64,000 nt of DNA, from contig NZ_JABCJJ010000003.1 of NCBI RefSeq assembly GCF_012952065.1, positions 124,001-188,000 on the forward strand, read 5' to 3'. Origin of the DNA: Cellulomonas fimi (GTDB taxonomy: Bacteria; Actinomycetota; Actinomycetes; Actinomycetales; Cellulomonadaceae). Shown piece after piece: positions 1-64,000 of this stretch. A program made the position numbers and the translations under genes. Numbering within the stretch: position 1 is the stretch's first letter; each line of letters starts with the position of its first letter. The notes beneath the pieces were generated by a model that saw only the letters and a list, made by a program, of their open reading frames with translations, did not search any database and was not told the DNA's origin.

Positions 1-1124
1 TCCTGATCGAGGAGCCCGAGCTCCTCCTTCTGTCGCAGCACCCGCAGGGTGGCTCGGTCCACGAGCTCCATCGGTACGTGCCCCGCCTCCACCGCGGCCG
101 TCAGCGGCCCGAGGTACGCGTTGCCGGTCGGCAGCTCGATGTCGATGCCGGCCTCGAGCGACTGACGGGCGGCGTCCCCGAGGTCCGCGGCCACGCCGTG
201 CAGCGTGTGCAGGAAGGCGACGCCGAAGTAGTCGGCCACGACGGTGCCGTCGAATCCCCAGCGGTCCCTCAGCAGACCGGTGAGCAGGTCCGGGTCGGCG
301 GCGACGGGCATGCCGTCGATCTCGGTGTAGGCGTGCATGACGGAGCGGACACCCCCGTCGAGGACCGCCATCTCGAACGGCGGCAGGAGGACGTCGGCGA
401 CCTCGCGCGGGCCCGCGCTCACGGGGGCGAGGTTGCGTCCGGCACGGGAGGCGGAGTACCCGACGAAGTGCTTGAGCGTGGCGATGACCCCTGCGCTCTG
501 CAGGCCGCGGACGTAGGCGGTCCCCACGGTGCCCACGACGTACGGGTCCTCGCTGATGCACTCCTCGACCCGCCCCCAGCGCGGGTCCCGCACGACGTCG
601 AGCACCGGTGCCAACCCCTGGTGGACCCCGAGGCTCGCCATGCTGGCGCCGATCGCGGCACCCATGGTCTCGACGAGGTCGGGGTCGAAGCTGGCTCCCC
701 ACGCGAGCGGTGTGGGGAATGTCGCCGCCTTCCAGGCGGCGAGTCCCGTGAGGCACTCCTCGTGCGCGATGGCGGGGATCCCCAGTCGTGTGTTCGTCAC
801 GAGCCAGCGCTGCGCATCCCACAGGGCACGGCGCCCGGTCGAAGGCTCCACCGGTCGGGTCCCGAACACCCGCGTCAGGTGGCCGAGCCCGTGCACCGCG
901 AAGTCTTCGAACCCCGGCGCCGTCTCACCCAGCATGGCGTCCTGCAACGGGGCGACCACCTCGCCGTCGACCCCTGCGCCGACCCACAGACCGACGATCT
1001 GGGCGAGCTTCTCCTCGAGCGTCATCTGCTCCAGCAGGCCGCGGACACGGTCGCTGGCTCGCTCCTGCACCCCGGAGACCACCCCTGCGTCGGTGCGATC
1101 GGCGCCGACCTGGACTTCTGTCAC
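1..1124 (-). CDS. Glycoside hydrolase family 3 beta-glycosidase (probable beta-xylosidase/beta-glucosidase), 3' end cut by window
   Basis: The 374 visible residues form the N-terminal TIM-barrel domain of a GH3 enzyme: LEEKLAQIVG near the start, GLAPVLDVVRDPRWGR followed by EDPYVVG, the KHFVGY substrate-binding segment, and GFDGTVVADYFGV, which carries the Asp nucleophile in ADY where many relatives have SDW. The GTG start at 1124 has a good upstream site (gaggaag). There is no signal peptide, so it probably acts in the cytoplasm. It lies 95 bp after the permease gene, as the last visible gene of a sugar-import operon beside a xylanase and an acetyl-xylan esterase, so xylo-oligosaccharide hydrolysis is the likely job. 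Substrate is inferred from context; beta-glucosidase activity is equally possible from the sequence. Confidence 0.9.
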   Translation of the reverse strand, partial: MTEVQVGADRTDAGVVSGVQERASDRVRGLLEQMTLEEKLAQIVGLWVGAGVDGEVVAPLQDAMLGETAPGFEDFAVHGLGHLTRVFGTRPVEPSTGRRALWDAQRWLVTNTRLGIPAIAHEECLTGLAAWKAATFPTPLAWGASFDPDLVETMGAAIGASMASLGVHQGLAPVLDVVRDPRWGRVEECISEDPYVVGTVGTAYVRGLQSAGVIATLKHFVGYSASRAGRNLAPVSAGPREVADVLLPPFEMAVLDGGVRSVMHAYTEIDGMPVAADPDLLTGLLRDRWGFDGTVVADYFGVAFLHTLHGVAADLGDAARQSLEAGIDIELPTGNAYLGPLTAAVEAGHVPMELVDRATLRVLRQKEELGLLDQ

Positions 1125-1219
1125 GGTTCTTCCTCACTTTTCGGGCGCACGGCCACCGCGACCTCGCGGCTGCGTCGTGCGGAACGACTCATGCAAGGGC
1201 GCGATGGCGCCCGAGCGGA

Positions 1220-2113
1220 TCAGCCCTTGACGGCGCCCTGCAGCCCGTTGACGATGCGTTTCTCCATGGCCAGGAAGAACACCAGCGCGGGGATCATGGC
1301 CAGCGACGTGAAGGCGAGGACTCCGGCGGTGTCCTGCGCGTGCTCGCTGGAGAAGGTCGCCACCCCGAGCGGCAGGGTCTGCGTTGCGGGGTCGCTGAGG
1401 ATGAGCAGCGGCAGCAGGTAGGAGTTCCACGACGCCACGAACGCCAGCACGCCGACGGTGACCAGACCGGGGGCGGAGAGCGGCAGCACGATCCGCCAGA
1501 AGAACCCGACCCGCGACGTGCCGTCGAGCATCGCCGCCTCCTCGAGCTCCTGCGGCAGCGCCATCAGGAACGGGCGCAGGATGACGATCGTCATCGGCAG
1601 CGCGAACGCCGCCTGCGGCAGCGCCACCCCCCAGAAGGTGTTCGTCAGGTTCAAGTCCCGCAGCATCAGGAACAGCGGGATGATCGCCACCGTCAGCGGG
1701 AACAGCAGCCCCAGGGTGAACACCGTGGTCAGCGTCTCGCGGCCCTTGAACCGGTACCGAGCCAGCGGGTACGCCGCCATCACGCCGAACACGGCGACGA
1801 TCACCGTCGTGACCAGGGCGATGACGGTCGAGTTGAACGCGAAGCGCCAGAAGCTCACCGACGTCAAGACGTTCATGAAGTTGGTCGTCACCCACGGGTC
1901 CGGCAGGCTCACGGGGTCCGCGGCAAGCTGCGCGTTGGACCGGAAGCCGCCGAGGACCGCGTAGACGACCGGGCCGAGCGTGGCAGCGATCACGACGAGG
2001 GCGGCGGCGTAGACCAGCGGGTTACGGACGCCCGCCGCGTTGCCCCCGCGGCGCCGGGGGGCGTCCAGGGTCACCGGCCGGCCGGGGGCCGGAGTCACCA
2101 CGGGTGCGCTCAT
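1220..2113 (-). CDS. Carbohydrate ABC transporter permease, MalG-type
   Basis: This 297-residue protein has about six hydrophobic segments and the inner-membrane-component signature near residues 185-205 (EEAAMLDGTSRVGFFWRIVL), which docks the ATPase. The C-terminus ends MEKRIVNGLQGAVKG, typical of the CUT1 MalG-type family. It would form a heterodimeric channel with the upstream permease; the ATGA overlap at 2110-2113 implies translational coupling. No ATPase gene lies in the visible operon, so a shared MsiK-type ATPase encoded elsewhere is likely, as is usual for actinobacterial CUT1 importers. The start at 2113 was chosen for the overlap; the frame stays open further upstream. Confidence 0.92.
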   Translation of the reverse strand: MSAPVVTPAPGRPVTLDAPRRRGGNAAGVRNPLVYAAALVVIAATLGPVVYAVLGGFRSNAQLAADPVSLPDPWVTTNFMNVLTSVSFWRFAFNSTVIALVTTVIVAVFGVMAAYPLARYRFKGRETLTTVFTLGLLFPLTVAIIPLFLMLRDLNLTNTFWGVALPQAAFALPMTIVILRPFLMALPQELEEAAMLDGTSRVGFFWRIVLPLSAPGLVTVGVLAFVASWNSYLLPLLILSDPATQTLPLGVATFSSEHAQDTAGVLAFTSLAMIPALVFFLAMEKRIVNGLQGAVKG

Positions 2114-3162
2114 CGGGCCACCACCTTTCTCGGCTTCGGGGCGTCTTGGTTGTCCCGGCGCAGGACGAAGAACTGGTAGAAGGCGGCGAGGACCAGGGAG
2201 ATGCCGAACAACAGCACCGCCACCGCGGAGGCATAGCCGTACAGGCCCCGGTTGGTCCCCTGGTTGATCAGGTAGGTGGCCATCGTCATGGTCGAGTTCG
2301 CCGGGCCGCCCTTCGTCAGGATCCACACCATGTCGAACAGCTGCAGCGATCCGATCATGGACAGGAACGCCCACGTGCGGATGGTGGGGCCCAGCAGCGG
2401 GATGGTGATCCTGCGCTGCACCTGCCACCAGGACGCACCGTCGAGCTGGGCAGCCTCGTAGAGGTCGGTCGGCACGCCCTGCAGCCCCGCGAGGAAGAGG
2501 ATCACCGCCAGGCCCAGGTACTTCCAGGTCAGCACGACCATGACGGTGTAGAGCGCGATCTCCGGGTCACCCAGCCAGAGCTGGGTCAGGTCGCCCAGAC
2601 CGACTGACTCCAGGACGGCGTCGACCATGCCGCCGGGCTGCAAGAGCATGAGCCAGACGACGCCGGCCACCACCTCAGCGAGGACGTACGGGACGAAGAT
2701 GATGACCCGCATCGCGGAGCGGCCCCACATGTCCCGGTTGAGCAGCAACGCGATGGCGAGGCCCAGCGGCAGCTGGATGACGATCGACAGGACCACGATG
2801 GTCAGGTTGTTCATCACCGCGTCGGTGAAGATCTGGTCGCGAAGGGCGTTCGCGTAGTTCTTGAGCCCGACGAAGTCGTCCATCGGACCGAGGCCGTTCC
2901 ACCTGAACGTGGAGTAGCGCACCGCCTGGACGACGGGCACCACGACGAAGAGGACGAACAGCACCAGGGCGGGGGTGACGAAGAAGGCGATCTCCAGGCG
3001 CTTGCGCGTGCCGGTGGAGACCGACCCTGCCCGGCGCCGTCGTCCGGCGCCGGCTCGCGCCGTCGACCGGGCCGGGGCCTGGTCGACGGCGCGAGCTCCG
3101 TCGCGGATGGGGGCAGTCTCGGCGGCCGCGCTGGCCGGGCGGGCGGTCACGTCGTCTGCCAT
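2110..3162 (-). CDS. Carbohydrate ABC transporter permease, MalF-type
   Basis: This 350-residue membrane protein has a basic, Pro/Ala-rich cytoplasmic N-terminus of about 55 residues, then six membrane segments. The ATPase-docking loop is YEAAQLDGASWWQVQRRITI followed by PLLGPTIR, near residues 250-275. It pairs with the MalG-type permease downstream (4-bp overlap) and receives substrate from the lipoprotein encoded just upstream, whose stop codon is 4 bp before this ATG. The substrate is inferred to be xylo-oligosaccharides because the locus also encodes GH3, GH10 and CE7 enzymes. Confidence 0.92.
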   Translation of the reverse strand: MADDVTARPASAAAETAPIRDGARAVDQAPARSTARAGAGRRRRAGSVSTGTRKRLEIAFFVTPALVLFVLFVVVPVVQAVRYSTFRWNGLGPMDDFVGLKNYANALRDQIFTDAVMNNLTIVVLSIVIQLPLGLAIALLLNRDMWGRSAMRVIIFVPYVLAEVVAGVVWLMLLQPGGMVDAVLESVGLGDLTQLWLGDPEIALYTVMVVLTWKYLGLAVILFLAGLQGVPTDLYEAAQLDGASWWQVQRRITIPLLGPTIRTWAFLSMIGSLQLFDMVWILTKGGPANSTMTMATYLINQGTNRGLYGYASAVAVLLFGISLVLAAFYQFFVLRRDNQDAPKPRKVVAR

Positions 3163-3166
3163 GGGA

Positions 3167-4462
3167 TCACTCGCTGTCGGCCGCGGCCTGGGTCGCGTCG
3201 ACGATGTCCTGCGGACTTCCCTGCCCGGCGAACATCAGCGCGATCGCGTCGTTCATCGCACCGCCGACGTTCTCCCCGAACAGGGTGTCGAGGTACAGCT
3301 GGACGTACGGCGCCTCGTCGCGGACGGTGACGAGCTGGGCGAGCGCCGGGTCCTTCACCGACCCCGTCGCGGCCGGGTTGGTCGGCACGCCCATGTCGTT
3401 CTCCGCGAAGCCGATCTGCACCTCGTCGCTGAGCAGGTACTTGATGAAGTCGACGCACTCCGGCGGGGCCTCCGCGGAGCAGGCCCACGCGTCGCCACCA
3501 CCCAGCGGCGCGGTCGGGTCACCCTCACCGCCGTCGACAGCCGGGAACGGGAACCAGCCGGTGTTCTCGCCGAGCCCCTTCTTGTCCTCGGTGAGGCCCT
3601 GCATGACACCGGGCTCCCAGTGACCGGCGAGCTCCATCGCGACCTTTCCGGTGGCCAGCAGACCCGAGGCGCTGGTACCGCCGGTCTGGGCGGGGGTGGC
3701 CAGGAAACCGGAGTTGAACGGCTCCTTCTCGACGAGCTCCTGCAGGTCCTCGCCGGCCTTCACGAAGCACTCGTCGGAGAAGTCGCGGGACGCGGCAGCG
3801 TCGGTGAGGACCTCCTGGCTGCACTCCCGGACGGCGAAGTAGTACCAGTAGTGCGCAGCCGGCCACTTGTCGCCGGCGCCGACCGAGATGGGTTCGATGC
3901 CCGCGGCCTTCAGCTTGTCGATGGCCTCGTACAGGTCGTCCATCGTCGCCGGAGCCTGCGTGATACCGGCCTGCTGGAAGAGCGCCTTGTTGTACCAGAA
4001 GCCCACGACGCCGACGGAGAAGGGCAACGCGTACGTCTTGTCCTGGTACTGCCAGCCCGAGATCGAGGGGCCGATCATCTCGATCTCGTCGGCCGCCGCC
4101 TCGGAGAGGTCCTGGACGAGACCCGCCTCGACGTGCGAGGCGAGCTCGCCGCCGCCCCGCTCCATGTAGACGTCGGGCGCGGCACCGGTCTGGAAGGCCG
4201 CGTCGAGCTTGGTGAGCATGTCCTCGTGCGCCATCGCACTGATCTCGATGGTCACACCCGGGTTGTCCGCCTCGAAGTCGGCAGCCACCTGCTCGTAGTA
4301 CGCCTTGCCGGGATCGTTGTTCGAGTTGTGCCACCAGGTCAGGACGTTGTCCCCATCAGCAGCCTCGGACCCGGTGTCGCCGCCCGCACCCCCGCATGCG
4401 CCGAGGATCATCGCGGCGCCGGCGCCCAGCGCCACGGCCGAGAGGGCTCGCTTGCTCGCCAT
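3167..4462 (-). CDS. Extracellular sugar-binding lipoprotein of an ABC importer (family 1 solute-binding protein)
   Basis: The 431-residue protein has a lipoprotein signal with lipobox LGAC (acylated Cys at residue 23), a Gly/Asp/Ser-rich linker, then the family 1 binding fold: LTWWHNSNNDPGKAYYEQVA, AGDKWPAAHYWYYFAVRE and the late motif AWACSAEAPPECVDFIKYL. It is the first gene of a binding protein-permease-permease-GH3 operon. The start has an AAGGAAG ribosome site, and a TTGACA hexamer (minus strand, 4533-4528) lies next to the LacI-type palindrome, so repression by the divergent regulator is likely. Xylo-oligosaccharide binding is inferred from neighbours. Confidence 0.93.
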   Translation of the reverse strand: MASKRALSAVALGAGAAMILGACGGAGGDTGSEAADGDNVLTWWHNSNNDPGKAYYEQVAADFEADNPGVTIEISAMAHEDMLTKLDAAFQTGAAPDVYMERGGGELASHVEAGLVQDLSEAAADEIEMIGPSISGWQYQDKTYALPFSVGVVGFWYNKALFQQAGITQAPATMDDLYEAIDKLKAAGIEPISVGAGDKWPAAHYWYYFAVRECSQEVLTDAAASRDFSDECFVKAGEDLQELVEKEPFNSGFLATPAQTGGTSASGLLATGKVAMELAGHWEPGVMQGLTEDKKGLGENTGWFPFPAVDGGEGDPTAPLGGGDAWACSAEAPPECVDFIKYLLSDEVQIGFAENDMGVPTNPAATGSVKDPALAQLVTVRDEAPYVQLYLDTLFGENVGGAMNDAIALMFAGQGSPQDIVDATQAAADSE

Positions 4463-4534
4463 AGTGAGCTTCCTTCGTCGTCGTTGACATCAAGAACCCG
4501 ACGAGGATGCCACGGCCGTTTTGTCGGTGTCAAT

Positions 4535-4548
4535 CGTTATCGATAACG
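4535..4548. promoter_or_regulatory. Perfect 14-bp palindromic operator for the divergent LacI-type regulator
   Basis: CGTTATCGATAACG is a perfect inverted repeat with the central CG typical of LacI-family operators. It lies 18 bp upstream of the regulator start and abuts a TTGACA hexamer for the leftward sugar-transport operon, so one bound dimer could block both promoters. Binding by the adjacent regulator is inferred. Confidence 0.8.
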
Positions 4549-4565
4549 GTTTAGTTCCGGTTACG

Positions 4566-5594
4566 ATGGTGCGCGTGACCGACCAGCTGCAGCGCGTGAC
4601 CATCCACGACGTGGCGCGTACCGCCGGGGTGTCCGCCGCCACGGTGTCGAAGGTGATCAACGGCAGGTACGGGGTGGCTTCCGCCACCGTGCAGCGGGTG
4701 CAGAAGGTGATCGACGACCTCGGGTACGAGTCGAGCCTGGTCGCGCGCAGCCTGCGCAGCCACCGGACTAACGTCGTCGGGATCTTGGTGGCGGAGTTCG
4801 AGCCCTTCAGCACCGAGATCCTCAAGGGCGTCTCGCAGGCGGTCGGCGGCACGGGGTACGAGCTGCTGGCCTACTCGGGCGGCGGCCGCGCGGGCACCTC
4901 GGTCGGCTGGGAGCGTCGCTACCTCTCTCGCCTCGGCGGGACTCTGATCGACGGCGCGATCCTCGTCACCCCGACCGTCGTCGACTCCGGCGGGTCCGTC
5001 CCCGTGGTCGCCATCGACCCGCACTCCGGGCCGTCGGGCATGCCCACGGTGGACTCGGACAACTTCACTGGCGCCCTGGTCGCCACCGAGCACCTGCTCG
5101 AGCTGGGGCACCGCCGTGTGGGCTTTCTCGGAGGGCGCCCGGACCTGGAGTCGTCCCGGTTGCGGGAGGAGGGGTACCGGACGGCGCTGGCCACCGCCGG
5201 CATTCCCGTCGAGCCGGAGCTCATGCGTGTCGGCGGCTACCGTCGCGAGAGCGCGCACGAGCCGGCGCACGAGCTCCTGTCGCTCCCGCAGCGCCCGACC
5301 GCGATCTTCGCGGCCAACGACCTCTCGGCCATCGGCACCATGGACGTCGCACGCGAGCTCGGGCTCAGGATCCCGGACGACCTCTCGATCGTGGGCTTCG
5401 ACAACGTGCCCGAGTCGGTGCTGACCAGTCCCCCGCTCACGACCATCAGCCAACCGATCCAGCTGATGGGGTCCGAGGCCCTGCGGCTGCTGATCCACCT
5501 CATGGACGGCACCGACGAGCGCAGCACGCACGTCCAACTGCCCACCGAGCTCATCGAGCGTGCCTCGACCGGGGCGCCCGCGACTTCGGCCTGA
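4566..5594 (+). CDS. LacI-family transcriptional regulator of the xylan locus
   Basis: The 342-residue protein begins with the LacI helix-turn-helix (VTIHDVARTAGVSAATVSKV, then INGRYGVASATVQRVQ) and the hinge helix region, followed by a periplasmic-binding-like sugar sensor ending FDNVPESVLTSPPLTTISQP. It is encoded divergently from the sugar importer, with a perfect operator in between, and upstream of the CE7 and GH10 genes. The ATG at 4566 was preferred: a TTG further upstream (4521) would put the operator inside the coding region. No ribosome site is visible before this ATG, so the mRNA may be leaderless, or the GTG at 4572 or 4578 may be used. The effector is probably a xylo-oligosaccharide. 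Confidence 0.92.
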   Translation: MVRVTDQLQRVTIHDVARTAGVSAATVSKVINGRYGVASATVQRVQKVIDDLGYESSLVARSLRSHRTNVVGILVAEFEPFSTEILKGVSQAVGGTGYELLAYSGGGRAGTSVGWERRYLSRLGGTLIDGAILVTPTVVDSGGSVPVVAIDPHSGPSGMPTVDSDNFTGALVATEHLLELGHRRVGFLGGRPDLESSRLREEGYRTALATAGIPVEPELMRVGGYRRESAHEPAHELLSLPQRPTAIFAANDLSAIGTMDVARELGLRIPDDLSIVGFDNVPESVLTSPPLTTISQPIQLMGSEALRLLIHLMDGTDERSTHVQLPTELIERASTGAPATSA

Positions 5595-5647
5595 CTGGGC
5601 TCGGGTTACCGCGCTCCTGGAACGGCCCGCCTCAACGAGGAGGACAC

Positions 5648-6610
5648 GTGTACACCGACCTGCCCGACACCGAGCTCTGGCATCACCGCAGCAACCACGC
5701 CGAACCGGCCGACTTCGACGCGTTCTGGACGCGCACGCTGGACGAGGCCCGCGTCCACGACGTGGCACCGCGACTGACCGCGGTGGCGAGCCCCTTGACC
5801 ACGCTCGAGGTTCATGACGCCGTCTTTCCGGGGTTCGGCGGCGAGCCCATCCGCGCCTGGTACCGGCGCCCGGCCGGGGTCGACCGACCGCTACCCGTGG
5901 TCGTGCAGTACGTCGGCTACGGCGGCGGGCGTGGGAGTCATCTCGAGAACCTCCTGTGGGCGTCGGCGGGCTACGCCCACCTGCAGATGGACACGCGAGG
6001 GCAGGGCGCCACGTGGAGCCGCGGCGACACACCGGACCTGTGGGGCTCCGGGCCGCAGGTGCCGGGGGTGATGACCCGTGGCATCGAGGACCCGGAGCAG
6101 TACTACTACCGCCGGCTGTACACCGACGGCGTCCGGGCGGTCGACGCGGCCCGCAGGCTCCCGGGCGTCGACCCAGACCGCGTCGCGGTCCTCGGGCAGA
6201 GCCAGGGCGGCGCGATCGCGCTCGCCGTCGGCGGCCTCGTGCCTGACCTGGCCGCCGTCGTCTCGCTCGTGCCCTTCCTGTGCGACATCGCGCGCGCGAT
6301 CGTCATCACGGACGAGTACCCCTTCCGCGAGGTGACCGACTACCTCGCCACCCACCGCGACAAGGTCGACGCCGCCCTGCGCACCCTCGCCTACGTCGAC
6401 GGCACCCACTTCGCACGACGCAGCCATGCGCCGGCGCGGTTCTCCGCCGCCCTCATGGACGCCGTCGTGCCGCCGTCGACCGTCTTCGCCGCGCACAACG
6501 TGTACGCGGGCCCCAAGGAGATGCGGGTCTGGCCGTACAACGGCCACGAGGCGGGCGCCGCGCACGACGACGCGGAAGCCCTCGGGTTCCTCGCTCGCAC
6601 CCTCGCGTAG
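5648..6610 (+). CDS. Acetyl-xylan esterase, carbohydrate esterase family 7 (cephalosporin C deacetylase-like)
   Basis: This 320-residue alpha/beta hydrolase carries the three CE7 hallmarks: RGQ (DTRGQGATWSRGD), GQSQGG with nucleophile Ser185, and NGHE with catalytic His300. The family removes acetyl groups from short xylo-oligosaccharides and similar small substrates, and is typically a cytoplasmic hexamer; this protein has no signal peptide. The GTG start follows GAGGAGG at ideal spacing. It sits between the LacI-type regulator and the GH10 xylanase, so it probably deacetylates imported fragments before the xylanase and GH3 enzyme act. Confidence 0.93.
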   Translation: MYTDLPDTELWHHRSNHAEPADFDAFWTRTLDEARVHDVAPRLTAVASPLTTLEVHDAVFPGFGGEPIRAWYRRPAGVDRPLPVVVQYVGYGGGRGSHLENLLWASAGYAHLQMDTRGQGATWSRGDTPDLWGSGPQVPGVMTRGIEDPEQYYYRRLYTDGVRAVDAARRLPGVDPDRVAVLGQSQGGAIALAVGGLVPDLAAVVSLVPFLCDIARAIVITDEYPFREVTDYLATHRDKVDAALRTLAYVDGTHFARRSHAPARFSAALMDAVVPPSTVFAAHNVYAGPKEMRVWPYNGHEAGAAHDDAEALGFLARTLA

Positions 6611-6642
6611 CGACCGACGACGTTTCTCAGCGAGGAGCACCC

Positions 6643-7941
6643 ATGACACCCCCGACGAGCGCGACCGCGCCCGACCTGTCGATGGCGCACCACACGGCCG
6701 ATGCGACGCTCACCGTGCTCGGTCCCGACGGCCTGCCCCTGGCCGACCACGAGGTGACGGTCGAGCAGACCGGCCACCGGTTCGGGTTCGGCAACATCGG
6801 CTTCGACCTGATCGCGCTCGCCAACGCGGAGACGGATGCCGCGCCGGAGAGCCCGTTCGGCGGCGCGGCGCCCGCCCAGGGCGACCACCTGGCCGAGCTG
6901 TGGCTCGACCTGTTCAACACCGCGACGCTGCCGTTCTACTGGGCCGGCTTCGAGCCCGAGCCGGGCCGGCCCGACACGCAGCGGCTGCTACGCGCGGCGC
7001 GATGGTTCGCCGACCGCGGCTGCGCGGTGAAGGGTCATCCCCTCGTGTGGCACACACTGGCCCCCGACTGGCTGCCTGAGCTGTCGACCGACGAGGTCGA
7101 GGCTGCCGTCCGCGCGCGGATCAGGCGCGAGGTGACCGACTTCCGGGGAGTCGTGGACGTGTGGGACGCCATCAACGAGGTCGTCATCATGCCGGTGTTC
7201 GTCAACGAGGAGCACCGCAACGGGATCACCCGGCTGTGCTGGGAGCGCGGCCGCATCGCGACGATCCGCCTGGCGTTCGAGGAAGCACGCGCGGCGAACC
7301 CGTCGGCGACGCTCCTGCTCAACGACTTCAACCTGTCCTCCGCCTACGAGTGTCTCGTGGAAGGCGTCCTCGAGGCCGGCATCCAGGTCGACGCGCTCGG
7401 GCTGCAGAGCCACATGCACCAGGGCTACTGGGGCGAGGAGCGCACCCTGGAGACGCTCGAGAGGTTCGCCCGGTTCGGGCTGCCGATCCATCTCACGGAG
7501 AGCACCCTGCTGTCCGGTCAGCTGATGCCCCCAGAGATCGTCGACCTCAACGACTACCAGATCCCGTCGTGGCCCTCGACGCCCGACGGCGAGGCACGGC
7601 AGGCCGAGGAGATCGTCCGGCACTACCGCACGCTGCTCTCGCACCCCTCTGTGGAGGCGATCACCTACTGGGGCCTGTCCGACGACGGCTCGTGGCTGGG
7701 CGCCCCCGTGGGACTCGTCCGCTCCGACGGCACCACGAAGCCGTCGTACGACGCACTGCGCGCGCTGGTCAAGGGCGAGTGGTGGCTTCCGGAGACGACG
7801 CTGCGCACGGACGCCGCCGGGCGGGTGCGGGTCCGGGGCTTCCTCGGCGACTACCGGCTCCGGGCACGTGGCGCCGAGGCCGGCTTCGCGCTGACGGCGG
7901 CCGGCGAGGTCACGACCGAGGTGACGCTGCCGGCGTCGTGA
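6643..7941 (+). CDS. Intracellular endo-1,4-beta-xylanase, glycoside hydrolase family 10
   Basis: The 432-residue protein has the GH10 core: KGHPLVWH, WDAINEV with acid/base Glu179, GLQSHMHQGYW, and HLTES with nucleophile Glu286, then ITYWGLSDDGSW. Before the barrel is a short beta domain (about 20-70) and after it a beta tail (about 385-432), with no carbohydrate-binding module. It lacks a secretion signal, unlike most family members, which fits cytoplasmic cleavage of imported xylo-oligosaccharides. The start follows a GAGGAG site 32 bp after the esterase gene. After the stop, the same reading frame runs on into transposase relic sequence. Confidence 0.93.
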   Translation: MTPPTSATAPDLSMAHHTADATLTVLGPDGLPLADHEVTVEQTGHRFGFGNIGFDLIALANAETDAAPESPFGGAAPAQGDHLAELWLDLFNTATLPFYWAGFEPEPGRPDTQRLLRAARWFADRGCAVKGHPLVWHTLAPDWLPELSTDEVEAAVRARIRREVTDFRGVVDVWDAINEVVIMPVFVNEEHRNGITRLCWERGRIATIRLAFEEARAANPSATLLLNDFNLSSAYECLVEGVLEAGIQVDALGLQSHMHQGYWGEERTLETLERFARFGLPIHLTESTLLSGQLMPPEIVDLNDYQIPSWPSTPDGEARQAEEIVRHYRTLLSHPSVEAITYWGLSDDGSWLGAPVGLVRSDGTTKPSYDALRALVKGEWWLPETTLRTDAAGRVRVRGFLGDYRLRARGAEAGFALTAAGEVTTEVTLPAS

Positions 7942-7980
7942 GGCGTAGCCGGACAGGACCGCCGCGCCCCTGCGGCGGCA

Positions 7981-8565
7981 GTCCGGCGTGCCCACCGCGA
8001 GCACGACGACGCCGACGGCGGGTCGGCGGTCGGGCAGGCCGGTGGGGTGCTGTTGACCGGTGCGGTGCGGGCCAGTGGTCTGGACGTCGCGTTGAGCGCC
8101 GCGCTGGCGCCGTCGCGGGTGCGGTTCGCGACGCACGACCAGGCCAAGGTGCTGCTCGACCTCGGGGTGACACTCGCGCTCGGCGGGGACGCCTGCTCGG
8201 ACCTGGCCACGGTCCGGGCCGAGCCGGCGGTGTTCGGCCAGGTGGCCTCCGACCTGACGGCCTCGCGGACCCTGGCACGGCGGGCAGGCGACGCGGACAC
8301 GGTGCTGGTGGCACGACGGCGCCGGGGGCTCCCGCCAGGTCATCGAGGCCTTGATCCGCCGCCGGCTGGCCTACTCCGTCGGGTTCACGCTGCCGGAGCA
8401 CACCCCGGACCTGCTCAAACGCACACCAGAGTTATGTGGGCCACGGCCCTGGACGCCCACGACGAAGTCCGCGACGGGGCGTGGGTCGCCGAGCTCACCG
8501 ACCTCGGCCCGCTTCCGCCCGTTCCGATCCATCGCGCTTCCCGTCAGACGGTCATCTGCCCGTGA
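7981..8565 (+). pseudogene. Degenerate IS1380-family transposase relic
   Basis: The plus-strand frame at 7981-8310 reads GGVLLTGAVRASGLDVALSA, KVLLDLGVTLALGGDACSDL, RAEPAVFGQVASD and ASRTLA, the conserved N-terminal region of IS1380-type transposases. Coding then shifts frame: another plus frame at about 8335-8430 reads VIEALIRRRLAYSVGFTLPE followed by HTPDLL, and the first frame resumes with DAHDEVRDGAWVAELTDL at about 8455-8505. The stretch between the N-terminal part and the later motif is far shorter than in an intact element, so an internal deletion plus frameshifts inactivated it. No terminal inverted repeats or target duplications were found. It fills most of the gap between the xylanase gene and the DUF1989 gene. 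Confidence 0.75.
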
Positions 8566-8652
8566 CACCCTGGCCATCGCGGGCATTCTCGTTCTCCGCC
8601 ACACCCCCGAAGCCCTCCGGATCGGTGGATCGCAGCTGAGCGGCCCCAGGTT

Positions 8653-9507
8653 TCATTCCCACGGCTGCGCGCGTAGACCGTGACCTCCGCCATACGCAGG
8701 AGAGGTCGGCGCGCTCCAGCCGGCGAGGACGGCGTCGTCGAGCTTGTAGACCTCGATGCCGATCGGGTGGCACACCTCGATGGGATCGTGGGCGTCCGGT
8801 CCCCACAGAGGCACGGACAGGTCGCCGCCCGGGCAGGTGGACAGCGCCATGAGCAGGTCCTGCTCGGCGAAGAGCTCGAAGTGGTCCCCCGGCGTGGCCG
8901 GGCACGACTTCATGAAGTACTGGTCCCTGTCGTTGAGACCGGTGCACTGGAACACGTTGAGGACGTCGTGGACGTCGAACTCGGTGAGCCCGAACGGGCG
9001 CACCGCGCGCGTGAGGTTGGAGTGGCAGTGGAAGTCGAAGTCCGCGCCCGTGAGGAGCCGGTTGACGTAGGGGTCGCAGCGGGTACCGAGCGTGTCGTGG
9101 ACGCGGCCGCCCTCGGCGTCGACGCCGTAGCTCTCGAGGGTGTCGGCGGTAATGGTCGCGAGCGGCCGGAGGTAGGGCAGCGTCGACCACAGCCGGTCGA
9201 AGGTGGTGACGTGCGCAGCCTGGAGCTGGCGGGTGCGGGCCGCCCAGAAGCGCTCGCGAGGGTTGTGCCGGTTCCAGATGTTGAGGTCCCCCACCTGCGG
9301 GCCCTCGACAGTGACGATCCGGCAGACGTGCCCGGCGGGGACCTCCCAGGCCCTGCCGGACCGGACGGGGATCTCGAACTTCTCGACGAGCGTCCGGCCC
9401 CCCTCGTGCGCGATCGCCCCGTAGAGGACGTGGTCGACCTCGAGAGCGGGTCCCTGGTAGGCGGCGTCGGTGAGGGAGGACCCGGTCGTCGCGGCGTCTG
9501 TCGTCAT
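8653..9507 (-). CDS. DUF1989 / urea carboxylase-associated family protein
   Basis: The 284-residue soluble protein has the family pattern: VPAGHVCRIVTVEGPQVGDL followed by NIWN, the RLWSTLPYLRPLATI region, FDFHCHSNL, LNVFQCTGLN and STCPGGDLS. Family members occur as partner genes of urea carboxylase systems; their biochemical role is poorly defined. Here the urea-carboxylase-like domain set is encoded nearby on the other strand by the PxpB-C fusion and the biotin carboxylase. The ATG at 9507 follows aaaggaac. It lies 77 bp downstream of the GntR regulator gene on the same strand, so the two may be co-transcribed. Function here is unknown. Confidence 0.85.
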   Translation of the reverse strand: MTTDAATTGSSLTDAAYQGPALEVDHVLYGAIAHEGGRTLVEKFEIPVRSGRAWEVPAGHVCRIVTVEGPQVGDLNIWNRHNPRERFWAARTRQLQAAHVTTFDRLWSTLPYLRPLATITADTLESYGVDAEGGRVHDTLGTRCDPYVNRLLTGADFDFHCHSNLTRAVRPFGLTEFDVHDVLNVFQCTGLNDRDQYFMKSCPATPGDHFELFAEQDLLMALSTCPGGDLSVPLWGPDAHDPIEVCHPIGIEVYKLDDAVLAGWSAPTSPAYGGGHGLRAQPWE

Positions 9508-9584
9508 GGTGTGGTTCCTTTCGTCGCGGTCGTCTCGACCTGGTCGGTGCAGCGTGGCGGCGCCGTGCTCACGGACGGTGAGGG

Positions 9585-10250
9585 TTAGCCCGCCCGCTCG
9601 GCCGCGCGGATCCCGTCGACGACGAGCCCCTCGGACTCGTAGAGGTACTCGAGCAGCCGGGCCTCCGCCTCGGTCCGGCGGCCGCTCACGACGAGGTCCG
9701 CGATCTGCCGGTCCAGCGCGACCCACTGCAGCTGGAACTCGCCCTCGTCGGGCATGACGGCGAACGCGAGCCGGAGCTGGGCGGCGATCGTGTCGTAGAA
9801 AGCGTTCAGTCGTGCGGAGCCGGCGAGTGCCACGAGGGAGCGGTGGAAGGCGAGGCTGGCCGTGCCGACGTGGGACGCCGCACCGGCTCGGGCGTACTGC
9901 TCCACCGTGGTGGCGGCCCGCTCGACGTCCTGCAGGAGGCCGTCGTCGGCGTGGGCGCTCTGGCGGACGGCGGCAGTCTCCATGAGCCGACGCACGAGGT
10001 AGATGTCCCGCACGTCGGCCGCCGTGAGCGAGCGCACGGAGCTGCCGGAGTTGCGCACCGACCGGACGAGACCGTCCGCTCCGAGCAGCCTGAGCGCGTC
10101 GCGGACGGTGTGACGCGACACGCCGTACTCCTCCGCGAGGGCCGTGTCGACGAGCCGGTTCCCGGGCGGCAGCTCGCCGGCCGTGATGCGCTCCCGCAGG
10201 TGCGCCTGGACGGCCTCGGCCGCCGAGACGTGGGGGGCTCTCGTGGACAT
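9585..10250 (-). CDS. GntR-family transcriptional regulator, FCD subfamily
   Basis: The 221-residue protein has a winged helix (LRERITAGELPPGNRLVDTA, then LAEEYGVSRHTVRDALRLL) followed by an all-helical FCD ligand domain with its metal/ligand-site residues in IYLVRRLMET and FHRSLVALAGS. It is divergent from the fused ABC importer and upstream of the DUF1989 gene, and two similar palindromic sites flank the intergenic region, so it probably controls both directions. The ATG at 10250 was chosen; a TTG at 10277 would place one of these sites inside the gene. The effector is probably an amino-acid-like compound such as 5-oxoproline (inference). Confidence 0.9.
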   Translation of the reverse strand: MSTRAPHVSAAEAVQAHLRERITAGELPPGNRLVDTALAEEYGVSRHTVRDALRLLGADGLVRSVRNSGSSVRSLTAADVRDIYLVRRLMETAAVRQSAHADDGLLQDVERAATTVEQYARAGAASHVGTASLAFHRSLVALAGSARLNAFYDTIAAQLRLAFAVMPDEGEFQLQWVALDRQIADLVVSGRRTEAEARLLEYLYESEGLVVDGIRAAERAG

Positions 10251-10260
10251 GAAGCGCACC

Positions 10261-10278
10261 CTAGCATCGTTCAACAAT
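10261..10278 (-). promoter_or_regulatory. Candidate GntR operator, left copy
   Basis: Read on the minus strand this is ATTGTTGAACGATGCTAG, whose first 13 bases form an imperfect palindrome. A close match occurs in opposite orientation at 10375-10393. It lies 11 bp upstream of the GntR start codon, in position for autoregulation. Confidence 0.6.
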
Positions 10279-10374
10279 CACAAGATCCGAACCGCCGCAT
10301 GATCTGCATGTCCAGGCGTCGCGAGCAGGTCTCTCGTGGTGGTCGCACTCACCTGCCTGCAAAGCATTGACGGG

Positions 10375-10393
10375 ATTGTTGAGCAATCGCTAG
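10375..10393 (+). promoter_or_regulatory. Candidate GntR operator, right copy
   Basis: ATTGTTGAGCAATCGCTAG matches the left copy except for three differences, including one inserted base, and points toward the transporter gene, ending 11 bp before its ATG. The core ATTGTTGAGCAAT is nearly palindromic. Both copies sit the same 11 bp from the start codon they face, suggesting one dimeric regulator represses both genes. Confidence 0.6.
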
Positions 10394-10404
10394 GTTCACA
10401 CCTC

Positions 10405-12816
<2,412 letters not shown>

Positions 12817-12887
12817 CGCAGCCCACGGCCGGTCCAGCGCCACGCTCGCACCGGGCGCGCACGTCCTCGAGCAAGGAAGGAGACCCG

Positions 12888-13643
12888 ATGTCGATCGACC
12901 TCAACAGCGACGTCGGCGAGTCGTTCGGTCAGTGGACCATGGGCGACGACGCCTCGATCATGAAGGTCGTCTCGAGCGCCAACGTGGCCTGCGGCTTCCA
13001 CGCCGGTGATCCGATCACCGCCCGCCGCACCTGTACGGCGGCCGCGGAGTCTGGTGTCCACGTCGGCGCGCACGTGGCTTACCGCGACCTCGCCGGGTTC
13101 GGTCGCCGATTCATGGACGTCGACCCGGTCGAGCTCACCAACGAGGTGATCTACCAGATCGGGGCCCTTCAGGCGATCGCCGCCGCCGCCGGTACCTCCG
13201 TCACCTACGTCAAGCCGCACGGGGCCTTGTACAACACGATCGCCCACCACCGCGAGCAGGCCCACGCCGTCGTCGAGGCCATCCGCACGGTCGACGACAG
13301 CCTGCCGATCCTCTGCCTGCCCGCAAGCGTCATCCAGGCCGAGGCCGAGAAGGCGGGGCTGCGCGCTGTCGTCGAGGCCTTCGCGGACCGCGCCTACAAC
13401 GCCGACGGCACGCTCGTCTCCCGCCGCCTTCCAGGCTCCGTCATCCACGACCCCGACGTCGTCGCCGCCCGCGTCGTGCGCATGGCGACCGAGCGCACGG
13501 TCAAGACGATCGACGGCCAGGTGATCGATGTGGACGCCGAGAGCGTATGCGTCCACGGGGACACCGCCGGCGCCGTCGCCATCGCGACTGCCGTCCGCGC
13601 CGGGCTGGAGCAGGCCGGCGTGCCGGTGACGAGCTTCCTGTGA
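12888..13643 (+). CDS. pxpA: 5-oxoprolinase subunit A (LamB/YcsF family)
   Basis: The 251-residue protein starts with the family signature [14 protein letters not shown], then [44 protein letters not shown], and ends with [13 protein letters not shown]. Full length is normal for the family. PxpA acts with PxpB and PxpC in ATP-dependent opening of 5-oxo-L-proline to glutamate. The ATG follows AAGGAGA. The next gene, a PxpB-PxpC fusion, overlaps its stop by 4 bp, so the subunits should be made in step. The start lies 71 bp after the transporter gene. Confidence 0.95.
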
Positions 13644-15271
13644 GCGCTCGCCGGACCGTCCGGCGCGTCGGCGACCGGGCGCTCCTTGTCGAGTGCGCGG
13701 ACCTCGACGAGGTCGTCGCCTTGCACGCGCGCCTTGTCGCCGCGCCGCTCGACGGCCAGGGGGACGTTCTCGCCGCCGCGCGGACCGTCCTCGTGCGCCT
13801 GACGACGCCGACCGCCCGCGCGCGCGTCGCGCGGGCCCTCGCGGAGCTCCCCGCCGACCGGGTGACGCCGCGGTCCGACGGCCGCCTCGTCACGGTCGAC
13901 ACCGTCTACGACGGTGCGGACCTCGCCGACGTGGCCCAGCTGACCGGGCTGAGTCCTGAGGGGGTTGTCGATGCCCACACCGGCCAGGTCTGGACGGCGG
14001 CGTTCGGCGGGTTCGCGCCGGGCTTCGCGTACCTCGTCGGCGAGAACGACACCCTCGACGTCCCTCGGCGCCGCACCCCGCGCACGGCCGTGCCCGCCGG
14101 CTCCGTCGCCCTGGCTGGCAACTTCTCCGCCATCTACCCGCGCGAGTCGCCCGGCGGGTGGCAGCTCGTCGGCCGCACCGGCGAGCGCATGTGGGACCTC
14201 GATCGCGACCCGCCCGCGCTCGTTCGGCCCGGGGACCGGGTGAGGTACCGGGCCGTCCGGGAGGTCGTCACGACGACGGCCCCCGCCGGCTCGGTGACGT
14301 TCAGCAGTCCCCTCGCGGCGCCCGCGGCCCCGTCCGTCGCGGGATTCTCTCCGCGACGCGCCGCCGCGGGCCCGCACATGTCCGTACCGGCCCTCGTCGT
14401 CGTCAGCCCGGGCGTCCAGACGCTCGTCGAGGACCTCGGCCGTCCGGGGCTCTTCGACCTCGGCGTCAGCCCATCGGGCGCTCTCGATCGCGGCGCGGCC
14501 GCCCGCGCGAACCGGCTCGTCGGCAACCCCCGCGGCGCAGCCGTCCTCGAGACGGTGCCCGGCGGGGTCGAGTTCGGCGCGGCGGGCGACCTCGTCCTCG
14601 CCGTCACCGGAGCCCCGGCCCCCCTCACCGTCCGCACACCCGACGGCGGGGCGTGGCACCCACCGCCCGACGCGCCCTTCGCCCTCCGCGACGGCGAGAC
14701 CCTGACCCTGGAGGTGCCAGCCGCGGGCCTGCGCTCCTACGTCGCCGTCCGCGGCGGCCTGGACGCGGTTGAGGTACTCGGCAGCCGGGCGACCGACGTC
14801 ATGTCCGGCATCGGTCCCGCCCCGCTCGTCACGGGTGACGCACTGCCGATCGCGGACCCGCGGCCCCGCTCCGTCGTCGCCGCCCCCGAGGTCTCGCCCA
14901 GGATCGCACGCGGCACCGTCAGCGTCGCGGTCGTCCCCGGGCCGCGCGACGACTGGTTCACCGAAGAGGCGCGCTGCTCGCTGGTCGAGCAGGACTGGAC
15001 CGTCACGGACCGGTCCAATCGCATCGGGCTACGCCTTGACGGGCGGCCGCTCGAGCGCGCGGTCATGGCCCAGCTGCCGAGCGAGGGCACGATCGCGGGC
15101 GCGATCCAGGTCCCCGCGTCGGGACTGCCGGTGGTCTTCCTCGCCGACCACCCGGTCTCGGGTGGTTACCCCGTCATCGGCGTCGTCTCCGATGCCGACC
15201 TCGACCGCCTCGCCCAGGCCCGCCCGGGCGACGTCCTGCGGTTCGTCCCCGCCGACGAACCCACCAGCTGA
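13640..15271 (+). CDS. Fused 5-oxoprolinase subunits B and C (KipI-KipA / allophanate-hydrolase subunit 1-2 domains)
   Basis: The 543-residue protein joins a PxpB/AHS1 domain (about 1-210, motifs [11 protein letters not shown] and [11 protein letters not shown]) to a PxpC/AHS2 domain (about 250-543, motifs [20 protein letters not shown] and [13 protein letters not shown], with a late [10 protein letters not shown] segment). The same two domains also form the carboxyltransferase part of urea carboxylase. The GTG start overlaps the pxpA stop. The biotin carboxylase gene begins 13 bp downstream. It may therefore work as the 5-oxoprolinase partner of PxpA, as the transferase half of a biotin-dependent carboxylase, or both; the sequence alone does not decide. 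Confidence 0.93.
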
Positions 15272-15284
15272 AGGAAGCCCAGCC

Positions 15285-17039
15285 GTGCGCAAGCTCCTCA
15301 TCGCCAACCGGGGCGAGATCGCCGTCCGCGTCGTCCACGCGTGCGCCGACGCCGGGCTGGTGTCCGTCGCCGTCTACGCCGACCCGGACGCCGACGCCCT
15401 CCACGTCGCGCTCGCCGACGAGGCCTACAGCCTCGACGGCATGACCGCCGCCGAGACTTACCTTGACATCGGCAAGCTCATCGCGATCGCTCGCCGCTCC
15501 GGCGCCGCCGCGGTCCACCCCGGGTACGGCTTCCTCGCCGAGAACGCCGACTTCGCTCAGGCAGTGCTCGACGCCGGCCTCACCTGGGTGGGCCCGTCGC
15601 CCCAGACCATCCGCGCCCTGGGGAACAAGGTCACGGCCCGCGAGATCGCCCGCCGCGCCGGCGCCCCGCTCGTGCCGGGCAGCGACGGGCCCGTGCCGTC
15701 CGCGGCAGAGGCACGGGCCTTCGCCGAGGCACATGGCTTGCCGATTGTCGTGAAGGCCGCCTTCGGCGGCGGTGGCCGGGGTCTGCGGGTGGTCCGCGAC
15801 CTCGACGACGTCGAGCACGCCTTCGCGTCCGCGCAGGCGGAGGCACGGGCCGCGTTCGGTCGGGACGAGTGCTTCGTCGAGCGGTTCCTCGACCGGCCTC
15901 GGCACATCGAGGCCCAGGTGCTCGCCGACAGCCACGGTGCCGTGGTCGTCGTCGGGACCCGTGACTGCTCGCTGCAACGCCGCAACCAGAAGCTGGTCGA
16001 GGAGGCCCCCGCACCGTTTCTCACGGTGGACCAGCGGCGGCAGCTTCACGACGCCGCCCGAGCGATCTGCACCGAGGCCGGGTACGTGGGCGCCGGGACC
16101 GTGGAGTTCCTCCTCGGTGAGGACGGTTCCCTCTCGTTCCTCGAGGTCAACACCCGCCTCCAGGTCGAGCACCCGGTCACCGAGCTGACGTCCGGCATCG
16201 ACCTCGTGGCCGCGCAGCTCGTCATCGCCGACGGCGGCGAGGTGCCCGTCCTGACGGATCCGGAGCCGTTCGGCCATGCGATCGAGCTGCGCATCAACGC
16301 CGAGGACGGCAGCCGCGGCTTCCTGCCCGCCACCGGCACGATCACCACCTTGCACCTGCCCACCGGGCCAGGCGTGCGGGTCGACACCGGCGTCCGCGCC
16401 GGGTCGGTGGTCTCGGGTCATTTCGACTCGCTCCTCGCCAAGGTCATCGTCCACGGCAGGGACCGCGACCACGCGCTGCGCCGGGCGCGGCGGGCGGCAC
16501 GCGAGATGGAGATCGCTGGGGTCGCGACCGTGCTGCCGTTCCACCGCGCCGTTCTGGCCGATGATGCGTTCCACCGCGCCGACCGCCTGGGTGTGTGGAC
16601 GACGTGGATCGAGAGCGAGCTCGTGCCACGCCTCGACACCGATCCTGAGTTCCGGCAGGCGCCGGTCGACGAGGGGCGTTGGCGCTTCGTCGTCGACGTC
16701 GACGGGCGCCGCGTGACACTCGGTCTGCCCGCTGACCTCCTCGACGCCTTTGCCGCTCGCGACGGCCTCGCCGTCGGCAGGCAGCCTGAGGAGCCCCAGG
16801 ACCCGGCTGTCCTCGCGGCCCCGATGGGCGGGTCGCTCGTCCGCTGGCTCGTGTGCCCCGGGTCGCACGTGGACGAGAGTGAAGCCGTCCTCGTCCTCGA
16901 GGCGATGAAGATGGAGACGACCGTCGTGGCGCACCGAGCTGGGGTGCTCGAGCCCCGCGTGTCTGTCGGTGACCGGGTGCAGCAGGGTCAGGATCTGGCG
17001 CGAATAGCGCAGGAGGCCACGGACAACGTCGCCCGGTGA
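15285..17039 (+). CDS. Biotin carboxylase with C-terminal biotin carboxyl carrier domain
   Basis: The 584-residue protein begins [14 protein letters not shown] and has an ATP-grasp core ([11 protein letters not shown], then the [23 protein letters not shown] and [16 protein letters not shown] motifs) to about residue 445. A linker follows, then a biotinyl domain with EAMKMET, where Lys542 would carry biotin. It has no acyl-CoA carboxyltransferase domain and none is encoded nearby. The closest partner is the upstream PxpB-C fusion, whose domains match the carboxyltransferase of urea carboxylase. The GTG start sits behind AAGGAA. It may make a carboxylated intermediate from urea, guanidine, an amide or a lactam (inference). 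Confidence 0.93.
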
Positions 17040-17391
17040 CGGGCCTGCGCCTCGACCGAGCGACCGAAGGGCGACCGGCCGAGACAGGCACCGACGGCGC
17101 GAACGAGTCGCGGACCAGACCGTGCGCTGGGCCGAAGGCCACAAGGAGGCCGTCGACGATGCGCGCGACGTCCGCCTCCTCCGCCGTGGCCGCACCAGGC
17201 TGAGCAGAGAGAGAGCCGTCGGCGGACACCCGCGACGAACACCAGCTGACCGGCCGCGAGCAGGTCGCACGGGGACCGCACGCCGCGTCTGCGCGAGCGT
17301 CCGCCCATCGCGAGGACGGCGACGGCTGCCCTCCTCCCCGTGGGGATGGAATGCGCAGGGAGCGTCCGCGGTGCGGGCGACCCGTCCGGCG
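17040..17391. other. Gene-free interval between convergent biotin carboxylase and xylulokinase genes
   Basis: This 352-bp stretch separates two convergent genes. Open frames exist on both strands because of the high GC content, for example a minus-strand frame opening near 17229, but none has a recognisable domain or a good ribosome site, and the longest ones run on into the flanking genes in antisense. No convincing terminator hairpin was seen. It may hold remnants of a lost gene. Confidence 0.5.
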
Positions 17392-18825
17392 TCAGCTGCG
17401 GGTCGCGGTGAGCTCCCGCACGGCGGCGTACTGCTCGCGGATCTCGGGCGCGGACGCGGACGCGGAGGTCTCGGACACGGTGGCCACCGTCCACGCCGGG
17501 GGTCCCGCCCTGCCCGAGAGCACCCACGCGGCCTGCCGGGCGGCGCCGTCGGCGACGTACTCCCCCGGCGCCGGGACCGTGACGTCCATGCCGAGAACGG
17601 ACGGCCCGATCCGGCGGACGGCCTCCGACTGCGCGCCGCCGCCGATCAGCAGGAGCCGACGCACCGGGACGCCCTGCGCCCGGACGGCGTCGAGGCCGTC
17701 GGCGAGTGCGCACAGCATGCCCTCCACAGCAGCCCGTGCCAGGTGCGCCGGCGTGGTGTTGGCCAGGCGCATCCCGTGCAGCGCACCCGTGGCCGTCGGC
17801 TTGTCGGGGGTCCGCTCGCCCTCGAGGTAGGGCACGAGCACGAGTCCGTCGGCGCCCGGCGGGGCCGACAAGGCCAGGGCGCTGAGCCCGGCGTGGTCGA
17901 CGCCGAGCATGCGCGCCGCGGCGTCGAGCACGCGGGAGGCGTTGAGCGTGCAGGCGAGCGGGAGGTAGGCGCCGGTCGCGTCCGCGAAGCCGGCGACGAG
18001 CCCGCTGGGGTCCGTCGTGGGTGTGCGCGAGACTGCGGACACCACCCCGGATGTCCCGATCGAGATCGCGACGTCCCCCTCGCGCATCCCGAGTGCGAGA
18101 GCGGCCGCGGCGTTGTCGCCCGCGCCCGGCCCCAGGACCAGTCCTCCTGCGGCGGCCGCGGGCTCCGAGGGCCCGACGACGCGCGGCAGGGCGACCTGGC
18201 GGCCGAGCGCCAGCTCGAGGAGGTCCGGACGGTAGCTCTCGGTCCGAGGCGACCAGTACCCCGTGCCCGAGGCGTCGGAGCGGTCCGAGGTCAGCGCGTC
18301 GAGCCCTGCCGGCCCTGAGCCCGGCCCGTGCCCCGCCAGGCGCCACGTCAACCAGTCGTGCGGGAGCGCGACCGCGGCGACCCGGTCTGCGTTGCCGGGT
18401 TCGGCGTCGCGGAGCCAGCGCAGCTTGGTCACCGTCAGCGACGCGACCGGCACGGAGCCCACGGCGTCGGCCCACGCCTGGGCGCCGGCCGCCACGTCAC
18501 CGCCGCCGAGCTCGCGGACGAGCTCGACGGCGGCCTGAGCCGAGCGGGTGTCGTTCCACAGCAGCGCATCGCGCACGACGGCGCCGTCGGCGTCGAGCGC
18601 GACCATGCCGTGCTGCTGCCCGCCCACGGCGAGCGCCGCGACGTCGTCCAGCCCACCGGCGGCCTCGATCGCTGCCTGCAGCGCGTCCCACCAGCGGTCC
18701 GGGTGGATCTCGGTGCCGTCGGGGTGGGTCGCACGGCCCGACCGGACCAGGGCCCCGGACTCCGCGTCGCGGATCACGACCTTGCAGGACTGGGTGGACG
18801 AGTCCACCCCGGCGACGAGAGGCAC
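17392..18825 (-). CDS. xylB: Xylulokinase (FGGY family)
   Basis: The 477-residue kinase opens with the phosphate-binding [14 protein letters not shown] and has [53 protein letters not shown] and the late ATP-site motif [16 protein letters not shown]. It phosphorylates D-xylulose to xylulose 5-phosphate for the pentose phosphate pathway. Its GTG start follows the xylose isomerase stop by 3 bp, forming a two-gene xylAB operon divergent from a ROK repressor. It completes the route from xylan fragments released by the GH10, CE7 and GH3 enzymes. Confidence 0.95.
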
Positions 18826-18828
18826 GGC

Positions 18829-20016
18829 TCAGCGCGCGCCGAGCGCGTGCTCGAGCGCGAGCTGGTTGAGCCGCACGAAGTGGAAGCCGCGCGCGGCGAC
18901 GGCGTCCACGTCGAGGTCCTCGTACGCCGAGCGGTCGGCGAGCAGGTCCGCGAGCGTCTCGCCCTCCCCCAGGGTCGGCCGGGAGAGCTCCAGCACCCCC
19001 GCCGCCTCGAGCGCCTCCTGGACGTCCGGGTCGGCGCGGAAGGCGCGGGCGCGCTCGCGCAGGATGAGGTACGTGCGCATGTTCGCGAGCGCCGACTCCC
19101 ACACGCCGTCAGCGTCCTCGGTGCGCGAGGGCTTGTAGTCGAAGTGCCGCGGGCCGTCGTAGCGCGGGCCGCCGCTCGGGAAGCCGTTCTCGACCAGGTC
19201 GACGGTCGCGAAGGCCGAGAACAGGTCGCCGTGGCCGAACACGAGGTCCTGGTCGTACTTGATGGACCGCTGCCCGTTGAGATCGATGTGGAACAGCTTG
19301 TCCGCCCACAGCGCCTGCGCGATTCCGCTCGTGTAGTTCAGGCCTGCCATCTGCTCGTGACCCGTCTCGGGGTTCACCCCGACGATGTCACCGTGCTCGA
19401 GCTCGGCGATGAACGCCAGCGCGTGCCCGACCGTGGGCAGCAGGATGTCGCCGCGCGGCTCGTTCGGCTTGGGCTCGATCGCGATCCGCAGCCCGTACCC
19501 CTGCTCCTTGATGTAGCCGGCGACGGTGTCGATGCCCTCCTTGTACCGGTCGTGCGCCGCCTTGAGATCCTTCGCCGCGTCGTACTCGGCACCCTCCCGG
19601 CCACCCCACATCACGAAGGTCTCGGCACCCATCTCCGCGGCGAGGTCGACGTTCTGCACGACCTTCCGAAGCCCGAAGCGACGCACCCGGCGATCGTTGG
19701 AGGTGAACGCGCCGTCCTTGAAGATCGGGTGGGCGAACGTGTCGGTGGTGACCATCTCGACCGTGATGCCGGTCTCGTCCAGCACGTCCTTGAACCGCCG
19801 CAGGATCTGGTCGCGTGTCGCGGCGTCGGACCCGAACGGCACGACGTCGTTGTCGTGGAACGTCACGTACGCGGCGCCGAGCTTCGCGAGCTGACGCACG
19901 GACTCCACCGGGTCCAGGTGCGCCCGCGTGGCCGAGCCGAACTGGTCGCGGGCCTCCCAGCCCACGGTCCACAGACCGAACGAGAACTTGTCCTGGGGGG
20001 TGGGGGTGAGGTCCAT
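18829..20016 (-). CDS. xylA: Xylose isomerase
   Basis: The 395-residue protein has all class I xylose isomerase signatures: [11 protein letters not shown] with the catalytic His/Asp, [31 protein letters not shown] with the metal/substrate Glu and Lys, [15 protein letters not shown], and FHIDLNGQ. Length matches actinobacterial enzymes. It interconverts D-xylose and D-xylulose using two divalent metals. The ATG at 20016 is preceded by GAGGAG seven bases upstream; a longer in-frame start at 20049 lacks such a site. First gene of xylAB, divergent from the ROK repressor gene. Confidence 0.97.
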
Positions 20017-20083
20017 GCTGATCTCCTCGTCGAGACTTTGTTGTGTCATTTAACTTATGGCGTCCCCGCACTAGGGTCAACCC
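20017..20083. promoter_or_regulatory. Divergent xylA / ROK repressor promoter region
   Basis: This 67-bp spacer holds a strikingly AT-rich island at 20034-20058 (actttgttgtgtcatttaac and following bases) inside GC-rich DNA, as expected for overlapping promoters and a repressor site. AAGT/ACTT elements recur but no perfect palindrome is visible, so the operator boundaries are uncertain. Confidence 0.5.
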
Positions 20084-21400
20084 ATGCGAAGCGATGACGG
20101 GCGACCCCGTGCAGCCACCGCCGTACGCCTGGGCGGCACGCCCGTCGACGCGCCGTGGCGCGGTGCGGCCCCCGCGAGGGCCGCACCGGCGCGCCAGGGG
20201 AGCCTGCGCGAGCACAATCTGCAGGTGGTCCTGGCCCGCGTGGTCGATGCGGACCCGCCGCCCTCCCGCGCCGACATCGCCGCCGCGACCGGGCTGACAC
20301 GGAGCGCCGTCTCGGCGCTGGTGGACCGGTTGATCACGGCTGGGCTCGTCGCGGAGCTCGCACCGGTGCCGCCGCAGAGGGCCGGCCGGCCGGCCGTTCC
20401 CCTCGTGCCCGCGCGGCGCGCGTTCGCCGCGCTCGGCGCTGAGGTGAACGTCGACTACGTCGGCGTGCTGGCGCTCGACCTCGCCGGGGACGTGCTCGCG
20501 CGGCGGCAGGTCTGGGGGGACTTCCGCGGCAGCGACCCGGTCACCGTGCTGGCACGGCTCGCGGCTGTCGTCGAGGAGCTTCTCGCCGAGCTCGTCGCCG
20601 AGCCGGCGCCCGGAGGGCCGCCACGCATCGCCGGCATGGGACTGGCCCTCCCCGGCCTGGTCGACCGCGTCACCGGCCCACTGCGCCTGGCGCCGAACCT
20701 GGGCTGGCGCGACGTCGACGTCGTGGCGATCCTGGGCACCCACGCGCCGCTGACCGGCATCGCGATCGGCCTGGCCAACGAGGCGAACCTGGCCGCCCGG
20801 GCCGAGGCACGCACCGCGGGGGCCGACCGGAGCTTCCTCTACGTGTCCGGCGAGGTCGGCATCGGCGCGGCGATCGTGCTCGACGGCGAGGTCTTCTTCG
20901 GCCAGCACGGCTGGAGCGGGGAGCTGGGGCATACCGTCGTCGACCCCGCGGGTCCGCGTTGCTCCTGCGGGTCGACGGGCTGCCTGGAGCAGTACGCGGG
21001 CAAGGACGCTCTCCTGCGCAGCGCCGGGCTCGACGTCGCCCTCCCGATCGAGGCGCTCCGCGCGGCCGCCCACGCCGGCGACCCGGGCGCGGTCGCTGCC
21101 CTCGCCACGGGTGGCCGTGCGCTCGGGATCGCCATCGCCAACTTCGTCAACCTCGTCGACGTCGAGCAGATCGTCCTCGGCGGCATCTACGCACCGCTCG
21201 TCGACCACCTCGCACCACTCGTCACGGAGGAGCTCGGGACCCGCGTGCTGGCGGCGCCGTGGAAGCAGGCGGGCGTCCGCGCGGCTCGCTCCCGACAGGA
21301 CGCGGCGATGACCGGCGCGGCGCTCACGGTGCTGAGCACGATCCTCACCGACCCCGCGGCGTGGGTGCCGTTCGACGCCCCGCCCCCCGAGCTCGGGTAG
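20084..21400 (+). CDS. ROK-family transcriptional repressor of xylose utilisation (XylR-like)
   Basis: The 438-residue protein has an N-terminal winged helix at about 40-100 (ADIAAATGLTRSAVSALVDR) and a ROK sugar-binding domain with the zinc motif GHTVV...CSCGSTGCLEQYAG. DNA binding plus a ROK domain is the XylR arrangement, and its gene diverges from xylAB with 67 bp between, so xylose-responsive repression of xylAB is likely. The first 40 residues are low-complexity Arg/Ala/Pro; an internal start is possible, but the ATG at 20084 has AGGG at fair spacing. Confidence 0.88.
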   Translation: MRSDDGRPRAATAVRLGGTPVDAPWRGAAPARAAPARQGSLREHNLQVVLARVVDADPPPSRADIAAATGLTRSAVSALVDRLITAGLVAELAPVPPQRAGRPAVPLVPARRAFAALGAEVNVDYVGVLALDLAGDVLARRQVWGDFRGSDPVTVLARLAAVVEELLAELVAEPAPGGPPRIAGMGLALPGLVDRVTGPLRLAPNLGWRDVDVVAILGTHAPLTGIAIGLANEANLAARAEARTAGADRSFLYVSGEVGIGAAIVLDGEVFFGQHGWSGELGHTVVDPAGPRCSCGSTGCLEQYAGKDALLRSAGLDVALPIEALRAAAHAGDPGAVAALATGGRALGIAIANFVNLVDVEQIVLGGIYAPLVDHLAPLVTEELGTRVLAAPWKQAGVRAARSRQDAAMTGAALTVLSTILTDPAAWVPFDAPPPELG

Positions 21401-21416
21401 GGGCGGGGCGCCGCCC
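21401..21416 (+). terminator. Possible terminator hairpin after the XylR-like gene
   Basis: GGGCGG-GGCG-CCGCCC starts right after the stop codon and folds into a 6-bp GC stem with a four-base loop. There is no T-run, which is common for terminators in very GC-rich actinobacteria, so the call is tentative. Confidence 0.4.
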
Positions 21417-21520
21417 GCCCCCAGCGGCGACGAGCCCGTCGGCGCGCAGGCACGGCGTTCCCAGCGAACCCCGCGTCGGGCCGAACCTCGACTCCCGTGG
21501 ATCTCACCGACCCGCGCCGC

Positions 21521-22300
21521 TCAGCCCGCGATGTGCCGGGAGCTCGTGCGTCGCCCCAGGGGCACCGCACCCGTGATGGCCGCGAGGACGTCCTCGTAGC
21601 TGGCCGTCGCGGCGTCGAAGGTGCCGTTGTTGCGCCCGTGCCGGAGCACCTCGATACGGTCGGCGACCGCCCGGACGTCGTTCATGTTGTGGCTGATGAG
21701 GATGACGCCCAGACCGAGGTCCCGCAGCCGCTGGACGTGCGTGAGCACCTCCGCGGTGTGCGCGACGGACAGTGCTCCGGTCGGCTCGTCGAGGACGATG
21801 ATCCGCGGGTTACCGATCAGCGTGCGAGCGATCGCGACGGCCTGACGCTGGCCGGCGGAGAGGTTCCGGAGCGGGGTCCGAGCCGACGGGATGCGGCTCT
21901 TGAGCTCCCGGAGGACACGCCGGGCGCTCTCCTCCATGCGGCCGTCGTCGCGGGCGAAGCGGGAGCGGAGCTCCCGGCCGAGGTACAGGTTTGCCGTGAC
22001 GTCGAGGTTGTCGCACAGCGCCAGGTCCTGGAACACCGTCGCGACGCCGAGCGCGTGCGCCGCCTGCGGCGAGGGGAGGGCCACCTCCTCGCCCCCGATC
22101 TCGATCATCCCCGCGTCCGGTTGGAGCACGCCGGAGATCATCTTCGCCAGGGTCGACTTCCCGGCGCCGTTGTCGCCGACGAGCGCGACCACCTCGTGCG
22201 CGTGCACGTGGAGGTCCACGTCGACGAGTGCCTCGATGGCGCCGAAGCGCTTGGTGATGCCGTGCATCGCGACGAGCGGCACCCGTTGGTCAGCCGTCAT
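21521..22300 (-). CDS. Single-domain sugar ABC transporter ATPase (FrcA/XylG-like)
   Basis: The 259-residue ATPase has Walker [11 protein letters not shown], signature LSAGQRQAVAIA, Walker B IIVLDEPTGALS and H-loop ILISHNMND, the style of ribose/xylose-class importers. Unlike the 516-residue double ATPase encoded in the same locus it has one nucleotide-binding domain, and no second permease is nearby. It could be an alternative energy subunit or serve a permease elsewhere. An in-frame ATG at 22354, 4 bp after the ROK stop codon, is an alternative start adding 18 residues; both starts have plausible GAGG-type sites. It is likely co-transcribed with the ROK gene. Confidence 0.88.
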   Translation of the reverse strand: MTADQRVPLVAMHGITKRFGAIEALVDVDLHVHAHEVVALVGDNGAGKSTLAKMISGVLQPDAGMIEIGGEEVALPSPQAAHALGVATVFQDLALCDNLDVTANLYLGRELRSRFARDDGRMEESARRVLRELKSRIPSARTPLRNLSAGQRQAVAIARTLIGNPRIIVLDEPTGALSVAHTAEVLTHVQRLRDLGLGVILISHNMNDVRAVADRIEVLRHGRNNGTFDAATASYEDVLAAITGAVPLGRRTSSRHIAG

Positions 22301-22360
22301 GACACCCCGCCTCGCCGCCGCGCTCCGGACCTCCGGCTCGAGCCCACCTGACATTCAACC

Positions 22361-23581
22361 TCATACCTCTCTCGAGCCGTCGTCCGTGACGCCCGGTACG
22401 ACGACGTCTGGCACCTCGAGCACGACGTCGGCGTGCTGCAGGGCGAGAGCGAGCGCGCCCACGACCTCCGCCTTGGGTCCGAACGCGGCGGGCACGACGT
22501 CGATCGGCGCGATCTCGTTCGGGAGGACCCGGCGCAGCACCGCCTCGCGCAGCGGCCCCAGGAGGAGCTCACCGGTCTCGGCGAGCTCACCCCCGACGAC
22601 GACGCACTGCGGGTTGACCGCCACGCCGAGCCCGGCGACGACCTCGCCGATGGTCGCGCCGGCGTCGGCGACGACCTGGGCGCAGCCGCGGTCGCCGGCC
22701 AGGGCCCGGCTGATGACGTCGCGCAACGTGAGACTCCCGTAGGTGCCGCGCAGCGGCTCGATGAGCGCCTGGGCACCGACCACCGTGTCGAGGCATCCTC
22801 GGCCGCCGCACCGGCACACCGCGCCCTGGGGATCGACCTGGATGTGGCCGATCTCGCCCGCGGTGCCCGCGAAGCCGCGGTGCAGTCGGCCGCTCAGGAT
22901 GAGCCCGGCGCCGGTGCCGTACGACGCGCGCACGTAGACCGAGTCCAGGTACTCGCGCCCGGCACCGAGCGTGCTCTCGGCGAGGGCACCCAGGTTGGCG
23001 TCGTTCTCGACGTGGACCGGGCGGCCGAGCCGCTTGCTGAGCACCTGGCCGATGTGCACGTCGTCCCACCCACGCATGAGCCCGCGGACCGAGATCATCC
23101 CGGTGCCGGAGTCGACCGGCGCCGGCAGGCCGACGCCGATGCCCACGACCTCGACGAGCTCCGAGCCCACCTGCTCGAGCAGGTCGGACACCAGGAGCGC
23201 GACCCGGTCGAGCGAGGTGTCGACCCGGTGGTCGTGCGGGAGCGGCAGGTGCTGCTCCGCGATGATCTCGTGACTGAAGTCGCCCAGCGCCACGCTCAGG
23301 TGCCGGTGCCCGATCTGGACGCCGACGGCGAGCCCGACGCGACGAGCCAGCGTGACCAGCTGGGCCCGGCGCCCGCTGCGCGTCGTCGTCGCGATGTCGA
23401 CGACGCCGGCACCCAGGAGCTCGCGGACGATGATCGACACCGTCGCCGGCGAGAGCCCGGTGGCCTCGACGAGCTCGACCTGCGTGAGGCCGCCGAACTG
23501 CTTGACGGTGTCGACGACGACCGAGCGGTTCGCCGCCCGCAGCGCGGACTGCGAGCCGGCCATCGGGGCGCGTCTGCTCAC
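22361..23581 (-). CDS. ROK-family transcriptional regulator
   Basis: The 406-residue protein has an N-terminal MarR-like winged helix (LTQVELVEATGLSPATVSII, about 32-52), then a ROK domain with IGVGLPAPVD, ENDANLGALAE and the zinc motif GEIGHIQVDPQ..CRCGGRGCLD. It lies 61 bp downstream of the permease gene on the same strand, so it may be part of the monosaccharide importer operon and regulate it in response to the imported sugar. It is distinct from the XylR-like ROK protein encoded about 1 kb away on the other strand. Confidence 0.9.
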   Translation of the reverse strand: MSRRAPMAGSQSALRAANRSVVVDTVKQFGGLTQVELVEATGLSPATVSIIVRELLGAGVVDIATTTRSGRRAQLVTLARRVGLAVGVQIGHRHLSVALGDFSHEIIAEQHLPLPHDHRVDTSLDRVALLVSDLLEQVGSELVEVVGIGVGLPAPVDSGTGMISVRGLMRGWDDVHIGQVLSKRLGRPVHVENDANLGALAESTLGAGREYLDSVYVRASYGTGAGLILSGRLHRGFAGTAGEIGHIQVDPQGAVCRCGGRGCLDTVVGAQALIEPLRGTYGSLTLRDVISRALAGDRGCAQVVADAGATIGEVVAGLGVAVNPQCVVVGGELAETGELLLGPLREAVLRRVLPNEIAPIDVVPAAFGPKAEVVGALALALQHADVVLEVPDVVVPGVTDDGSREV

Positions 23582-23642
23582 GGCCGGAGCCTAGTGCGGT
23601 GCCTGCTGCTCGCGACCGACCACGGCGGCACGTGCGGTGTGA

Positions 23643-24872
23643 TCAGCTGCCGGCACGGCGCTTGTTGATCAGGTCGAACGCGACCGCCAGCAGCAGCACC
23701 AGGCCCTTGATGGCCATCTGCCACGCGGGATCGACCGCCATGATCGACAGGCCCATGTTCAGGACCCCCATGATCAAGGCACCGACGATCGCACCGGCCA
23801 CCCGGCCGACGCCCCCCGTCACCGCCGCACCGCCGATGAAGCAGGCCGCGATCGCGTCGAGCTCGTAGTTCTGGCCCGCCGCGGCGATCGCCGCGCCCGC
23901 ACGCGCCGTCGTCACGACGGCGGCCACCGCCGCGAGGACGCCGATGTTGACGAAGATCCAGAAGTCGACCTTGCGGGTGTTCACGCCCGACAGCGTGGCC
24001 GCGGCACGGTTGCCGCCGATCGCGTAGACGTGCCTCCCGAAGACGGTGCGGCCCATGACGAACGAGTACACGACGACCAGGACGCCGACGAGGACGAGGA
24101 CGATCGGGGTGCCACCGGCCGAGAACGACAGGATGACCGTGAGGATCGCGATGCCCGCCGCGACGAGGACGAGCTTCGCCACGAACAGCCCGCTCGCCTC
24201 CATGTGGAGGTTGTGCTTGCGCAGCGACCGACGGGCCCGCAGCTGCGACACGAGCAGGCCGACGAACGCGAGCGTGCCGACGAGGAGCGTCACGACGTCC
24301 GCGTTGCTGACGAACCCGAGCGCGTTGGGCAGCGAGCCCTTGGAGATCGAGATGAACGAGGCCGGCAGGCCCGCGACGGTCTCGCCGACGATCACGAGGG
24401 CGAGCCCGCGGAAGAGGAGCATGCCGCCGAGGGTCACGATGAACGCCGGGATCCCGACGTAGGCGATCCAGAAGCCCTGCCAGGCGCCGACCAGCGCACC
24501 GAGCGCGAGACCGATCAGGATCGCGAGCACCCACGGCACGTCGAGGTCCCGGATGCTGACGGCGACGACCCCGCCCACGAAGGCGACGACGGACCCGACC
24601 GACAGGTCGATGTGCCCGGCCACGATCACCATGACCATGCCGATGGCGAGGATCATGACGTAGGCATTCTGCTGGAACAGCGACGCGACGTTGTTCGCGA
24701 GCAACAGCTTGCCGTCCGTCAGCACCTGGAACAGCAGGATGATCACGACGAGCGCGCCGAAGATGCCGTACTGCCGGGTGTTGCCCCCGAGGCCCTGCAG
24801 TCGCTGCGAGAGCGGCACCCGCGCCCGCTCCCCCGGGGGCATCGCGGGCACGGTGTTGAGGTCGGTCGTCAT
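23643..24872 (-). CDS. Monosaccharide ABC transporter permease (MmsB/GguB/XylH-like)
   Basis: The 409-residue, roughly ten-helix permease has the family signatures [20 protein letters not shown] and [20 protein letters not shown] in the first half and [20 protein letters not shown] plus [20 protein letters not shown] in the second. The long form with an internal basic linker near 215-235 matches the multiple-monosaccharide (MmsB) subgroup rather than RbsC. Its ATG overlaps the ATPase stop by 4 bp. Likely substrates are xylose, arabinose, galactose or glucose. Confidence 0.93.
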
Positions 24873-26419
24873 CGGGCGTGTCCGTCCTTGTCCATGGTCA
24901 TGAGGTGCATGAGACGCTCCTGCGTGGCCTCGTCGCGGGACAGCTCACCGGTGACCCGTCCCTCGTTCAGTGCGTAGATGCGGTCGCAGATGCCGAGCAG
25001 CTCGGGCAGCTCCGAGGAGATGACGATGATGCCCTTGCCCTGCTGCGCCAGCGTGTTGATGATCACGTAGATCTCGTACTTGGCCCCGACGTCGATGCCG
25101 CGGGTCGGCTCGTCGAGGATGAGCACGTCCGGGTCGGCGAAGATGCACTTGCTCAGGACGACCTTCTGCTGGTTCCCCCCGGAGAGCTTCCCGGCGAACG
25201 CCTGGACCGTCGGCGCCTTGATGTTGAGGTCCCGCCGGTACTTCTCGGCGACGGTCGCCTCGCGCTCGCGGTCCACGACCCCGCCGGGCCCGGTCAGCTT
25301 CCCCAGCGCTGACGCCGAGATGTTGTGCTGGATGGTGTCGATCAGGTTCAGGCCGTAGCGCTTGCGGTCCTCTGTCGCGTAGGCGATGCCGTGCCGGATG
25401 GCCTGCCCGACGGTCCGCAGCTCGACGGGGCGCCCGTTCTTGAACACCTGTCCCGACACGCGGGCCCCGTAGGTCCGCCCGTAGAGACTCATCGCGAGCT
25501 CGGTGCGACCGGCGCCCATGAGACCGGCCAGGCCGACCACCTCGCCGCGACGTACGGCGACCGTGGCGCCGTCGACCACCGTCCGGGCGTGATCGACCGG
25601 GTGGTGCACGGTCCAGCCCTCGACCCGCAGCACCTCCTCGCCGATCTCCGGCGTGCGCTCCGGGAACCGGTGGTCCAGCGGTCGGCCCACCATGCCGCGG
25701 ATGATCCGCTCCTCGGTCACCCGCTCCGGGCCGTGCATGTCGAGCGTCTCGATCGTCCGTCCGTCGCGCAGGATCGTGGTGCTGTCCGCGATCGCCTCGA
25801 TCTCGTTCAGCTTGTGGCTGATGAGGATCGAGGTGATCCCCTGGTCCTTCAGGCCACGGATGAGGTTGAGCAGGTGCGCGCTGTCCTCGTCGTTGAGCGC
25901 GGCGGTGGGCTCGTCGAGGATGAGGAGGCGCACCTCCTTGGACAGCGCCTTGGCGATCTCGACGAGCTGCTGCTTGCCGACGCCCAGGTCCATGACCGGG
26001 GTGTCGGGCTTCTCCGGGAGACCGACGCGCTCGAGCAGCCGGCCGGCCTCGGCGTTGGTGCGGTTCCAGTCGATCACCCCGCGCTTGGCCTGCTCGTTGC
26101 CGAGGAAGATGTTCTCCGCGACCGACAGGTACGGGCTGAGAGCCAGCTCCTGGTGGATGATGACGACGCCCCGGGCCTCGGAGTCGCGGACGCTGCGGAA
26201 CTCGACGGCCTCGCCGTCGAGCAGGATGTCGCCCTCGTAGGAGCCGTGGGGGTAGACCCCCGAGAGCACCTTCATGAGCGTCGACTTCCCGGCGCCGTTC
26301 TCCCCGCAGATGGCGTGGATCTCGCCGCGCCGCACCGCGAGCGTCACCTCCTGCAGGGCTGCGACCCCAGGGAACCGCTTGGTGATGCCGCGCATCTCGA
26401 GGATGTGCTCGTTGTCCAT
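24869..26419 (-). CDS. Monosaccharide ABC transporter ATPase, double domain (MmsA/GguA-like)
   Basis: The 516-residue protein has two nucleotide-binding domains. The N-terminal one has [16 protein letters not shown], the degenerate signature [15 protein letters not shown], Walker [11 protein letters not shown] and ILISHKLNE. The C-terminal one has the altered P-loop [16 protein letters not shown] and signature [15 protein letters not shown]. This asymmetric pair is normal for CUT2 importers. The ATG at 26419 follows GAGGA. It lies between the binding-protein gene and the permease gene, forming a standard chvE-mmsA-mmsB transport unit. Confidence 0.94.
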
Positions 26420-26503
26420 GCGTCCTCGCACGTGTGGTCGATGAGGGACGTGGCCGCCGGGCCCCCCGAGCGTCTGCCCGGGGGGGCCGGCGTCACCCTG
26501 GGG

Positions 26504-27643
26504 TCAGAGACCGAGGTCGTCGGCCGAGTAGAACCCGGACTCGACCAGCTGCTCCTCGACGTTGTCCGACGTCACGACGACGGGTGGCAGGAGGTAGGTC
26601 GGGACCACCTTGGTGCCGTTGTCGTACGTCTCGGTGTCGTTGACCTCGACGTCGCCACCGGCGAGGATCTCGTCGATCATCGTGGCGACGCGGTCACCGA
26701 GGGTGCGCGTGTCCTTCCAGACGGTCATCGACTGCTTGCCCGCCAGCATGTTGAGGACGTTCGCGTTGTCCGCGTCCTGACCCGTCAGGACGGGCCAGTC
26801 GGAGCCCGGCGTGTAGCCCGCGCCCTCGAGCGCCTGGGCGATGCCGAGCGCGAGCGAGTCGTTCGGCGACAGGACGACGTCGACCTTCTCGCCGCCGCCG
26901 TAGAACGAGTTGAGGCGGTTCTCCATCTCGGCCTGCGCGGAGTCCGAGCCCCACCCCTGGATCCCGATGCTCGCCCACTCGTCGTTCGACGCGGGTGCCT
27001 TCCCGGACGGGACGACGAGCTTGCCCTCGTCGACGTACGGCTTGAGGACGTCCCACGCGCCGGAGAAGAAGAACTTCGCGTTGTTGTCGTCCGGCGAGCC
27101 CGCGAACGGCTCGAGGTTGAACGGGCCCGCAGCGTTCTCCAGGTCGAGCGCCTCGACGACGAACTCACCCTGCAGCTGGCCGACCTTGTAGTTGTCGAAG
27201 GTCGCGTAGTAGTCGACGTTCTCGGTGCCGTTGATGAGGCGGTCGTAGGCGATGACCGTGACGTCGTTGGACGCCGCCTCCTCCAGGACGGGCGCGAGCG
27301 CCTCGCCCTCGATCGAGGCGATGACCAGGATGTTCGCGCCCTGGTTGATCATGTTCTGGATCTGCGTGATCTGCTGGTCGACCTTGTTGTCGGCGTACTG
27401 CAGCGTCGTCTCGTAGCCCGCGTCCTGGAGCAGCTCCTCCAGGTAGGCCCCGTCACGGTTCCAGCGCTCGAGGCTCTTCGTGGGCATCGCGATCCCCACC
27501 AGCGTCTCCTCGGCCGACTGCGCCGAGCTCTCACCGGTCGCCGGGGTCGCGACCTCGCGCTCGGCGCTGCAGCCGCTGAGGCTGGCGGCCAGCAGACCGG
27601 TGGTCGCCAGGGAGACGGCGACCTTCTTCCATGCACGCGACAT
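26504..27643 (-). CDS. Multiple-monosaccharide-binding lipoprotein (ChvE-like)
   Basis: The 379-residue lipoprotein has lipobox LSGC (Cys25) and a periplasmic-binding fold whose sequence follows the ChvE type: VGIAMPTKSLERWNRDGAYL, TLQYADNKVDQQITQIQNMI, VIAYDRLINGTENVDYYATF and LSPNDSLALGIAQALEGAGY. It would capture xylose, arabinose, galactose or glucose outside the membrane and pass it to the MmsA/MmsB-type subunits encoded downstream. The start at 27643 gives a compact signal peptide; the longer open frame upstream codes for nothing signal-like. Confidence 0.94.
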   Translation of the reverse strand: MSRAWKKVAVSLATTGLLAASLSGCSAEREVATPATGESSAQSAEETLVGIAMPTKSLERWNRDGAYLEELLQDAGYETTLQYADNKVDQQITQIQNMINQGANILVIASIEGEALAPVLEEAASNDVTVIAYDRLINGTENVDYYATFDNYKVGQLQGEFVVEALDLENAAGPFNLEPFAGSPDDNNAKFFFSGAWDVLKPYVDEGKLVVPSGKAPASNDEWASIGIQGWGSDSAQAEMENRLNSFYGGGEKVDVVLSPNDSLALGIAQALEGAGYTPGSDWPVLTGQDADNANVLNMLAGKQSMTVWKDTRTLGDRVATMIDEILAGGDVEVNDTETYDNGTKVVPTYLLPPVVVTSDNVEEQLVESGFYSADDLGL

Positions 27644-27775
27644 CTTCGTCTGCTCTCTCTCGATCGGCGCAGCCCCGCCGACGAGGCGGGTCCGGGGGTG
27701 TGTGCCCGGACCGGCACCGGTCGGCGTGGTGCGATGCGACTGATCCGGCCTCCGTCGGCCGGTGCGAACACGCGT

Positions 27776-27788
27776 GACTTTAGAAGTC
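27776..27788. promoter_or_regulatory. Inverted repeat upstream of the monosaccharide importer operon
   Basis: GACTT-TAG-AAGTC is an arm-5 inverted repeat about 130 bp upstream of the binding-protein gene. It overlaps a possible minus-strand -10 element (TAAAGT) in an otherwise GC-rich spacer, so it may be a regulator site. The XylA upstream region also contains GACTTT. Confidence 0.35.
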
Positions 27789-27903
27789 GAACTCATCGCA
27801 CGTCCAGTGTCGTGACCCAATCGTGTCCCAGGCGGGCTCAGCAGGGGCATTGCAGTCTGGGCGGTCAGGTGGCACAGGCAGGCCGCAGGGGTTGGCATCG
27901 TGT

Positions 27904-27924
27904 ACTGAAGCCGGGGGCCTCAGT
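27904..27924. other. Short hairpin in the 469-bp spacer between the importer operon and the molybdoenzyme gene
   Basis: ACTGA-A-GCC-GGG-GGC-C-TCAGT can fold as an 8-bp stem with one mismatch and a three-base loop. It lies about 190 bp before the molybdoenzyme start and could be a terminator or a leader structure. The rest of the 27644-28112 spacer holds no convincing gene. Confidence 0.35.
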
Positions 27925-28112
27925 CGTCGGCGTCCGGGTCGTTCGGGTCCGACCCCGCGCCCTCGCGCCCGATCCGCACCGAGGTGCTTCGCGACCGGCT
28001 CGGGTCGACGGCGTGGGCCGACGCGAGCGGTTGCGTGCGACGCCGCGCAGGAGTCTGCTGGACGCGCCGTGCAACACGTCCGGGACCGGGCGACGACGTG
28101 GAGGGGTGGCTG

Positions 28113-30566
28113 ATGGGCACGACCGACCGCATCGCCGAGCCGTGGGGGACACGGACGCCGTACGGGGCCGGTTCGCCGTGGCCGACCCGGGTCGACACCT
28201 ACCTGGCCGCCGGCACGTCCGCGGAGGACGTCGAGCGCTGGGTGCAGACCGCCTCGATCCTGCACTCGAACGGTGACGCGCTGGACATCGCCGTGCGCGA
28301 CGGGCGGATGGTCGGGGTGCGCGGGCGAGCGGACGACCGGGTCAACCGCGGTCGGCTGGACCCGAAGGACGCGTTCGGCTGGCAGGCCAACGCGTCGGCC
28401 GACCGGCTCACGCGCCCACTGGTGCGCGAGGGCGGCCGGCTGGTCGAGACCGACTGGGACACGGCGATGAACCGGGTCGTCGGTACGACCCGGTCGCTCC
28501 TCGACACGCACGGGCCGAGCTCGATCGGCTTCTACACGACCGGCCAGCTGTTCGCGGAGGAGTACTACACGCTCGGTGTCATCGCGCACGGGGGCATCGG
28601 GACGAACCACGTCGACGGCAACACCCGCCTGTGCACCGCGACGGCGGCGGCCGCGCTCAAGGAGTCTTTCGGGTGCGACGGCCAACCGGGTTCCTACGAG
28701 GACGTCGACCACGCCGACGTCATCGCGCTCTTCGGGCACAACATGGCCGAGACGCAGGTGGTGCTGTGGGAGCGGGTGCTCGACCGGCTGGCCGGGCCGA
28801 ACCCGCCGCAGCTCGTCTGCGTGGACCCACGGGCCACGGAGGTCGCCCGCGCGGCGACCGTCCACCTCGCCCCGCGCCCGGGCACCAACCTGGCCCTGAT
28901 GAACGGACTGCTCCACGAGGTCGTCGCCAACGACTGGGTCGACCGCGCGTACGTCGACGCCCACACCGTCGGCTACGACGCCCTCGAGAAGGTCCTGCGC
29001 GACTACCCGGCGGAGAAGGTGGCGCAGATCTGCGACATCCCGGTCGAGGACCTCCGGGCTGCCGCGCGGATCGTGGGCCGGGCCGAACAGCTGCTGTGCA
29101 CCGTGCTGCAGGGCTTCTACCAGTCGCACCAGGCCACGGCCGCCGCGGTGCAGGTCAACAACCTCGTGCTGCTGCGCGGGATGCTCGGCCGGCCGGGCTG
29201 CGGCGTCCTGCAGATGAACGGCCAGCCCAGCGCCGAGAACACCCGCGAGTGCGGGGCCGACGGCGACCTCGCCGCCTTCCGCAACTGGGCCAATCCCGAC
29301 CACATCCGCGACCTGGCGCGTGTGTGGAACGTCGATCCGATGCACATCCCGCACTACTCACCGCCGACGCACGCGATGCAGATGATCCGCTACGTCGAGG
29401 ACGGCTCGATCCGGATGCTCTGGGTCACCGGCACCAACCCCGCGGTGTCGCTGCCCGAGCTGCGCCGGATCCGCGCGGTGCTGGGGCAGGACCGTCTCTT
29501 CCTCGTGGTCCAGGACCTCTTCCTGACGGAGACGGCCGAGTTCGCCGACGTCGTGCTCCCAGCGGCGACCTGGGGCGAGAAGACCGGCACCTTCACGAAT
29601 GCGGACCGCACCGTGCACCTGTCCGAGAAGGCGGTCGAACCGCCCGGCGAGTCGCGGCCCGATCTCGACATCCTGATCGACTTCGCGCACCGCCTCGGGC
29701 TGACCGACAAGGACGGCGGCCCGCTCGTGACGTGGCACGACGCCGAGTCGGCGTTCGAGGCATGGAAGGAGTGCTCACGCGGCCGGCCGTGCGACTACTC
29801 GGGGCTGACCTACGCGAAGCTGCGTGGCGGCAGCGGCATCCAGTGGCCGTGCACCGACGACGCGCCCACCGGTACCGACCGCCTCTACGCGGACGGAGCT
29901 TTCTTCGCGCACCCCGACTACTGCGAGCACTACGGCCGCGACCTGGTCACCGGCGCCCCGATGGAGCCCGGTGAGTACAAGGCGCTCAACCCGTCGGGCA
30001 AGGCGCTGCTGCGCGGCGCGGAGTACGTCACGCCGCACGAGATCCCGAGCGAGGACTTCCCGCTCCAGCTCATCACGGGCCGCACGCTCTACCAGTTCCA
30101 CACGCGCACCAAGACCGGCCGCGTGCCCCAGCTCCAGGCAGCGGCACCCGACGTCTGGGTCGAGGTCTCGCCGCAGGACGCCGAGATGCTCGGTCTGGCG
30201 GAGGGCGACCTCGCGGAGGTTCGCACGCCACGCGGTCGGGTCCGGGCCAAGGTGCGGGTCGGGGGCATCCGGCGCGGCGTCGTCTTCCTGCCGTTCCACT
30301 ACGGCTACTGGGACACCGAGGGCGGCTCGGGTCCCAGGGGCGCGGACGGCGGCAGGGCTGCGAACGAGCTGACGCTCACCGACTGGGACGCCGCGTCGAA
30401 GCAGCCGATCTTCAAGACCGCGGCGGCGTCGCTGCGCAAGGTGCGGGCGGGTGACGGGTCACCGGCCTCGGCTCCGACGACGACGGCGTCGGCCCCCGTC
30501 ACGGCCGGCGTCGCCCCGACCGTGGGTGGAGCGTCGGCGCTGGTGACCGAGCGGACCGGCCGCTGA
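28113..30566 (+). CDS. Molybdopterin-dependent oxidoreductase (nitrate reductase/formate dehydrogenase-like) lacking the N-terminal 4Fe-4S cysteines
   Basis: The 817-residue protein follows the assimilatory nitrate-reductase layout: molybdopterin core from about 95 (DRLTRPLVR), GFYTTGQLFAEEYY, NTRLCTATAAAALKESFG with probable molybdenum ligand Cys174, GKPGCGV-like GRPGCGVLQMNGQPSAENTR, ATWGEKTGTFTNADRTVHLS, and a C-terminal dinucleotide-binding domain (ITGRTLYQFHTRTKTGR). The usual CX2CX3CX27C Fe-S motif is present in spacing only: its four positions are Ser48, His51, Asp55 and Asp83. No signal peptide is seen. The ATG follows GAGGGG. It is paired with a small helical protein 17 bp downstream. 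The true substrate is unknown. Confidence 0.9.
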   Translation: MGTTDRIAEPWGTRTPYGAGSPWPTRVDTYLAAGTSAEDVERWVQTASILHSNGDALDIAVRDGRMVGVRGRADDRVNRGRLDPKDAFGWQANASADRLTRPLVREGGRLVETDWDTAMNRVVGTTRSLLDTHGPSSIGFYTTGQLFAEEYYTLGVIAHGGIGTNHVDGNTRLCTATAAAALKESFGCDGQPGSYEDVDHADVIALFGHNMAETQVVLWERVLDRLAGPNPPQLVCVDPRATEVARAATVHLAPRPGTNLALMNGLLHEVVANDWVDRAYVDAHTVGYDALEKVLRDYPAEKVAQICDIPVEDLRAAARIVGRAEQLLCTVLQGFYQSHQATAAAVQVNNLVLLRGMLGRPGCGVLQMNGQPSAENTRECGADGDLAAFRNWANPDHIRDLARVWNVDPMHIPHYSPPTHAMQMIRYVEDGSIRMLWVTGTNPAVSLPELRRIRAVLGQDRLFLVVQDLFLTETAEFADVVLPAATWGEKTGTFTNADRTVHLSEKAVEPPGESRPDLDILIDFAHRLGLTDKDGGPLVTWHDAESAFEAWKECSRGRPCDYSGLTYAKLRGGSGIQWPCTDDAPTGTDRLYADGAFFAHPDYCEHYGRDLVTGAPMEPGEYKALNPSGKALLRGAEYVTPHEIPSEDFPLQLITGRTLYQFHTRTKTGRVPQLQAAAPDVWVEVSPQDAEMLGLAEGDLAEVRTPRGRVRAKVRVGGIRRGVVFLPFHYGYWDTEGGSGPRGADGGRAANELTLTDWDAASKQPIFKTAAASLRKVRAGDGSPASAPTTTASAPVTAGVAPTVGGASALVTERTGR

Positions 30567-30583
30567 GCCAGAGGAGGGACGCG

Positions 30584-31066
30584 ATGAAGATCGGCCTGGT
30601 GCTGCGCGAGCTGCACCGCGCGGAGAACGACCTCGCGCACGACCTCCTGCAGGCGTCGGCGCGGCACGAGGTCGACCACGAGGTCTTCCACATCGCGCGC
30701 GACCTCGCGGTGTGGTCGCAACGGCACGTGCGCGAGATCGCGGCGCTCGCCCCGCGGTACGGCGAGGAGCTGGACCCCGAGCCCGAGGACGAGCTGAAAC
30801 TCTCCGCGCGGATCCGCGAGCGTGGCAGCGAGCTGGTCGGGCGTCGACCCGACGTCGGTATGCTGCTGCTGCGCGACCTGCGGAGCCTGCACCTCGCGGC
30901 GACCGGGGTCTCGGTGGACTGGGAGCTGCTCGGCCAGGCGGCACAGGGGCTCGAGGACCTCGAGCTGCTCGCACTCACCGAGCGCTGCCACCCCGACACC
31001 CTGCGTCAGGCGAAGTGGGCCAACGCGAAGCTCAAGGAGTCGGCCACCCAGGTGCTCGTCACCTGA
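30584..31066 (+). CDS. Small all-helical protein paired with the molybdopterin oxidoreductase
   Basis: I do not recognise a named family. The 160-residue protein is rich in Glu, Arg, Leu and His, has no membrane segment, and reads as amphipathic helices, with acidic and His residues arranged as in four-helix carriers: RELHRAENDLAHDLL, EVDHEVFHIARDLAVWSQRH. It might bind a metal or act as a maturation or electron-transfer partner (inference). AGGAGG at ideal spacing precedes the ATG, 17 bp after the oxidoreductase stop, so the two are almost certainly co-translated from one mRNA. Confidence 0.8.
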   Translation: MKIGLVLRELHRAENDLAHDLLQASARHEVDHEVFHIARDLAVWSQRHVREIAALAPRYGEELDPEPEDELKLSARIRERGSELVGRRPDVGMLLLRDLRSLHLAATGVSVDWELLGQAAQGLEDLELLALTERCHPDTLRQAKWANAKLKESATQVLVT

Positions 31067-31171
31067 CGACCACCCCGCGGTCGGCGTGCGCCCGGTCCCG
31101 TCCACGTGTCGCGCAGCAGCGACCAGATCTCCAGGTCGTGGTGGCGGGGCGACCGTCTCGTCGGACGCCGG

Positions 31172-33205
31172 TCATGGCTGCGAGCGCAGCGAGCGCCTGC
31201 GGTTCTCGCTCGCGATGAGGTCGGCGAACGCCGCCTGGTACGCGTCGGGCTCGCGATCGGGATCCATGCGCTGCAGCCGGCCGCGCGCCTCGGCGATCTC
31301 CCGGGTCAGTCCCAGGTCGACGAGGGCGCCGACGACGCCCCGCACGTAGGTCTCGATCGCCTCGGGCCTGTCCTCGGGCATCGGGGTGACCGCGAGCTCC
31401 GTGACGAGCGCGCGGACCGGCGCGGCCGCCTCGTCGCTCACCTTCTCGACCCAGGTCACCGCGCCGCCGGGTCCCGTGACGAGCTCACGCGCGGCGGCCA
31501 TGCCCCCCGCGGCCCGGACCGCCTCGTGCACCGCGCGGAACGCCGGCACGGCGAACGCGTCCGCACCCAGCGCGTCGAAGTCGGCGGGCACGAGGTGCGG
31601 CAGCTGGAGCGCGACCTCGAGGCTCTGCGCCTCGAGCCGCGCGACCGGGTCGCGACGGTCCGCCTGGGGCCTCGGGCCGCCGTAGGGGCCGGCACCCGGA
31701 CCCGCGTCGCCTCGGCCGCGGCCGGGCCCGTCGTCGTGCGCGGGACGGGGCGCGCGCTGACCGCGCGACCCGGCGGCGTCCGGCCCCGCTCCGGGATGCC
31801 GTCGCGTCGTCGGGCCCGACGACGCCGCCCCCCCGCCGTTCGCGGCGCGCCCCGCCGACTGGACCGCGCGGAGGACCTGCTCCTGGTCCATCCCGATCCA
31901 CCCGGCGAGCATGCGCGCGTACTCGGGTCGCAGCCCGGCGTCGCGGATCTGCGCGACGACGGGCGCCGCGGCGCGCAGCGCGCCGACCCGGCCCTCGACG
32001 GTGTCGAGGTCGAAGCTCGTGAGCGTCGTGCGGATGACGAACTCGTAGAGCGGCGTGCGCCCGGCGACGAGCGCGCGCACCGCGTCGGGTCCCCGCGTCT
32101 GGCGCAGCTCGCACGGGTCCATGCCGCTCGGCTCGACCGCCACGAACGTCTGCGCGGAGAACGCCTGGTCCTCGCCGAACGCACGCATGGCTGCCTTCTG
32201 GCCCGCGGCGTCCCCGTCGAACGTGAAGATGATCTCGCCGCCGACCGAGGCCCCGGACGCGAGCTGCACCCCGCCGGCGCCGGCGGAGTCGCCCATGAGT
32301 CGTCGCACGATGCGGGCGTGGTCCGGGCCGAACGCCGTGCCGCAGGTCGCCACCGCGGTCGGGACGCCCGACAGGTGCGCGGCCATCACGTCGGTGTAGC
32401 CCTCGACCACCACGACCTGCCGGGACCTGGCGATGTCGCGCCGCGCGAGGTCCAGGCCGTACAGCACGTGCGACTTCTTGTAGAGCGCCGTCTCCGGGGT
32501 GTTGAGGTACTTGGGCCCCTGGTCCTCCTCGAACAGCTTGCGGGCACCGAAGCCGACGACGTCGCCCGTCACCTCGCGGATGGGCCACACCAGCCGGCCG
32601 CGGAACCGGTCGTAGATCCCGCGGCTGCCCTGGCTCATCAGCCCCGACGCGACGAGCTCGGCCTCGGTGAACCCCCGCCCCCGCAGGTGGCGCAGGAGCG
32701 CGTCCCAGCCCTGCGGCGCGAACCCGACCCCGAACTGCTCGGCGTGCGTCCGCTCGAAGCCCCGCTCGGCGAGGAACGCGCGGGCCGCGGCCGCAGCGGG
32801 GGCGGTGAGCTGCTCGGCGTAGAACTGCTCCGCCACGCCGTGCGCCTCGATGAGCCGCCGACGGCTCCCCGTGTCGATCCCGGACCGCGGGCCGCCGCCC
32901 TCCTCGTAGCGCAGCTGGATGCCGACCCGGCCGGCCAGGTACTCGACCGCCTCCGCGAACGCGAGCCCGTCGATCTTCTGGACGAACGAGATGACGTCAC
33001 CGCCCTCGCCGCAGCCGAAGCAGTGCCAGCGGCCGACCTGCGGGCGCACGTGGAAGGACGGCGAGCGCTCGTCGTGGAACGGGCACAGGCCCTTCATCGA
33101 GCCGACGCCCGCCGATTTGAGCGTCACGTGCGCGCCGACGACCTCCTCGATCCGCGCGCGCTCGCGGACGGCGTCCACGTCCTCGCGTCGGATCAGTCCA
33201 GCCAC
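31172..33205 (-). CDS. dnaG: DNA primase
   Basis: The 677-residue protein has the N-terminal zinc-binding domain (CPFHDERSPSFHV...CFGCG), the RNA-polymerase core with GVGFAPQGWDAL and RGRLVWPIREVTGDVVGFGA, and the TOPRIM motifs VVVEGYTDVMA and FTFDGDAAGQKA. A Gly/Arg/Pro/Ala-rich linker near 465-520 separates the core from a helical C-terminal helicase-interacting domain. It makes RNA primers at the replication fork. The dgt gene lies 64 bp upstream on the same strand, a frequent actinobacterial arrangement. Confidence 0.97.
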   Translation of the reverse strand: MAGLIRREDVDAVRERARIEEVVGAHVTLKSAGVGSMKGLCPFHDERSPSFHVRPQVGRWHCFGCGEGGDVISFVQKIDGLAFAEAVEYLAGRVGIQLRYEEGGGPRSGIDTGSRRRLIEAHGVAEQFYAEQLTAPAAAAARAFLAERGFERTHAEQFGVGFAPQGWDALLRHLRGRGFTEAELVASGLMSQGSRGIYDRFRGRLVWPIREVTGDVVGFGARKLFEEDQGPKYLNTPETALYKKSHVLYGLDLARRDIARSRQVVVVEGYTDVMAAHLSGVPTAVATCGTAFGPDHARIVRRLMGDSAGAGGVQLASGASVGGEIIFTFDGDAAGQKAAMRAFGEDQAFSAQTFVAVEPSGMDPCELRQTRGPDAVRALVAGRTPLYEFVIRTTLTSFDLDTVEGRVGALRAAAPVVAQIRDAGLRPEYARMLAGWIGMDQEQVLRAVQSAGRAANGGGAASSGPTTRRHPGAGPDAAGSRGQRAPRPAHDDGPGRGRGDAGPGAGPYGGPRPQADRRDPVARLEAQSLEVALQLPHLVPADFDALGADAFAVPAFRAVHEAVRAAGGMAAARELVTGPGGAVTWVEKVSDEAAAPVRALVTELAVTPMPEDRPEAIETYVRGVVGALVDLGLTREIAEARGRLQRMDPDREPDAYQAAFADLIASENRRRSLRSQP

Positions 33206-33269
33206 GGCGTGAGTCTAGGCGGCGCGGACGACAGGGCCGTCGCGGGTCGTCCGGGCCCTGCGGCCGGGC

Positions 33270-34589
33270 TCAGCGGCGCGGCGGCGGGACGAGTCGTCCG
33301 TGCCACTCGGCCGCGCTCACGTCGGTGAGCGACGCGACCTGGTCGACGACGACCCGCAGCCGGGCGGCGTCGTCGGCGGCGAGCGACCAGTCGGCCGCGA
33401 ACGGGGGCTCGAGCGCGAGCGGCGCCCGGTCGGCGATGACGCGCACGAGGTCGAGGATGATCTCGCGCTGGCGCTGGTAGAGCGGCTCGTGCTCGCGCGG
33501 CGCCATGACGTAGGTGACCGCGAGGCCCTTGAGCACGAGGATCTCGGCGAGGGTCTCGGGCGGCACGACGAGCGAGGCGGCGTACCGCGTGAGGGGCCCC
33601 TCCCCGTACTCCTCGCGCGTCGCCGCCTGCGCCGCCCCGGCGAACCGGCCGATCAGCTGGCTCGTCGCGTCCTTGAGCCGGGCGAGCGCCCCGCGCGAGC
33701 CGTCGAACGCCGGCCCCCACAGGCCCGTTCCCACCAGCCGGTCCATCCCGGCCCGCAGCCCGTCGGCGTCGACCGCGGGGCCGTACCAGGCGTGGACGGC
33801 CTCGATCACCCGCGCCCGCTCGTCGTCCTGCTCGAGCACCTCGAGGTCCAGCCGTCCGCCGACCACCGCGTCCTCGACGTCGTGGACCGAGTACGAGATG
33901 TCGTCGGCGAGGTCCATGACCTGGGCCTCGAGGCACTGGCGGCCGTCGGGGGAACCCTCGCGCAGCCAGGCGAAGACCTCGGCGTCGTCGGCATAGACCC
34001 CGAACTTCGGCGTCGACCGCCCGTCCGTCCGCGGCGGCCCCTCGCCCGCGCGCCACGGGTACTTCACCGACGCGTCGAGGCTCGCGCGCGTGAGGTTCAG
34101 CCCGACGGCGCGCCCGCCCGGCGCGACCACCTTGGGCTCGAGCCGCGTCAGCAGGCGCAGCGTCTGGGCGTTGCCCTCGAACCCGCCGATGGCGGCACCG
34201 GCCTCGGCGAGCGCGCGCTCCCCGTTGTGGCCGAACGGTGGGTGGCCGAGGTCGTGCGCGAGGCAGGCGGTGTCGACGACGTCCGGGTCGCACCCGAGCG
34301 CCTTGCCGAGCTCGCGGCCGACCTGCGCGACCTCGAGCGTGTGGGTGAGGCGCGTCCGGACGAAGTCGTCGCTCGCGGGCCCGAGCACCTGCGTCTTGGC
34401 GCCGAGCCGGCGCAGCGCCGAGGAGTGCACGATGCGCGCGCGGTCGCGCTCGAAGGCGGTGCGCCCGCGGGACTTGTGCCGCTCGGGGACCCAGCGCGCA
34501 CGGTCGGCCGCGGAGTAGCCGAGCTCGACCGGCACAGAGGCGCGCGTGGAGGCCTCGACGTCGTGCAGGAAGGGGTGGTCGGACGGCAC
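33270..34589 (-). CDS. dgt: Deoxyguanosinetriphosphate triphosphohydrolase-like protein
   Basis: The 439-residue HD-domain hydrolase has SSALRRLGAKTQV, RTRLTHTLEVAQVGRELG, the HD pair in LAHDLGHPPFGHNGE, and DLADDISYSVHDVEDAV. The family cleaves dNTPs to the nucleoside and triphosphate, adjusting dNTP pools. The GTG at 34589 has AGGGTGA five bases upstream; a GTG at 34598 lacks room for a site. It lies upstream of dnaG on the same strand. Confidence 0.93.
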   Translation of the reverse strand: MPSDHPFLHDVEASTRASVPVELGYSAADRARWVPERHKSRGRTAFERDRARIVHSSALRRLGAKTQVLGPASDDFVRTRLTHTLEVAQVGRELGKALGCDPDVVDTACLAHDLGHPPFGHNGERALAEAGAAIGGFEGNAQTLRLLTRLEPKVVAPGGRAVGLNLTRASLDASVKYPWRAGEGPPRTDGRSTPKFGVYADDAEVFAWLREGSPDGRQCLEAQVMDLADDISYSVHDVEDAVVGGRLDLEVLEQDDERARVIEAVHAWYGPAVDADGLRAGMDRLVGTGLWGPAFDGSRGALARLKDATSQLIGRFAGAAQAATREEYGEGPLTRYAASLVVPPETLAEILVLKGLAVTYVMAPREHEPLYQRQREIILDLVRVIADRAPLALEPPFAADWSLAADDAARLRVVVDQVASLTDVSAAEWHGRLVPPPRR

Positions 34590-34650
34590 GGTCGTCACCC
34601 TAACGACCCCGGGGTCGCCGCTCGTGCGCGAAGCCACGTCGGGCCGCGCC

Positions 34651-36480
34651 TCACGCCAGGCGCCACACCTGGACGCCGGGCCCGTCGCCGGGCACGTGGA
34701 GCGCATCCGGACGCACGTCGAGGTCGCCGCCGCCGTAGAGGTTCTCGGGCTCGGCACCCGGGCCGAGCAGGTGCCGCGGCAGGTCCGCGCCCGCCCACGG
34801 CGCCCGGGCCGCCACCACCAGCACGCGCTCGTCGGCCGTCTCGCGCAGGTACGCGAGCGCGTCGTCGACCACGACGGCCCAGCGCAGGCCGCCCTCGCGC
34901 AGCGCCCGCGAGCCGCGCCGCAGCGCGACGAGCGAGCGGTACGTCTCGAACGTCGCGCCGTCCCACCGGTCCGGGCGGTCCCACGGCATCGGCGCCCGCG
35001 CGTGCTCGCCGTTCGACCCGGTGAGCCCGACCTCGTCGCCCGCGAAGACGACCGGCGTGCCCGGGTACGTGAAGAGGATCCCGGCCGCGACCTCGACGAG
35101 CGTGCGGTCGCCCGTGAGGGTCCGCACGCGCGGGGTGTCGTGCGAGCCGAGCAGGTTCCACTGCCGCGCCGTCACGCGCCACGGCACGGCAGAGTCGAAG
35201 TCGCGCATCGTCTCGACGACACCGACGCCGCCGCGCCGCGGGATCGTGATCGGCAGGCCGAGCAGGCCGAGCGTCGTCGCGGGCTCCACGAGCCACGTCC
35301 AGAGCGGACGCGTGAAGGCCGAGTAGTTCATGTTCGCGTGCCAGCCGTCGCCCGGGAGGTCCGTGCCGGCGTCGTGGAAGTGCTCGCTGATCAGCACGGC
35401 GTCGGGGTTCAGGTCGGTCATCGTGCGCCGGATCGTGCGCGCGACCTCGTGTGTGCGGTCCTCCGCCGCGTAGCGTCCGGTCATGTTCGCGACGTCGATG
35501 CGCCACCCGTCGAGGAGGTAGGGCTCCCGCATCCAGCGCCCGACGACGGAGCGCGGCCCGTCGATCATGCGTCGCGCCAGGCTCGGCGCGCCGTAGCGCA
35601 GCTTGGGCAGCGACGCGTGCCCGAGCCAGCTCGCGTAGCCGGGGCCGGGGCCGGCGTCGGAGCCGGTCCAGTAGTAGTACTGCGCCTCCTCGCTCGTCGC
35701 GTCGGCGCGCGCCCGCCGGAACCACTCGTGGCCGTCACCGGTGTGGTTGGTCGTGAGATCGCCGACGAGGTGCATGCCCCGCGCGTGCAGCGCCCGGCTC
35801 AGGGAGGCGAGCGCGGCGTCGCCGCCCAGGAGCGGGTCGACGTGGTCGAACGTGCTCGCGTCGTAGCGGTGGTTGGACCGTGCGGGGAACACCGGGGTGA
35901 GGTACACGGTCCCGACCCCGAGCCGCTCGAGGTGGTCCAGCCGCGCCTCGATGCCCGCGAGGTCACCGCCGTACAGCTGGCGGGGCGTGCCGGGGCCCGT
36001 GCCGACGGGCTCGTCGTCCCAGCCGGCCGGCTCGGCCCACTCCGGCAGGTCACGGACCGCGCCGGAGCGCGCGAACCGGTCGGGGAAGATCTGGTAGACG
36101 ACGGTGCCCGAGAGCCACGCGGGCGCGCCCGGATGGACGGTCAGGCGGAAGTCGGCGGCGTCGGGGATGTCGCGGGCGTGCACGCCCCGGCCGTTCAGCC
36201 AGCGGTACCCGCCGGGCTCGTCGAGCAGCGCGCGGTAGCTCGTCACGGGGTTGTGGACCGGCACGTCCGCCACGTACCAGCGCTCGTCGTCGTCCACCCG
36301 GTCGAGCCGGGCCTCGACCATGCGGGGCTCGCCGTCGCGCACCGTGCGCACCCACACGCCGCGCTCGACGCCGGCCGCGGGGACGCGGAACCTGACCGGG
36401 ACCACGTCGCCGAGCGACGGCGTGCCGACCGGCACGTAGAGCTCCGAGCCGTCGTGGTGCGGCCCCAGCAGGTGCCCCAT
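34651..36480 (-). CDS. Alpha-amylase-family (GH13) cyclomaltodextrinase/neopullulanase-like enzyme
   Basis: The 609-residue protein has an N-terminal beta domain (about 1-115) like those of neopullulanase-type GH13 enzymes, then the barrel: VVYQIFPDRFA, DLTTNHTGDGHEWF, GWRIDVANMTG with the nucleophile Asp, LISEHFHDAG with the acid/base Glu, and LLGSHDTPR with the third acid. There is no secretion signal, so it probably trims imported maltodextrins. Its ATG is 10 bp after the malG stop, making it the last gene of a malEFG operon. Confidence 0.9.
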   Translation of the reverse strand: MGHLLGPHHDGSELYVPVGTPSLGDVVPVRFRVPAAGVERGVWVRTVRDGEPRMVEARLDRVDDDERWYVADVPVHNPVTSYRALLDEPGGYRWLNGRGVHARDIPDAADFRLTVHPGAPAWLSGTVVYQIFPDRFARSGAVRDLPEWAEPAGWDDEPVGTGPGTPRQLYGGDLAGIEARLDHLERLGVGTVYLTPVFPARSNHRYDASTFDHVDPLLGGDAALASLSRALHARGMHLVGDLTTNHTGDGHEWFRRARADATSEEAQYYYWTGSDAGPGPGYASWLGHASLPKLRYGAPSLARRMIDGPRSVVGRWMREPYLLDGWRIDVANMTGRYAAEDRTHEVARTIRRTMTDLNPDAVLISEHFHDAGTDLPGDGWHANMNYSAFTRPLWTWLVEPATTLGLLGLPITIPRRGGVGVVETMRDFDSAVPWRVTARQWNLLGSHDTPRVRTLTGDRTLVEVAAGILFTYPGTPVVFAGDEVGLTGSNGEHARAPMPWDRPDRWDGATFETYRSLVALRRGSRALREGGLRWAVVVDDALAYLRETADERVLVVAARAPWAGADLPRHLLGPGAEPENLYGGGDLDVRPDALHVPGDGPGVQVWRLA

Positions 36481-36490
36481 CGAGGACGAG

Positions 36491-37405
36491 TCAGCCCTTG
36501 ACCGCGCCGGCCGCGAGCCCGCCGACGATGTACTTCTGCAGGTAGAGGAACAGCACGAGGATCGGCACGGCGGAGATCACGGCACCGGCCGCGAACAGCC
36601 CCCAGTTCGCCTCGAGCAGCTCGGAGACCCAGCCGTAGAGCCCGATCGCGACGGTCCAGTTGCGCTCGGACTGGAGCACCGTGCGGGCGAGGATGAAGTC
36701 GCCGAACGTCGCGATCACGGACAGCAGGCCGACCACCGCGAGGACGGGGGCGACCAGCCGCAGGATGATCGTCCAGTAGATCTGGGAATGCGTGGCGCCG
36801 TCGATCTTCGCCGCCTCGTCGAGCTCGCGCGGGATCGTGTTGAAGAACCCGTACATGAGGAACGTGTTCACCCCGAGCGCCCCGCCCAGGTAGACGCCGA
36901 TCAGCGCCAGCTTGCTGTTGAGGCCGAGCTCCGGGACGACGTTCCCGAGCGCGAGCAGCAGCAGGAAGATCGCGATGAACGCGAGCATCTGCGGGAACAT
37001 CTGGATCACGAGGAGCGACGTGAGCCCCACGCGCCTGCCCGTGAACCGGAACCGCGAGAACGCGTACGCGGCGGCCGCGCCCATGAGCACCGTGCCGATG
37101 CCCGTGGCCGTCGCGATGACGATCGAGTTGAGGAGCCAGGTCCAGAACAGCGTGTCGTTGAGCGTGGCGTAGTTCGCGCCGCTCACCTCGGCGAACAGCT
37201 CGTTGGAGCCGGTCAGGGTGCCGCCCTCGCTCAGCGACGCCGAGACGACGTACACGAGCGGGAACCCGGCGTAGACCACCGCGATCACCCCGACGACATG
37301 GCGCCAGCCCACCTCCTGGAACCAGCGCCGGCCCCGCAGGCGGTGCTCAGGCGCGGCCGCGGCCGGCCGCGCCACCGACGACGACGGTGCGGTCTCGATC
37401 GCCAT
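36491..37405 (-). CDS. malG: Maltose/maltodextrin ABC permease MalG
   Basis: The 304-residue protein has six membrane segments, the docking motif ELDEAAKIDGATHSQIYWTI, and the MalG-typical C-terminus LQKYIVGGLAAGAVKG. Its ATG follows the malF stop by one base. Together with MalF it forms the channel for maltose or maltodextrins; the ATPase is not encoded here and is probably a shared MsiK-type subunit. Substrate is inferred from the two flanking GH13 genes and from MalF's periplasmic-loop architecture. Confidence 0.9.
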   Translation of the reverse strand: MAIETAPSSSVARPAAAAPEHRLRGRRWFQEVGWRHVVGVIAVVYAGFPLVYVVSASLSEGGTLTGSNELFAEVSGANYATLNDTLFWTWLLNSIVIATATGIGTVLMGAAAAYAFSRFRFTGRRVGLTSLLVIQMFPQMLAFIAIFLLLLALGNVVPELGLNSKLALIGVYLGGALGVNTFLMYGFFNTIPRELDEAAKIDGATHSQIYWTIILRLVAPVLAVVGLLSVIATFGDFILARTVLQSERNWTVAIGLYGWVSELLEANWGLFAAGAVISAVPILVLFLYLQKYIVGGLAAGAVKG

Positions 37406-37406
37406 G

Positions 37407-39047
37407 TCAGCTCATCTCCTCGAGCTTGCGGGTCTGCCGGAAGGCGAGCGCCGAGACCGTCGCGACGATCACGAAGATCACGATCGCCAGGGCGCTCGCG
37501 AGGCCGTAGTTCTTGGGCGCGGTGCCGTCGACGCCGGAGATCGAGTAGACCATCGAGATCAGGATGTCGGTGTCCCCGAGAGGGACGGAGGCGTCGGTGA
37601 ATCGCGGCCCACCCTTGGTGAGCATGTAGATGAGGTTGAAGTTGTTGAAGTTGAACGCGAACGACGAGATCAGCAGCGGGGCCGTCGCGACGAGCAGGAG
37701 CGGCATGGTGATGTACCGCCAGGTCGTGAGGCCACCCGCGCCGTCGATCTCGGCCGCCTCGTTGACGTCCTTGGGGATCGACTGCAGCGCTCCGGTGCAG
37801 ATGAGGAACATGTACGGGAAGCCGAGCCACAGGTTGACCCCGAGCACCGACAGCTTCGCGAGCCACGGGTCGGTGAGCCAGGGGATCTCCGCGCCGCCGA
37901 GCAGCACGTCGTTGACGAACCCGAACCGACGGTTGAGCAGGCCGGACCACAGCAGCGCCGCGAGGAACCCCGGGATCGCGTACGGGAGGATCATCAGCGT
38001 GCGGTAGATCCTGCGGCCCTTGACCCGCTCGTCGTTGAACACGATCGCGAGGAACAGGCCCAGCAGGAAGGTGGTCAGCACGGACAGCACCGCGAAGGCG
38101 AACGTCCACGCGAGGATCTTGACGAACGGCCCCGCGTAGCGCGGGTCGCCGAACGCCGTCGTGAAGTTGTCGAACCCGACGAGGACGCGCCACCCCACGT
38201 TGAGCGTCGTGCCGTCCTCCGCCTCGAACAGACCCTCGTCGTTGGGCCGGTAGACCGTGCCGGTGGTGACGTCCGTCATCGTGTCGGCCGACTCGTCGTA
38301 CTCGAGGACGGACGTGTAGACGAACCCCGTGCGGGCGTCCTGCGTGCGGATCGAGCCGTCCCCGGGGTCGGCGGACACCGGGACCCGCAGCGTCGTGACG
38401 TCCTGCTGCCGCTCGAGCACGCCTTGACGGGACAAGACCTCGTAGCCCGGCACGGCCGTGACGGTGTCGCCGTCGACCTCGGCGTCCTCGACGGCGCGCA
38501 GCGGCTCCTGTGCCTGTCCCACCCGCACGTCGCCGTCGTCGTCCACGATCGCGAAGGCGAGCTCCCCGCCGGCGTCGAGCACGGTCAGGGGGTAGGAGTC
38601 GGACCCCTCGACGCGCCGCTCGTTCTGGATGAGCAGTGCCTCGATCGCGTCGGACTTCGTCGAGTTGTGCCCGTCCCCGTAGTTCGTGAAGGCGACGAAG
38701 CCCGTGTAGAGGACGACGAAGATCTGGAACACGAGCAGAAAGGCGAGCCCGGGGAAGATGTACTTGAGCGGGACCGTGCGCCGGCTGAAGTAGATCCAGT
38801 TGGCGGCCGCGAGCAGCGCGACCATCGCCCAGAGGATGCCGAACGACCCCTCCGCCCAGGCGGCCAGGACGACGTAGACGCCGATCGCGTCGACGAGCGC
38901 CATCAGCACGAGCTTGACGAAGAACCCACGGGTGAAGCTCCGGGCCGGGGACTCGTCGAGGGACCGGCGCCGACCGGCTCGCGGGGGTGCCTGGGGTGGT
39001 TCCGCCGACGTCGGGACGTCGGTCCTCGTCGACCGGGTCGTGCTCAT
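37407..39047 (-). CDS. malF: Maltose/maltodextrin ABC permease MalF with large extracellular loop
   Basis: The 546-residue protein has three early membrane segments (about 43-118), then a large hydrophilic extracellular insertion of some 170 residues (about 120-290). This resembles the P2 domain of MalF that contacts the binding protein. The remaining membrane segments follow, with docking motif DVNEAAEIDGAGGLTTWRYI. The insertion distinguishes it from the shorter MalF-type permease of the xylan locus. The ATG at 39047 follows GGAGGT; a longer frame upstream was rejected. Confidence 0.92.
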   Translation of the reverse strand: MSTTRSTRTDVPTSAEPPQAPPRAGRRRSLDESPARSFTRGFFVKLVLMALVDAIGVYVVLAAWAEGSFGILWAMVALLAAANWIYFSRRTVPLKYIFPGLAFLLVFQIFVVLYTGFVAFTNYGDGHNSTKSDAIEALLIQNERRVEGSDSYPLTVLDAGGELAFAIVDDDGDVRVGQAQEPLRAVEDAEVDGDTVTAVPGYEVLSRQGVLERQQDVTTLRVPVSADPGDGSIRTQDARTGFVYTSVLEYDESADTMTDVTTGTVYRPNDEGLFEAEDGTTLNVGWRVLVGFDNFTTAFGDPRYAGPFVKILAWTFAFAVLSVLTTFLLGLFLAIVFNDERVKGRRIYRTLMILPYAIPGFLAALLWSGLLNRRFGFVNDVLLGGAEIPWLTDPWLAKLSVLGVNLWLGFPYMFLICTGALQSIPKDVNEAAEIDGAGGLTTWRYITMPLLLVATAPLLISSFAFNFNNFNLIYMLTKGGPRFTDASVPLGDTDILISMVYSISGVDGTAPKNYGLASALAIVIFVIVATVSALAFRQTRKLEEMS

Positions 39048-39158
39048 CCGTACCTCCGTGCGGCGGGCCGTGGTGAGGTGCGCGTGGCGCGCAGCCGGTC
39101 TGTGCACCGGCTGCGCGCCACGGCGTCCGTGGGGCTCCCCGAGACCCGGGGAGCCGGG

Positions 39159-40379
39159 TCAGCCGATCGCGCCCTGGATGTCCGCGACCATCTTCTGCCA
39201 GCCCGCGACCGGCTCGACCGCGCCCTTGACGATGTTCGCCTCGGTCACGCCCCAGAAGGCCCACACGGAGCCCATCTCGGGGATGGACGGCATCGGGACG
39301 GCGTCCGAGCCGACCTCGCGGAAGCCCGCGGTGATCGGGTCGGCCGACGCGGCGTCGGCGGCCGCGATGAGAGCCGGCGGACGGTTCCCGGCCTCGTAGA
39401 GGGCGAGCTGCGCCTCCTCGGTGGCCATGAAGTTCACCAGGAAGTCGTTCGCGAGCAGAGCGTTGTCGCTCTGCGCGTTGACGTAGAAACCGGGGACGCC
39501 CACGAACGGCTGGGCGGGCTGGCCGCCGGCGCTCGGGATCGGGTCGACCGCGAGCTCGAGGCCCTCGAAGCTCTCGATCATCCACGGGCCGCCGACGATG
39601 AACGGCGACTGACCGTTCTTGAACGCCTCGACCGCGATGTCGTAGGAGATCGTGGGGTCGAGGACCTTGGCCGCACCCTGGGCCGCGAGCCACTGGGCGA
39701 AGGCCTCGCCGCCCGCACCGCCGAGCGCGAGCTCGGCCGCGTAGGAGCCGTCCTCGTTCTGCGTGAAGACCGGGGCGCCGAAGGAGGTCTGGAGCGGGTA
39801 CATCGTGTAGGGGTCCCCCTCCTCGCCCATCTGGATGAGGATCGGGTACTGCGTGCCGGCGGCCTGCCCGGCGGCCACGGCCTCGTCCCACGTGGCCGGC
39901 GCGGCGGGTGCGAGCGCGGTGTTCCGGATCAGGGCGATGTTCTCGACCGCGTACGGCAGGCCGTAGACCTGGCCGTCCTGCGTGAACGCCTCGATCGCGA
40001 CGGGCTCGAACTCGTCGACCTTGTCGCCCAGCTCGATCGGGGCGACGACGCCGCCCGAGGTCATCTCGCCGAGCCAGTCGTGGGCGCCGACCGTGATGTC
40101 GGGGCCCTCACCCGTCGGGACCTGGGCGAGGAAGTCGGCGCGGATGTCGTCGAAGTTCTTCAGGACGGTCTCGACCGTGGTGCCGGTCTCGGCCTCGAAG
40201 TCCGCGGCCGCGGCCTCGACGGCGGCCTGGCGCGTCTCGTCCACCCAGACGGTGAGCGTGCCGCCGTCCGCCGCGGCCGAGGTGGTCTCCTCCTCCGCGG
40301 GGGTCTCGGCGCCGCCCGAGCAGGCCGCCAGCGTCAGCGACAGGCCGAGGGCCGCCGCGAGAGTGATGCTCCGTCGCAT
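39159..40379 (-). CDS. malE: Maltose/maltodextrin-binding lipoprotein
   Basis: The 406-residue lipoprotein has lipobox LAAC (Cys20), a Gly/Ala/Glu linker, and a MalE-type fold: TLTVWVDETRQAAVEAAAAD, GPDITVGAHDWLGEM, GLPYAVENIALIRN and GPWMIESFEGL. It is the first gene of malEFG plus a GH13 enzyme. A well-spaced promoter (TTGCAA-17-TAGCGT) lies 72-102 bp upstream, with the -35 element inside a palindrome next to the divergent LacI-type regulator. Confidence 0.93.
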   Translation of the reverse strand: MRRSITLAAALGLSLTLAACSGGAETPAEEETTSAAADGGTLTVWVDETRQAAVEAAAADFEAETGTTVETVLKNFDDIRADFLAQVPTGEGPDITVGAHDWLGEMTSGGVVAPIELGDKVDEFEPVAIEAFTQDGQVYGLPYAVENIALIRNTALAPAAPATWDEAVAAGQAAGTQYPILIQMGEEGDPYTMYPLQTSFGAPVFTQNEDGSYAAELALGGAGGEAFAQWLAAQGAAKVLDPTISYDIAVEAFKNGQSPFIVGGPWMIESFEGLELAVDPIPSAGGQPAQPFVGVPGFYVNAQSDNALLANDFLVNFMATEEAQLALYEAGNRPPALIAAADAASADPITAGFREVGSDAVPMPSIPEMGSVWAFWGVTEANIVKGAVEPVAGWQKMVADIQGAIG

Positions 40380-40450
40380 CGGGGTTCTCCAAGCGATCGA
40401 ATGTGTCGGCCGCCGTGGGATGGTCCGGTAGGTCGGCCCTGATGCGTGTG

Positions 40451-40481
40451 ACGCTAGCCGCGCCCTGGCGCGCTTGCAAGC
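40451..40481 (-). promoter_or_regulatory. malE promoter with overlapping MalR-type operator
   Basis: On the minus strand TTGCAA (40479-40474) and TAGCGT (40456-40451) are separated by 17 bp, a good -35/-10 pair for malE. The -35 hexamer is the centre of a perfect 10-bp palindrome GCTTGCAAGC (40472-40481), a CTTGCAAG-type element like those bound by actinobacterial MalR proteins, so bound regulator would exclude RNA polymerase. Confidence 0.65.
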
Positions 40482-40511
40482 CGTTGCGGTAACTTTCAGG
40501 TCTCGCTTTCA

Positions 40512-40535
40512 CCGCGGTGCGAGGACGCACCGCGG
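40512..40535 (+). other. Perfect 10-bp stem-loop in the leader of the malR-like gene
   Basis: CCGCGGTGCG-AGGA-CGCACCGCGG forms a perfect 10-bp stem with a four-base loop, ending 24 bp before the regulator's GTG and clear of its ribosome site (GAGGAGG). It may be an mRNA-stabilising or attenuating structure, or a second palindromic protein site. Confidence 0.55.
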
Positions 40536-40559
40536 ACGCCCTCGCCACGAGGAGGTCCG

Positions 40560-41597
40560 GTGTCCCCGACACCGATCCAGTCCCGCACCCGCTTGGCCGA
40601 CCTCGCCGAGCAGGCGGGCGTCAGCACCGCGACGGTCTCGCGCGTGCTCAACGGCAAGCAGGGCGTCTCTGCGCAGACCCGCCAGGCCGTGCTCGCCGCG
40701 CTCGACGTCCTCGGGTACGAGCGCCCGGACAAGCTGCGCACGCGGTCGGCCGGGCTCGTCGGCCTCGTCGTCCCCGAGCTGACGAACCCGGTGTTCCCGA
40801 CCTTCGCCCAGTTCATCGAGTCGATGCTCTCGGCACGCGGCTACACGCCCCTGCTCTGCACGCAGTCCCCCGGCGGCACGACCGAGGACGAGTACGTCGA
40901 GATGCTCCTCGAGCACCGCGTCGACGGCATCGTCTTCGTCTCCGGCCTCCACGCCGACACCACCGCGAGCCGCGAGCGCTACCACCAGCTGCGCAGCCGC
41001 GGTCTGCCGATCGTCCTGGTCAACGGCTACGCCGAGGGCGTCGACGCCCCGTTCGTCTCGACCGACGACGCCGCGGCGATGGAGCTCGCCGTGCGGCACC
41101 TCGTCTCGCTCGGGCACCGCGACATCGGGCTCGCGATCGGGCCCGACCGCTTCGTGCCGGCCCAGCGCAAGGTCGCGGCGTTCGCCGACGGGCTGCGGCG
41201 GCACCTCGACGTGGCCGACGCCGACCCGCACGTCGTGACGACGCTGTTCACCGTCGAGGGCGGCCAGGCCGCGGCCGCCGAGCTCATCACGGCGGGGCAC
41301 ACGGCGATCGTGTGCGGCTCGGACCTGATGGCCCTCGGCGCGATCCGGGCGGCCCGTGCGCGTGGTCTCGTGGTCCCCGCGGACGTGTCCGTGGTCGGGT
41401 TCGACGACTCCCCCCTCATCGCGTTCACCGACCCCCCGCTGACGACGATCCGCCAGCCGGTCATGGCGATGGGCGAGGCAGCGGTGAGCGCGCTGGTGGC
41501 CGAGATCGGCGGCACCCGGGCGCCGCGCACCGAGCTGCTCTTCCACCCCGAGCTCGTCGTCCGCGGCTCGACGGGCGCGGCGCCCGCCGTACGCTGA
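40560..41597 (+). CDS. LacI-family transcriptional regulator of the maltose locus (MalR-like)
   Basis: The 345-residue protein has the LacI helix-turn-helix (LADLAEQAGVSTATVSRVLN), hinge, and sugar-sensing domain ending VVGFDDSPLIAFTDPPLTTI. It is divergent from malE and precedes a GH13 alpha-glucosidase gene, so it probably responds to maltose or a maltodextrin and controls both directions. GTG start with GAGGAGG upstream. The CTTGCAAG palindrome in the intergenic region is the likely operator. Confidence 0.92.
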   Translation: MSPTPIQSRTRLADLAEQAGVSTATVSRVLNGKQGVSAQTRQAVLAALDVLGYERPDKLRTRSAGLVGLVVPELTNPVFPTFAQFIESMLSARGYTPLLCTQSPGGTTEDEYVEMLLEHRVDGIVFVSGLHADTTASRERYHQLRSRGLPIVLVNGYAEGVDAPFVSTDDAAAMELAVRHLVSLGHRDIGLAIGPDRFVPAQRKVAAFADGLRRHLDVADADPHVVTTLFTVEGGQAAAAELITAGHTAIVCGSDLMALGAIRAARARGLVVPADVSVVGFDDSPLIAFTDPPLTTIRQPVMAMGEAAVSALVAEIGGTRAPRTELLFHPELVVRGSTGAAPAVR

Positions 41598-41679
41598 GAC
41601 GCGACGTGCGCCCGCGGTCGACCGCGACCCGGCGCGCCCCCGGGGCGACGCCCCCTCCCGACGACGGCAGGAACCCTTC

Positions 41680-43443
41680 GTGACCGACTCGCGCCTTGAT
41701 CTCGTGACGACCACCACGCTCGTCCACCCGCCGAGCGGGCCGCACGCCGAGTGGTGGCGGCGGGCCGTGATCTACCAGGTCTACCCGCGGTCGTTCGCCG
41801 ACTCCTCGGGCGACGGGATCGGCGACCTGCCCGGCGTCACCGACCGGCTCGAGCACCTGGCCGCCCTCGGCATCGACGCCGTCTGGCTCTCGCCGTTCTA
41901 CCGCTCCCCGCAGGCCGACGCGGGGTACGACGTGGCCGACTACCGCGACGTCGACCCGATCTTCGGCACCCTCGGGGACTTCGACGACCTCCTGGTGCGG
42001 GCGCACCGCCTCGGGATCCGGGTGATCGTCGACCTCGTGCCGAACCACACCTCCGACGAGCACGCCTGGTTCAGGGCAGCCCTGGCGGCCGGGCCCGGCA
42101 GCCCCGAGCGCGCGCGGTACGTCTTCCGCGCCGGCAAGGGCCCCGACGGGAGCGAGCCGCCCAACAACTGGACCTCGGTCTTCGGCGGCCCCGCCTGGAC
42201 CCGGGTCGACGACGGCGAGTGGTACCTCCATCTCTTCGACACCCGCCAGCCGGACCTGGACTGGGAGCACCCCGAGGTCCGCACCGAGTTCGAGGACGTG
42301 CTCCGCTTCTGGCTCGACCGCGGCGTCGACGGGTTCCGGATCGACGTGGCGCACGGGCTCGTGAAGGCACCGGGACTGCCCGACTGGGACGGCGAGGTCT
42401 CCATGATCGAGGGCAGCGACGCGGTCCCCGGCGCCGACGCGGGCGACACGGACCTCGTGGAGGAGAGCGCGGCGGGCGCCGGCAACCGCGGCCCGATGTT
42501 CGACCAGGACGGCGTCCACGAGATCTACCGCGACTGGCACCGCGTCCTCGCCGGGTACGAGGGCGACCGCGCACTGGTCGCGGAGGCCTGGGTCGAGCCG
42601 CTCGAGCGCCTCGCGCGGTACGTCCGTCCCGACGAGATGCACCAGGCGTTCAACTTCTCGTTCCTCACCACGCGGTGGGACGCGGCGGCTCTGCGCCGGG
42701 TCGTGACGGCGTCGCTCGAGGCGAACGACGCCGTCGGCGCCCCGACGACCTGGGTGCTCTCCAACCACGACGTCGTCCGGCACACCTCGCGGCTCGGCCT
42801 GCGCGACGCCGGGTCCCGCCCCAAGGGGATCGGCCACGACGACGAGCAGCCCGACGAGGAGCTGGGCCTGCGGCGCGGGCGCGCGGCGACCCTCCTCATG
42901 CTGGGCCTGCCCGGCTCGGCGTACCTGTTCCAGGGCGAGGAGCTCGGGCTGCCCGAGCACACGGCGCTCGACGACGACCTGCGGCAGGACCCCGCCTGGT
43001 GGCGGTCCGGGCACACCGAGCGCGGTCGCGACGGCTGCCGGGTCCCGCTGCCGTGGGCCGCGGACGCACCGGGCTTCGGGTTCTCGCCGACCGGCGCGAC
43101 GTGGCTGCCCCAGCCCGCGTCCTGGGCGAGGTACGCGCTCGACGCCCAGCGCGGCGTCGCCGGGTCGACGTACGAGCTGTACCGGGCCGCGCTCGACCTG
43201 CGGCGCGACCTCGAGCTGGGCACCGGCTCGCTCGGCTGGGTCGACGGGCTGCCGGGGGCGGACCCGGCGACCACGCTGGTGCTCGCCAACCGCGCGGTGC
43301 TCGTTCTCGCGAACCTCGGCGCGGGGCCGGTCGCCCTGCCGGAGCGCGCCGAGGTGCTGGTCGCGAGCGGCCCGCTCGAGGGCACGACGGACGCCGTCTC
43401 GGTGCCGGCGGACACGACGGTCTGGGTGCGCCTGCCCGGCTGA
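41680..43443 (+). CDS. GH13 alpha-glucosidase (oligo-1,6-glucosidase/maltase type)
   Basis: The 587-residue protein shows WWRRAVIYQVYPRSFADSSG, DLVPNHTSDEHAWFRAAL, GFRIDVAHGLVK with the nucleophile Asp, LVAEAWVEPLE with the acid/base Glu, and VLSNHDVVRH with the third catalytic Asp, plus a C-terminal beta domain. It lacks a signal peptide and should hydrolyse maltose and short malto- or isomalto-oligosaccharides in the cytoplasm. The GTG start follows AGGAA, 82 bp after the MalR-like gene. Confidence 0.93.
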   Translation: MTDSRLDLVTTTTLVHPPSGPHAEWWRRAVIYQVYPRSFADSSGDGIGDLPGVTDRLEHLAALGIDAVWLSPFYRSPQADAGYDVADYRDVDPIFGTLGDFDDLLVRAHRLGIRVIVDLVPNHTSDEHAWFRAALAAGPGSPERARYVFRAGKGPDGSEPPNNWTSVFGGPAWTRVDDGEWYLHLFDTRQPDLDWEHPEVRTEFEDVLRFWLDRGVDGFRIDVAHGLVKAPGLPDWDGEVSMIEGSDAVPGADAGDTDLVEESAAGAGNRGPMFDQDGVHEIYRDWHRVLAGYEGDRALVAEAWVEPLERLARYVRPDEMHQAFNFSFLTTRWDAAALRRVVTASLEANDAVGAPTTWVLSNHDVVRHTSRLGLRDAGSRPKGIGHDDEQPDEELGLRRGRAATLLMLGLPGSAYLFQGEELGLPEHTALDDDLRQDPAWWRSGHTERGRDGCRVPLPWAADAPGFGFSPTGATWLPQPASWARYALDAQRGVAGSTYELYRAALDLRRDLELGTGSLGWVDGLPGADPATTLVLANRAVLVLANLGAGPVALPERAEVLVASGPLEGTTDAVSVPADTTVWVRLPG

Positions 43444-43500
43444 CGTCCGCCGTCTCCTGCTGGACGGGCGCCCGAGGACGGACGTCGGTACGGTCACGGG

Positions 43501-43920
43501 ATGGGGACCGTGCAGCGCAGGAGGCTGCCGGCCTGCGCGTTCACCGCCGGTGCGGTGCTCGCCGTCGCGGGCTGCGCCTCGCTGAGCCCCGACCCGAGCG
43601 CAGCGGCGAGCGTCGCGACGCAGCTCCACCAGGCCGTCGCGGACGGCGACGGCGAGGCCGCCTGCGCCCTGCTGGCTCCCGCCGTGATCGAGGAGCTCGA
43701 GGACGAGTCGGCCGCGGACTGCGCGGTCGCGGTCCTGGAGGCCGAGGTCCCCGCCCCCTCCGACGTGCTCGAGACCCACGCCTACGGACGTCAGGCGCAG
43801 GTGACGACGGGCCGGGACGTCGTGTTCCTCACCGTGTCCGGCGCCCGGTGGGTCGTCACGGCCGCGGGCTGCACGCCCCGGCCGGAGCGGCCGTACGACT
43901 GCACCGTCTCGGGAGGCTGA
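43501..43920 (+). CDS. Small hypothetical lipoprotein
   Basis: The 139-residue protein has an N-terminal Arg patch, a hydrophobic segment and lipobox VAGC (Cys25). The mature part is acidic and Ala-rich with four more cysteines (CALLAPAVIEELEDE, AADCAVAVLEAE, AAGCTPRP, YDCTVSGG) that could form two disulfides. It resembles small extracytoplasmic NTF2-like lipoproteins in outline, but I do not recognise a family. It is followed after 1 bp by a tiny membrane protein gene and then a DUF6766 gene, so the three probably form one unit. Confidence 0.7.
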   Translation: MGTVQRRRLPACAFTAGAVLAVAGCASLSPDPSAAASVATQLHQAVADGDGEAACALLAPAVIEELEDESAADCAVAVLEAEVPAPSDVLETHAYGRQAQVTTGRDVVFLTVSGARWVVTAAGCTPRPERPYDCTVSGG

Positions 43921-43921
43921 C

Positions 43922-44005
43922 GTGCGCGTCCTCTACGTGACCTGCCTCGTCGGGGTGCTCCTCGGCCTGGCGTACTTCGCGACGATCGGGCTGCTGCAGC
44001 GATGA
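43922..44005 (+). CDS. 27-residue single-pass membrane micropeptide
   Basis: A short frame starting GTG reads VRVLYVTCLVGVLLGLAYFA followed by TIGLLQR: one hydrophobic helix with basic residues at both ends. GGGAGG lies at ideal distance before the GTG, inside the end of the lipoprotein gene. Its stop overlaps the ATG of the DUF6766 gene (ATGA at 44002-44005), so it looks translationally coupled. Function unknown; it may be a regulator or subunit of the DUF6766 membrane protein. Confidence 0.7.
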   Translation: MRVLYVTCLVGVLLGLAYFATIGLLQR

Positions 44006-44706
44006 GCGCGACGACGGGCGGGCGCGGCCGGGTGCGCACCGCGCTGCGAGAGAACGGCCTCACGCTCTTCTTCGGCGGCATCTTCCTCGCGGCGCTGACC
44101 GGGCAGGCCGCGACCGGGGTCGCGTTCTACAACGGCGAGCAGCTGGGCGCCGGCCTCGAGCCCGTCACGTTCTGGCGGTACGTCACGTCCTCGTCGTTCG
44201 CGGTGGACGTGGCCGAGAACTGGCAGTCGGAGTACCTGCAGTTCCTGCTCTACATCGTCGCGACGGTGTGGCTGCTGCAGCGGGGGTCGCCCGAGTCCAA
44301 GGAGCTGGACAAGCCGGGACGTGAGTCGGACGAGACGCAGCTCGTGGCCGAGCACTCGAACGACGACTCCCCGGCCTGGGCCCGGGTCCGGGGCTGGCGG
44401 CTGTCGGTCTACTCGCACTCGCTGAGCCTGGTGATGGGGCTGCTCTTCGCCCTCTCGTGGCTCGTCCAGTCGATCGCCGGTGTGAGTGCGTTCAACGAGG
44501 TGCAGCTGCGCGACCTGCAGGACCCGGTGACATGGTCGGAGTACCTGACGCTGCCGGAGTTCTGGAACCGGACCCTGCAGAACTGGCAGTCGGAGTTCCT
44601 CGCCGTGGCCAGCATGGTCGTCCTGGCCATCTACCTGCGCGAACGCGGCTCGCCGGAGTCCAAGCCCGTGGGTGCGGCGCACGACGACACCGGGATGACG
44701 GGCTGA
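44002..44706 (+). CDS. DUF6766 family membrane protein with internal duplication
   Basis: The 234-residue protein has four membrane segments in two similar halves. Each half carries NWQSE-Y/F-L at residues 73 and 194 followed by a membrane helix and the motif RGSPESK (YIVATVWLLQRGSPESKEL versus VVLAIYLRERGSPESKPVG). A charged loop (about 100-130) joins them. The repeat suggests origin by gene duplication. The family's function is not established. It is coupled to the micropeptide gene by a 4-bp overlap and converges on dusB. Confidence 0.8.
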   Translation: MSATTGGRGRVRTALRENGLTLFFGGIFLAALTGQAATGVAFYNGEQLGAGLEPVTFWRYVTSSSFAVDVAENWQSEYLQFLLYIVATVWLLQRGSPESKELDKPGRESDETQLVAEHSNDDSPAWARVRGWRLSVYSHSLSLVMGLLFALSWLVQSIAGVSAFNEVQLRDLQDPVTWSEYLTLPEFWNRTLQNWQSEFLAVASMVVLAIYLRERGSPESKPVGAAHDDTGMTG

Positions 44707-44707
44707 A

Positions 44708-44726
44708 CGGGCGGCTCAGCCGCCCG
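44708..44726. terminator. Bidirectional terminator hairpin between DUF6766 gene and dusB
   Basis: CGGGCGGC-TCA-GCCGCCCG is a perfect 8-bp stem with a three-base loop lying between the two convergent stop codons and including the dusB stop. With only 9 bp between the genes it is well placed to end transcription from both sides. Confidence 0.65.
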
Positions 44727-45879
44727 AGACGCTGAGCTCGGCCTCGTGCAGGGCCCGGCGGAAGTCCTCGCTCAGCTCGCGCGAGTCGAGCCAGCCGGCG
44801 GGCAGCGACGGGCGCTTGGGCGACCCGGCGCGCCCGCGCTGCCCCTCGGCCGCCTCCCCCGGGTACGGCTGGTCGAGATCGAGCGTCGCGAGCAGGTCGT
44901 CGAGCTCGGTCAGCGTCGACACCAGGCCGAGCGCGGCGCGGAGCTGCCCACCCACCACGTAGCCCTTGAGGTACCACGCCATGTGCTTGCGCATCTCGCG
45001 CAGCGCCTTGCTCTCCTCGCCGAAGTGCTCGACCATCAGCTCGGCGTGCCGGCGGATCACGGTCGCCACCTCGCGCAGCCCGGGCCGCACGCGCTCGTCG
45101 GACCCGGCGAACGCCGCGGCCAGGTCCGCGAACAGCCACGGCCGGCCCTGGCACCCCCGGCCGACGACGACGCCGTCGCACCCGGTCCGCTCGACCATCG
45201 CCAGGGCGTCCTCGGCGGACCAGATGTCGCCGTTGCCGAGCACGGGGATGTCCGTCACGGCCTCCTTGAGTCGCGCGATCGCCTCCCAGTCGGCTGTCCC
45301 GGAGTAGTAGTCGGCCGCGGTGCGCGCGTGCAGGGCGACCGCCGCGACCCCGACGTCCTGCGCGACCCGGCCGGCCTCGAGGTACGTGAGGTGGTCCGCG
45401 TCGATGCCCTTGCGCATCTTCACGGTCACCGGGACGCCGTAGGGTGCCGCGGCGTCGACGGCGGAGCGGACGATCGAGGTGAACAGGTCCCGCTTCCACG
45501 GCAGCACCGCTCCCCCGCCCTTGCGCGTCACCTTGGGCACGGGGCAGCCGAAGTTGAGGTCGACGTGGTCTGCGCGGTCCTCGGCGGCGATCATGCGGAC
45601 CGCGGCGCCCACGGTCGCAGGGTCGACGCCGTAGACCTGGACCGACCGCGGCTTCTCGTCGGGCTCGTGCGAGATGATCCGCAGCGACTCCTCCCCGCGC
45701 TCGACGAGCGCCCGCGAGGTCACCATCTCCGCGACGTACAGCCCGGCGCCGCTCTCGCGGCACAGTCGGCGGAACGCGGCGTTCGTGACACCTGCCATGG
45801 GCGCCAGCACGACGGGGGTGTCGATGCTGAGCGGCCCGATGCGCAGCGGCGGCAGGAGACGCGTGGAGGTGACTGTCAC
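44716..45879 (-). CDS. dusB: tRNA-dihydrouridine synthase
   Basis: The 387-residue FMN enzyme has VVLAPMAGVTNAAFRRL, LNFGCPVPKVTRKGGGAVLP with the catalytic Cys, VTVKMRKGID, ALHARTAADYYSG and VLGNGDIWSAEDAL. It reduces specific uridines in the tRNA D-loop. The C-terminal region is somewhat extended with a low-complexity stretch near residues 345-355. It lies 12 bp downstream of glyS on the same strand and is likely co-transcribed with it. Confidence 0.95.
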   Translation of the reverse strand: MTVTSTRLLPPLRIGPLSIDTPVVLAPMAGVTNAAFRRLCRESGAGLYVAEMVTSRALVERGEESLRIISHEPDEKPRSVQVYGVDPATVGAAVRMIAAEDRADHVDLNFGCPVPKVTRKGGGAVLPWKRDLFTSIVRSAVDAAAPYGVPVTVKMRKGIDADHLTYLEAGRVAQDVGVAAVALHARTAADYYSGTADWEAIARLKEAVTDIPVLGNGDIWSAEDALAMVERTGCDGVVVGRGCQGRPWLFADLAAAFAGSDERVRPGLREVATVIRRHAELMVEHFGEESKALREMRKHMAWYLKGYVVGGQLRAALGLVSTLTELDDLLATLDLDQPYPGEAAEGQRGRAGSPKRPSLPAGWLDSRELSEDFRRALHEAELSVSGG

Positions 45880-45891
45880 CGCACCAGTGTC

Positions 45892-47277
<1,386 letters not shown>

Positions 47278-47367
47278 GGAGGATCACCTTCGGCAGGGCC
47301 CCGACCTGGCTGGCCGGGGGCGGACGTCACAGGCTACCGGGACGACCGGAGGCGACGGCGCGTCCTT

Positions 47368-47403
47368 TGACAATCATTCTCAGCGAACTGAGAATGATTG
47401 TCA
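47368..47403. promoter_or_regulatory. Paired Zur-like operator overlapping the start of the zinc-binding-protein gene
   Basis: TGACAATCATTCTCAG and its exact reverse complement are separated by CGAA, giving a perfect 16-bp inverted repeat. Each arm contains TGACAATCATTCTCA, itself nearly palindromic and close to the actinobacterial Zur-box pattern (TGA-AAT-ATT-TCA). The second arm ends on the A of the znuA start codon. Zinc-dependent repression is strongly suggested. Confidence 0.85.
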
Positions 47404-48290
47404 TGACGCCACGTTCCCGCGCTGCCCTGACCGTCGTCGCCGCCTCGGCCCTCGTGCTCGCCGGGTGCGCGACGTCCGACCCGGAGAGCGCCCCGGCCGA
47501 CGACGGCGTGGACGGCGCAGGCGTCGAGGTCCTGGCGTCCTTCTACCCGCTCCAGTACGTCGCCGAGCGCGTCGGCGGCGACGGCGTCGTCGTCGACACG
47601 CTGACGCCGCCCGGCGCGGAGCCGCACGACGTCGAGCTCTCGCCGCGCCAGGTGCGCACCGTCGGGGAGAGCGACCTGGTCGTCTACCTCTCCGGGTTCC
47701 AGCCGGCGGTCGACGAGGCCGTCACCGCTCGGACCCCCGGTCGCGTCGTGGATGCGGCCGAGGTCGTCGGCGGGTCGCTCGACCAGCACTTCTGGCTCGA
47801 CCCCGAGCTGCTCGCCGCCGTCGTGGCGCCCGTTGCCGCTGCGCTCACCGAGATCGACCCCACGCGCGCAGACGACTACGCGAAGAACGCGGCGGCGCTC
47901 GAGGGGGAGCTCGCCGACCTCACCGCCGAGCTCCAGGCGGGCCTCGCGTCGTGCGAGCGGAAGGTCGTCGTGACGCCGCACGAGTCGTTCGGCTACCTCA
48001 CGGCGAAGCACGGTCTGGAGCAGGTGGGGATGTCTGGGCTCGACCCCGACTCGGAGCCGTCGCCGGCCCGGCTCCGCGAGATCGGTGACATCGTCCGCGC
48101 CGAGGGAGTGACCACCATCTTCAGCGAGCCGCTGGGTGACCCCGAGGTCGCCCGGACGCTCGCGTCCGACCTCGGGATCGAGGTCGGCGTGCTGGACCCC
48201 CTCGAGAACCAGACCGACCCGGACTCGGACTACCGTGGCGTCATGGAGCAGAACCTCCGCGTCCTGCGCGACGCGCTCGGATGCGCATGA
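47403..48290 (+). CDS. znuA: Zinc ABC transporter substrate-binding lipoprotein
   Basis: The 295-residue cluster A-I metal-binding lipoprotein has lipobox LAGC (Cys22) and the metal-ligand regions GAEPHDVELSP, LDQHFWLDPELL, VTPHESFGYL and TIFSEPLGDPE. It lacks the His/Asp-rich loop found in many zinc-specific relatives. The ATG at 47403 gives a proper signal; ATGs at 47367 and 47394 are also in frame. No ribosome site precedes any of them, because the region is occupied by the paired Zur-like operator, so a leaderless message is likely. First gene of znuACB. Confidence 0.92.
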   Translation: MTPRSRAALTVVAASALVLAGCATSDPESAPADDGVDGAGVEVLASFYPLQYVAERVGGDGVVVDTLTPPGAEPHDVELSPRQVRTVGESDLVVYLSGFQPAVDEAVTARTPGRVVDAAEVVGGSLDQHFWLDPELLAAVVAPVAAALTEIDPTRADDYAKNAAALEGELADLTAELQAGLASCERKVVVTPHESFGYLTAKHGLEQVGMSGLDPDSEPSPARLREIGDIVRAEGVTTIFSEPLGDPEVARTLASDLGIEVGVLDPLENQTDPDSDYRGVMEQNLRVLRDALGCA

Positions 48291-49063
48291 CGGCCGCCGT
48301 CCTGGCGCGCGGCGTGCGGGTCGTCCTCGGCGGCAACGAGATCCTGCGCGGGGTCGACGTCACCGCCCAGGACGGTGAGGTCGTGGCGCTGCTGGGAGCG
48401 AACGGCTCCGGCAAGTCGACCTTCGTGCGGGCCCTCGTGGGTGCCGTACCGCTCACGTCCGGTCAGGTCGAGCTGCTCGGCCGTCCGCTCGGCCCCGCGG
48501 TCCGCTGGGAGCGGATCGGCTACGTGCCGCAGCGGGTCAGCGCCGCGACGGGTGTCCCCGCGACCGCCGGGGAGGTCGTGACCTCGGGTCTGCTCCACGG
48601 GCGCCGGCTGCGCCCGCCACGTCGCTCGCGCACGGCCGTGCGCGACGCGCTCGAGCTCGTGGGCCTCGCGGACCGGGTCGACCGGCCCGTGCGCGAGCTC
48701 TCCGGAGGTCAGCAGCAGCGCGTTCTCATCGCACGGGCGCTGGTGCGCGACCCCGAGCTCCTGGTGCTGGACGAGCCGGTGGCCGGCGTCGACCTCACGA
48801 GCCAGAAGGCGTTCGCGTCGACGCTGACGACGCTCGCCGCCCGCGGCCGGACGGTCCTCGTCGTCCTCCACGAGCTGGGGGCGCTCGCACCGCTCGTCCA
48901 GCGCGCCGTCGTCCTGCGCCACGGTGCGGTCGTCCACGACGGCGCGCCCCCCCAGCCCACGCGCGAGCACGGAGGGGCCGACCACGACCACGTGCACCCG
49001 CACGATCCTGCCGATGACCTGGCGGGCGAGGGCCCGGTCGGCCTGCGGGGGTGGGGGCCCTGA
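48287..49063 (+). CDS. znuC: Zinc ABC transporter ATPase
   Basis: The 258-residue ATPase has Walker A GANGSGKSTFVRAL, Q-loop IGYVPQRVS, signature [15 protein letters not shown] and Walker B LLVLDEPVAGVD. The C-terminus carries a His/Asp-rich tail (DHDHVHPHDPADD) that could bind zinc and is a useful pointer to metal transport. Its ATG overlaps the znuA stop by 4 bp; an ATG at 48281 is also possible. Its stop overlaps the znuB start. Confidence 0.93.
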   Translation: MTAAVLARGVRVVLGGNEILRGVDVTAQDGEVVALLGANGSGKSTFVRALVGAVPLTSGQVELLGRPLGPAVRWERIGYVPQRVSAATGVPATAGEVVTSGLLHGRRLRPPRRSRTAVRDALELVGLADRVDRPVRELSGGQQQRVLIARALVRDPELLVLDEPVAGVDLTSQKAFASTLTTLAARGRTVLVVLHELGALAPLVQRAVVLRHGAVVHDGAPPQPTREHGGADHDHVHPHDPADDLAGEGPVGLRGWGP

Positions 49064-49959
49064 TGGACGAGCTCGCCGGCATGGTCGGCGACCCCCTGAT
49101 GCAGCGGGCCTTGCTCGCCGCCCTGCTGGTGGGACTGGCCGCGCCCGTGGTGGGCACCTACCTCGTGCAGCGCCGGCTCAGCCTGCTGGGAGACGGCGTG
49201 GGGCATGTCGCGCTGACCGGGGTCGCGCTCGGCTGGCTGGTCGGGAGCGTCATGGGGCTCGTGCCGCAGGACGCCCTCGCGGTGCCCGGCGCGATCGTCG
49301 TCGCCGTGATCGGTGCCGTGGTCATCGAGCTCGTGCGCGAGCGCGGGCGCACCAGCGGCGACGTCGCGCTGGCGCTGATGTTCTACGGCGGCATCGCGGG
49401 GGGCGTGCTGCTCATCTCGATCGCGGGCGGGACCAGCGCCAACCTCATGGCCTACCTGTTCGGCTCCATCTCGACCGTCTCGAGAGGTGACCTCGGGCTC
49501 ACCGTCGCCCTGACGGCGCTGATCCTCGTCGTCGGGGTGGGCCTGCGCACCGCGCTCTTCGCCGTCTCCCACGACGAGGAGTTCGCCCACGCCGCGGGCC
49601 TGCCCGTCCGGGCCCTCAACGTCGCGACCGCCGTGGTCGCCGCGCTCACCGTGACCGTGTCGATGCGGGTCGTCGGGCTGCTGCTCGTGAGCGCGTTGAT
49701 GATCGTCCCGGTGGCGGTCGCGCAGCTCGTCGCGGCGTCGTTCGCTCGGACGATGAGCCTCGCGATGGCGATCGGCGTGGTTGTGTGCGTCACCGGGCTG
49801 TCGTTGACCTACTGGTACGACCTCTCCCCCGGCGCCACGATCGTGGTGCTCGCCGTCGGCGTCTACACGGTCGTGGCGCTCGTGCGCCCCCTGGTCCAGC
49901 GACGCCGCCCCGTCGACCCGCACCCGCAGGTGCCGGACGACGTGCGGGTGGCGGCCTGA
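49063..49959 (+). CDS. znuB: Zinc ABC transporter permease
   Basis: The 298-residue protein has about eight membrane helices and the cluster-9 metal permease motifs: GTYLVQRRLSLLGDGVGHVA near the start, LMFYGGIAGGVLL, HDEEFAHAAGLPVRAL, and RVVGLLLVSALMIVPVAVAQ. It starts at the ATG that shares its A with the znuC stop (TGATG). It completes the binding protein-ATPase-permease set for high-affinity zinc uptake, presumably induced when zinc is scarce. Confidence 0.94.
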   Translation: MDELAGMVGDPLMQRALLAALLVGLAAPVVGTYLVQRRLSLLGDGVGHVALTGVALGWLVGSVMGLVPQDALAVPGAIVVAVIGAVVIELVRERGRTSGDVALALMFYGGIAGGVLLISIAGGTSANLMAYLFGSISTVSRGDLGLTVALTALILVVGVGLRTALFAVSHDEEFAHAAGLPVRALNVATAVVAALTVTVSMRVVGLLLVSALMIVPVAVAQLVAASFARTMSLAMAIGVVVCVTGLSLTYWYDLSPGATIVVLAVGVYTVVALVRPLVQRRRPVDPHPQVPDDVRVAA

Positions 49960-49965
49960 CCCGCA

Positions 49966-50571
49966 GTGGGGGGCATCCCGACCTTCCTCGGCCTGGCGGA
50001 GCTCAGCTTCCCGCGCCTGGTCGCGGCGCTCTTCGTGGTCGTGCTGCTGCGGGCGCAGGCCACGTACTGGCTGGGCCGCGCGGTGGCCTCGACCGTGCGG
50101 TCACGGGCCCGGCGTGCCGCGCGCGGCGGCGGCGGCGACCTACGTCACCGCGCGGGGGCGGGGCTCGCTCGACGGTGGGCCGACGTCGCCGCCCGCGTGG
50201 AGCGGTGGTCGCACGGCCCGGGTGGACGGCGGGCCGTGGCTCTGCTGCAGCGCTGGGGACCGGTCGCGGTCACGTCGAGCTTCCTCACCGTCGGCGTCCA
50301 GACCGCCGTGAACGCCGCCGCCGGGCTGACGCGCATGCCGTTCCGGCGGTACCTCGTCGCCATGGTCCCCGGCTGCCTCGCGTGGGCGTTCGTCTACGCG
50401 ACCGTGGGGTTCGGGGCGTTGTACGGCGCCGTGGCCGTGGCCGCGGGCTCTCCGTGGGCCGTGTCGGGGGTGGTCGTCGTGCTGGTCGCCGTCGTCGCGG
50501 TCGTGCTGCGACGCCGCCGTCGGATGGCCGGGGCGCAGGGCGTGGAGCGCGATACCGCGGGTTCCCGGTAG
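49966..50571 (+). CDS. DedA-like (VTT-domain) membrane protein
   Basis: The 201-residue protein has three or four hydrophobic segments and the DedA-type pattern of an embedded helix before MPFRRYLVAMVPGCLAWAFV. The usual conserved Arg/Pro motif of the family is replaced by SSFLTVGVQTAVNAAAG, so assignment is partial. DedA proteins act in lipid-carrier flipping and envelope homeostasis; uppS, which makes the polyprenyl carrier, is encoded convergently next door, an interesting coincidence. GTG start 6 bp after znuB, so it may be in the zinc operon. Confidence 0.65.
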   Translation: MGGIPTFLGLAELSFPRLVAALFVVVLLRAQATYWLGRAVASTVRSRARRAARGGGGDLRHRAGAGLARRWADVAARVERWSHGPGGRRAVALLQRWGPVAVTSSFLTVGVQTAVNAAAGLTRMPFRRYLVAMVPGCLAWAFVYATVGFGALYGAVAVAAGSPWAVSGVVVVLVAVVAVVLRRRRRMAGAQGVERDTAGSR

Positions 50572-50573
50572 CG

Positions 50574-51410
50574 TCACCCCGAGCCCGGCAGGTCCGCCGC
50601 CCCCCCGTACCGGCGGTCGCGACGCGCGTACACCTCGACGGCGCGCCACAGCGAGCGGCGGTCGACGTCGGGCCAGAGCTCGTCGAGGAAGACCAGCTCC
50701 GCGTAGGCCGACTGCCAGATCATGAAGTTGGACGTCCGCTGCTCGCCCGAGGTCCGCAGGAACAGGTCGACGTCCGGCAGGTCGGGCTCGTCGAGGTGCG
50801 CGGCGACGGTCCGCTCGGTGATGCGCTCCGGGTCGAGGCGGCCCGCGGCCACCTCCCGCGCGATGGCGCGGGTGGCGTCGGCGATCTCGGCCCGTCCCCC
50901 GTAGTTCACGCACATCGTGAGGGTGCACACGTCGTTGTCACGCGTGAGCCGCTCGGCCTCCTCGAGCTCGGCGAGGACGGAGCGCCAGAGCCGCGGGCGT
51001 CGGCCGGCCCACCGGACCCGCACGCCCCAGTCGTGCATGATGTCGCGGCGACGTCGGAGCACGTCGCGGTTGAACCCCATGAGGAACCGCACCTCGTCGG
51101 GCGACCGCTTCCAGTTCTCGGTCGAGAAGGCGTACGCGGAGACGTGCGTCACGCCGATCTCGATGGCGCCCGCGACGACGTCGAGCAGCGAGGCCTCGCC
51201 CGCCTCGTGGCCCGCGGTGCGCGGGAGCCCCTGGGCGTTGGCCCACCGGCCGTTGCCGTCCATCACGATCGCGACGTGCCGCGGGACAAGCTCGGGCGGG
51301 ATCGCGGGCGGTCGGTCGCCCGACGGGTGCGCGGGCGGCGACACGACGACGTGCGGAGCCGTGCGCGCGCGGGCGCCCGGCTCGGGGCGCCGGCGGATTG
51401 CCCCGGCCAT
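50574..51410 (-). CDS. uppS: Isoprenyl transferase (polyprenyl diphosphate synthase, UppS family)
   Basis: The 278-residue cis-prenyltransferase has [20 protein letters not shown] with the catalytic Asp, [24 protein letters not shown], and the C-terminal [20 protein letters not shown]. It has a Pro/Arg-rich N-terminal extension of about 40 residues. It makes the long-chain carrier lipid for cell-wall synthesis. Its ATG shares a base with the recO stop (TGATG), so the two genes are coupled. Confidence 0.95.
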
Positions 51411-52141
51411 CAGACGCGCTCGACGAGGCGCAGCGAGCGCAGCTGCCGCTCGAGATGGAACTGCAGGAACGCCGCGACGAGCCCGTCGGCCTCGCGACGG
51501 TGCCGCTCGTGGCTCGCGTCCGCGGGTCCCCACTCGCCGCTCAGGAGCGCCGCCAGGAGCACGAACGTCTCCGGGGCCGGTGCGGTGGCGCCCGGCGGCC
51601 GACAGCGTCCGCACACGGCACCCCCCTGGGCGACCGCGAACGAGTGGTGCGGGCCGGGCGCACCGCACCGCGCGCAGTCGGTGAAGCTCGGCGCCCAGCC
51701 GGCGACGGACAGCGCACGCAGGAGGTAGGAGCTCAGGACGAGGCCGGGCGCGTGGGCGCGCTCGGCGAGCGACCGGATCGCCCCGACAAGCAGCCGGTAC
51801 TGCGGCAGCGCCGGCTCGCCCTCGGCCTCGACGAGCCGCTCCGCGGTCTCGAGCATCGCGGTGCCCGCCGTGTAGAGCGCGTAGTCCTCGCACACCGGGC
51901 GACCGAACGGCGTGATGGTCTCGACCTGGGTGACGATGTCGAGGTTGCGCCCCGCGTGGAGCTGGATGTCGACGTGCATGAACGGCTCGAGTCGCGCACC
52001 GAAGCGCGACGACGTCCGGCGCACGCCCTTGCCGACCGCGCGCACCTTGCCGTGCGACCGGGTCAGGAGGGTGACGATCCGATCGGCCTCGCCCAGCTTC
52101 TGGGTGCGCAGCACGATCGCCTCGTCGCGGTAGAGGCTCAC
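51410..52141 (-). CDS. recO: DNA repair protein RecO
   Basis: The 243-residue protein has the N-terminal OB fold ([38 protein letters not shown]), a helical middle and the zinc-binding cysteines in [13 protein letters not shown]...CGRC. It helps load RecA at single-strand gaps. GTG start at 52141, 94 bp after leuA, followed directly by uppS. The era-recO-uppS neighbourhood is usual in actinobacteria, here with leuA inserted between. Confidence 0.95.
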
Positions 52142-52235
52142 CGGACCATCGTCTCCCGCGCTGCGGGCGTCCGCGGGTTCGCCGCAGCACCGGCGCGGCG
52201 ACGTCGCGCCCGTCCCGGGACCCGCCGTTCGCGAG

Positions 52236-54128
<1,893 letters not shown>

Positions 54129-55643
54129 TCACCCCAGCGCGACGAGGTCGCGGTCCGTCAGGGCGACCAGTCGGCCGTCGACGACCGTGAGGTGGTACGC
54201 GTCGGCGGGCAACGGCGTCGTCCAGCGCGTGCGGCCGTCCGCCGGGTCGAGCGCGGCGAGGACGGGGCCGAGGTCCGGATCGGTCATCGGGACCACGAGG
54301 ACGCGACCGTCCGTGAGCACCTGGCTGGCCTGGGTGCCGGTCGGCGCGTCGACCGCCCACAGCTCGGCGCCGCTGCGCGCGTCGAGCGCCCGGAGCTCGC
54401 GGCCCCCGCCGAGGATCACGCGTCCGTCGAGCACCAGCACACCGCCGTCCAGGGTGGCGTCGGACTCCCAGACCTTCTCGCCGGTCGACGCGTCGAGCGC
54501 CACGATGCCGCTCCAGCTCGGCGAGCTGGTCAGGAGCAGTCCGCGCATCGAGCCGTCGTCGACCTGCGGCAGCAGGACCGGCCCGGGGATGGGGATGCTC
54601 TCGCTCCCGTCCGCCCGGGCGACCGTCCCGTACTCCTCGCGGCCCGTCCCGACCCCGCCGGACTCACCGACCGCGAAGCGGCCGTCCGGCAGCGCGGTCA
54701 CCTCGAGCCGCCACCCACCGGCGACGGCACGGTCGCCGCCGCGCAGGTGCCACTCCGCGACGAGCTCGCCGTCCGGGTCGAACGCCCAGGTCACCGGGCC
54801 GTTGACGACGAGCACGTCGCCCTCGACCGAGGGGTACAGCGCGAGCGGCCCGGTGGTGCTGGGCGGCAGCGGCTCGTCGCCGGCGAACGACCAGGTGACG
54901 TCCCCGGTCACCGGGTCCTCCAGCGTGACCTGGGCGACGCGGTCCGCGCGCAGGGACGTCACCACGAGCCCGCCGCCGAACGCCGCGAGCAGCACCTGCT
55001 CACCGGGGAGCGCACGCTCCGCGACCCGCTCCCCCGTCCGTGCGTCCAGGACGACGAGGAGCGCCGGACCGTCCCACTGGTAGGTGCCGTCCTGCGCACG
55101 GAGCACCGCGGACCGGACGAGCCGGCACGCGACGTAGGGCGCGGCCGCGGCCGAGCCGTCGAGCGGGACGCACCACGCGTCGCCGGTCTCAGCGACCTCG
55201 TCGAGCGGGGCGGACCAGCGCTGCCGGCCGGTGACAGGGTCGAGCGCGACGACGCCGGTGCGCCCGCTGCCGTCACGACCCGCCAGCACCAGGCTGCCGG
55301 CGACGGTGTCGATCTGGCCCCAGCCGCGCAACGGCGCGCGCCACCGCTCGGCAAGCCCCGGGTCGAGCGGAGCGAGGACGCCGGGCACGACGGCGAGCCG
55401 GGCCGCACGCTCGCGTGCGCGCACCGCACCGACGAGCGACGTGACCACGAGCACGAGCACCAGGCCGGCCGCGACCGGCCACCAGCGGCGGAGCCGGCGG
55501 GCCGCGAGCGCGCGGCGGGGCGCCTGGGCCCCCTCCCGACTCGCGTCAGCCCGCCCGGCGGGCGCGGCGGACGCCGCGACCTCGGCTCCGTCGAGGTCGG
55601 TTACCTCGACCAGGACGACGTCCTGCATCTGGTCCCGCGCCAT
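54129..55643 (-). CDS. Membrane-anchored PQQ-like beta-propeller repeat protein
   Basis: The 504-residue protein has a cytoplasmic N-terminus of about 50 residues, one membrane helix (RRWWPVAAGLVLVLVVTSLV) and an extracellular propeller built of repeats such as VVALDPVTGRQRWSAPLDEV, VLDARTGERVAERAL, IVALDASTGEKVWESDATL and LRALDARSGAELWAVDAP. These are PQQ-enzyme-type Trp-containing blades without catalytic dehydrogenase residues, as in BamB-like scaffolds. Two cysteines (WCVPLDG and VACRLV) may pair. Function is unknown. It precedes the leuA leader on the same strand. Confidence 0.85.
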   Translation of the reverse strand: MARDQMQDVVLVEVTDLDGAEVAASAAPAGRADASREGAQAPRRALAARRLRRWWPVAAGLVLVLVVTSLVGAVRARERAARLAVVPGVLAPLDPGLAERWRAPLRGWGQIDTVAGSLVLAGRDGSGRTGVVALDPVTGRQRWSAPLDEVAETGDAWCVPLDGSAAAAPYVACRLVRSAVLRAQDGTYQWDGPALLVVLDARTGERVAERALPGEQVLLAAFGGGLVVTSLRADRVAQVTLEDPVTGDVTWSFAGDEPLPPSTTGPLALYPSVEGDVLVVNGPVTWAFDPDGELVAEWHLRGGDRAVAGGWRLEVTALPDGRFAVGESGGVGTGREEYGTVARADGSESIPIPGPVLLPQVDDGSMRGLLLTSSPSWSGIVALDASTGEKVWESDATLDGGVLVLDGRVILGGGRELRALDARSGAELWAVDAPTGTQASQVLTDGRVLVVPMTDPDLGPVLAALDPADGRTRWTTPLPADAYHLTVVDGRLVALTDRDLVALG

Positions 55644-55692
55644 GAGCCGACGCTACTCGCGCGTTCTCCCCGTGGCGCGGGTGGCGCCTCGC

Positions 55693-57186
55693 TCAGATGC
55701 CGAGCTGGAACACGCCCCAGTACGCGAGCATCACGAGCAGGACCACGGAGCCGACGGAGACGAGCACGAGGCTCACTGTCGCGGCGGGCCCGTCGACGGC
55801 GGTCGCCTCCTCGTCCTTGCGCAGGTCGCCGACCCGGTTCACGAGCATCGCGGCCCCGACCACGGCGGCGACACCGAGCAGGCGCACACCGACCCACCCG
55901 CCTTGCACGACCCACGCATTCCGCTCGTAGTCGAGCGCGAGGCGGGCGACCGAGACGAGATACCAGACGAGCGCCACGACGGTGAGCAGGGACCCGAGCG
56001 CCAGGGCGAGCAGCGGGCCGCCCAGGCCCCGTGCGAGGCCGGTGCCCTCTCGGCGGGCGAACCTCGCGACCAGCAACACGACCGCGCCCACCACCACGGC
56101 CGCCGCTCCTCCCACGACGGTGTTCACCACCGTGTCGCCGTCGCCGAACCAGCGCGGCGTCGCGACCGGCTCGGCGAGGAAGGTCTGGTACGGCTGACCT
56201 CCGGCGATCCGCGGCGCGGCGTCGACGGTAGCCGGCAGGCCGTCGATCCAGCGTGCCAGGTCGCGCACGAGGTCGGCCGAGACGCGACCGTCGACCCTGA
56301 GCCCGTGGTCGGCGCCGGCGTAGTAGCGGACGGTCACCTGGTCGTTCCCACCCTCCGCGAGGTCGTCGATGATCCGACGCGCGCCCTGCACCAACGGCAA
56401 CGAGGCGTCAGCGGTGCCGTACGCGACGAACACCGGCTGGGTCGTGCGCTTCTGGAAGGGTGTCACGACGAAGTCCGCGTACTCGAAGCCGCCACCAGGC
56501 AACGCCATGCCGACGGCCCGGGGGATCGCCCGGAACACACCGTCGGGCACGCCGGTGTTGCGCAGGTAGTTGTCTGCCGCGTAGGCCGCCTGCTGTCGTG
56601 GTGGCACGACGGGGGCGGACACCAGTGCGGCGAACGCCAGGGTCGGGTCCCGGGCCGTCATGACCGGGGCGATCCACGCCCCCTCGCTCTCGCCGTACAC
56701 GCCCACCCGGTCCGGGTCGACGCCGTCGCGGCTGCGGAGCACGTCGACCGACCGCGCGTAGTCGGCCGCCATCGACTCGTAGTCGCGATGCCGCGTCGAG
56801 TAGGTGTCGAGGCGCTTGTTGGGCACCAACGTGACGATGCCCGCGCTCGCGAGATCGTGCGCCTGGACCCGGAACGCCCGCCGGAACTCACCCGTGCCGG
56901 CGCCGTGGACGAAGACCACTCCGGGCAGGTCGCCAGGGGCGTCCACCGGTCGGCTGATCTGCGCCTGCACCACCGCGCCGTCGAGCTGGACGTCGACGAC
57001 CTCCGTCTCGACGCGGTAGGTCCCGACCGGCGTGCGGTCGACGGGACCGCCGATGACGGTGGACGACCTCTCCACGACCAGCGGGTCCGTGAGGGGCGAC
57101 GGATCCCACTGCGGCCCGAGCACGGCGCCGAGCACCGCGAGCACGATGATGCCGACGGCGGTCGTCGCTGCGGTCCGGAAGAGCAC
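55693..57186 (-). CDS. Membrane-bound alpha/beta-hydrolase with C-terminal membrane domain
   Basis: The 497-residue protein starts with a signal-anchor helix, then an extracytoplasmic alpha/beta-hydrolase domain (about 65-335) with oxyanion motif VVFVHGAGTGEFR, nucleophile elbow VGVYGESEGAWIAPV, VFVAYGTADASLPL for the acid and YYAGADHGLRVDG for the His. Four membrane helices follow (about 355-495). It resembles peptidase S9/dienelactone-hydrolase-type esterases. The membrane tail is unusual. The substrate is not apparent. It lies 49 bp upstream of the PQQ-repeat gene on the same strand. Confidence 0.82.
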   Translation of the reverse strand: MLFRTAATTAVGIIVLAVLGAVLGPQWDPSPLTDPLVVERSSTVIGGPVDRTPVGTYRVETEVVDVQLDGAVVQAQISRPVDAPGDLPGVVFVHGAGTGEFRRAFRVQAHDLASAGIVTLVPNKRLDTYSTRHRDYESMAADYARSVDVLRSRDGVDPDRVGVYGESEGAWIAPVMTARDPTLAFAALVSAPVVPPRQQAAYAADNYLRNTGVPDGVFRAIPRAVGMALPGGGFEYADFVVTPFQKRTTQPVFVAYGTADASLPLVQGARRIIDDLAEGGNDQVTVRYYAGADHGLRVDGRVSADLVRDLARWIDGLPATVDAAPRIAGGQPYQTFLAEPVATPRWFGDGDTVVNTVVGGAAAVVVGAVVLLVARFARREGTGLARGLGGPLLALALGSLLTVVALVWYLVSVARLALDYERNAWVVQGGWVGVRLLGVAAVVGAAMLVNRVGDLRKDEEATAVDGPAATVSLVLVSVGSVVLLVMLAYWGVFQLGI

Positions 57187-57242
57187 CCGCAGATCTTAGG
57201 GCCCGGCACCGATCCCGGTGCGGACCCGGTCCGGCAGCCCGG

Positions 57243-58133
57243 TCAGAACCCGAGCCGGCCGAGCTGCTTGGGGTCGCGCTGCCAGTCCTTGGCGACCTTG
57301 ACGTGCAGGTCGAGGAAGACACGGGTGCCGAGCAGCGCCTCGATGCCCCGGCGCGCCTCGCTGCCGACGTCGCGCAGACGGGCGCCCCCGCGCCCGATGA
57401 CGATCGCCTTCTGGCTGTCCCGCTCGACGAACAGGTTGACGCGGACGTCCAGCATCGGCGTCGGGCCCTCGCGCGGCACGATCTCGTCGACCACGACCGC
57501 GAGCGAGTGGGGCAGCTCGTCGCGCACGCCCTCGAGTGCCGCCTCACGCACGAGCTCGGCGACCATCACGACCTCCGGCTCGTCGGTCAGCTCGCCGTCC
57601 GGGTAGAGCGCGGGACCCGGCGCGAGGTGTCCGACCAGGACGTCGGTCAGCACGTCGACCTGGTAGCCGTCCGTCGCCGACACCGGGACGATGTCCGCCC
57701 ACTCGCCGAGCTCGGCGATGGCGAGCAGGTGCTCGGCGAGCCGGCCGCGACCGACGAGGTCCGCCTTGGTGGCGATCGCGACCACGGGCGACCGGAGCTC
57801 GGCGAGCTCGGCGGCGATGTAGCGGTCACCCGGTCCGATCTTCTGGTCGGCGGGCAGGCAGAACGCCACGACGTCGACCTCGGTGAGGGTGTCCCGGACG
57901 AGCGCGTTGAGGCGCTCGCCGAGCAGCGTGCGCGGGCGGTGCAGGCCCGGGGTGTCCACCAGCACGAGCTGGGCGTCCGGCCGGTGCACGATGCCGCGGA
58001 TCGTGTGCCGCGTCGTCTGCGGTCGCCCCGACGTGATGGCGACCTTCTGCCCGACGAGCGCGTTCGTCAGGGTCGACTTGCCCGCGTTGGGCCGGCCGAC
58101 GAGGCAGGCGAAGCCGGAACGGAAGTCGGTCAT
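57243..58133 (-). CDS. era: GTPase Era
   Basis: The 296-residue protein has G1 GRPNAGKSTL, G2 in SGRPQTTRHTIRG, G3 DTPGLHRP, G4 TKAD and a C-terminal KH domain with VNLFVERDSQKAIVIGRGGA. Era binds 16S rRNA and helps mature the 30S subunit. Its ATG overlaps the stop of the CorC-like gene by 4 bp. The phoH-ybeY-corC-era order, all overlapping, is a conserved ribosome/RNA-maturation operon. Confidence 0.97.
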   Translation of the reverse strand: MTDFRSGFACLVGRPNAGKSTLTNALVGQKVAITSGRPQTTRHTIRGIVHRPDAQLVLVDTPGLHRPRTLLGERLNALVRDTLTEVDVVAFCLPADQKIGPGDRYIAAELAELRSPVVAIATKADLVGRGRLAEHLLAIAELGEWADIVPVSATDGYQVDVLTDVLVGHLAPGPALYPDGELTDEPEVVMVAELVREAALEGVRDELPHSLAVVVDEIVPREGPTPMLDVRVNLFVERDSQKAIVIGRGGARLRDVGSEARRGIEALLGTRVFLDLHVKVAKDWQRDPKQLGRLGF

Positions 58134-59416
58134 CGGGCTGCTCCATGGAGGTCGGGGTCGTGGTCGCCGGGCTCCGCCCGCTCGGGTTCGACGAGGGTCA
58201 CGACGAGGGTCGCGAGCTGCTTGCGCCGGCCCTCCGCCCGGTCGGCGACCAGGTGGAGCCCGTGGATGTCTGCCGCCGACCCGGGCAGCGGCACCTTGCC
58301 GAGCGCCTTGGCGAGCAGGCCGCCCGCGGTGTCCACGTCGTCGTCGTCCACGTCGAGCTGGAACAGCTCGCCCAGCTCGTCGACCGGCAGGCGGGCCGGG
58401 ACCCGGAACGACCCGTCGCCCAGGTCCTCGACCTGCGGCACGGAGCGGTCGTGCTCGTCGGTGAGCTCACCGACGATCTCCTCGAGGGCGTCCTCGATCG
58501 TGACGAGGCCCGCGATCCCCCCGTACTCGTCGACCGCGATCGCGATGTGCGACGACGTCGCCTGCATCTCGCGCAGGAGGTCGTCGACCGGCTTGGTCTC
58601 GGGCACGAACACGGCGGGGCGCAGGATCGTCGTCACCGGGTCGTCCTGGCTGTCCGGCGCATCCTGCATCCGCCGCACGAGGTCCTTGAGGAAGACGACG
58701 CCGCGCAGGTCGTCGACCGACTCCCCGACGACCGGCACCCGCGAGTACCCCGACCGCAGCAGGAGCCGCAGCGCCTTGCGCAGCGAGGTGCCGGCGCCCG
58801 CCGTGAGCATCTCCGTGCGCGGCACCATCACCTCGCGCGTCAACGTGTCGCCGAGCTCGAAGACGGACCGCAACATCTCGCGCTCCTCCTCCTCGATCCC
58901 CTCCGACTCGCTGACCCGGTCGACCATGTCCCTGAGCTCGTCCTCGTCGACCTCGCCCGTGCGGCCGGCAGCGGGAGCGAGCCGACCGAGGGGCAGCCGG
59001 GCGACCACCGAGAGCAGGCCGGAGAGCGCGACCAGGACCCGCAGCGGGTGCCTGTGACCGACGCCGCGTGGGCTGGCCCGGACCAGGAGCAGCGCGATCA
59101 GCGCCGTGAGCACGACGCTCAGCAGGAGGATCTGCCACCACAGCAGCGATCCCGTCGACGCGAGCGCGAGCGTGATGGAGGTCGTCGTCGTCATCTCGAA
59201 CACGAGTCGGACGAACGACGCGGCCGCGGCGGTGCGGGCCGGCTCGGTCGTCAGGCGCCGGACGCGGGAGGCGTGCGGACGCGACTCGGTGACGAGCTCG
59301 CTCACGGCAGCCCTCGTCACGCGCAGGACGGCGACCTCGCCCGCGCTGAGGAGCGCTGCGAGCACCATGCAGGCTGCCGCCACGAGGACGAGCAGCGCGA
59401 CGGGGGCGTCGATCAT
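58130..59416 (-). CDS. Hemolysin-family / CorC-like CBS-domain membrane protein
   Basis: The 428-residue protein has an N-terminal CNNM (DUF21) membrane domain with three or four helices, then two CBS domains ([16 protein letters not shown] and [16 protein letters not shown] with [20 protein letters not shown]) and a C-terminal transporter-associated CorC domain ([15 protein letters not shown]). The family takes part in Mg2+/Co2+ homeostasis. It overlaps ybeY upstream and era downstream by 4 bp each. Confidence 0.93.
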
Positions 59417-59865
59417 CGGCGCGCGAGGAACGTGAGGAGCAGCTGACGCTGCAGGGCGAACATCTCCTTCTCCTCGTCGGGCTCGGCGTGGTCGTAGCCG
59501 AGCAGGTGGAGGATGCCGTGCGTCGTGAGGAGCAGGAGCTCCTCGGTGGTCGAGTGCCCCGCGTCCCGCGCCTGGCGCGCGGCGACCTCGGGGCAGAGCA
59601 CGACGTCGCCGAGCAGCCCGGCGGGCGTGACGTCGCCCTCCCGACCGGGCCGGAGCTCGTCCATCGGGAAGGACAGGACGTCGGTCGGTCCCGGCTCGTC
59701 CATCCACTGCACGTGCAGCTCGCTCATCACGTCGGTGCCGACGAGCAGGATCGACAGGTCCGTCTGCGGGTGCACGTGCATCGCGTCGAGGACGTGGCGC
59801 GCGAGCGCCGCGAACTCGGCCTCGTCGGTCGCGTACCCCGACTCGTTGTTGACCTCGACGCTCAC
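59413..59865 (-). CDS. ybeY: Endoribonuclease YbeY (rRNA maturation factor)
   Basis: The 150-residue zinc enzyme has [20 protein letters not shown] and the metal motif [12 protein letters not shown] with three histidines. It processes the 16S rRNA 3' end and takes part in ribosome quality control. GTG start overlaps the phoH-like stop (GTGA); its own stop overlaps the CorC-like start (ATGA). Confidence 0.96.
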
Positions 59866-60932
59866 CGGCCGGCCCCCGGGTCGGGCCGGCGGTCGCCGCG
59901 GCCACGGCCGCCCTGGCGTCCCGCGTGCTCCGGCAGGACGTCCCAGCGGGCGTAGGCGTCGATGATCTCGCTCACGAGGCGGTGGCGGACCACGTCGGCC
60001 GATCCGAGGCGGCAGAACATCACGTCGTCGACGTCGCCGAGGATCTCCTCGACCACGCGGAGCCCGGACGCGGTGCCGTGCGGCAGGTCGACCTGCGTGA
60101 CGTCGCCGGTGACGACGACCTTCGAGCCGAAGCCGAGGCGCGTGAGGAACATCTTCATCTGCTCGGTCGAGGTGTTCTGGGCCTCGTCGAGGATGATGAA
60201 CGAGTCGTTGAGCGTGCGCCCGCGCATGTAGGCGAGCGGCGCGACCTCGATCGTGCCGGCCTCCATGAGCCGCGGGATCGAGTCGGGGTCCACCATGTCG
60301 TGGAGCGCGTCGTAGAGCGGACGCAGGTACGGGTCGATCTTCTCGCTCAGGCTGCCGGGCAGGAAGCCCAGCTTCTCGCCGGCCTCGACCGCGGGGCGGG
60401 TCAGCACGATCCGGTTCACCTGCCGCGCCTGGAGCGCCTGGACGGCTTTCGCCATCGCGAGATAGGTCTTGCCCGTGCCCGCCGGACCGATCCCGAACGT
60501 CACCGTGTGGCGGTCGATCGCGTCGACGTACTCCTTCTGTCCGGCCGTCTTCGGCCGGATCGTCCGCCCCCGGCTGGACAGGATGTTGAACGTCAGGACG
60601 TCGGCGGGCCGGGCCCCGGTCGGGGCGGTCAGCATCGCCACGGAGCGGCTCACGACATCGGCCGTCAGCGGTGTGCCCGCGGAGGCGACGTCCGCCAGCT
60701 CGTCGACCAGGCGCGCCAGGAGGGCGACGTCGCCGGCCGGACCGGCCAGGGTGATCTCGTTGCCGCGCGCGTGCACGTCGACCGACGCGAACCCGGCCTC
60801 AATCGCCCGGAGCACCTCGTCACCGCGCCCCAGGAGCGCGACCATCGGGACCTCGGGCGGGATGGTGATCCGGTGCTCGACGCGTGCGCTCGACGTCTCG
60901 GGCGGGCGCCGCGCTGGTGTGGTCTCTGCCAT
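59862..60932 (-). CDS. PhoH family ATPase
   Basis: The 356-residue protein has an N-terminal KH-like region (about 20-100) and an ATPase core with [40 protein letters not shown]-type [20 protein letters not shown] and Walker [12 protein letters not shown]. PhoH proteins are linked to RNA metabolism and lie next to ybeY in many bacteria. The C-terminal tail is Arg/Gly-rich, as in RNA-binding proteins. The ATG at 60932 is preferred to a longer frame. Confidence 0.95.
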
Positions 60933-61058
60933 GGGTCGGCCGGCAGGCCGTGAGCTCCTCAGTACGTCCGGGTGATCGGTCGGCAGGGTGCCGCCGACGA
61001 TCACGTTCGCCGAGCGGCATGCTGCGCCGCCATCCTACCGAGCGGCACCGACAGCCGC

Positions 61059-61403
61059 TCAGGCGGGCGACCAGCCGAGCCGCGCACCCCCGAGCACGTG
61101 CCCGTGCACGTGGAAGACCGACTGGCCCGCCTCGGGCCCGGTGTTGAACACGAGCCGGAACTGACCGTCTCCCTCGGTCCCGGCGACCTGCTCGCCCAGC
61201 TTGACCACCGCCGCGAGGAGCCTCGGGTCCGCGGCCGCGAGCTGGGCGACGTCAGCGTGGTGCTCGCGCGGCACCACGAGGGCGTGCAGCGGGGCCCGAG
61301 GGTCGATGTCGCGGAACGCGACGGCGTCGTCGTTCTCGGCGAGGAGGTCGGCCGGGACCTCACCCGCGACGATCCGGCAGAACAGGCACTCGGCGGTCGA
61401 CAT
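61059..61403 (-). CDS. Histidine triad (HIT) nucleotide-binding protein
   Basis: The 114-residue protein has CLFCRIVAGEVPADLL, AFRDIDPRAPLHALVVPREH and the histidine triad FHVHGHVLGG with the catalytic His. HIT hydrolases cleave AMP-linked amides and similar phosphoramidates. It lies upstream of the phoH-like gene on the same strand, as in many actinobacteria, where rsmE usually comes just before it. Confidence 0.95.
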   Translation of the reverse strand: MSTAECLFCRIVAGEVPADLLAENDDAVAFRDIDPRAPLHALVVPREHHADVAQLAAADPRLLAAVVKLGEQVAGTEGDGQFRLVFNTGPEAGQSVFHVHGHVLGGARLGWSPA

Positions 61404-61456
61404 GGCCCCAGGCTAGAGGAGGCCAGGGGTCCTCTCCAGGAGCTCGTCATGAGCTC

Positions 61457-61472
61457 GTCATGAGCTCATGAC
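61457..61472. promoter_or_regulatory. 16-bp perfect palindrome in the divergent HIT/flavocytochrome spacer
   Basis: GTCATGAGCTCATGAC is a perfect palindrome, and the GAGCTCGTCAT just before it repeats the same elements, giving three overlapping GAGCTC cores at 61440-61467. It lies about 55-70 bp upstream of the HIT gene start. A dimeric regulator site is the simplest reading. Confidence 0.55.
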
Positions 61473-61625
61473 CCGGGCGGTGCGGTGTCGGCCCCAGGCA
61501 GAGGAACGAGCCCGCGACGCCGCGACCTGTCGTCGGGTCCAGGGGCCCGCCCGTCGTGTGTAGGCTCTGCGCGGCTGGTCCCACGGTGATCAGGCTGCCC
61601 TGCGACCGGACGGTGCGCCGTCGGT

Positions 61626-61677
61626 GGGACTTGTCGCTGGGACCTGTCGCTTGGACTTGTCGGTAGGACTTGCGGGT
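61626..61677 (+). repeat. Four 13-bp tandem repeats upstream of the flavocytochrome pair
   Basis: Four contiguous units read GGGACTTGTCGCT, GGGACCTGTCGCT, TGGACTTGTCGGT and AGGACTTGCGGGT, exactly 13 bp each with one to four differences. The spacer 61404-61759 holds no gene. The array ends 82 bp before the membrane protein start, so it may be a regulator-binding array or a slippage-prone repeat controlling promoter activity. Confidence 0.7.
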
Positions 61678-61759
61678 ACGCGGTGCGTGCCTGTGCACAC
61701 AGGACCGGGTAGGTGCGTCCTCTCGGCCCGACCTCACGCGGGAGAAGGGTGGCACGACG

Positions 61760-62473
61760 ATGCTGCTGGGCATCAGGACCACGCGGGAGCTCCTCCTGCG
61801 CCATCTCCTCGTCGCCGGGTTGTCCGGTCTGGCCGTCTACGGGGGCTGGCAGGCGAATGCCGCGTGGGACCCGGAGATGCGGTGGTGGAAGTCGTACGGT
61901 GTCGGCGCCGCTGTGCTCATCTGGTTCGTCGCCCTGGTCGGACCGGCGGCGAGGCTCTGGCCGGCGTTGACCCCGCTGGTCCCCTGGCGCCGGGAGGCCG
62001 GGATCTGGTTCGCCCTCGTGTCGGTCGTGCACTTCGCACTCGTCTGGGACGGCTGGGCGCGCTGGGACGTCCGCGAGCTGCTCGGTTTCCAGTACGTCCC
62101 CGAGGTGGACGCCTACCTGCGCTTCGAGCCGGGTTTCGGGCTGGCGAACGTCATGGGACTGACAGCGCTGCTGCTCGCCCTCGTCCTGGCCGCGACCTCC
62201 TCCGACCGGGCCGTCAGCCTTCTCGGCATCTCGGCCTGGAAGTGGCTGCACAGCTTCTCGTACGTGATCTTCTACATCCTCACGCTGCACGCCTTGTACT
62301 TCGCGTTCATCCACTACACCCCCGCGCCGTACCGGATCCTCATGGGGATGCCGACGGACTACCCGGAGAACATCCTGCGATTCGGCTACGTGGTGATGCT
62401 GCTGTCGGTCCTGGGGGCGCAGGCCGGCGCGTTCGTGAAGACGGTCCACGAGCGGCGGACGGTCGGGAGGTGA
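61760..62473 (+). CDS. Ferric reductase-like heme membrane protein
   Basis: The 237-residue protein has about six membrane helices. WLHSFSYVIFYILTLHALYF places two histidines 12 residues apart and VVHFALVWDG gives another, the usual heme-ligand arrangement of ferric reductase-like (MsrQ/FRD) cytochrome b domains. The ATG follows AAGGGTGG. The FAD oxidoreductase gene starts 4 bp after its stop, so the pair forms a split flavocytochrome that would pass electrons from NAD(P)H across the membrane. The acceptor is unknown. Confidence 0.85.
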   Translation: MLLGIRTTRELLLRHLLVAGLSGLAVYGGWQANAAWDPEMRWWKSYGVGAAVLIWFVALVGPAARLWPALTPLVPWRREAGIWFALVSVVHFALVWDGWARWDVRELLGFQYVPEVDAYLRFEPGFGLANVMGLTALLLALVLAATSSDRAVSLLGISAWKWLHSFSYVIFYILTLHALYFAFIHYTPAPYRILMGMPTDYPENILRFGYVVMLLSVLGAQAGAFVKTVHERRTVGR

Positions 62474-62477
62474 CGGC

Positions 62478-63176
62478 GTGCGGTTGCGACGGCGACGGAT
62501 CTTCACCACGGTCCTGACGGACCGGAGGACAGTCGCCCAGGACACCCTGGAGGTGTCCTTGGCGCGCCCCCGAGACTTCGCGTTCGCCGCAGGGCAGCAC
62601 CTCCAGGTCCGCGTGCCGACGTTGCTGCACGCGGACCGGAGGGGCCCGTCGCGCGTGTTCTCCATCGCCTCCTCGCCCTTCGACGAGCAGCACCTGCGGA
62701 TCGCGTTCCGGGAGACCGGCAGCGGGTTCAAGCGGACGCTGCGCGCGCTGGAGATCGGGTCGGAGCTGCGGATCGAGGGGCCCCACGGCTTCTCCACGCT
62801 GCCACGCGACCCAGCCCGGCCCGTGGTCCTGGTCGCGGGGGGCATCGGGGTCACGCCGTACATGAGCATGCTGCGAGGGCTCCACGAGAGCCACGACGAC
62901 GGCCCCCCGATCACCCTGCTCTACGGCAACCGGAGCTCCCGGACCGCCGCGTACGTCGACGAGCTCGACGACCTGGCGCGGAGCGAACCGCAGCTGACCC
63001 TGCGCAAGCACTCCGGCCTCATGGACGAGGCGGCCATCCGCAGGAGCGTCGAGGGCCGGGACTCCACGTGGTTCGTCTCCGGACCGCCCCCCATGGTGGA
63101 CGGGGTCCGCAGCGCCCTGCACGTCCTCGGTGTCAGGGCCTCGCGCGTGCACGTCGAGGAGTTCCTCGGGTACTGA
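62478..63176 (+). CDS. FAD/NAD(P)-binding oxidoreductase, partner of the heme protein
   Basis: The 232-residue flavoprotein has an FAD domain with RVFSIASSPFD (the RxxS flavin motif) and an NAD(P) domain with VVLVAGGIGVTPYMSMLRGL, LLYGNRSS and WFVSGPPPMVDGV. It ends without a 2Fe-2S domain, so it should feed electrons straight to the heme protein. GTG start 4 bp after that gene; converges with rsmE. Confidence 0.9.
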   Translation: MRLRRRRIFTTVLTDRRTVAQDTLEVSLARPRDFAFAAGQHLQVRVPTLLHADRRGPSRVFSIASSPFDEQHLRIAFRETGSGFKRTLRALEIGSELRIEGPHGFSTLPRDPARPVVLVAGGIGVTPYMSMLRGLHESHDDGPPITLLYGNRSSRTAAYVDELDDLARSEPQLTLRKHSGLMDEAAIRRSVEGRDSTWFVSGPPPMVDGVRSALHVLGVRASRVHVEEFLGY

Positions 63177-63202
63177 CCGTCGCCACGGTGCGGCGCACGT
63201 CC

Positions 63203-64000
63203 TCAGCCCCAGCGTCCCATCCGCTGCGCGAGCACCGCGAGCGCCACCGGGCCCGCGGTCGACGTCCGCATGACGTGCGGTCCCAGCCGCACGGCCCGCG
63301 CCCCCGCGTCGGTCAGCGCCGTCAGCTCACGCTCGCTGATCCCGCCCTCGGGTCCGACGACGACGAGCAGCTCACGCATCACCGTCGGCCCCGCTGCCCC
63401 GCGGTCGCCCGCCCCTTCACCGTGCGACGCGGCGTCGGGCCCGGAGGCGTCAGGCTCCGCGAGGGGGAGCTCCGCCGTGGCGATCGGCTCGGTCGCCTCC
63501 CCGTGCAGCACGAGCACGGCGCCGCCGGCCGCGACGACGGCTTCGACGCGCGCCACGAGCCCCGTGCCGTCGACGGCCTCCCCGACCGGAGGGACCCAGG
63601 CACGACGCGCCTGCTTCGTCGCGGCGCGCACAATGCCGATCCACCGCGCACGGCTCTTGGCGGCGCGCTCTCCGCGCCAGACGACCACGGACCGCTCGGC
63701 CTGCCAGGGCACGATGGCATCCGCCCCCACCTCGGTCGACGCCTCGATCGCCAGCTCGTCGCGGTCCCCCTTGGCCAGTGCCTGGACCAGCACGAGGGCC
63801 ACGGTGGGCGGCTGCTCCTCGATGCGCGCGTCCACGAGCAGCCGCACCTCCTCGCGCGACGCGGCCTCGATGGTCCCCACGAGGCGCACGCCCGCGCCGT
63901 CGACCACGTCGAGCCGCTCGCCCGCCGCGCGTCGCTGCACGACGCCCGCGTGCCGGGCCTCGGCTCCCTCGAGCAGGTAGACCGCACCGGCGTCGTAGCC
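63203..64000 (-). CDS. rsmE: 16S rRNA (uracil-1498-N3)-methyltransferase, 5' end cut by window
   Basis: The 265 visible residues run into the window edge in frame: VYLLEGAEARHAGVVQRRAA and RLDVVDGAGVRLVG form the N-terminal PUA-like domain. Then come VLVQALAKGDRDELAIEAST, the SPOUT knot with ELLVVVGPEGGISERELTAL, and LGPHVMRTSTAGPVAL. It methylates U1498 of 16S rRNA. A low-complexity Gly/Ala/Asp insertion at about 190-210 is longer than usual. The GTG at 63940 is inside the gene, not its start. Confidence 0.95.
   Translation of the reverse strand, partial: GYDAGAVYLLEGAEARHAGVVQRRAAGERLDVVDGAGVRLVGTIEAASREEVRLLVDARIEEQPPTVALVLVQALAKGDRDELAIEASTEVGADAIVPWQAERSVVVWRGERAAKSRARWIGIVRAATKQARRAWVPPVGEAVDGTGLVARVEAVVAAGGAVLVLHGEATEPIATAELPLAEPDASGPDAASHGEGAGDRGAAGPTVMRELLVVVGPEGGISERELTALTDAGARAVRLGPHVMRTSTAGPVALAVLAQRMGRWG

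Follow-up and report, generated by a model that had tools for sequence, protein, structure and literature searches.

A Cys-free form of a Nap/Nas-branch molybdenum oxidoreductase in Cellulomonas fimi, with a conserved His/Asp/Asp set at the former FS0 cluster site and a partner of predicted ferritin-like fold

The window, the whole stretch of 64,000 nucleotides from Cellulomonas fimi that was analysed (contig NZ_JABCJJ010000003.1, positions 124,001 to 188,000), carries on its forward strand a gene for a Mo-bisMGD oxidoreductase of 817 amino acids (28113..30566), followed on the same strand by a gene for a partner protein of 160 amino acids (30584..31066). The original prediction of an intact frame with a good ribosome site is borne out: the 817 codons are uninterrupted and begin with ATG, and a ribosome-binding site, GGAGG (28100..28104, +), can be read 8 nt upstream; another, AGGAGG (30572..30577, +), belongs to the partner gene. 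The enzyme matches PF00384 (196 bits) and PF01568 (104 bits), both above the cut-off, whereas the Pfam search gave no match to the Fe4S4 domain PF04879, which does match Cys-bearing relatives. The closest solved structure by sequence is NapA from D. desulfuricans (HMMER, E 1e-108), and NapA (2nap) is also the best match of the predicted fold (Z 31.9, rmsd 3.1 over 655 aligned residues, 32% identity), in a structure model with a mean pLDDT of 71.8 whose residues 47-54 and 170-177 are poorly resolved. By its domains and predicted fold, the protein belongs to the Mo-bisMGD (DMSO reductase) superfamily. Among the NCBIfam models it scored under all cut-offs, including those of NasC (402 against 1100), NapA (318 against 904) and bisC_fam (TIGR00509; 120 against 1018), as it did with the AioA model (164 against 359); for formate dehydrogenase TIGR01591 it reached 448 against a cut-off of 666, yet formate dehydrogenase gave the top raw HMM score. 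No Tat leader was seen on the enzyme by eye.

In the HMMER alignment, S48 (28254..28256), H51 (28263..28265), D55 (28275..28277) and D83 (28359..28361, all on the + strand) fall on the four cluster cysteines of NapA, and both these residues and the CX2CX3CX27C spacing (48-51-55-83) had been read correctly in the original prediction. Codons 85-86 (28365..28370, +) encode Lys85, which is conserved, and Asp86. The position of Lys85 corresponds to Lys44 of FDH-H, between the cluster and Mo (PMC12176258).

The nearest 80 loci of the genome collection, at 70-78% identity and from many actinobacterial genera, have H51, D55, D86 and C174 without exception, and have S, T or A at position 48 and G or D at position 83. 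A wider search of about 990 genomes plus plasmids yielded 139 rows of this Cys-free form (D-form; 131 distinct) and 25 rows, some of them duplicates of one locus, of a form with C48/C51/C55 together with Gly83 and Gly86 (C-form), which is 42-64%, mostly 56-64%, identical to the window protein. The hosts of C-forms are Actinomycetota (including Curtobacterium), Deinococcus, Hymenobacter, Halomonas and, at the 42% end, Staphylococcus; for a copy in Gloeothece the alignment begins only at residue 81. The Staphylococcus member, a distant three-Cys protein on a plasmid of Staphylococcus saprophyticus (L137:3983-6406), has a C-terminal LysM domain, and its neighbourhood yielded no homologue of the partner. 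Public annotation calls the homologous enzymes mostly "nitrate reductase" and the partners "hypothetical protein".

H51, D55 and D86 are invariant in all 139 D-forms, and the codons behind them vary (His51 is CAC in 112 and CAT in 27; Asp55 is GAC in 124 and GAT in 15). This synonymous variation at 51, 55 and 86 indicates that the residues are held by selection, and the same H51 and D55 in 139 homologues rule out a sequencing error or private decay. Asp83, by contrast, is not a conserved replacement: the position is Gly in 97 and Asp in 42 of the D-forms, Gly in all C-forms and Cys in the four-Cys outgroup. On the D tree it has changed at least 22 times and position 48 at least 17 times, and this drift excludes Ser48 and Asp83 as needed ligands. 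A covariation between 48 and 83 (Fisher p 1e-6) was rejected, being not independent of phylogeny and resting on too few informative pairs.

Among all 817 columns, the only clean separators of the two forms are 51 (His in D-forms, Cys in 25/25 C-forms), 55 (Asp in D-forms, Cys in 25/25 C-forms) and 86 (Asp in D-forms, Gly in all C-forms), with position 48 (S, T or A against Cys) completing a separating set of four. Since 51, 55 and 86 separate the forms and 48 and 83 change often, the functional replacement is probably H51/D55/D86 beside the conserved Lys85 and not Ser/His/Asp/Asp; of the ligand set first proposed, His51 and Asp55 are conserved as anticipated, Ser48 and Asp83 drop out, and the invariant D86 has to be added. 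No other conserved Cys points to a hidden fourth ligand in the C-form, in which the widely conserved cysteines besides C174 (307, 554 and 560) are shared with the D-form. To judge from the alignment, the change between D- and C-form is confined to one site and leaves the Mo site unchanged. The broader claim, that the cluster ligands were replaced without decay, stands on the NapA alignment, the intact frame and the retention of the substitutions across a large clade, and the conserved replacement implies, as had been argued, a different electron path for the cluster-free enzyme.

For the trees, the motif columns were left out of the alignment and four-Cys relatives served as the root. In these rooted trees, C-forms are a paraphyletic grade, and D-forms, together with a small sublineage described below, are one clade (SH-aLRT 93 in the quick tree; UFB 90/SH-aLRT 95 in the mixture-model tree), a support that is good but not overwhelming, in trees with some long outgroup branches. 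Of 200 bootstrap trees for the mixture-model tree, not one had the C-forms as a monophyletic group. A C-form grade and a single D clade on a four-Cys root mean that the order was 4 Cys to 3 Cys to 0 Cys and that the Cys-free clade has a single origin, for which there is good support. Homologues with Cys at these positions, which the original prediction had associated with a private loss, do exist; however, they are this separate three-Cys grade, and the phylogeny places the Cys loss at the ancestor of a clade rather than in the window protein.

The sublineage (L171-L174, from one actinobacterial genus) has S48, G51, D or E at 55, D83 and E86, along with K85R and T175A. It has lost C174 in two of its four members, R378 (to Leu) in all four and much of the cofactor site, but its frame is still full-length, and a gene resembling that of the partner lies close by. 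It may be regarded as a Mo-dead offshoot, a candidate pseudo-molybdoenzyme. The change of H51 and D86 along with the loss of the Mo site suggests that the triad is tied to a working cofactor.

The probable Mo ligand, Cys174, is retained as had been expected: codons 174-175 (28632..28637, +) encode Cys174 and Thr175 at the positions of NapA Cys140 and Met141, and codon 378 (29244..29246, +) encodes an Arg aligned to NapA Arg354, with NapA residue numbers counted along the HMMER alignment. Every C- and D-form has C174, Thr175 and R378, and across the 139 D-forms the Mo ligand and the residues of the cofactor-binding and active sites show little or no variation. The formate dehydrogenase set of Sec/Cys-His and Arg is missing: the enzyme has Thr175 where formate dehydrogenases have His, and Asn at codon 369 (29217..29219, +), opposite the active-site Arg333 in FDH numbering. 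In keeping with this set of residues, the active site is NapA-like (C174, R378) and not formate dehydrogenase-like. FdhD (PF02634) is absent from the genome of the window, which is 99.97% complete and in which control models were positive; MoaA is present.

The substrate would be nitrate or a similar oxyanion, without a commitment to nitrate alone. The replacement of Met141 by Thr, together with the family-specific H209, N369 and R665, which are unlike nitrate reductases, means that the substrate may differ from nitrate. Genes for HPP proteins, one of which has been experimentally shown to transport nitrite (PMC4137279), lie directly downstream of the pair in several C-forms, including those of Curtobacterium, Deinococcus, Gloeothece and Halomonas, and in five D-forms that branch basally; HPP-adjoining loci span several phyla (L129, L134, L135, L136; L091, L092, L094, L095, L097). 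In one Deinococcus an FNT gene adjoins the pair. In the genome of the window, HPP is absent and the nirB model stays under its cut-off, leaving a nitrite product without an obvious local user. The same genome has a NarG-like gene, recognised by eye, on contig C18 (L083:289-3192), and the Cys-free enzyme is therefore not its sole candidate nitrate reductase.

In each of the 81 D-form loci looked at first, the enzyme gene is followed by the partner gene, as a rule with a 4-nt overlap, and most C-forms are accompanied by it too; among the 80 nearest loci no other conserved neighbour is widespread, and the larger clusters there look like antisense shadow ORFs. On a plasmid of Halomonas sp. KO116 (L136:3983-6808), enzyme and partner are a single 942-aa protein with the partner at the C-terminus. 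This fusion gene is followed by HPP and fdhD genes. A D-form fusion at another locus (L177) was given no weight, its linker looking like out-of-frame sequence. The linkage and the Halomonas fusion argue that the partner is a stable subunit rather than a transient chaperone. It belongs to no Pfam or NCBIfam family, with no Pfam match up to E 10 and none to PF07849 (DUF1641/ForE). Its predicted structure is a four-helix bundle (AlphaFold, pLDDT 90.7) that resembles bacterioferritin, Dps and YciE with Z 15-17 over the whole length, above the value of about 13 that helical bundles are said to reach commonly; with Foldseek alone, nothing came out at E < 0.001, and the Deinococcus partner has a faint likeness to DUF892, under the cut-off. 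By this predicted fold, the partner is a member of the ferritin-like superfamily. Its residues E14, H48, D98 and Q118 are strongly conserved, and the di-iron ExxH pair is not kept between the two forms.

Taken together, we hypothesize that the pair is a reductase of two subunits, located in the cytoplasm and belonging to the Nap/Nas branch of Mo-bisMGD enzymes, with nitrate or an oxyanion like it as substrate. Its ancestors would first have lost one ligand of the proximal cluster FS0, the fourth, and then, once, at the base of the actinobacterial clade, have exchanged the remaining three cysteines for S/T/A48, H51 and D55 and gained D86. FS0 is regarded as the entrance through which electrons reach Mo; for NarG and DmsA, its insertion is also a prerequisite for that of the Mo cofactor (PMC5123574). 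If the cluster is needed before the cofactor, as in NarG, a cluster-free clade needs a structural stand-in, and an invariant His/Asp/Asp set in exactly the former cluster loops is the natural candidate. H51, D55 and D86, with Lys85, would most likely form a polar or salt-bridge network that shapes these loops for uptake and retention of the Mo cofactor. Electrons would bypass FS0: a soluble reductant would deliver them straight to the Mo-pterin through the substrate funnel, or they would enter through the adjacent ferritin-like subunit. We infer the substrate class, the absence of a metal at the H51/D55/D86 site, the electron route and the role of the partner, and we regard the whole reading, an oxyanion reductase with a His/Asp/Asp network in place of the cluster and another way for electrons to reach Mo, as evenly poised between right and wrong.

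The main rival to this network is that H51, D55 and D86 bind a single Fe, Cu, Mn or Zn, structural or redox-active, in place of the cluster. Three invariant residues of ligand type at or beside the cluster positions, gained jointly and changed jointly in the Mo-dead offshoot, would fit such a site. However, the protein would supply three ligands only, the two positions that could complete the site, 48 and 83, drift freely, and the geometry is blurred in a low-confidence region of the model; we therefore consider a metal site unlikely. Its more specific version, in which a mononuclear metal at H51/D55/D86 relays electrons to Mo as an in-place swap that leaves the Mo site untouched, seems improbable to us. 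We are similarly doubtful that the enzyme has turned to a non-redox or internally balanced chemistry, such as hydration, hydroxyl transfer or O-atom exchange, that runs without external electrons. The electron wire is gone, and the superfamily has a non-redox member in acetylene hydratase (2e7z), which the predicted fold matches with Z 25.6; but acetylene hydratase retains its cluster, and Mo-site residues identical to those of the Cys-bearing C-form suggest that the chemistry is unchanged and uses an electron donor. Nor is it probable that the partner, through a di-iron or other redox centre, takes over from FS0 in passing electrons to Mo. Its ferritin-like fold, its four strongly conserved residues and its presence at nearly every locus, fused in Halomonas, would suit a relay, whereas the Cys-bearing C-forms have the partner too, which argues that it did not evolve to replace FS0, and the ExxH pair differs between forms. 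A pseudoenzyme without Mo cofactor, serving as scaffold or sensor, is a course that L171-L174 show the family can take, but it is very improbable for the D-forms at large, given their near-invariant Mo site and the MoaA of the window's genome.

The proposed cluster-free reductase can be set against several known systems. It is like NapA and NasA/NasC in its fold, its Mo-Cys, its equivalent of Arg354 and the Lys beside FS0, and unlike them in lacking the four FS0 cysteines, in having Thr for Met141 and in its extra ferritin-like partner. With the C-form it shares the active site and usually the partner gene; however, the C-form has C48/C51/C55, Gly83, Gly86 and a PF04879 match. Cluster-free members of the superfamily are already known, namely the type III DMSO reductases (DorA, TorA, BisC), which likewise have no FS0 ligands and are the precedent for Mo-bisMGD enzymes without FS0. 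Their Mo ligand is Ser, whereas the window enzyme has Cys174 and belongs to another branch. The three-Cys cluster site of arsenite oxidase AioA, which holds a [3Fe-4S] cluster, is a model for the C-form but not for the D-form, which has no cluster Cys at all. Formate dehydrogenases (FdhF/Fdh-alpha) are alike in fold, with the differences at Thr175 and Asn369 given above. The nearest known architecture is ForCE of B. subtilis, in which the activity of a Mo subunit depends on a small partner that carries no cofactor and is encoded by the adjacent gene; this partner, ForE, is a DUF1641 protein that links to menaquinone, and ForC has five Fe-S clusters (PMC8808070). The partner in the window, by contrast, has no DUF1641 match.

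No description of the Cys-free family was found in the open-licence literature, nor of the 4-3-0 series within the Nap/Nas branch, its invariant replacement or the unnamed partner. The clade of Cys-free enzymes occurs in many soil actinobacteria. It completes a natural series of four, three and zero cysteines in which D- and C-forms consistently differ at only four columns, and which makes the role of FS0, and its possible substitutes, directly testable. The enzyme is predicted to be an iron-sparing and possibly oxygen-tolerant Mo reductase, and its partner would found a new protein family that has so far been annotated as "hypothetical protein".
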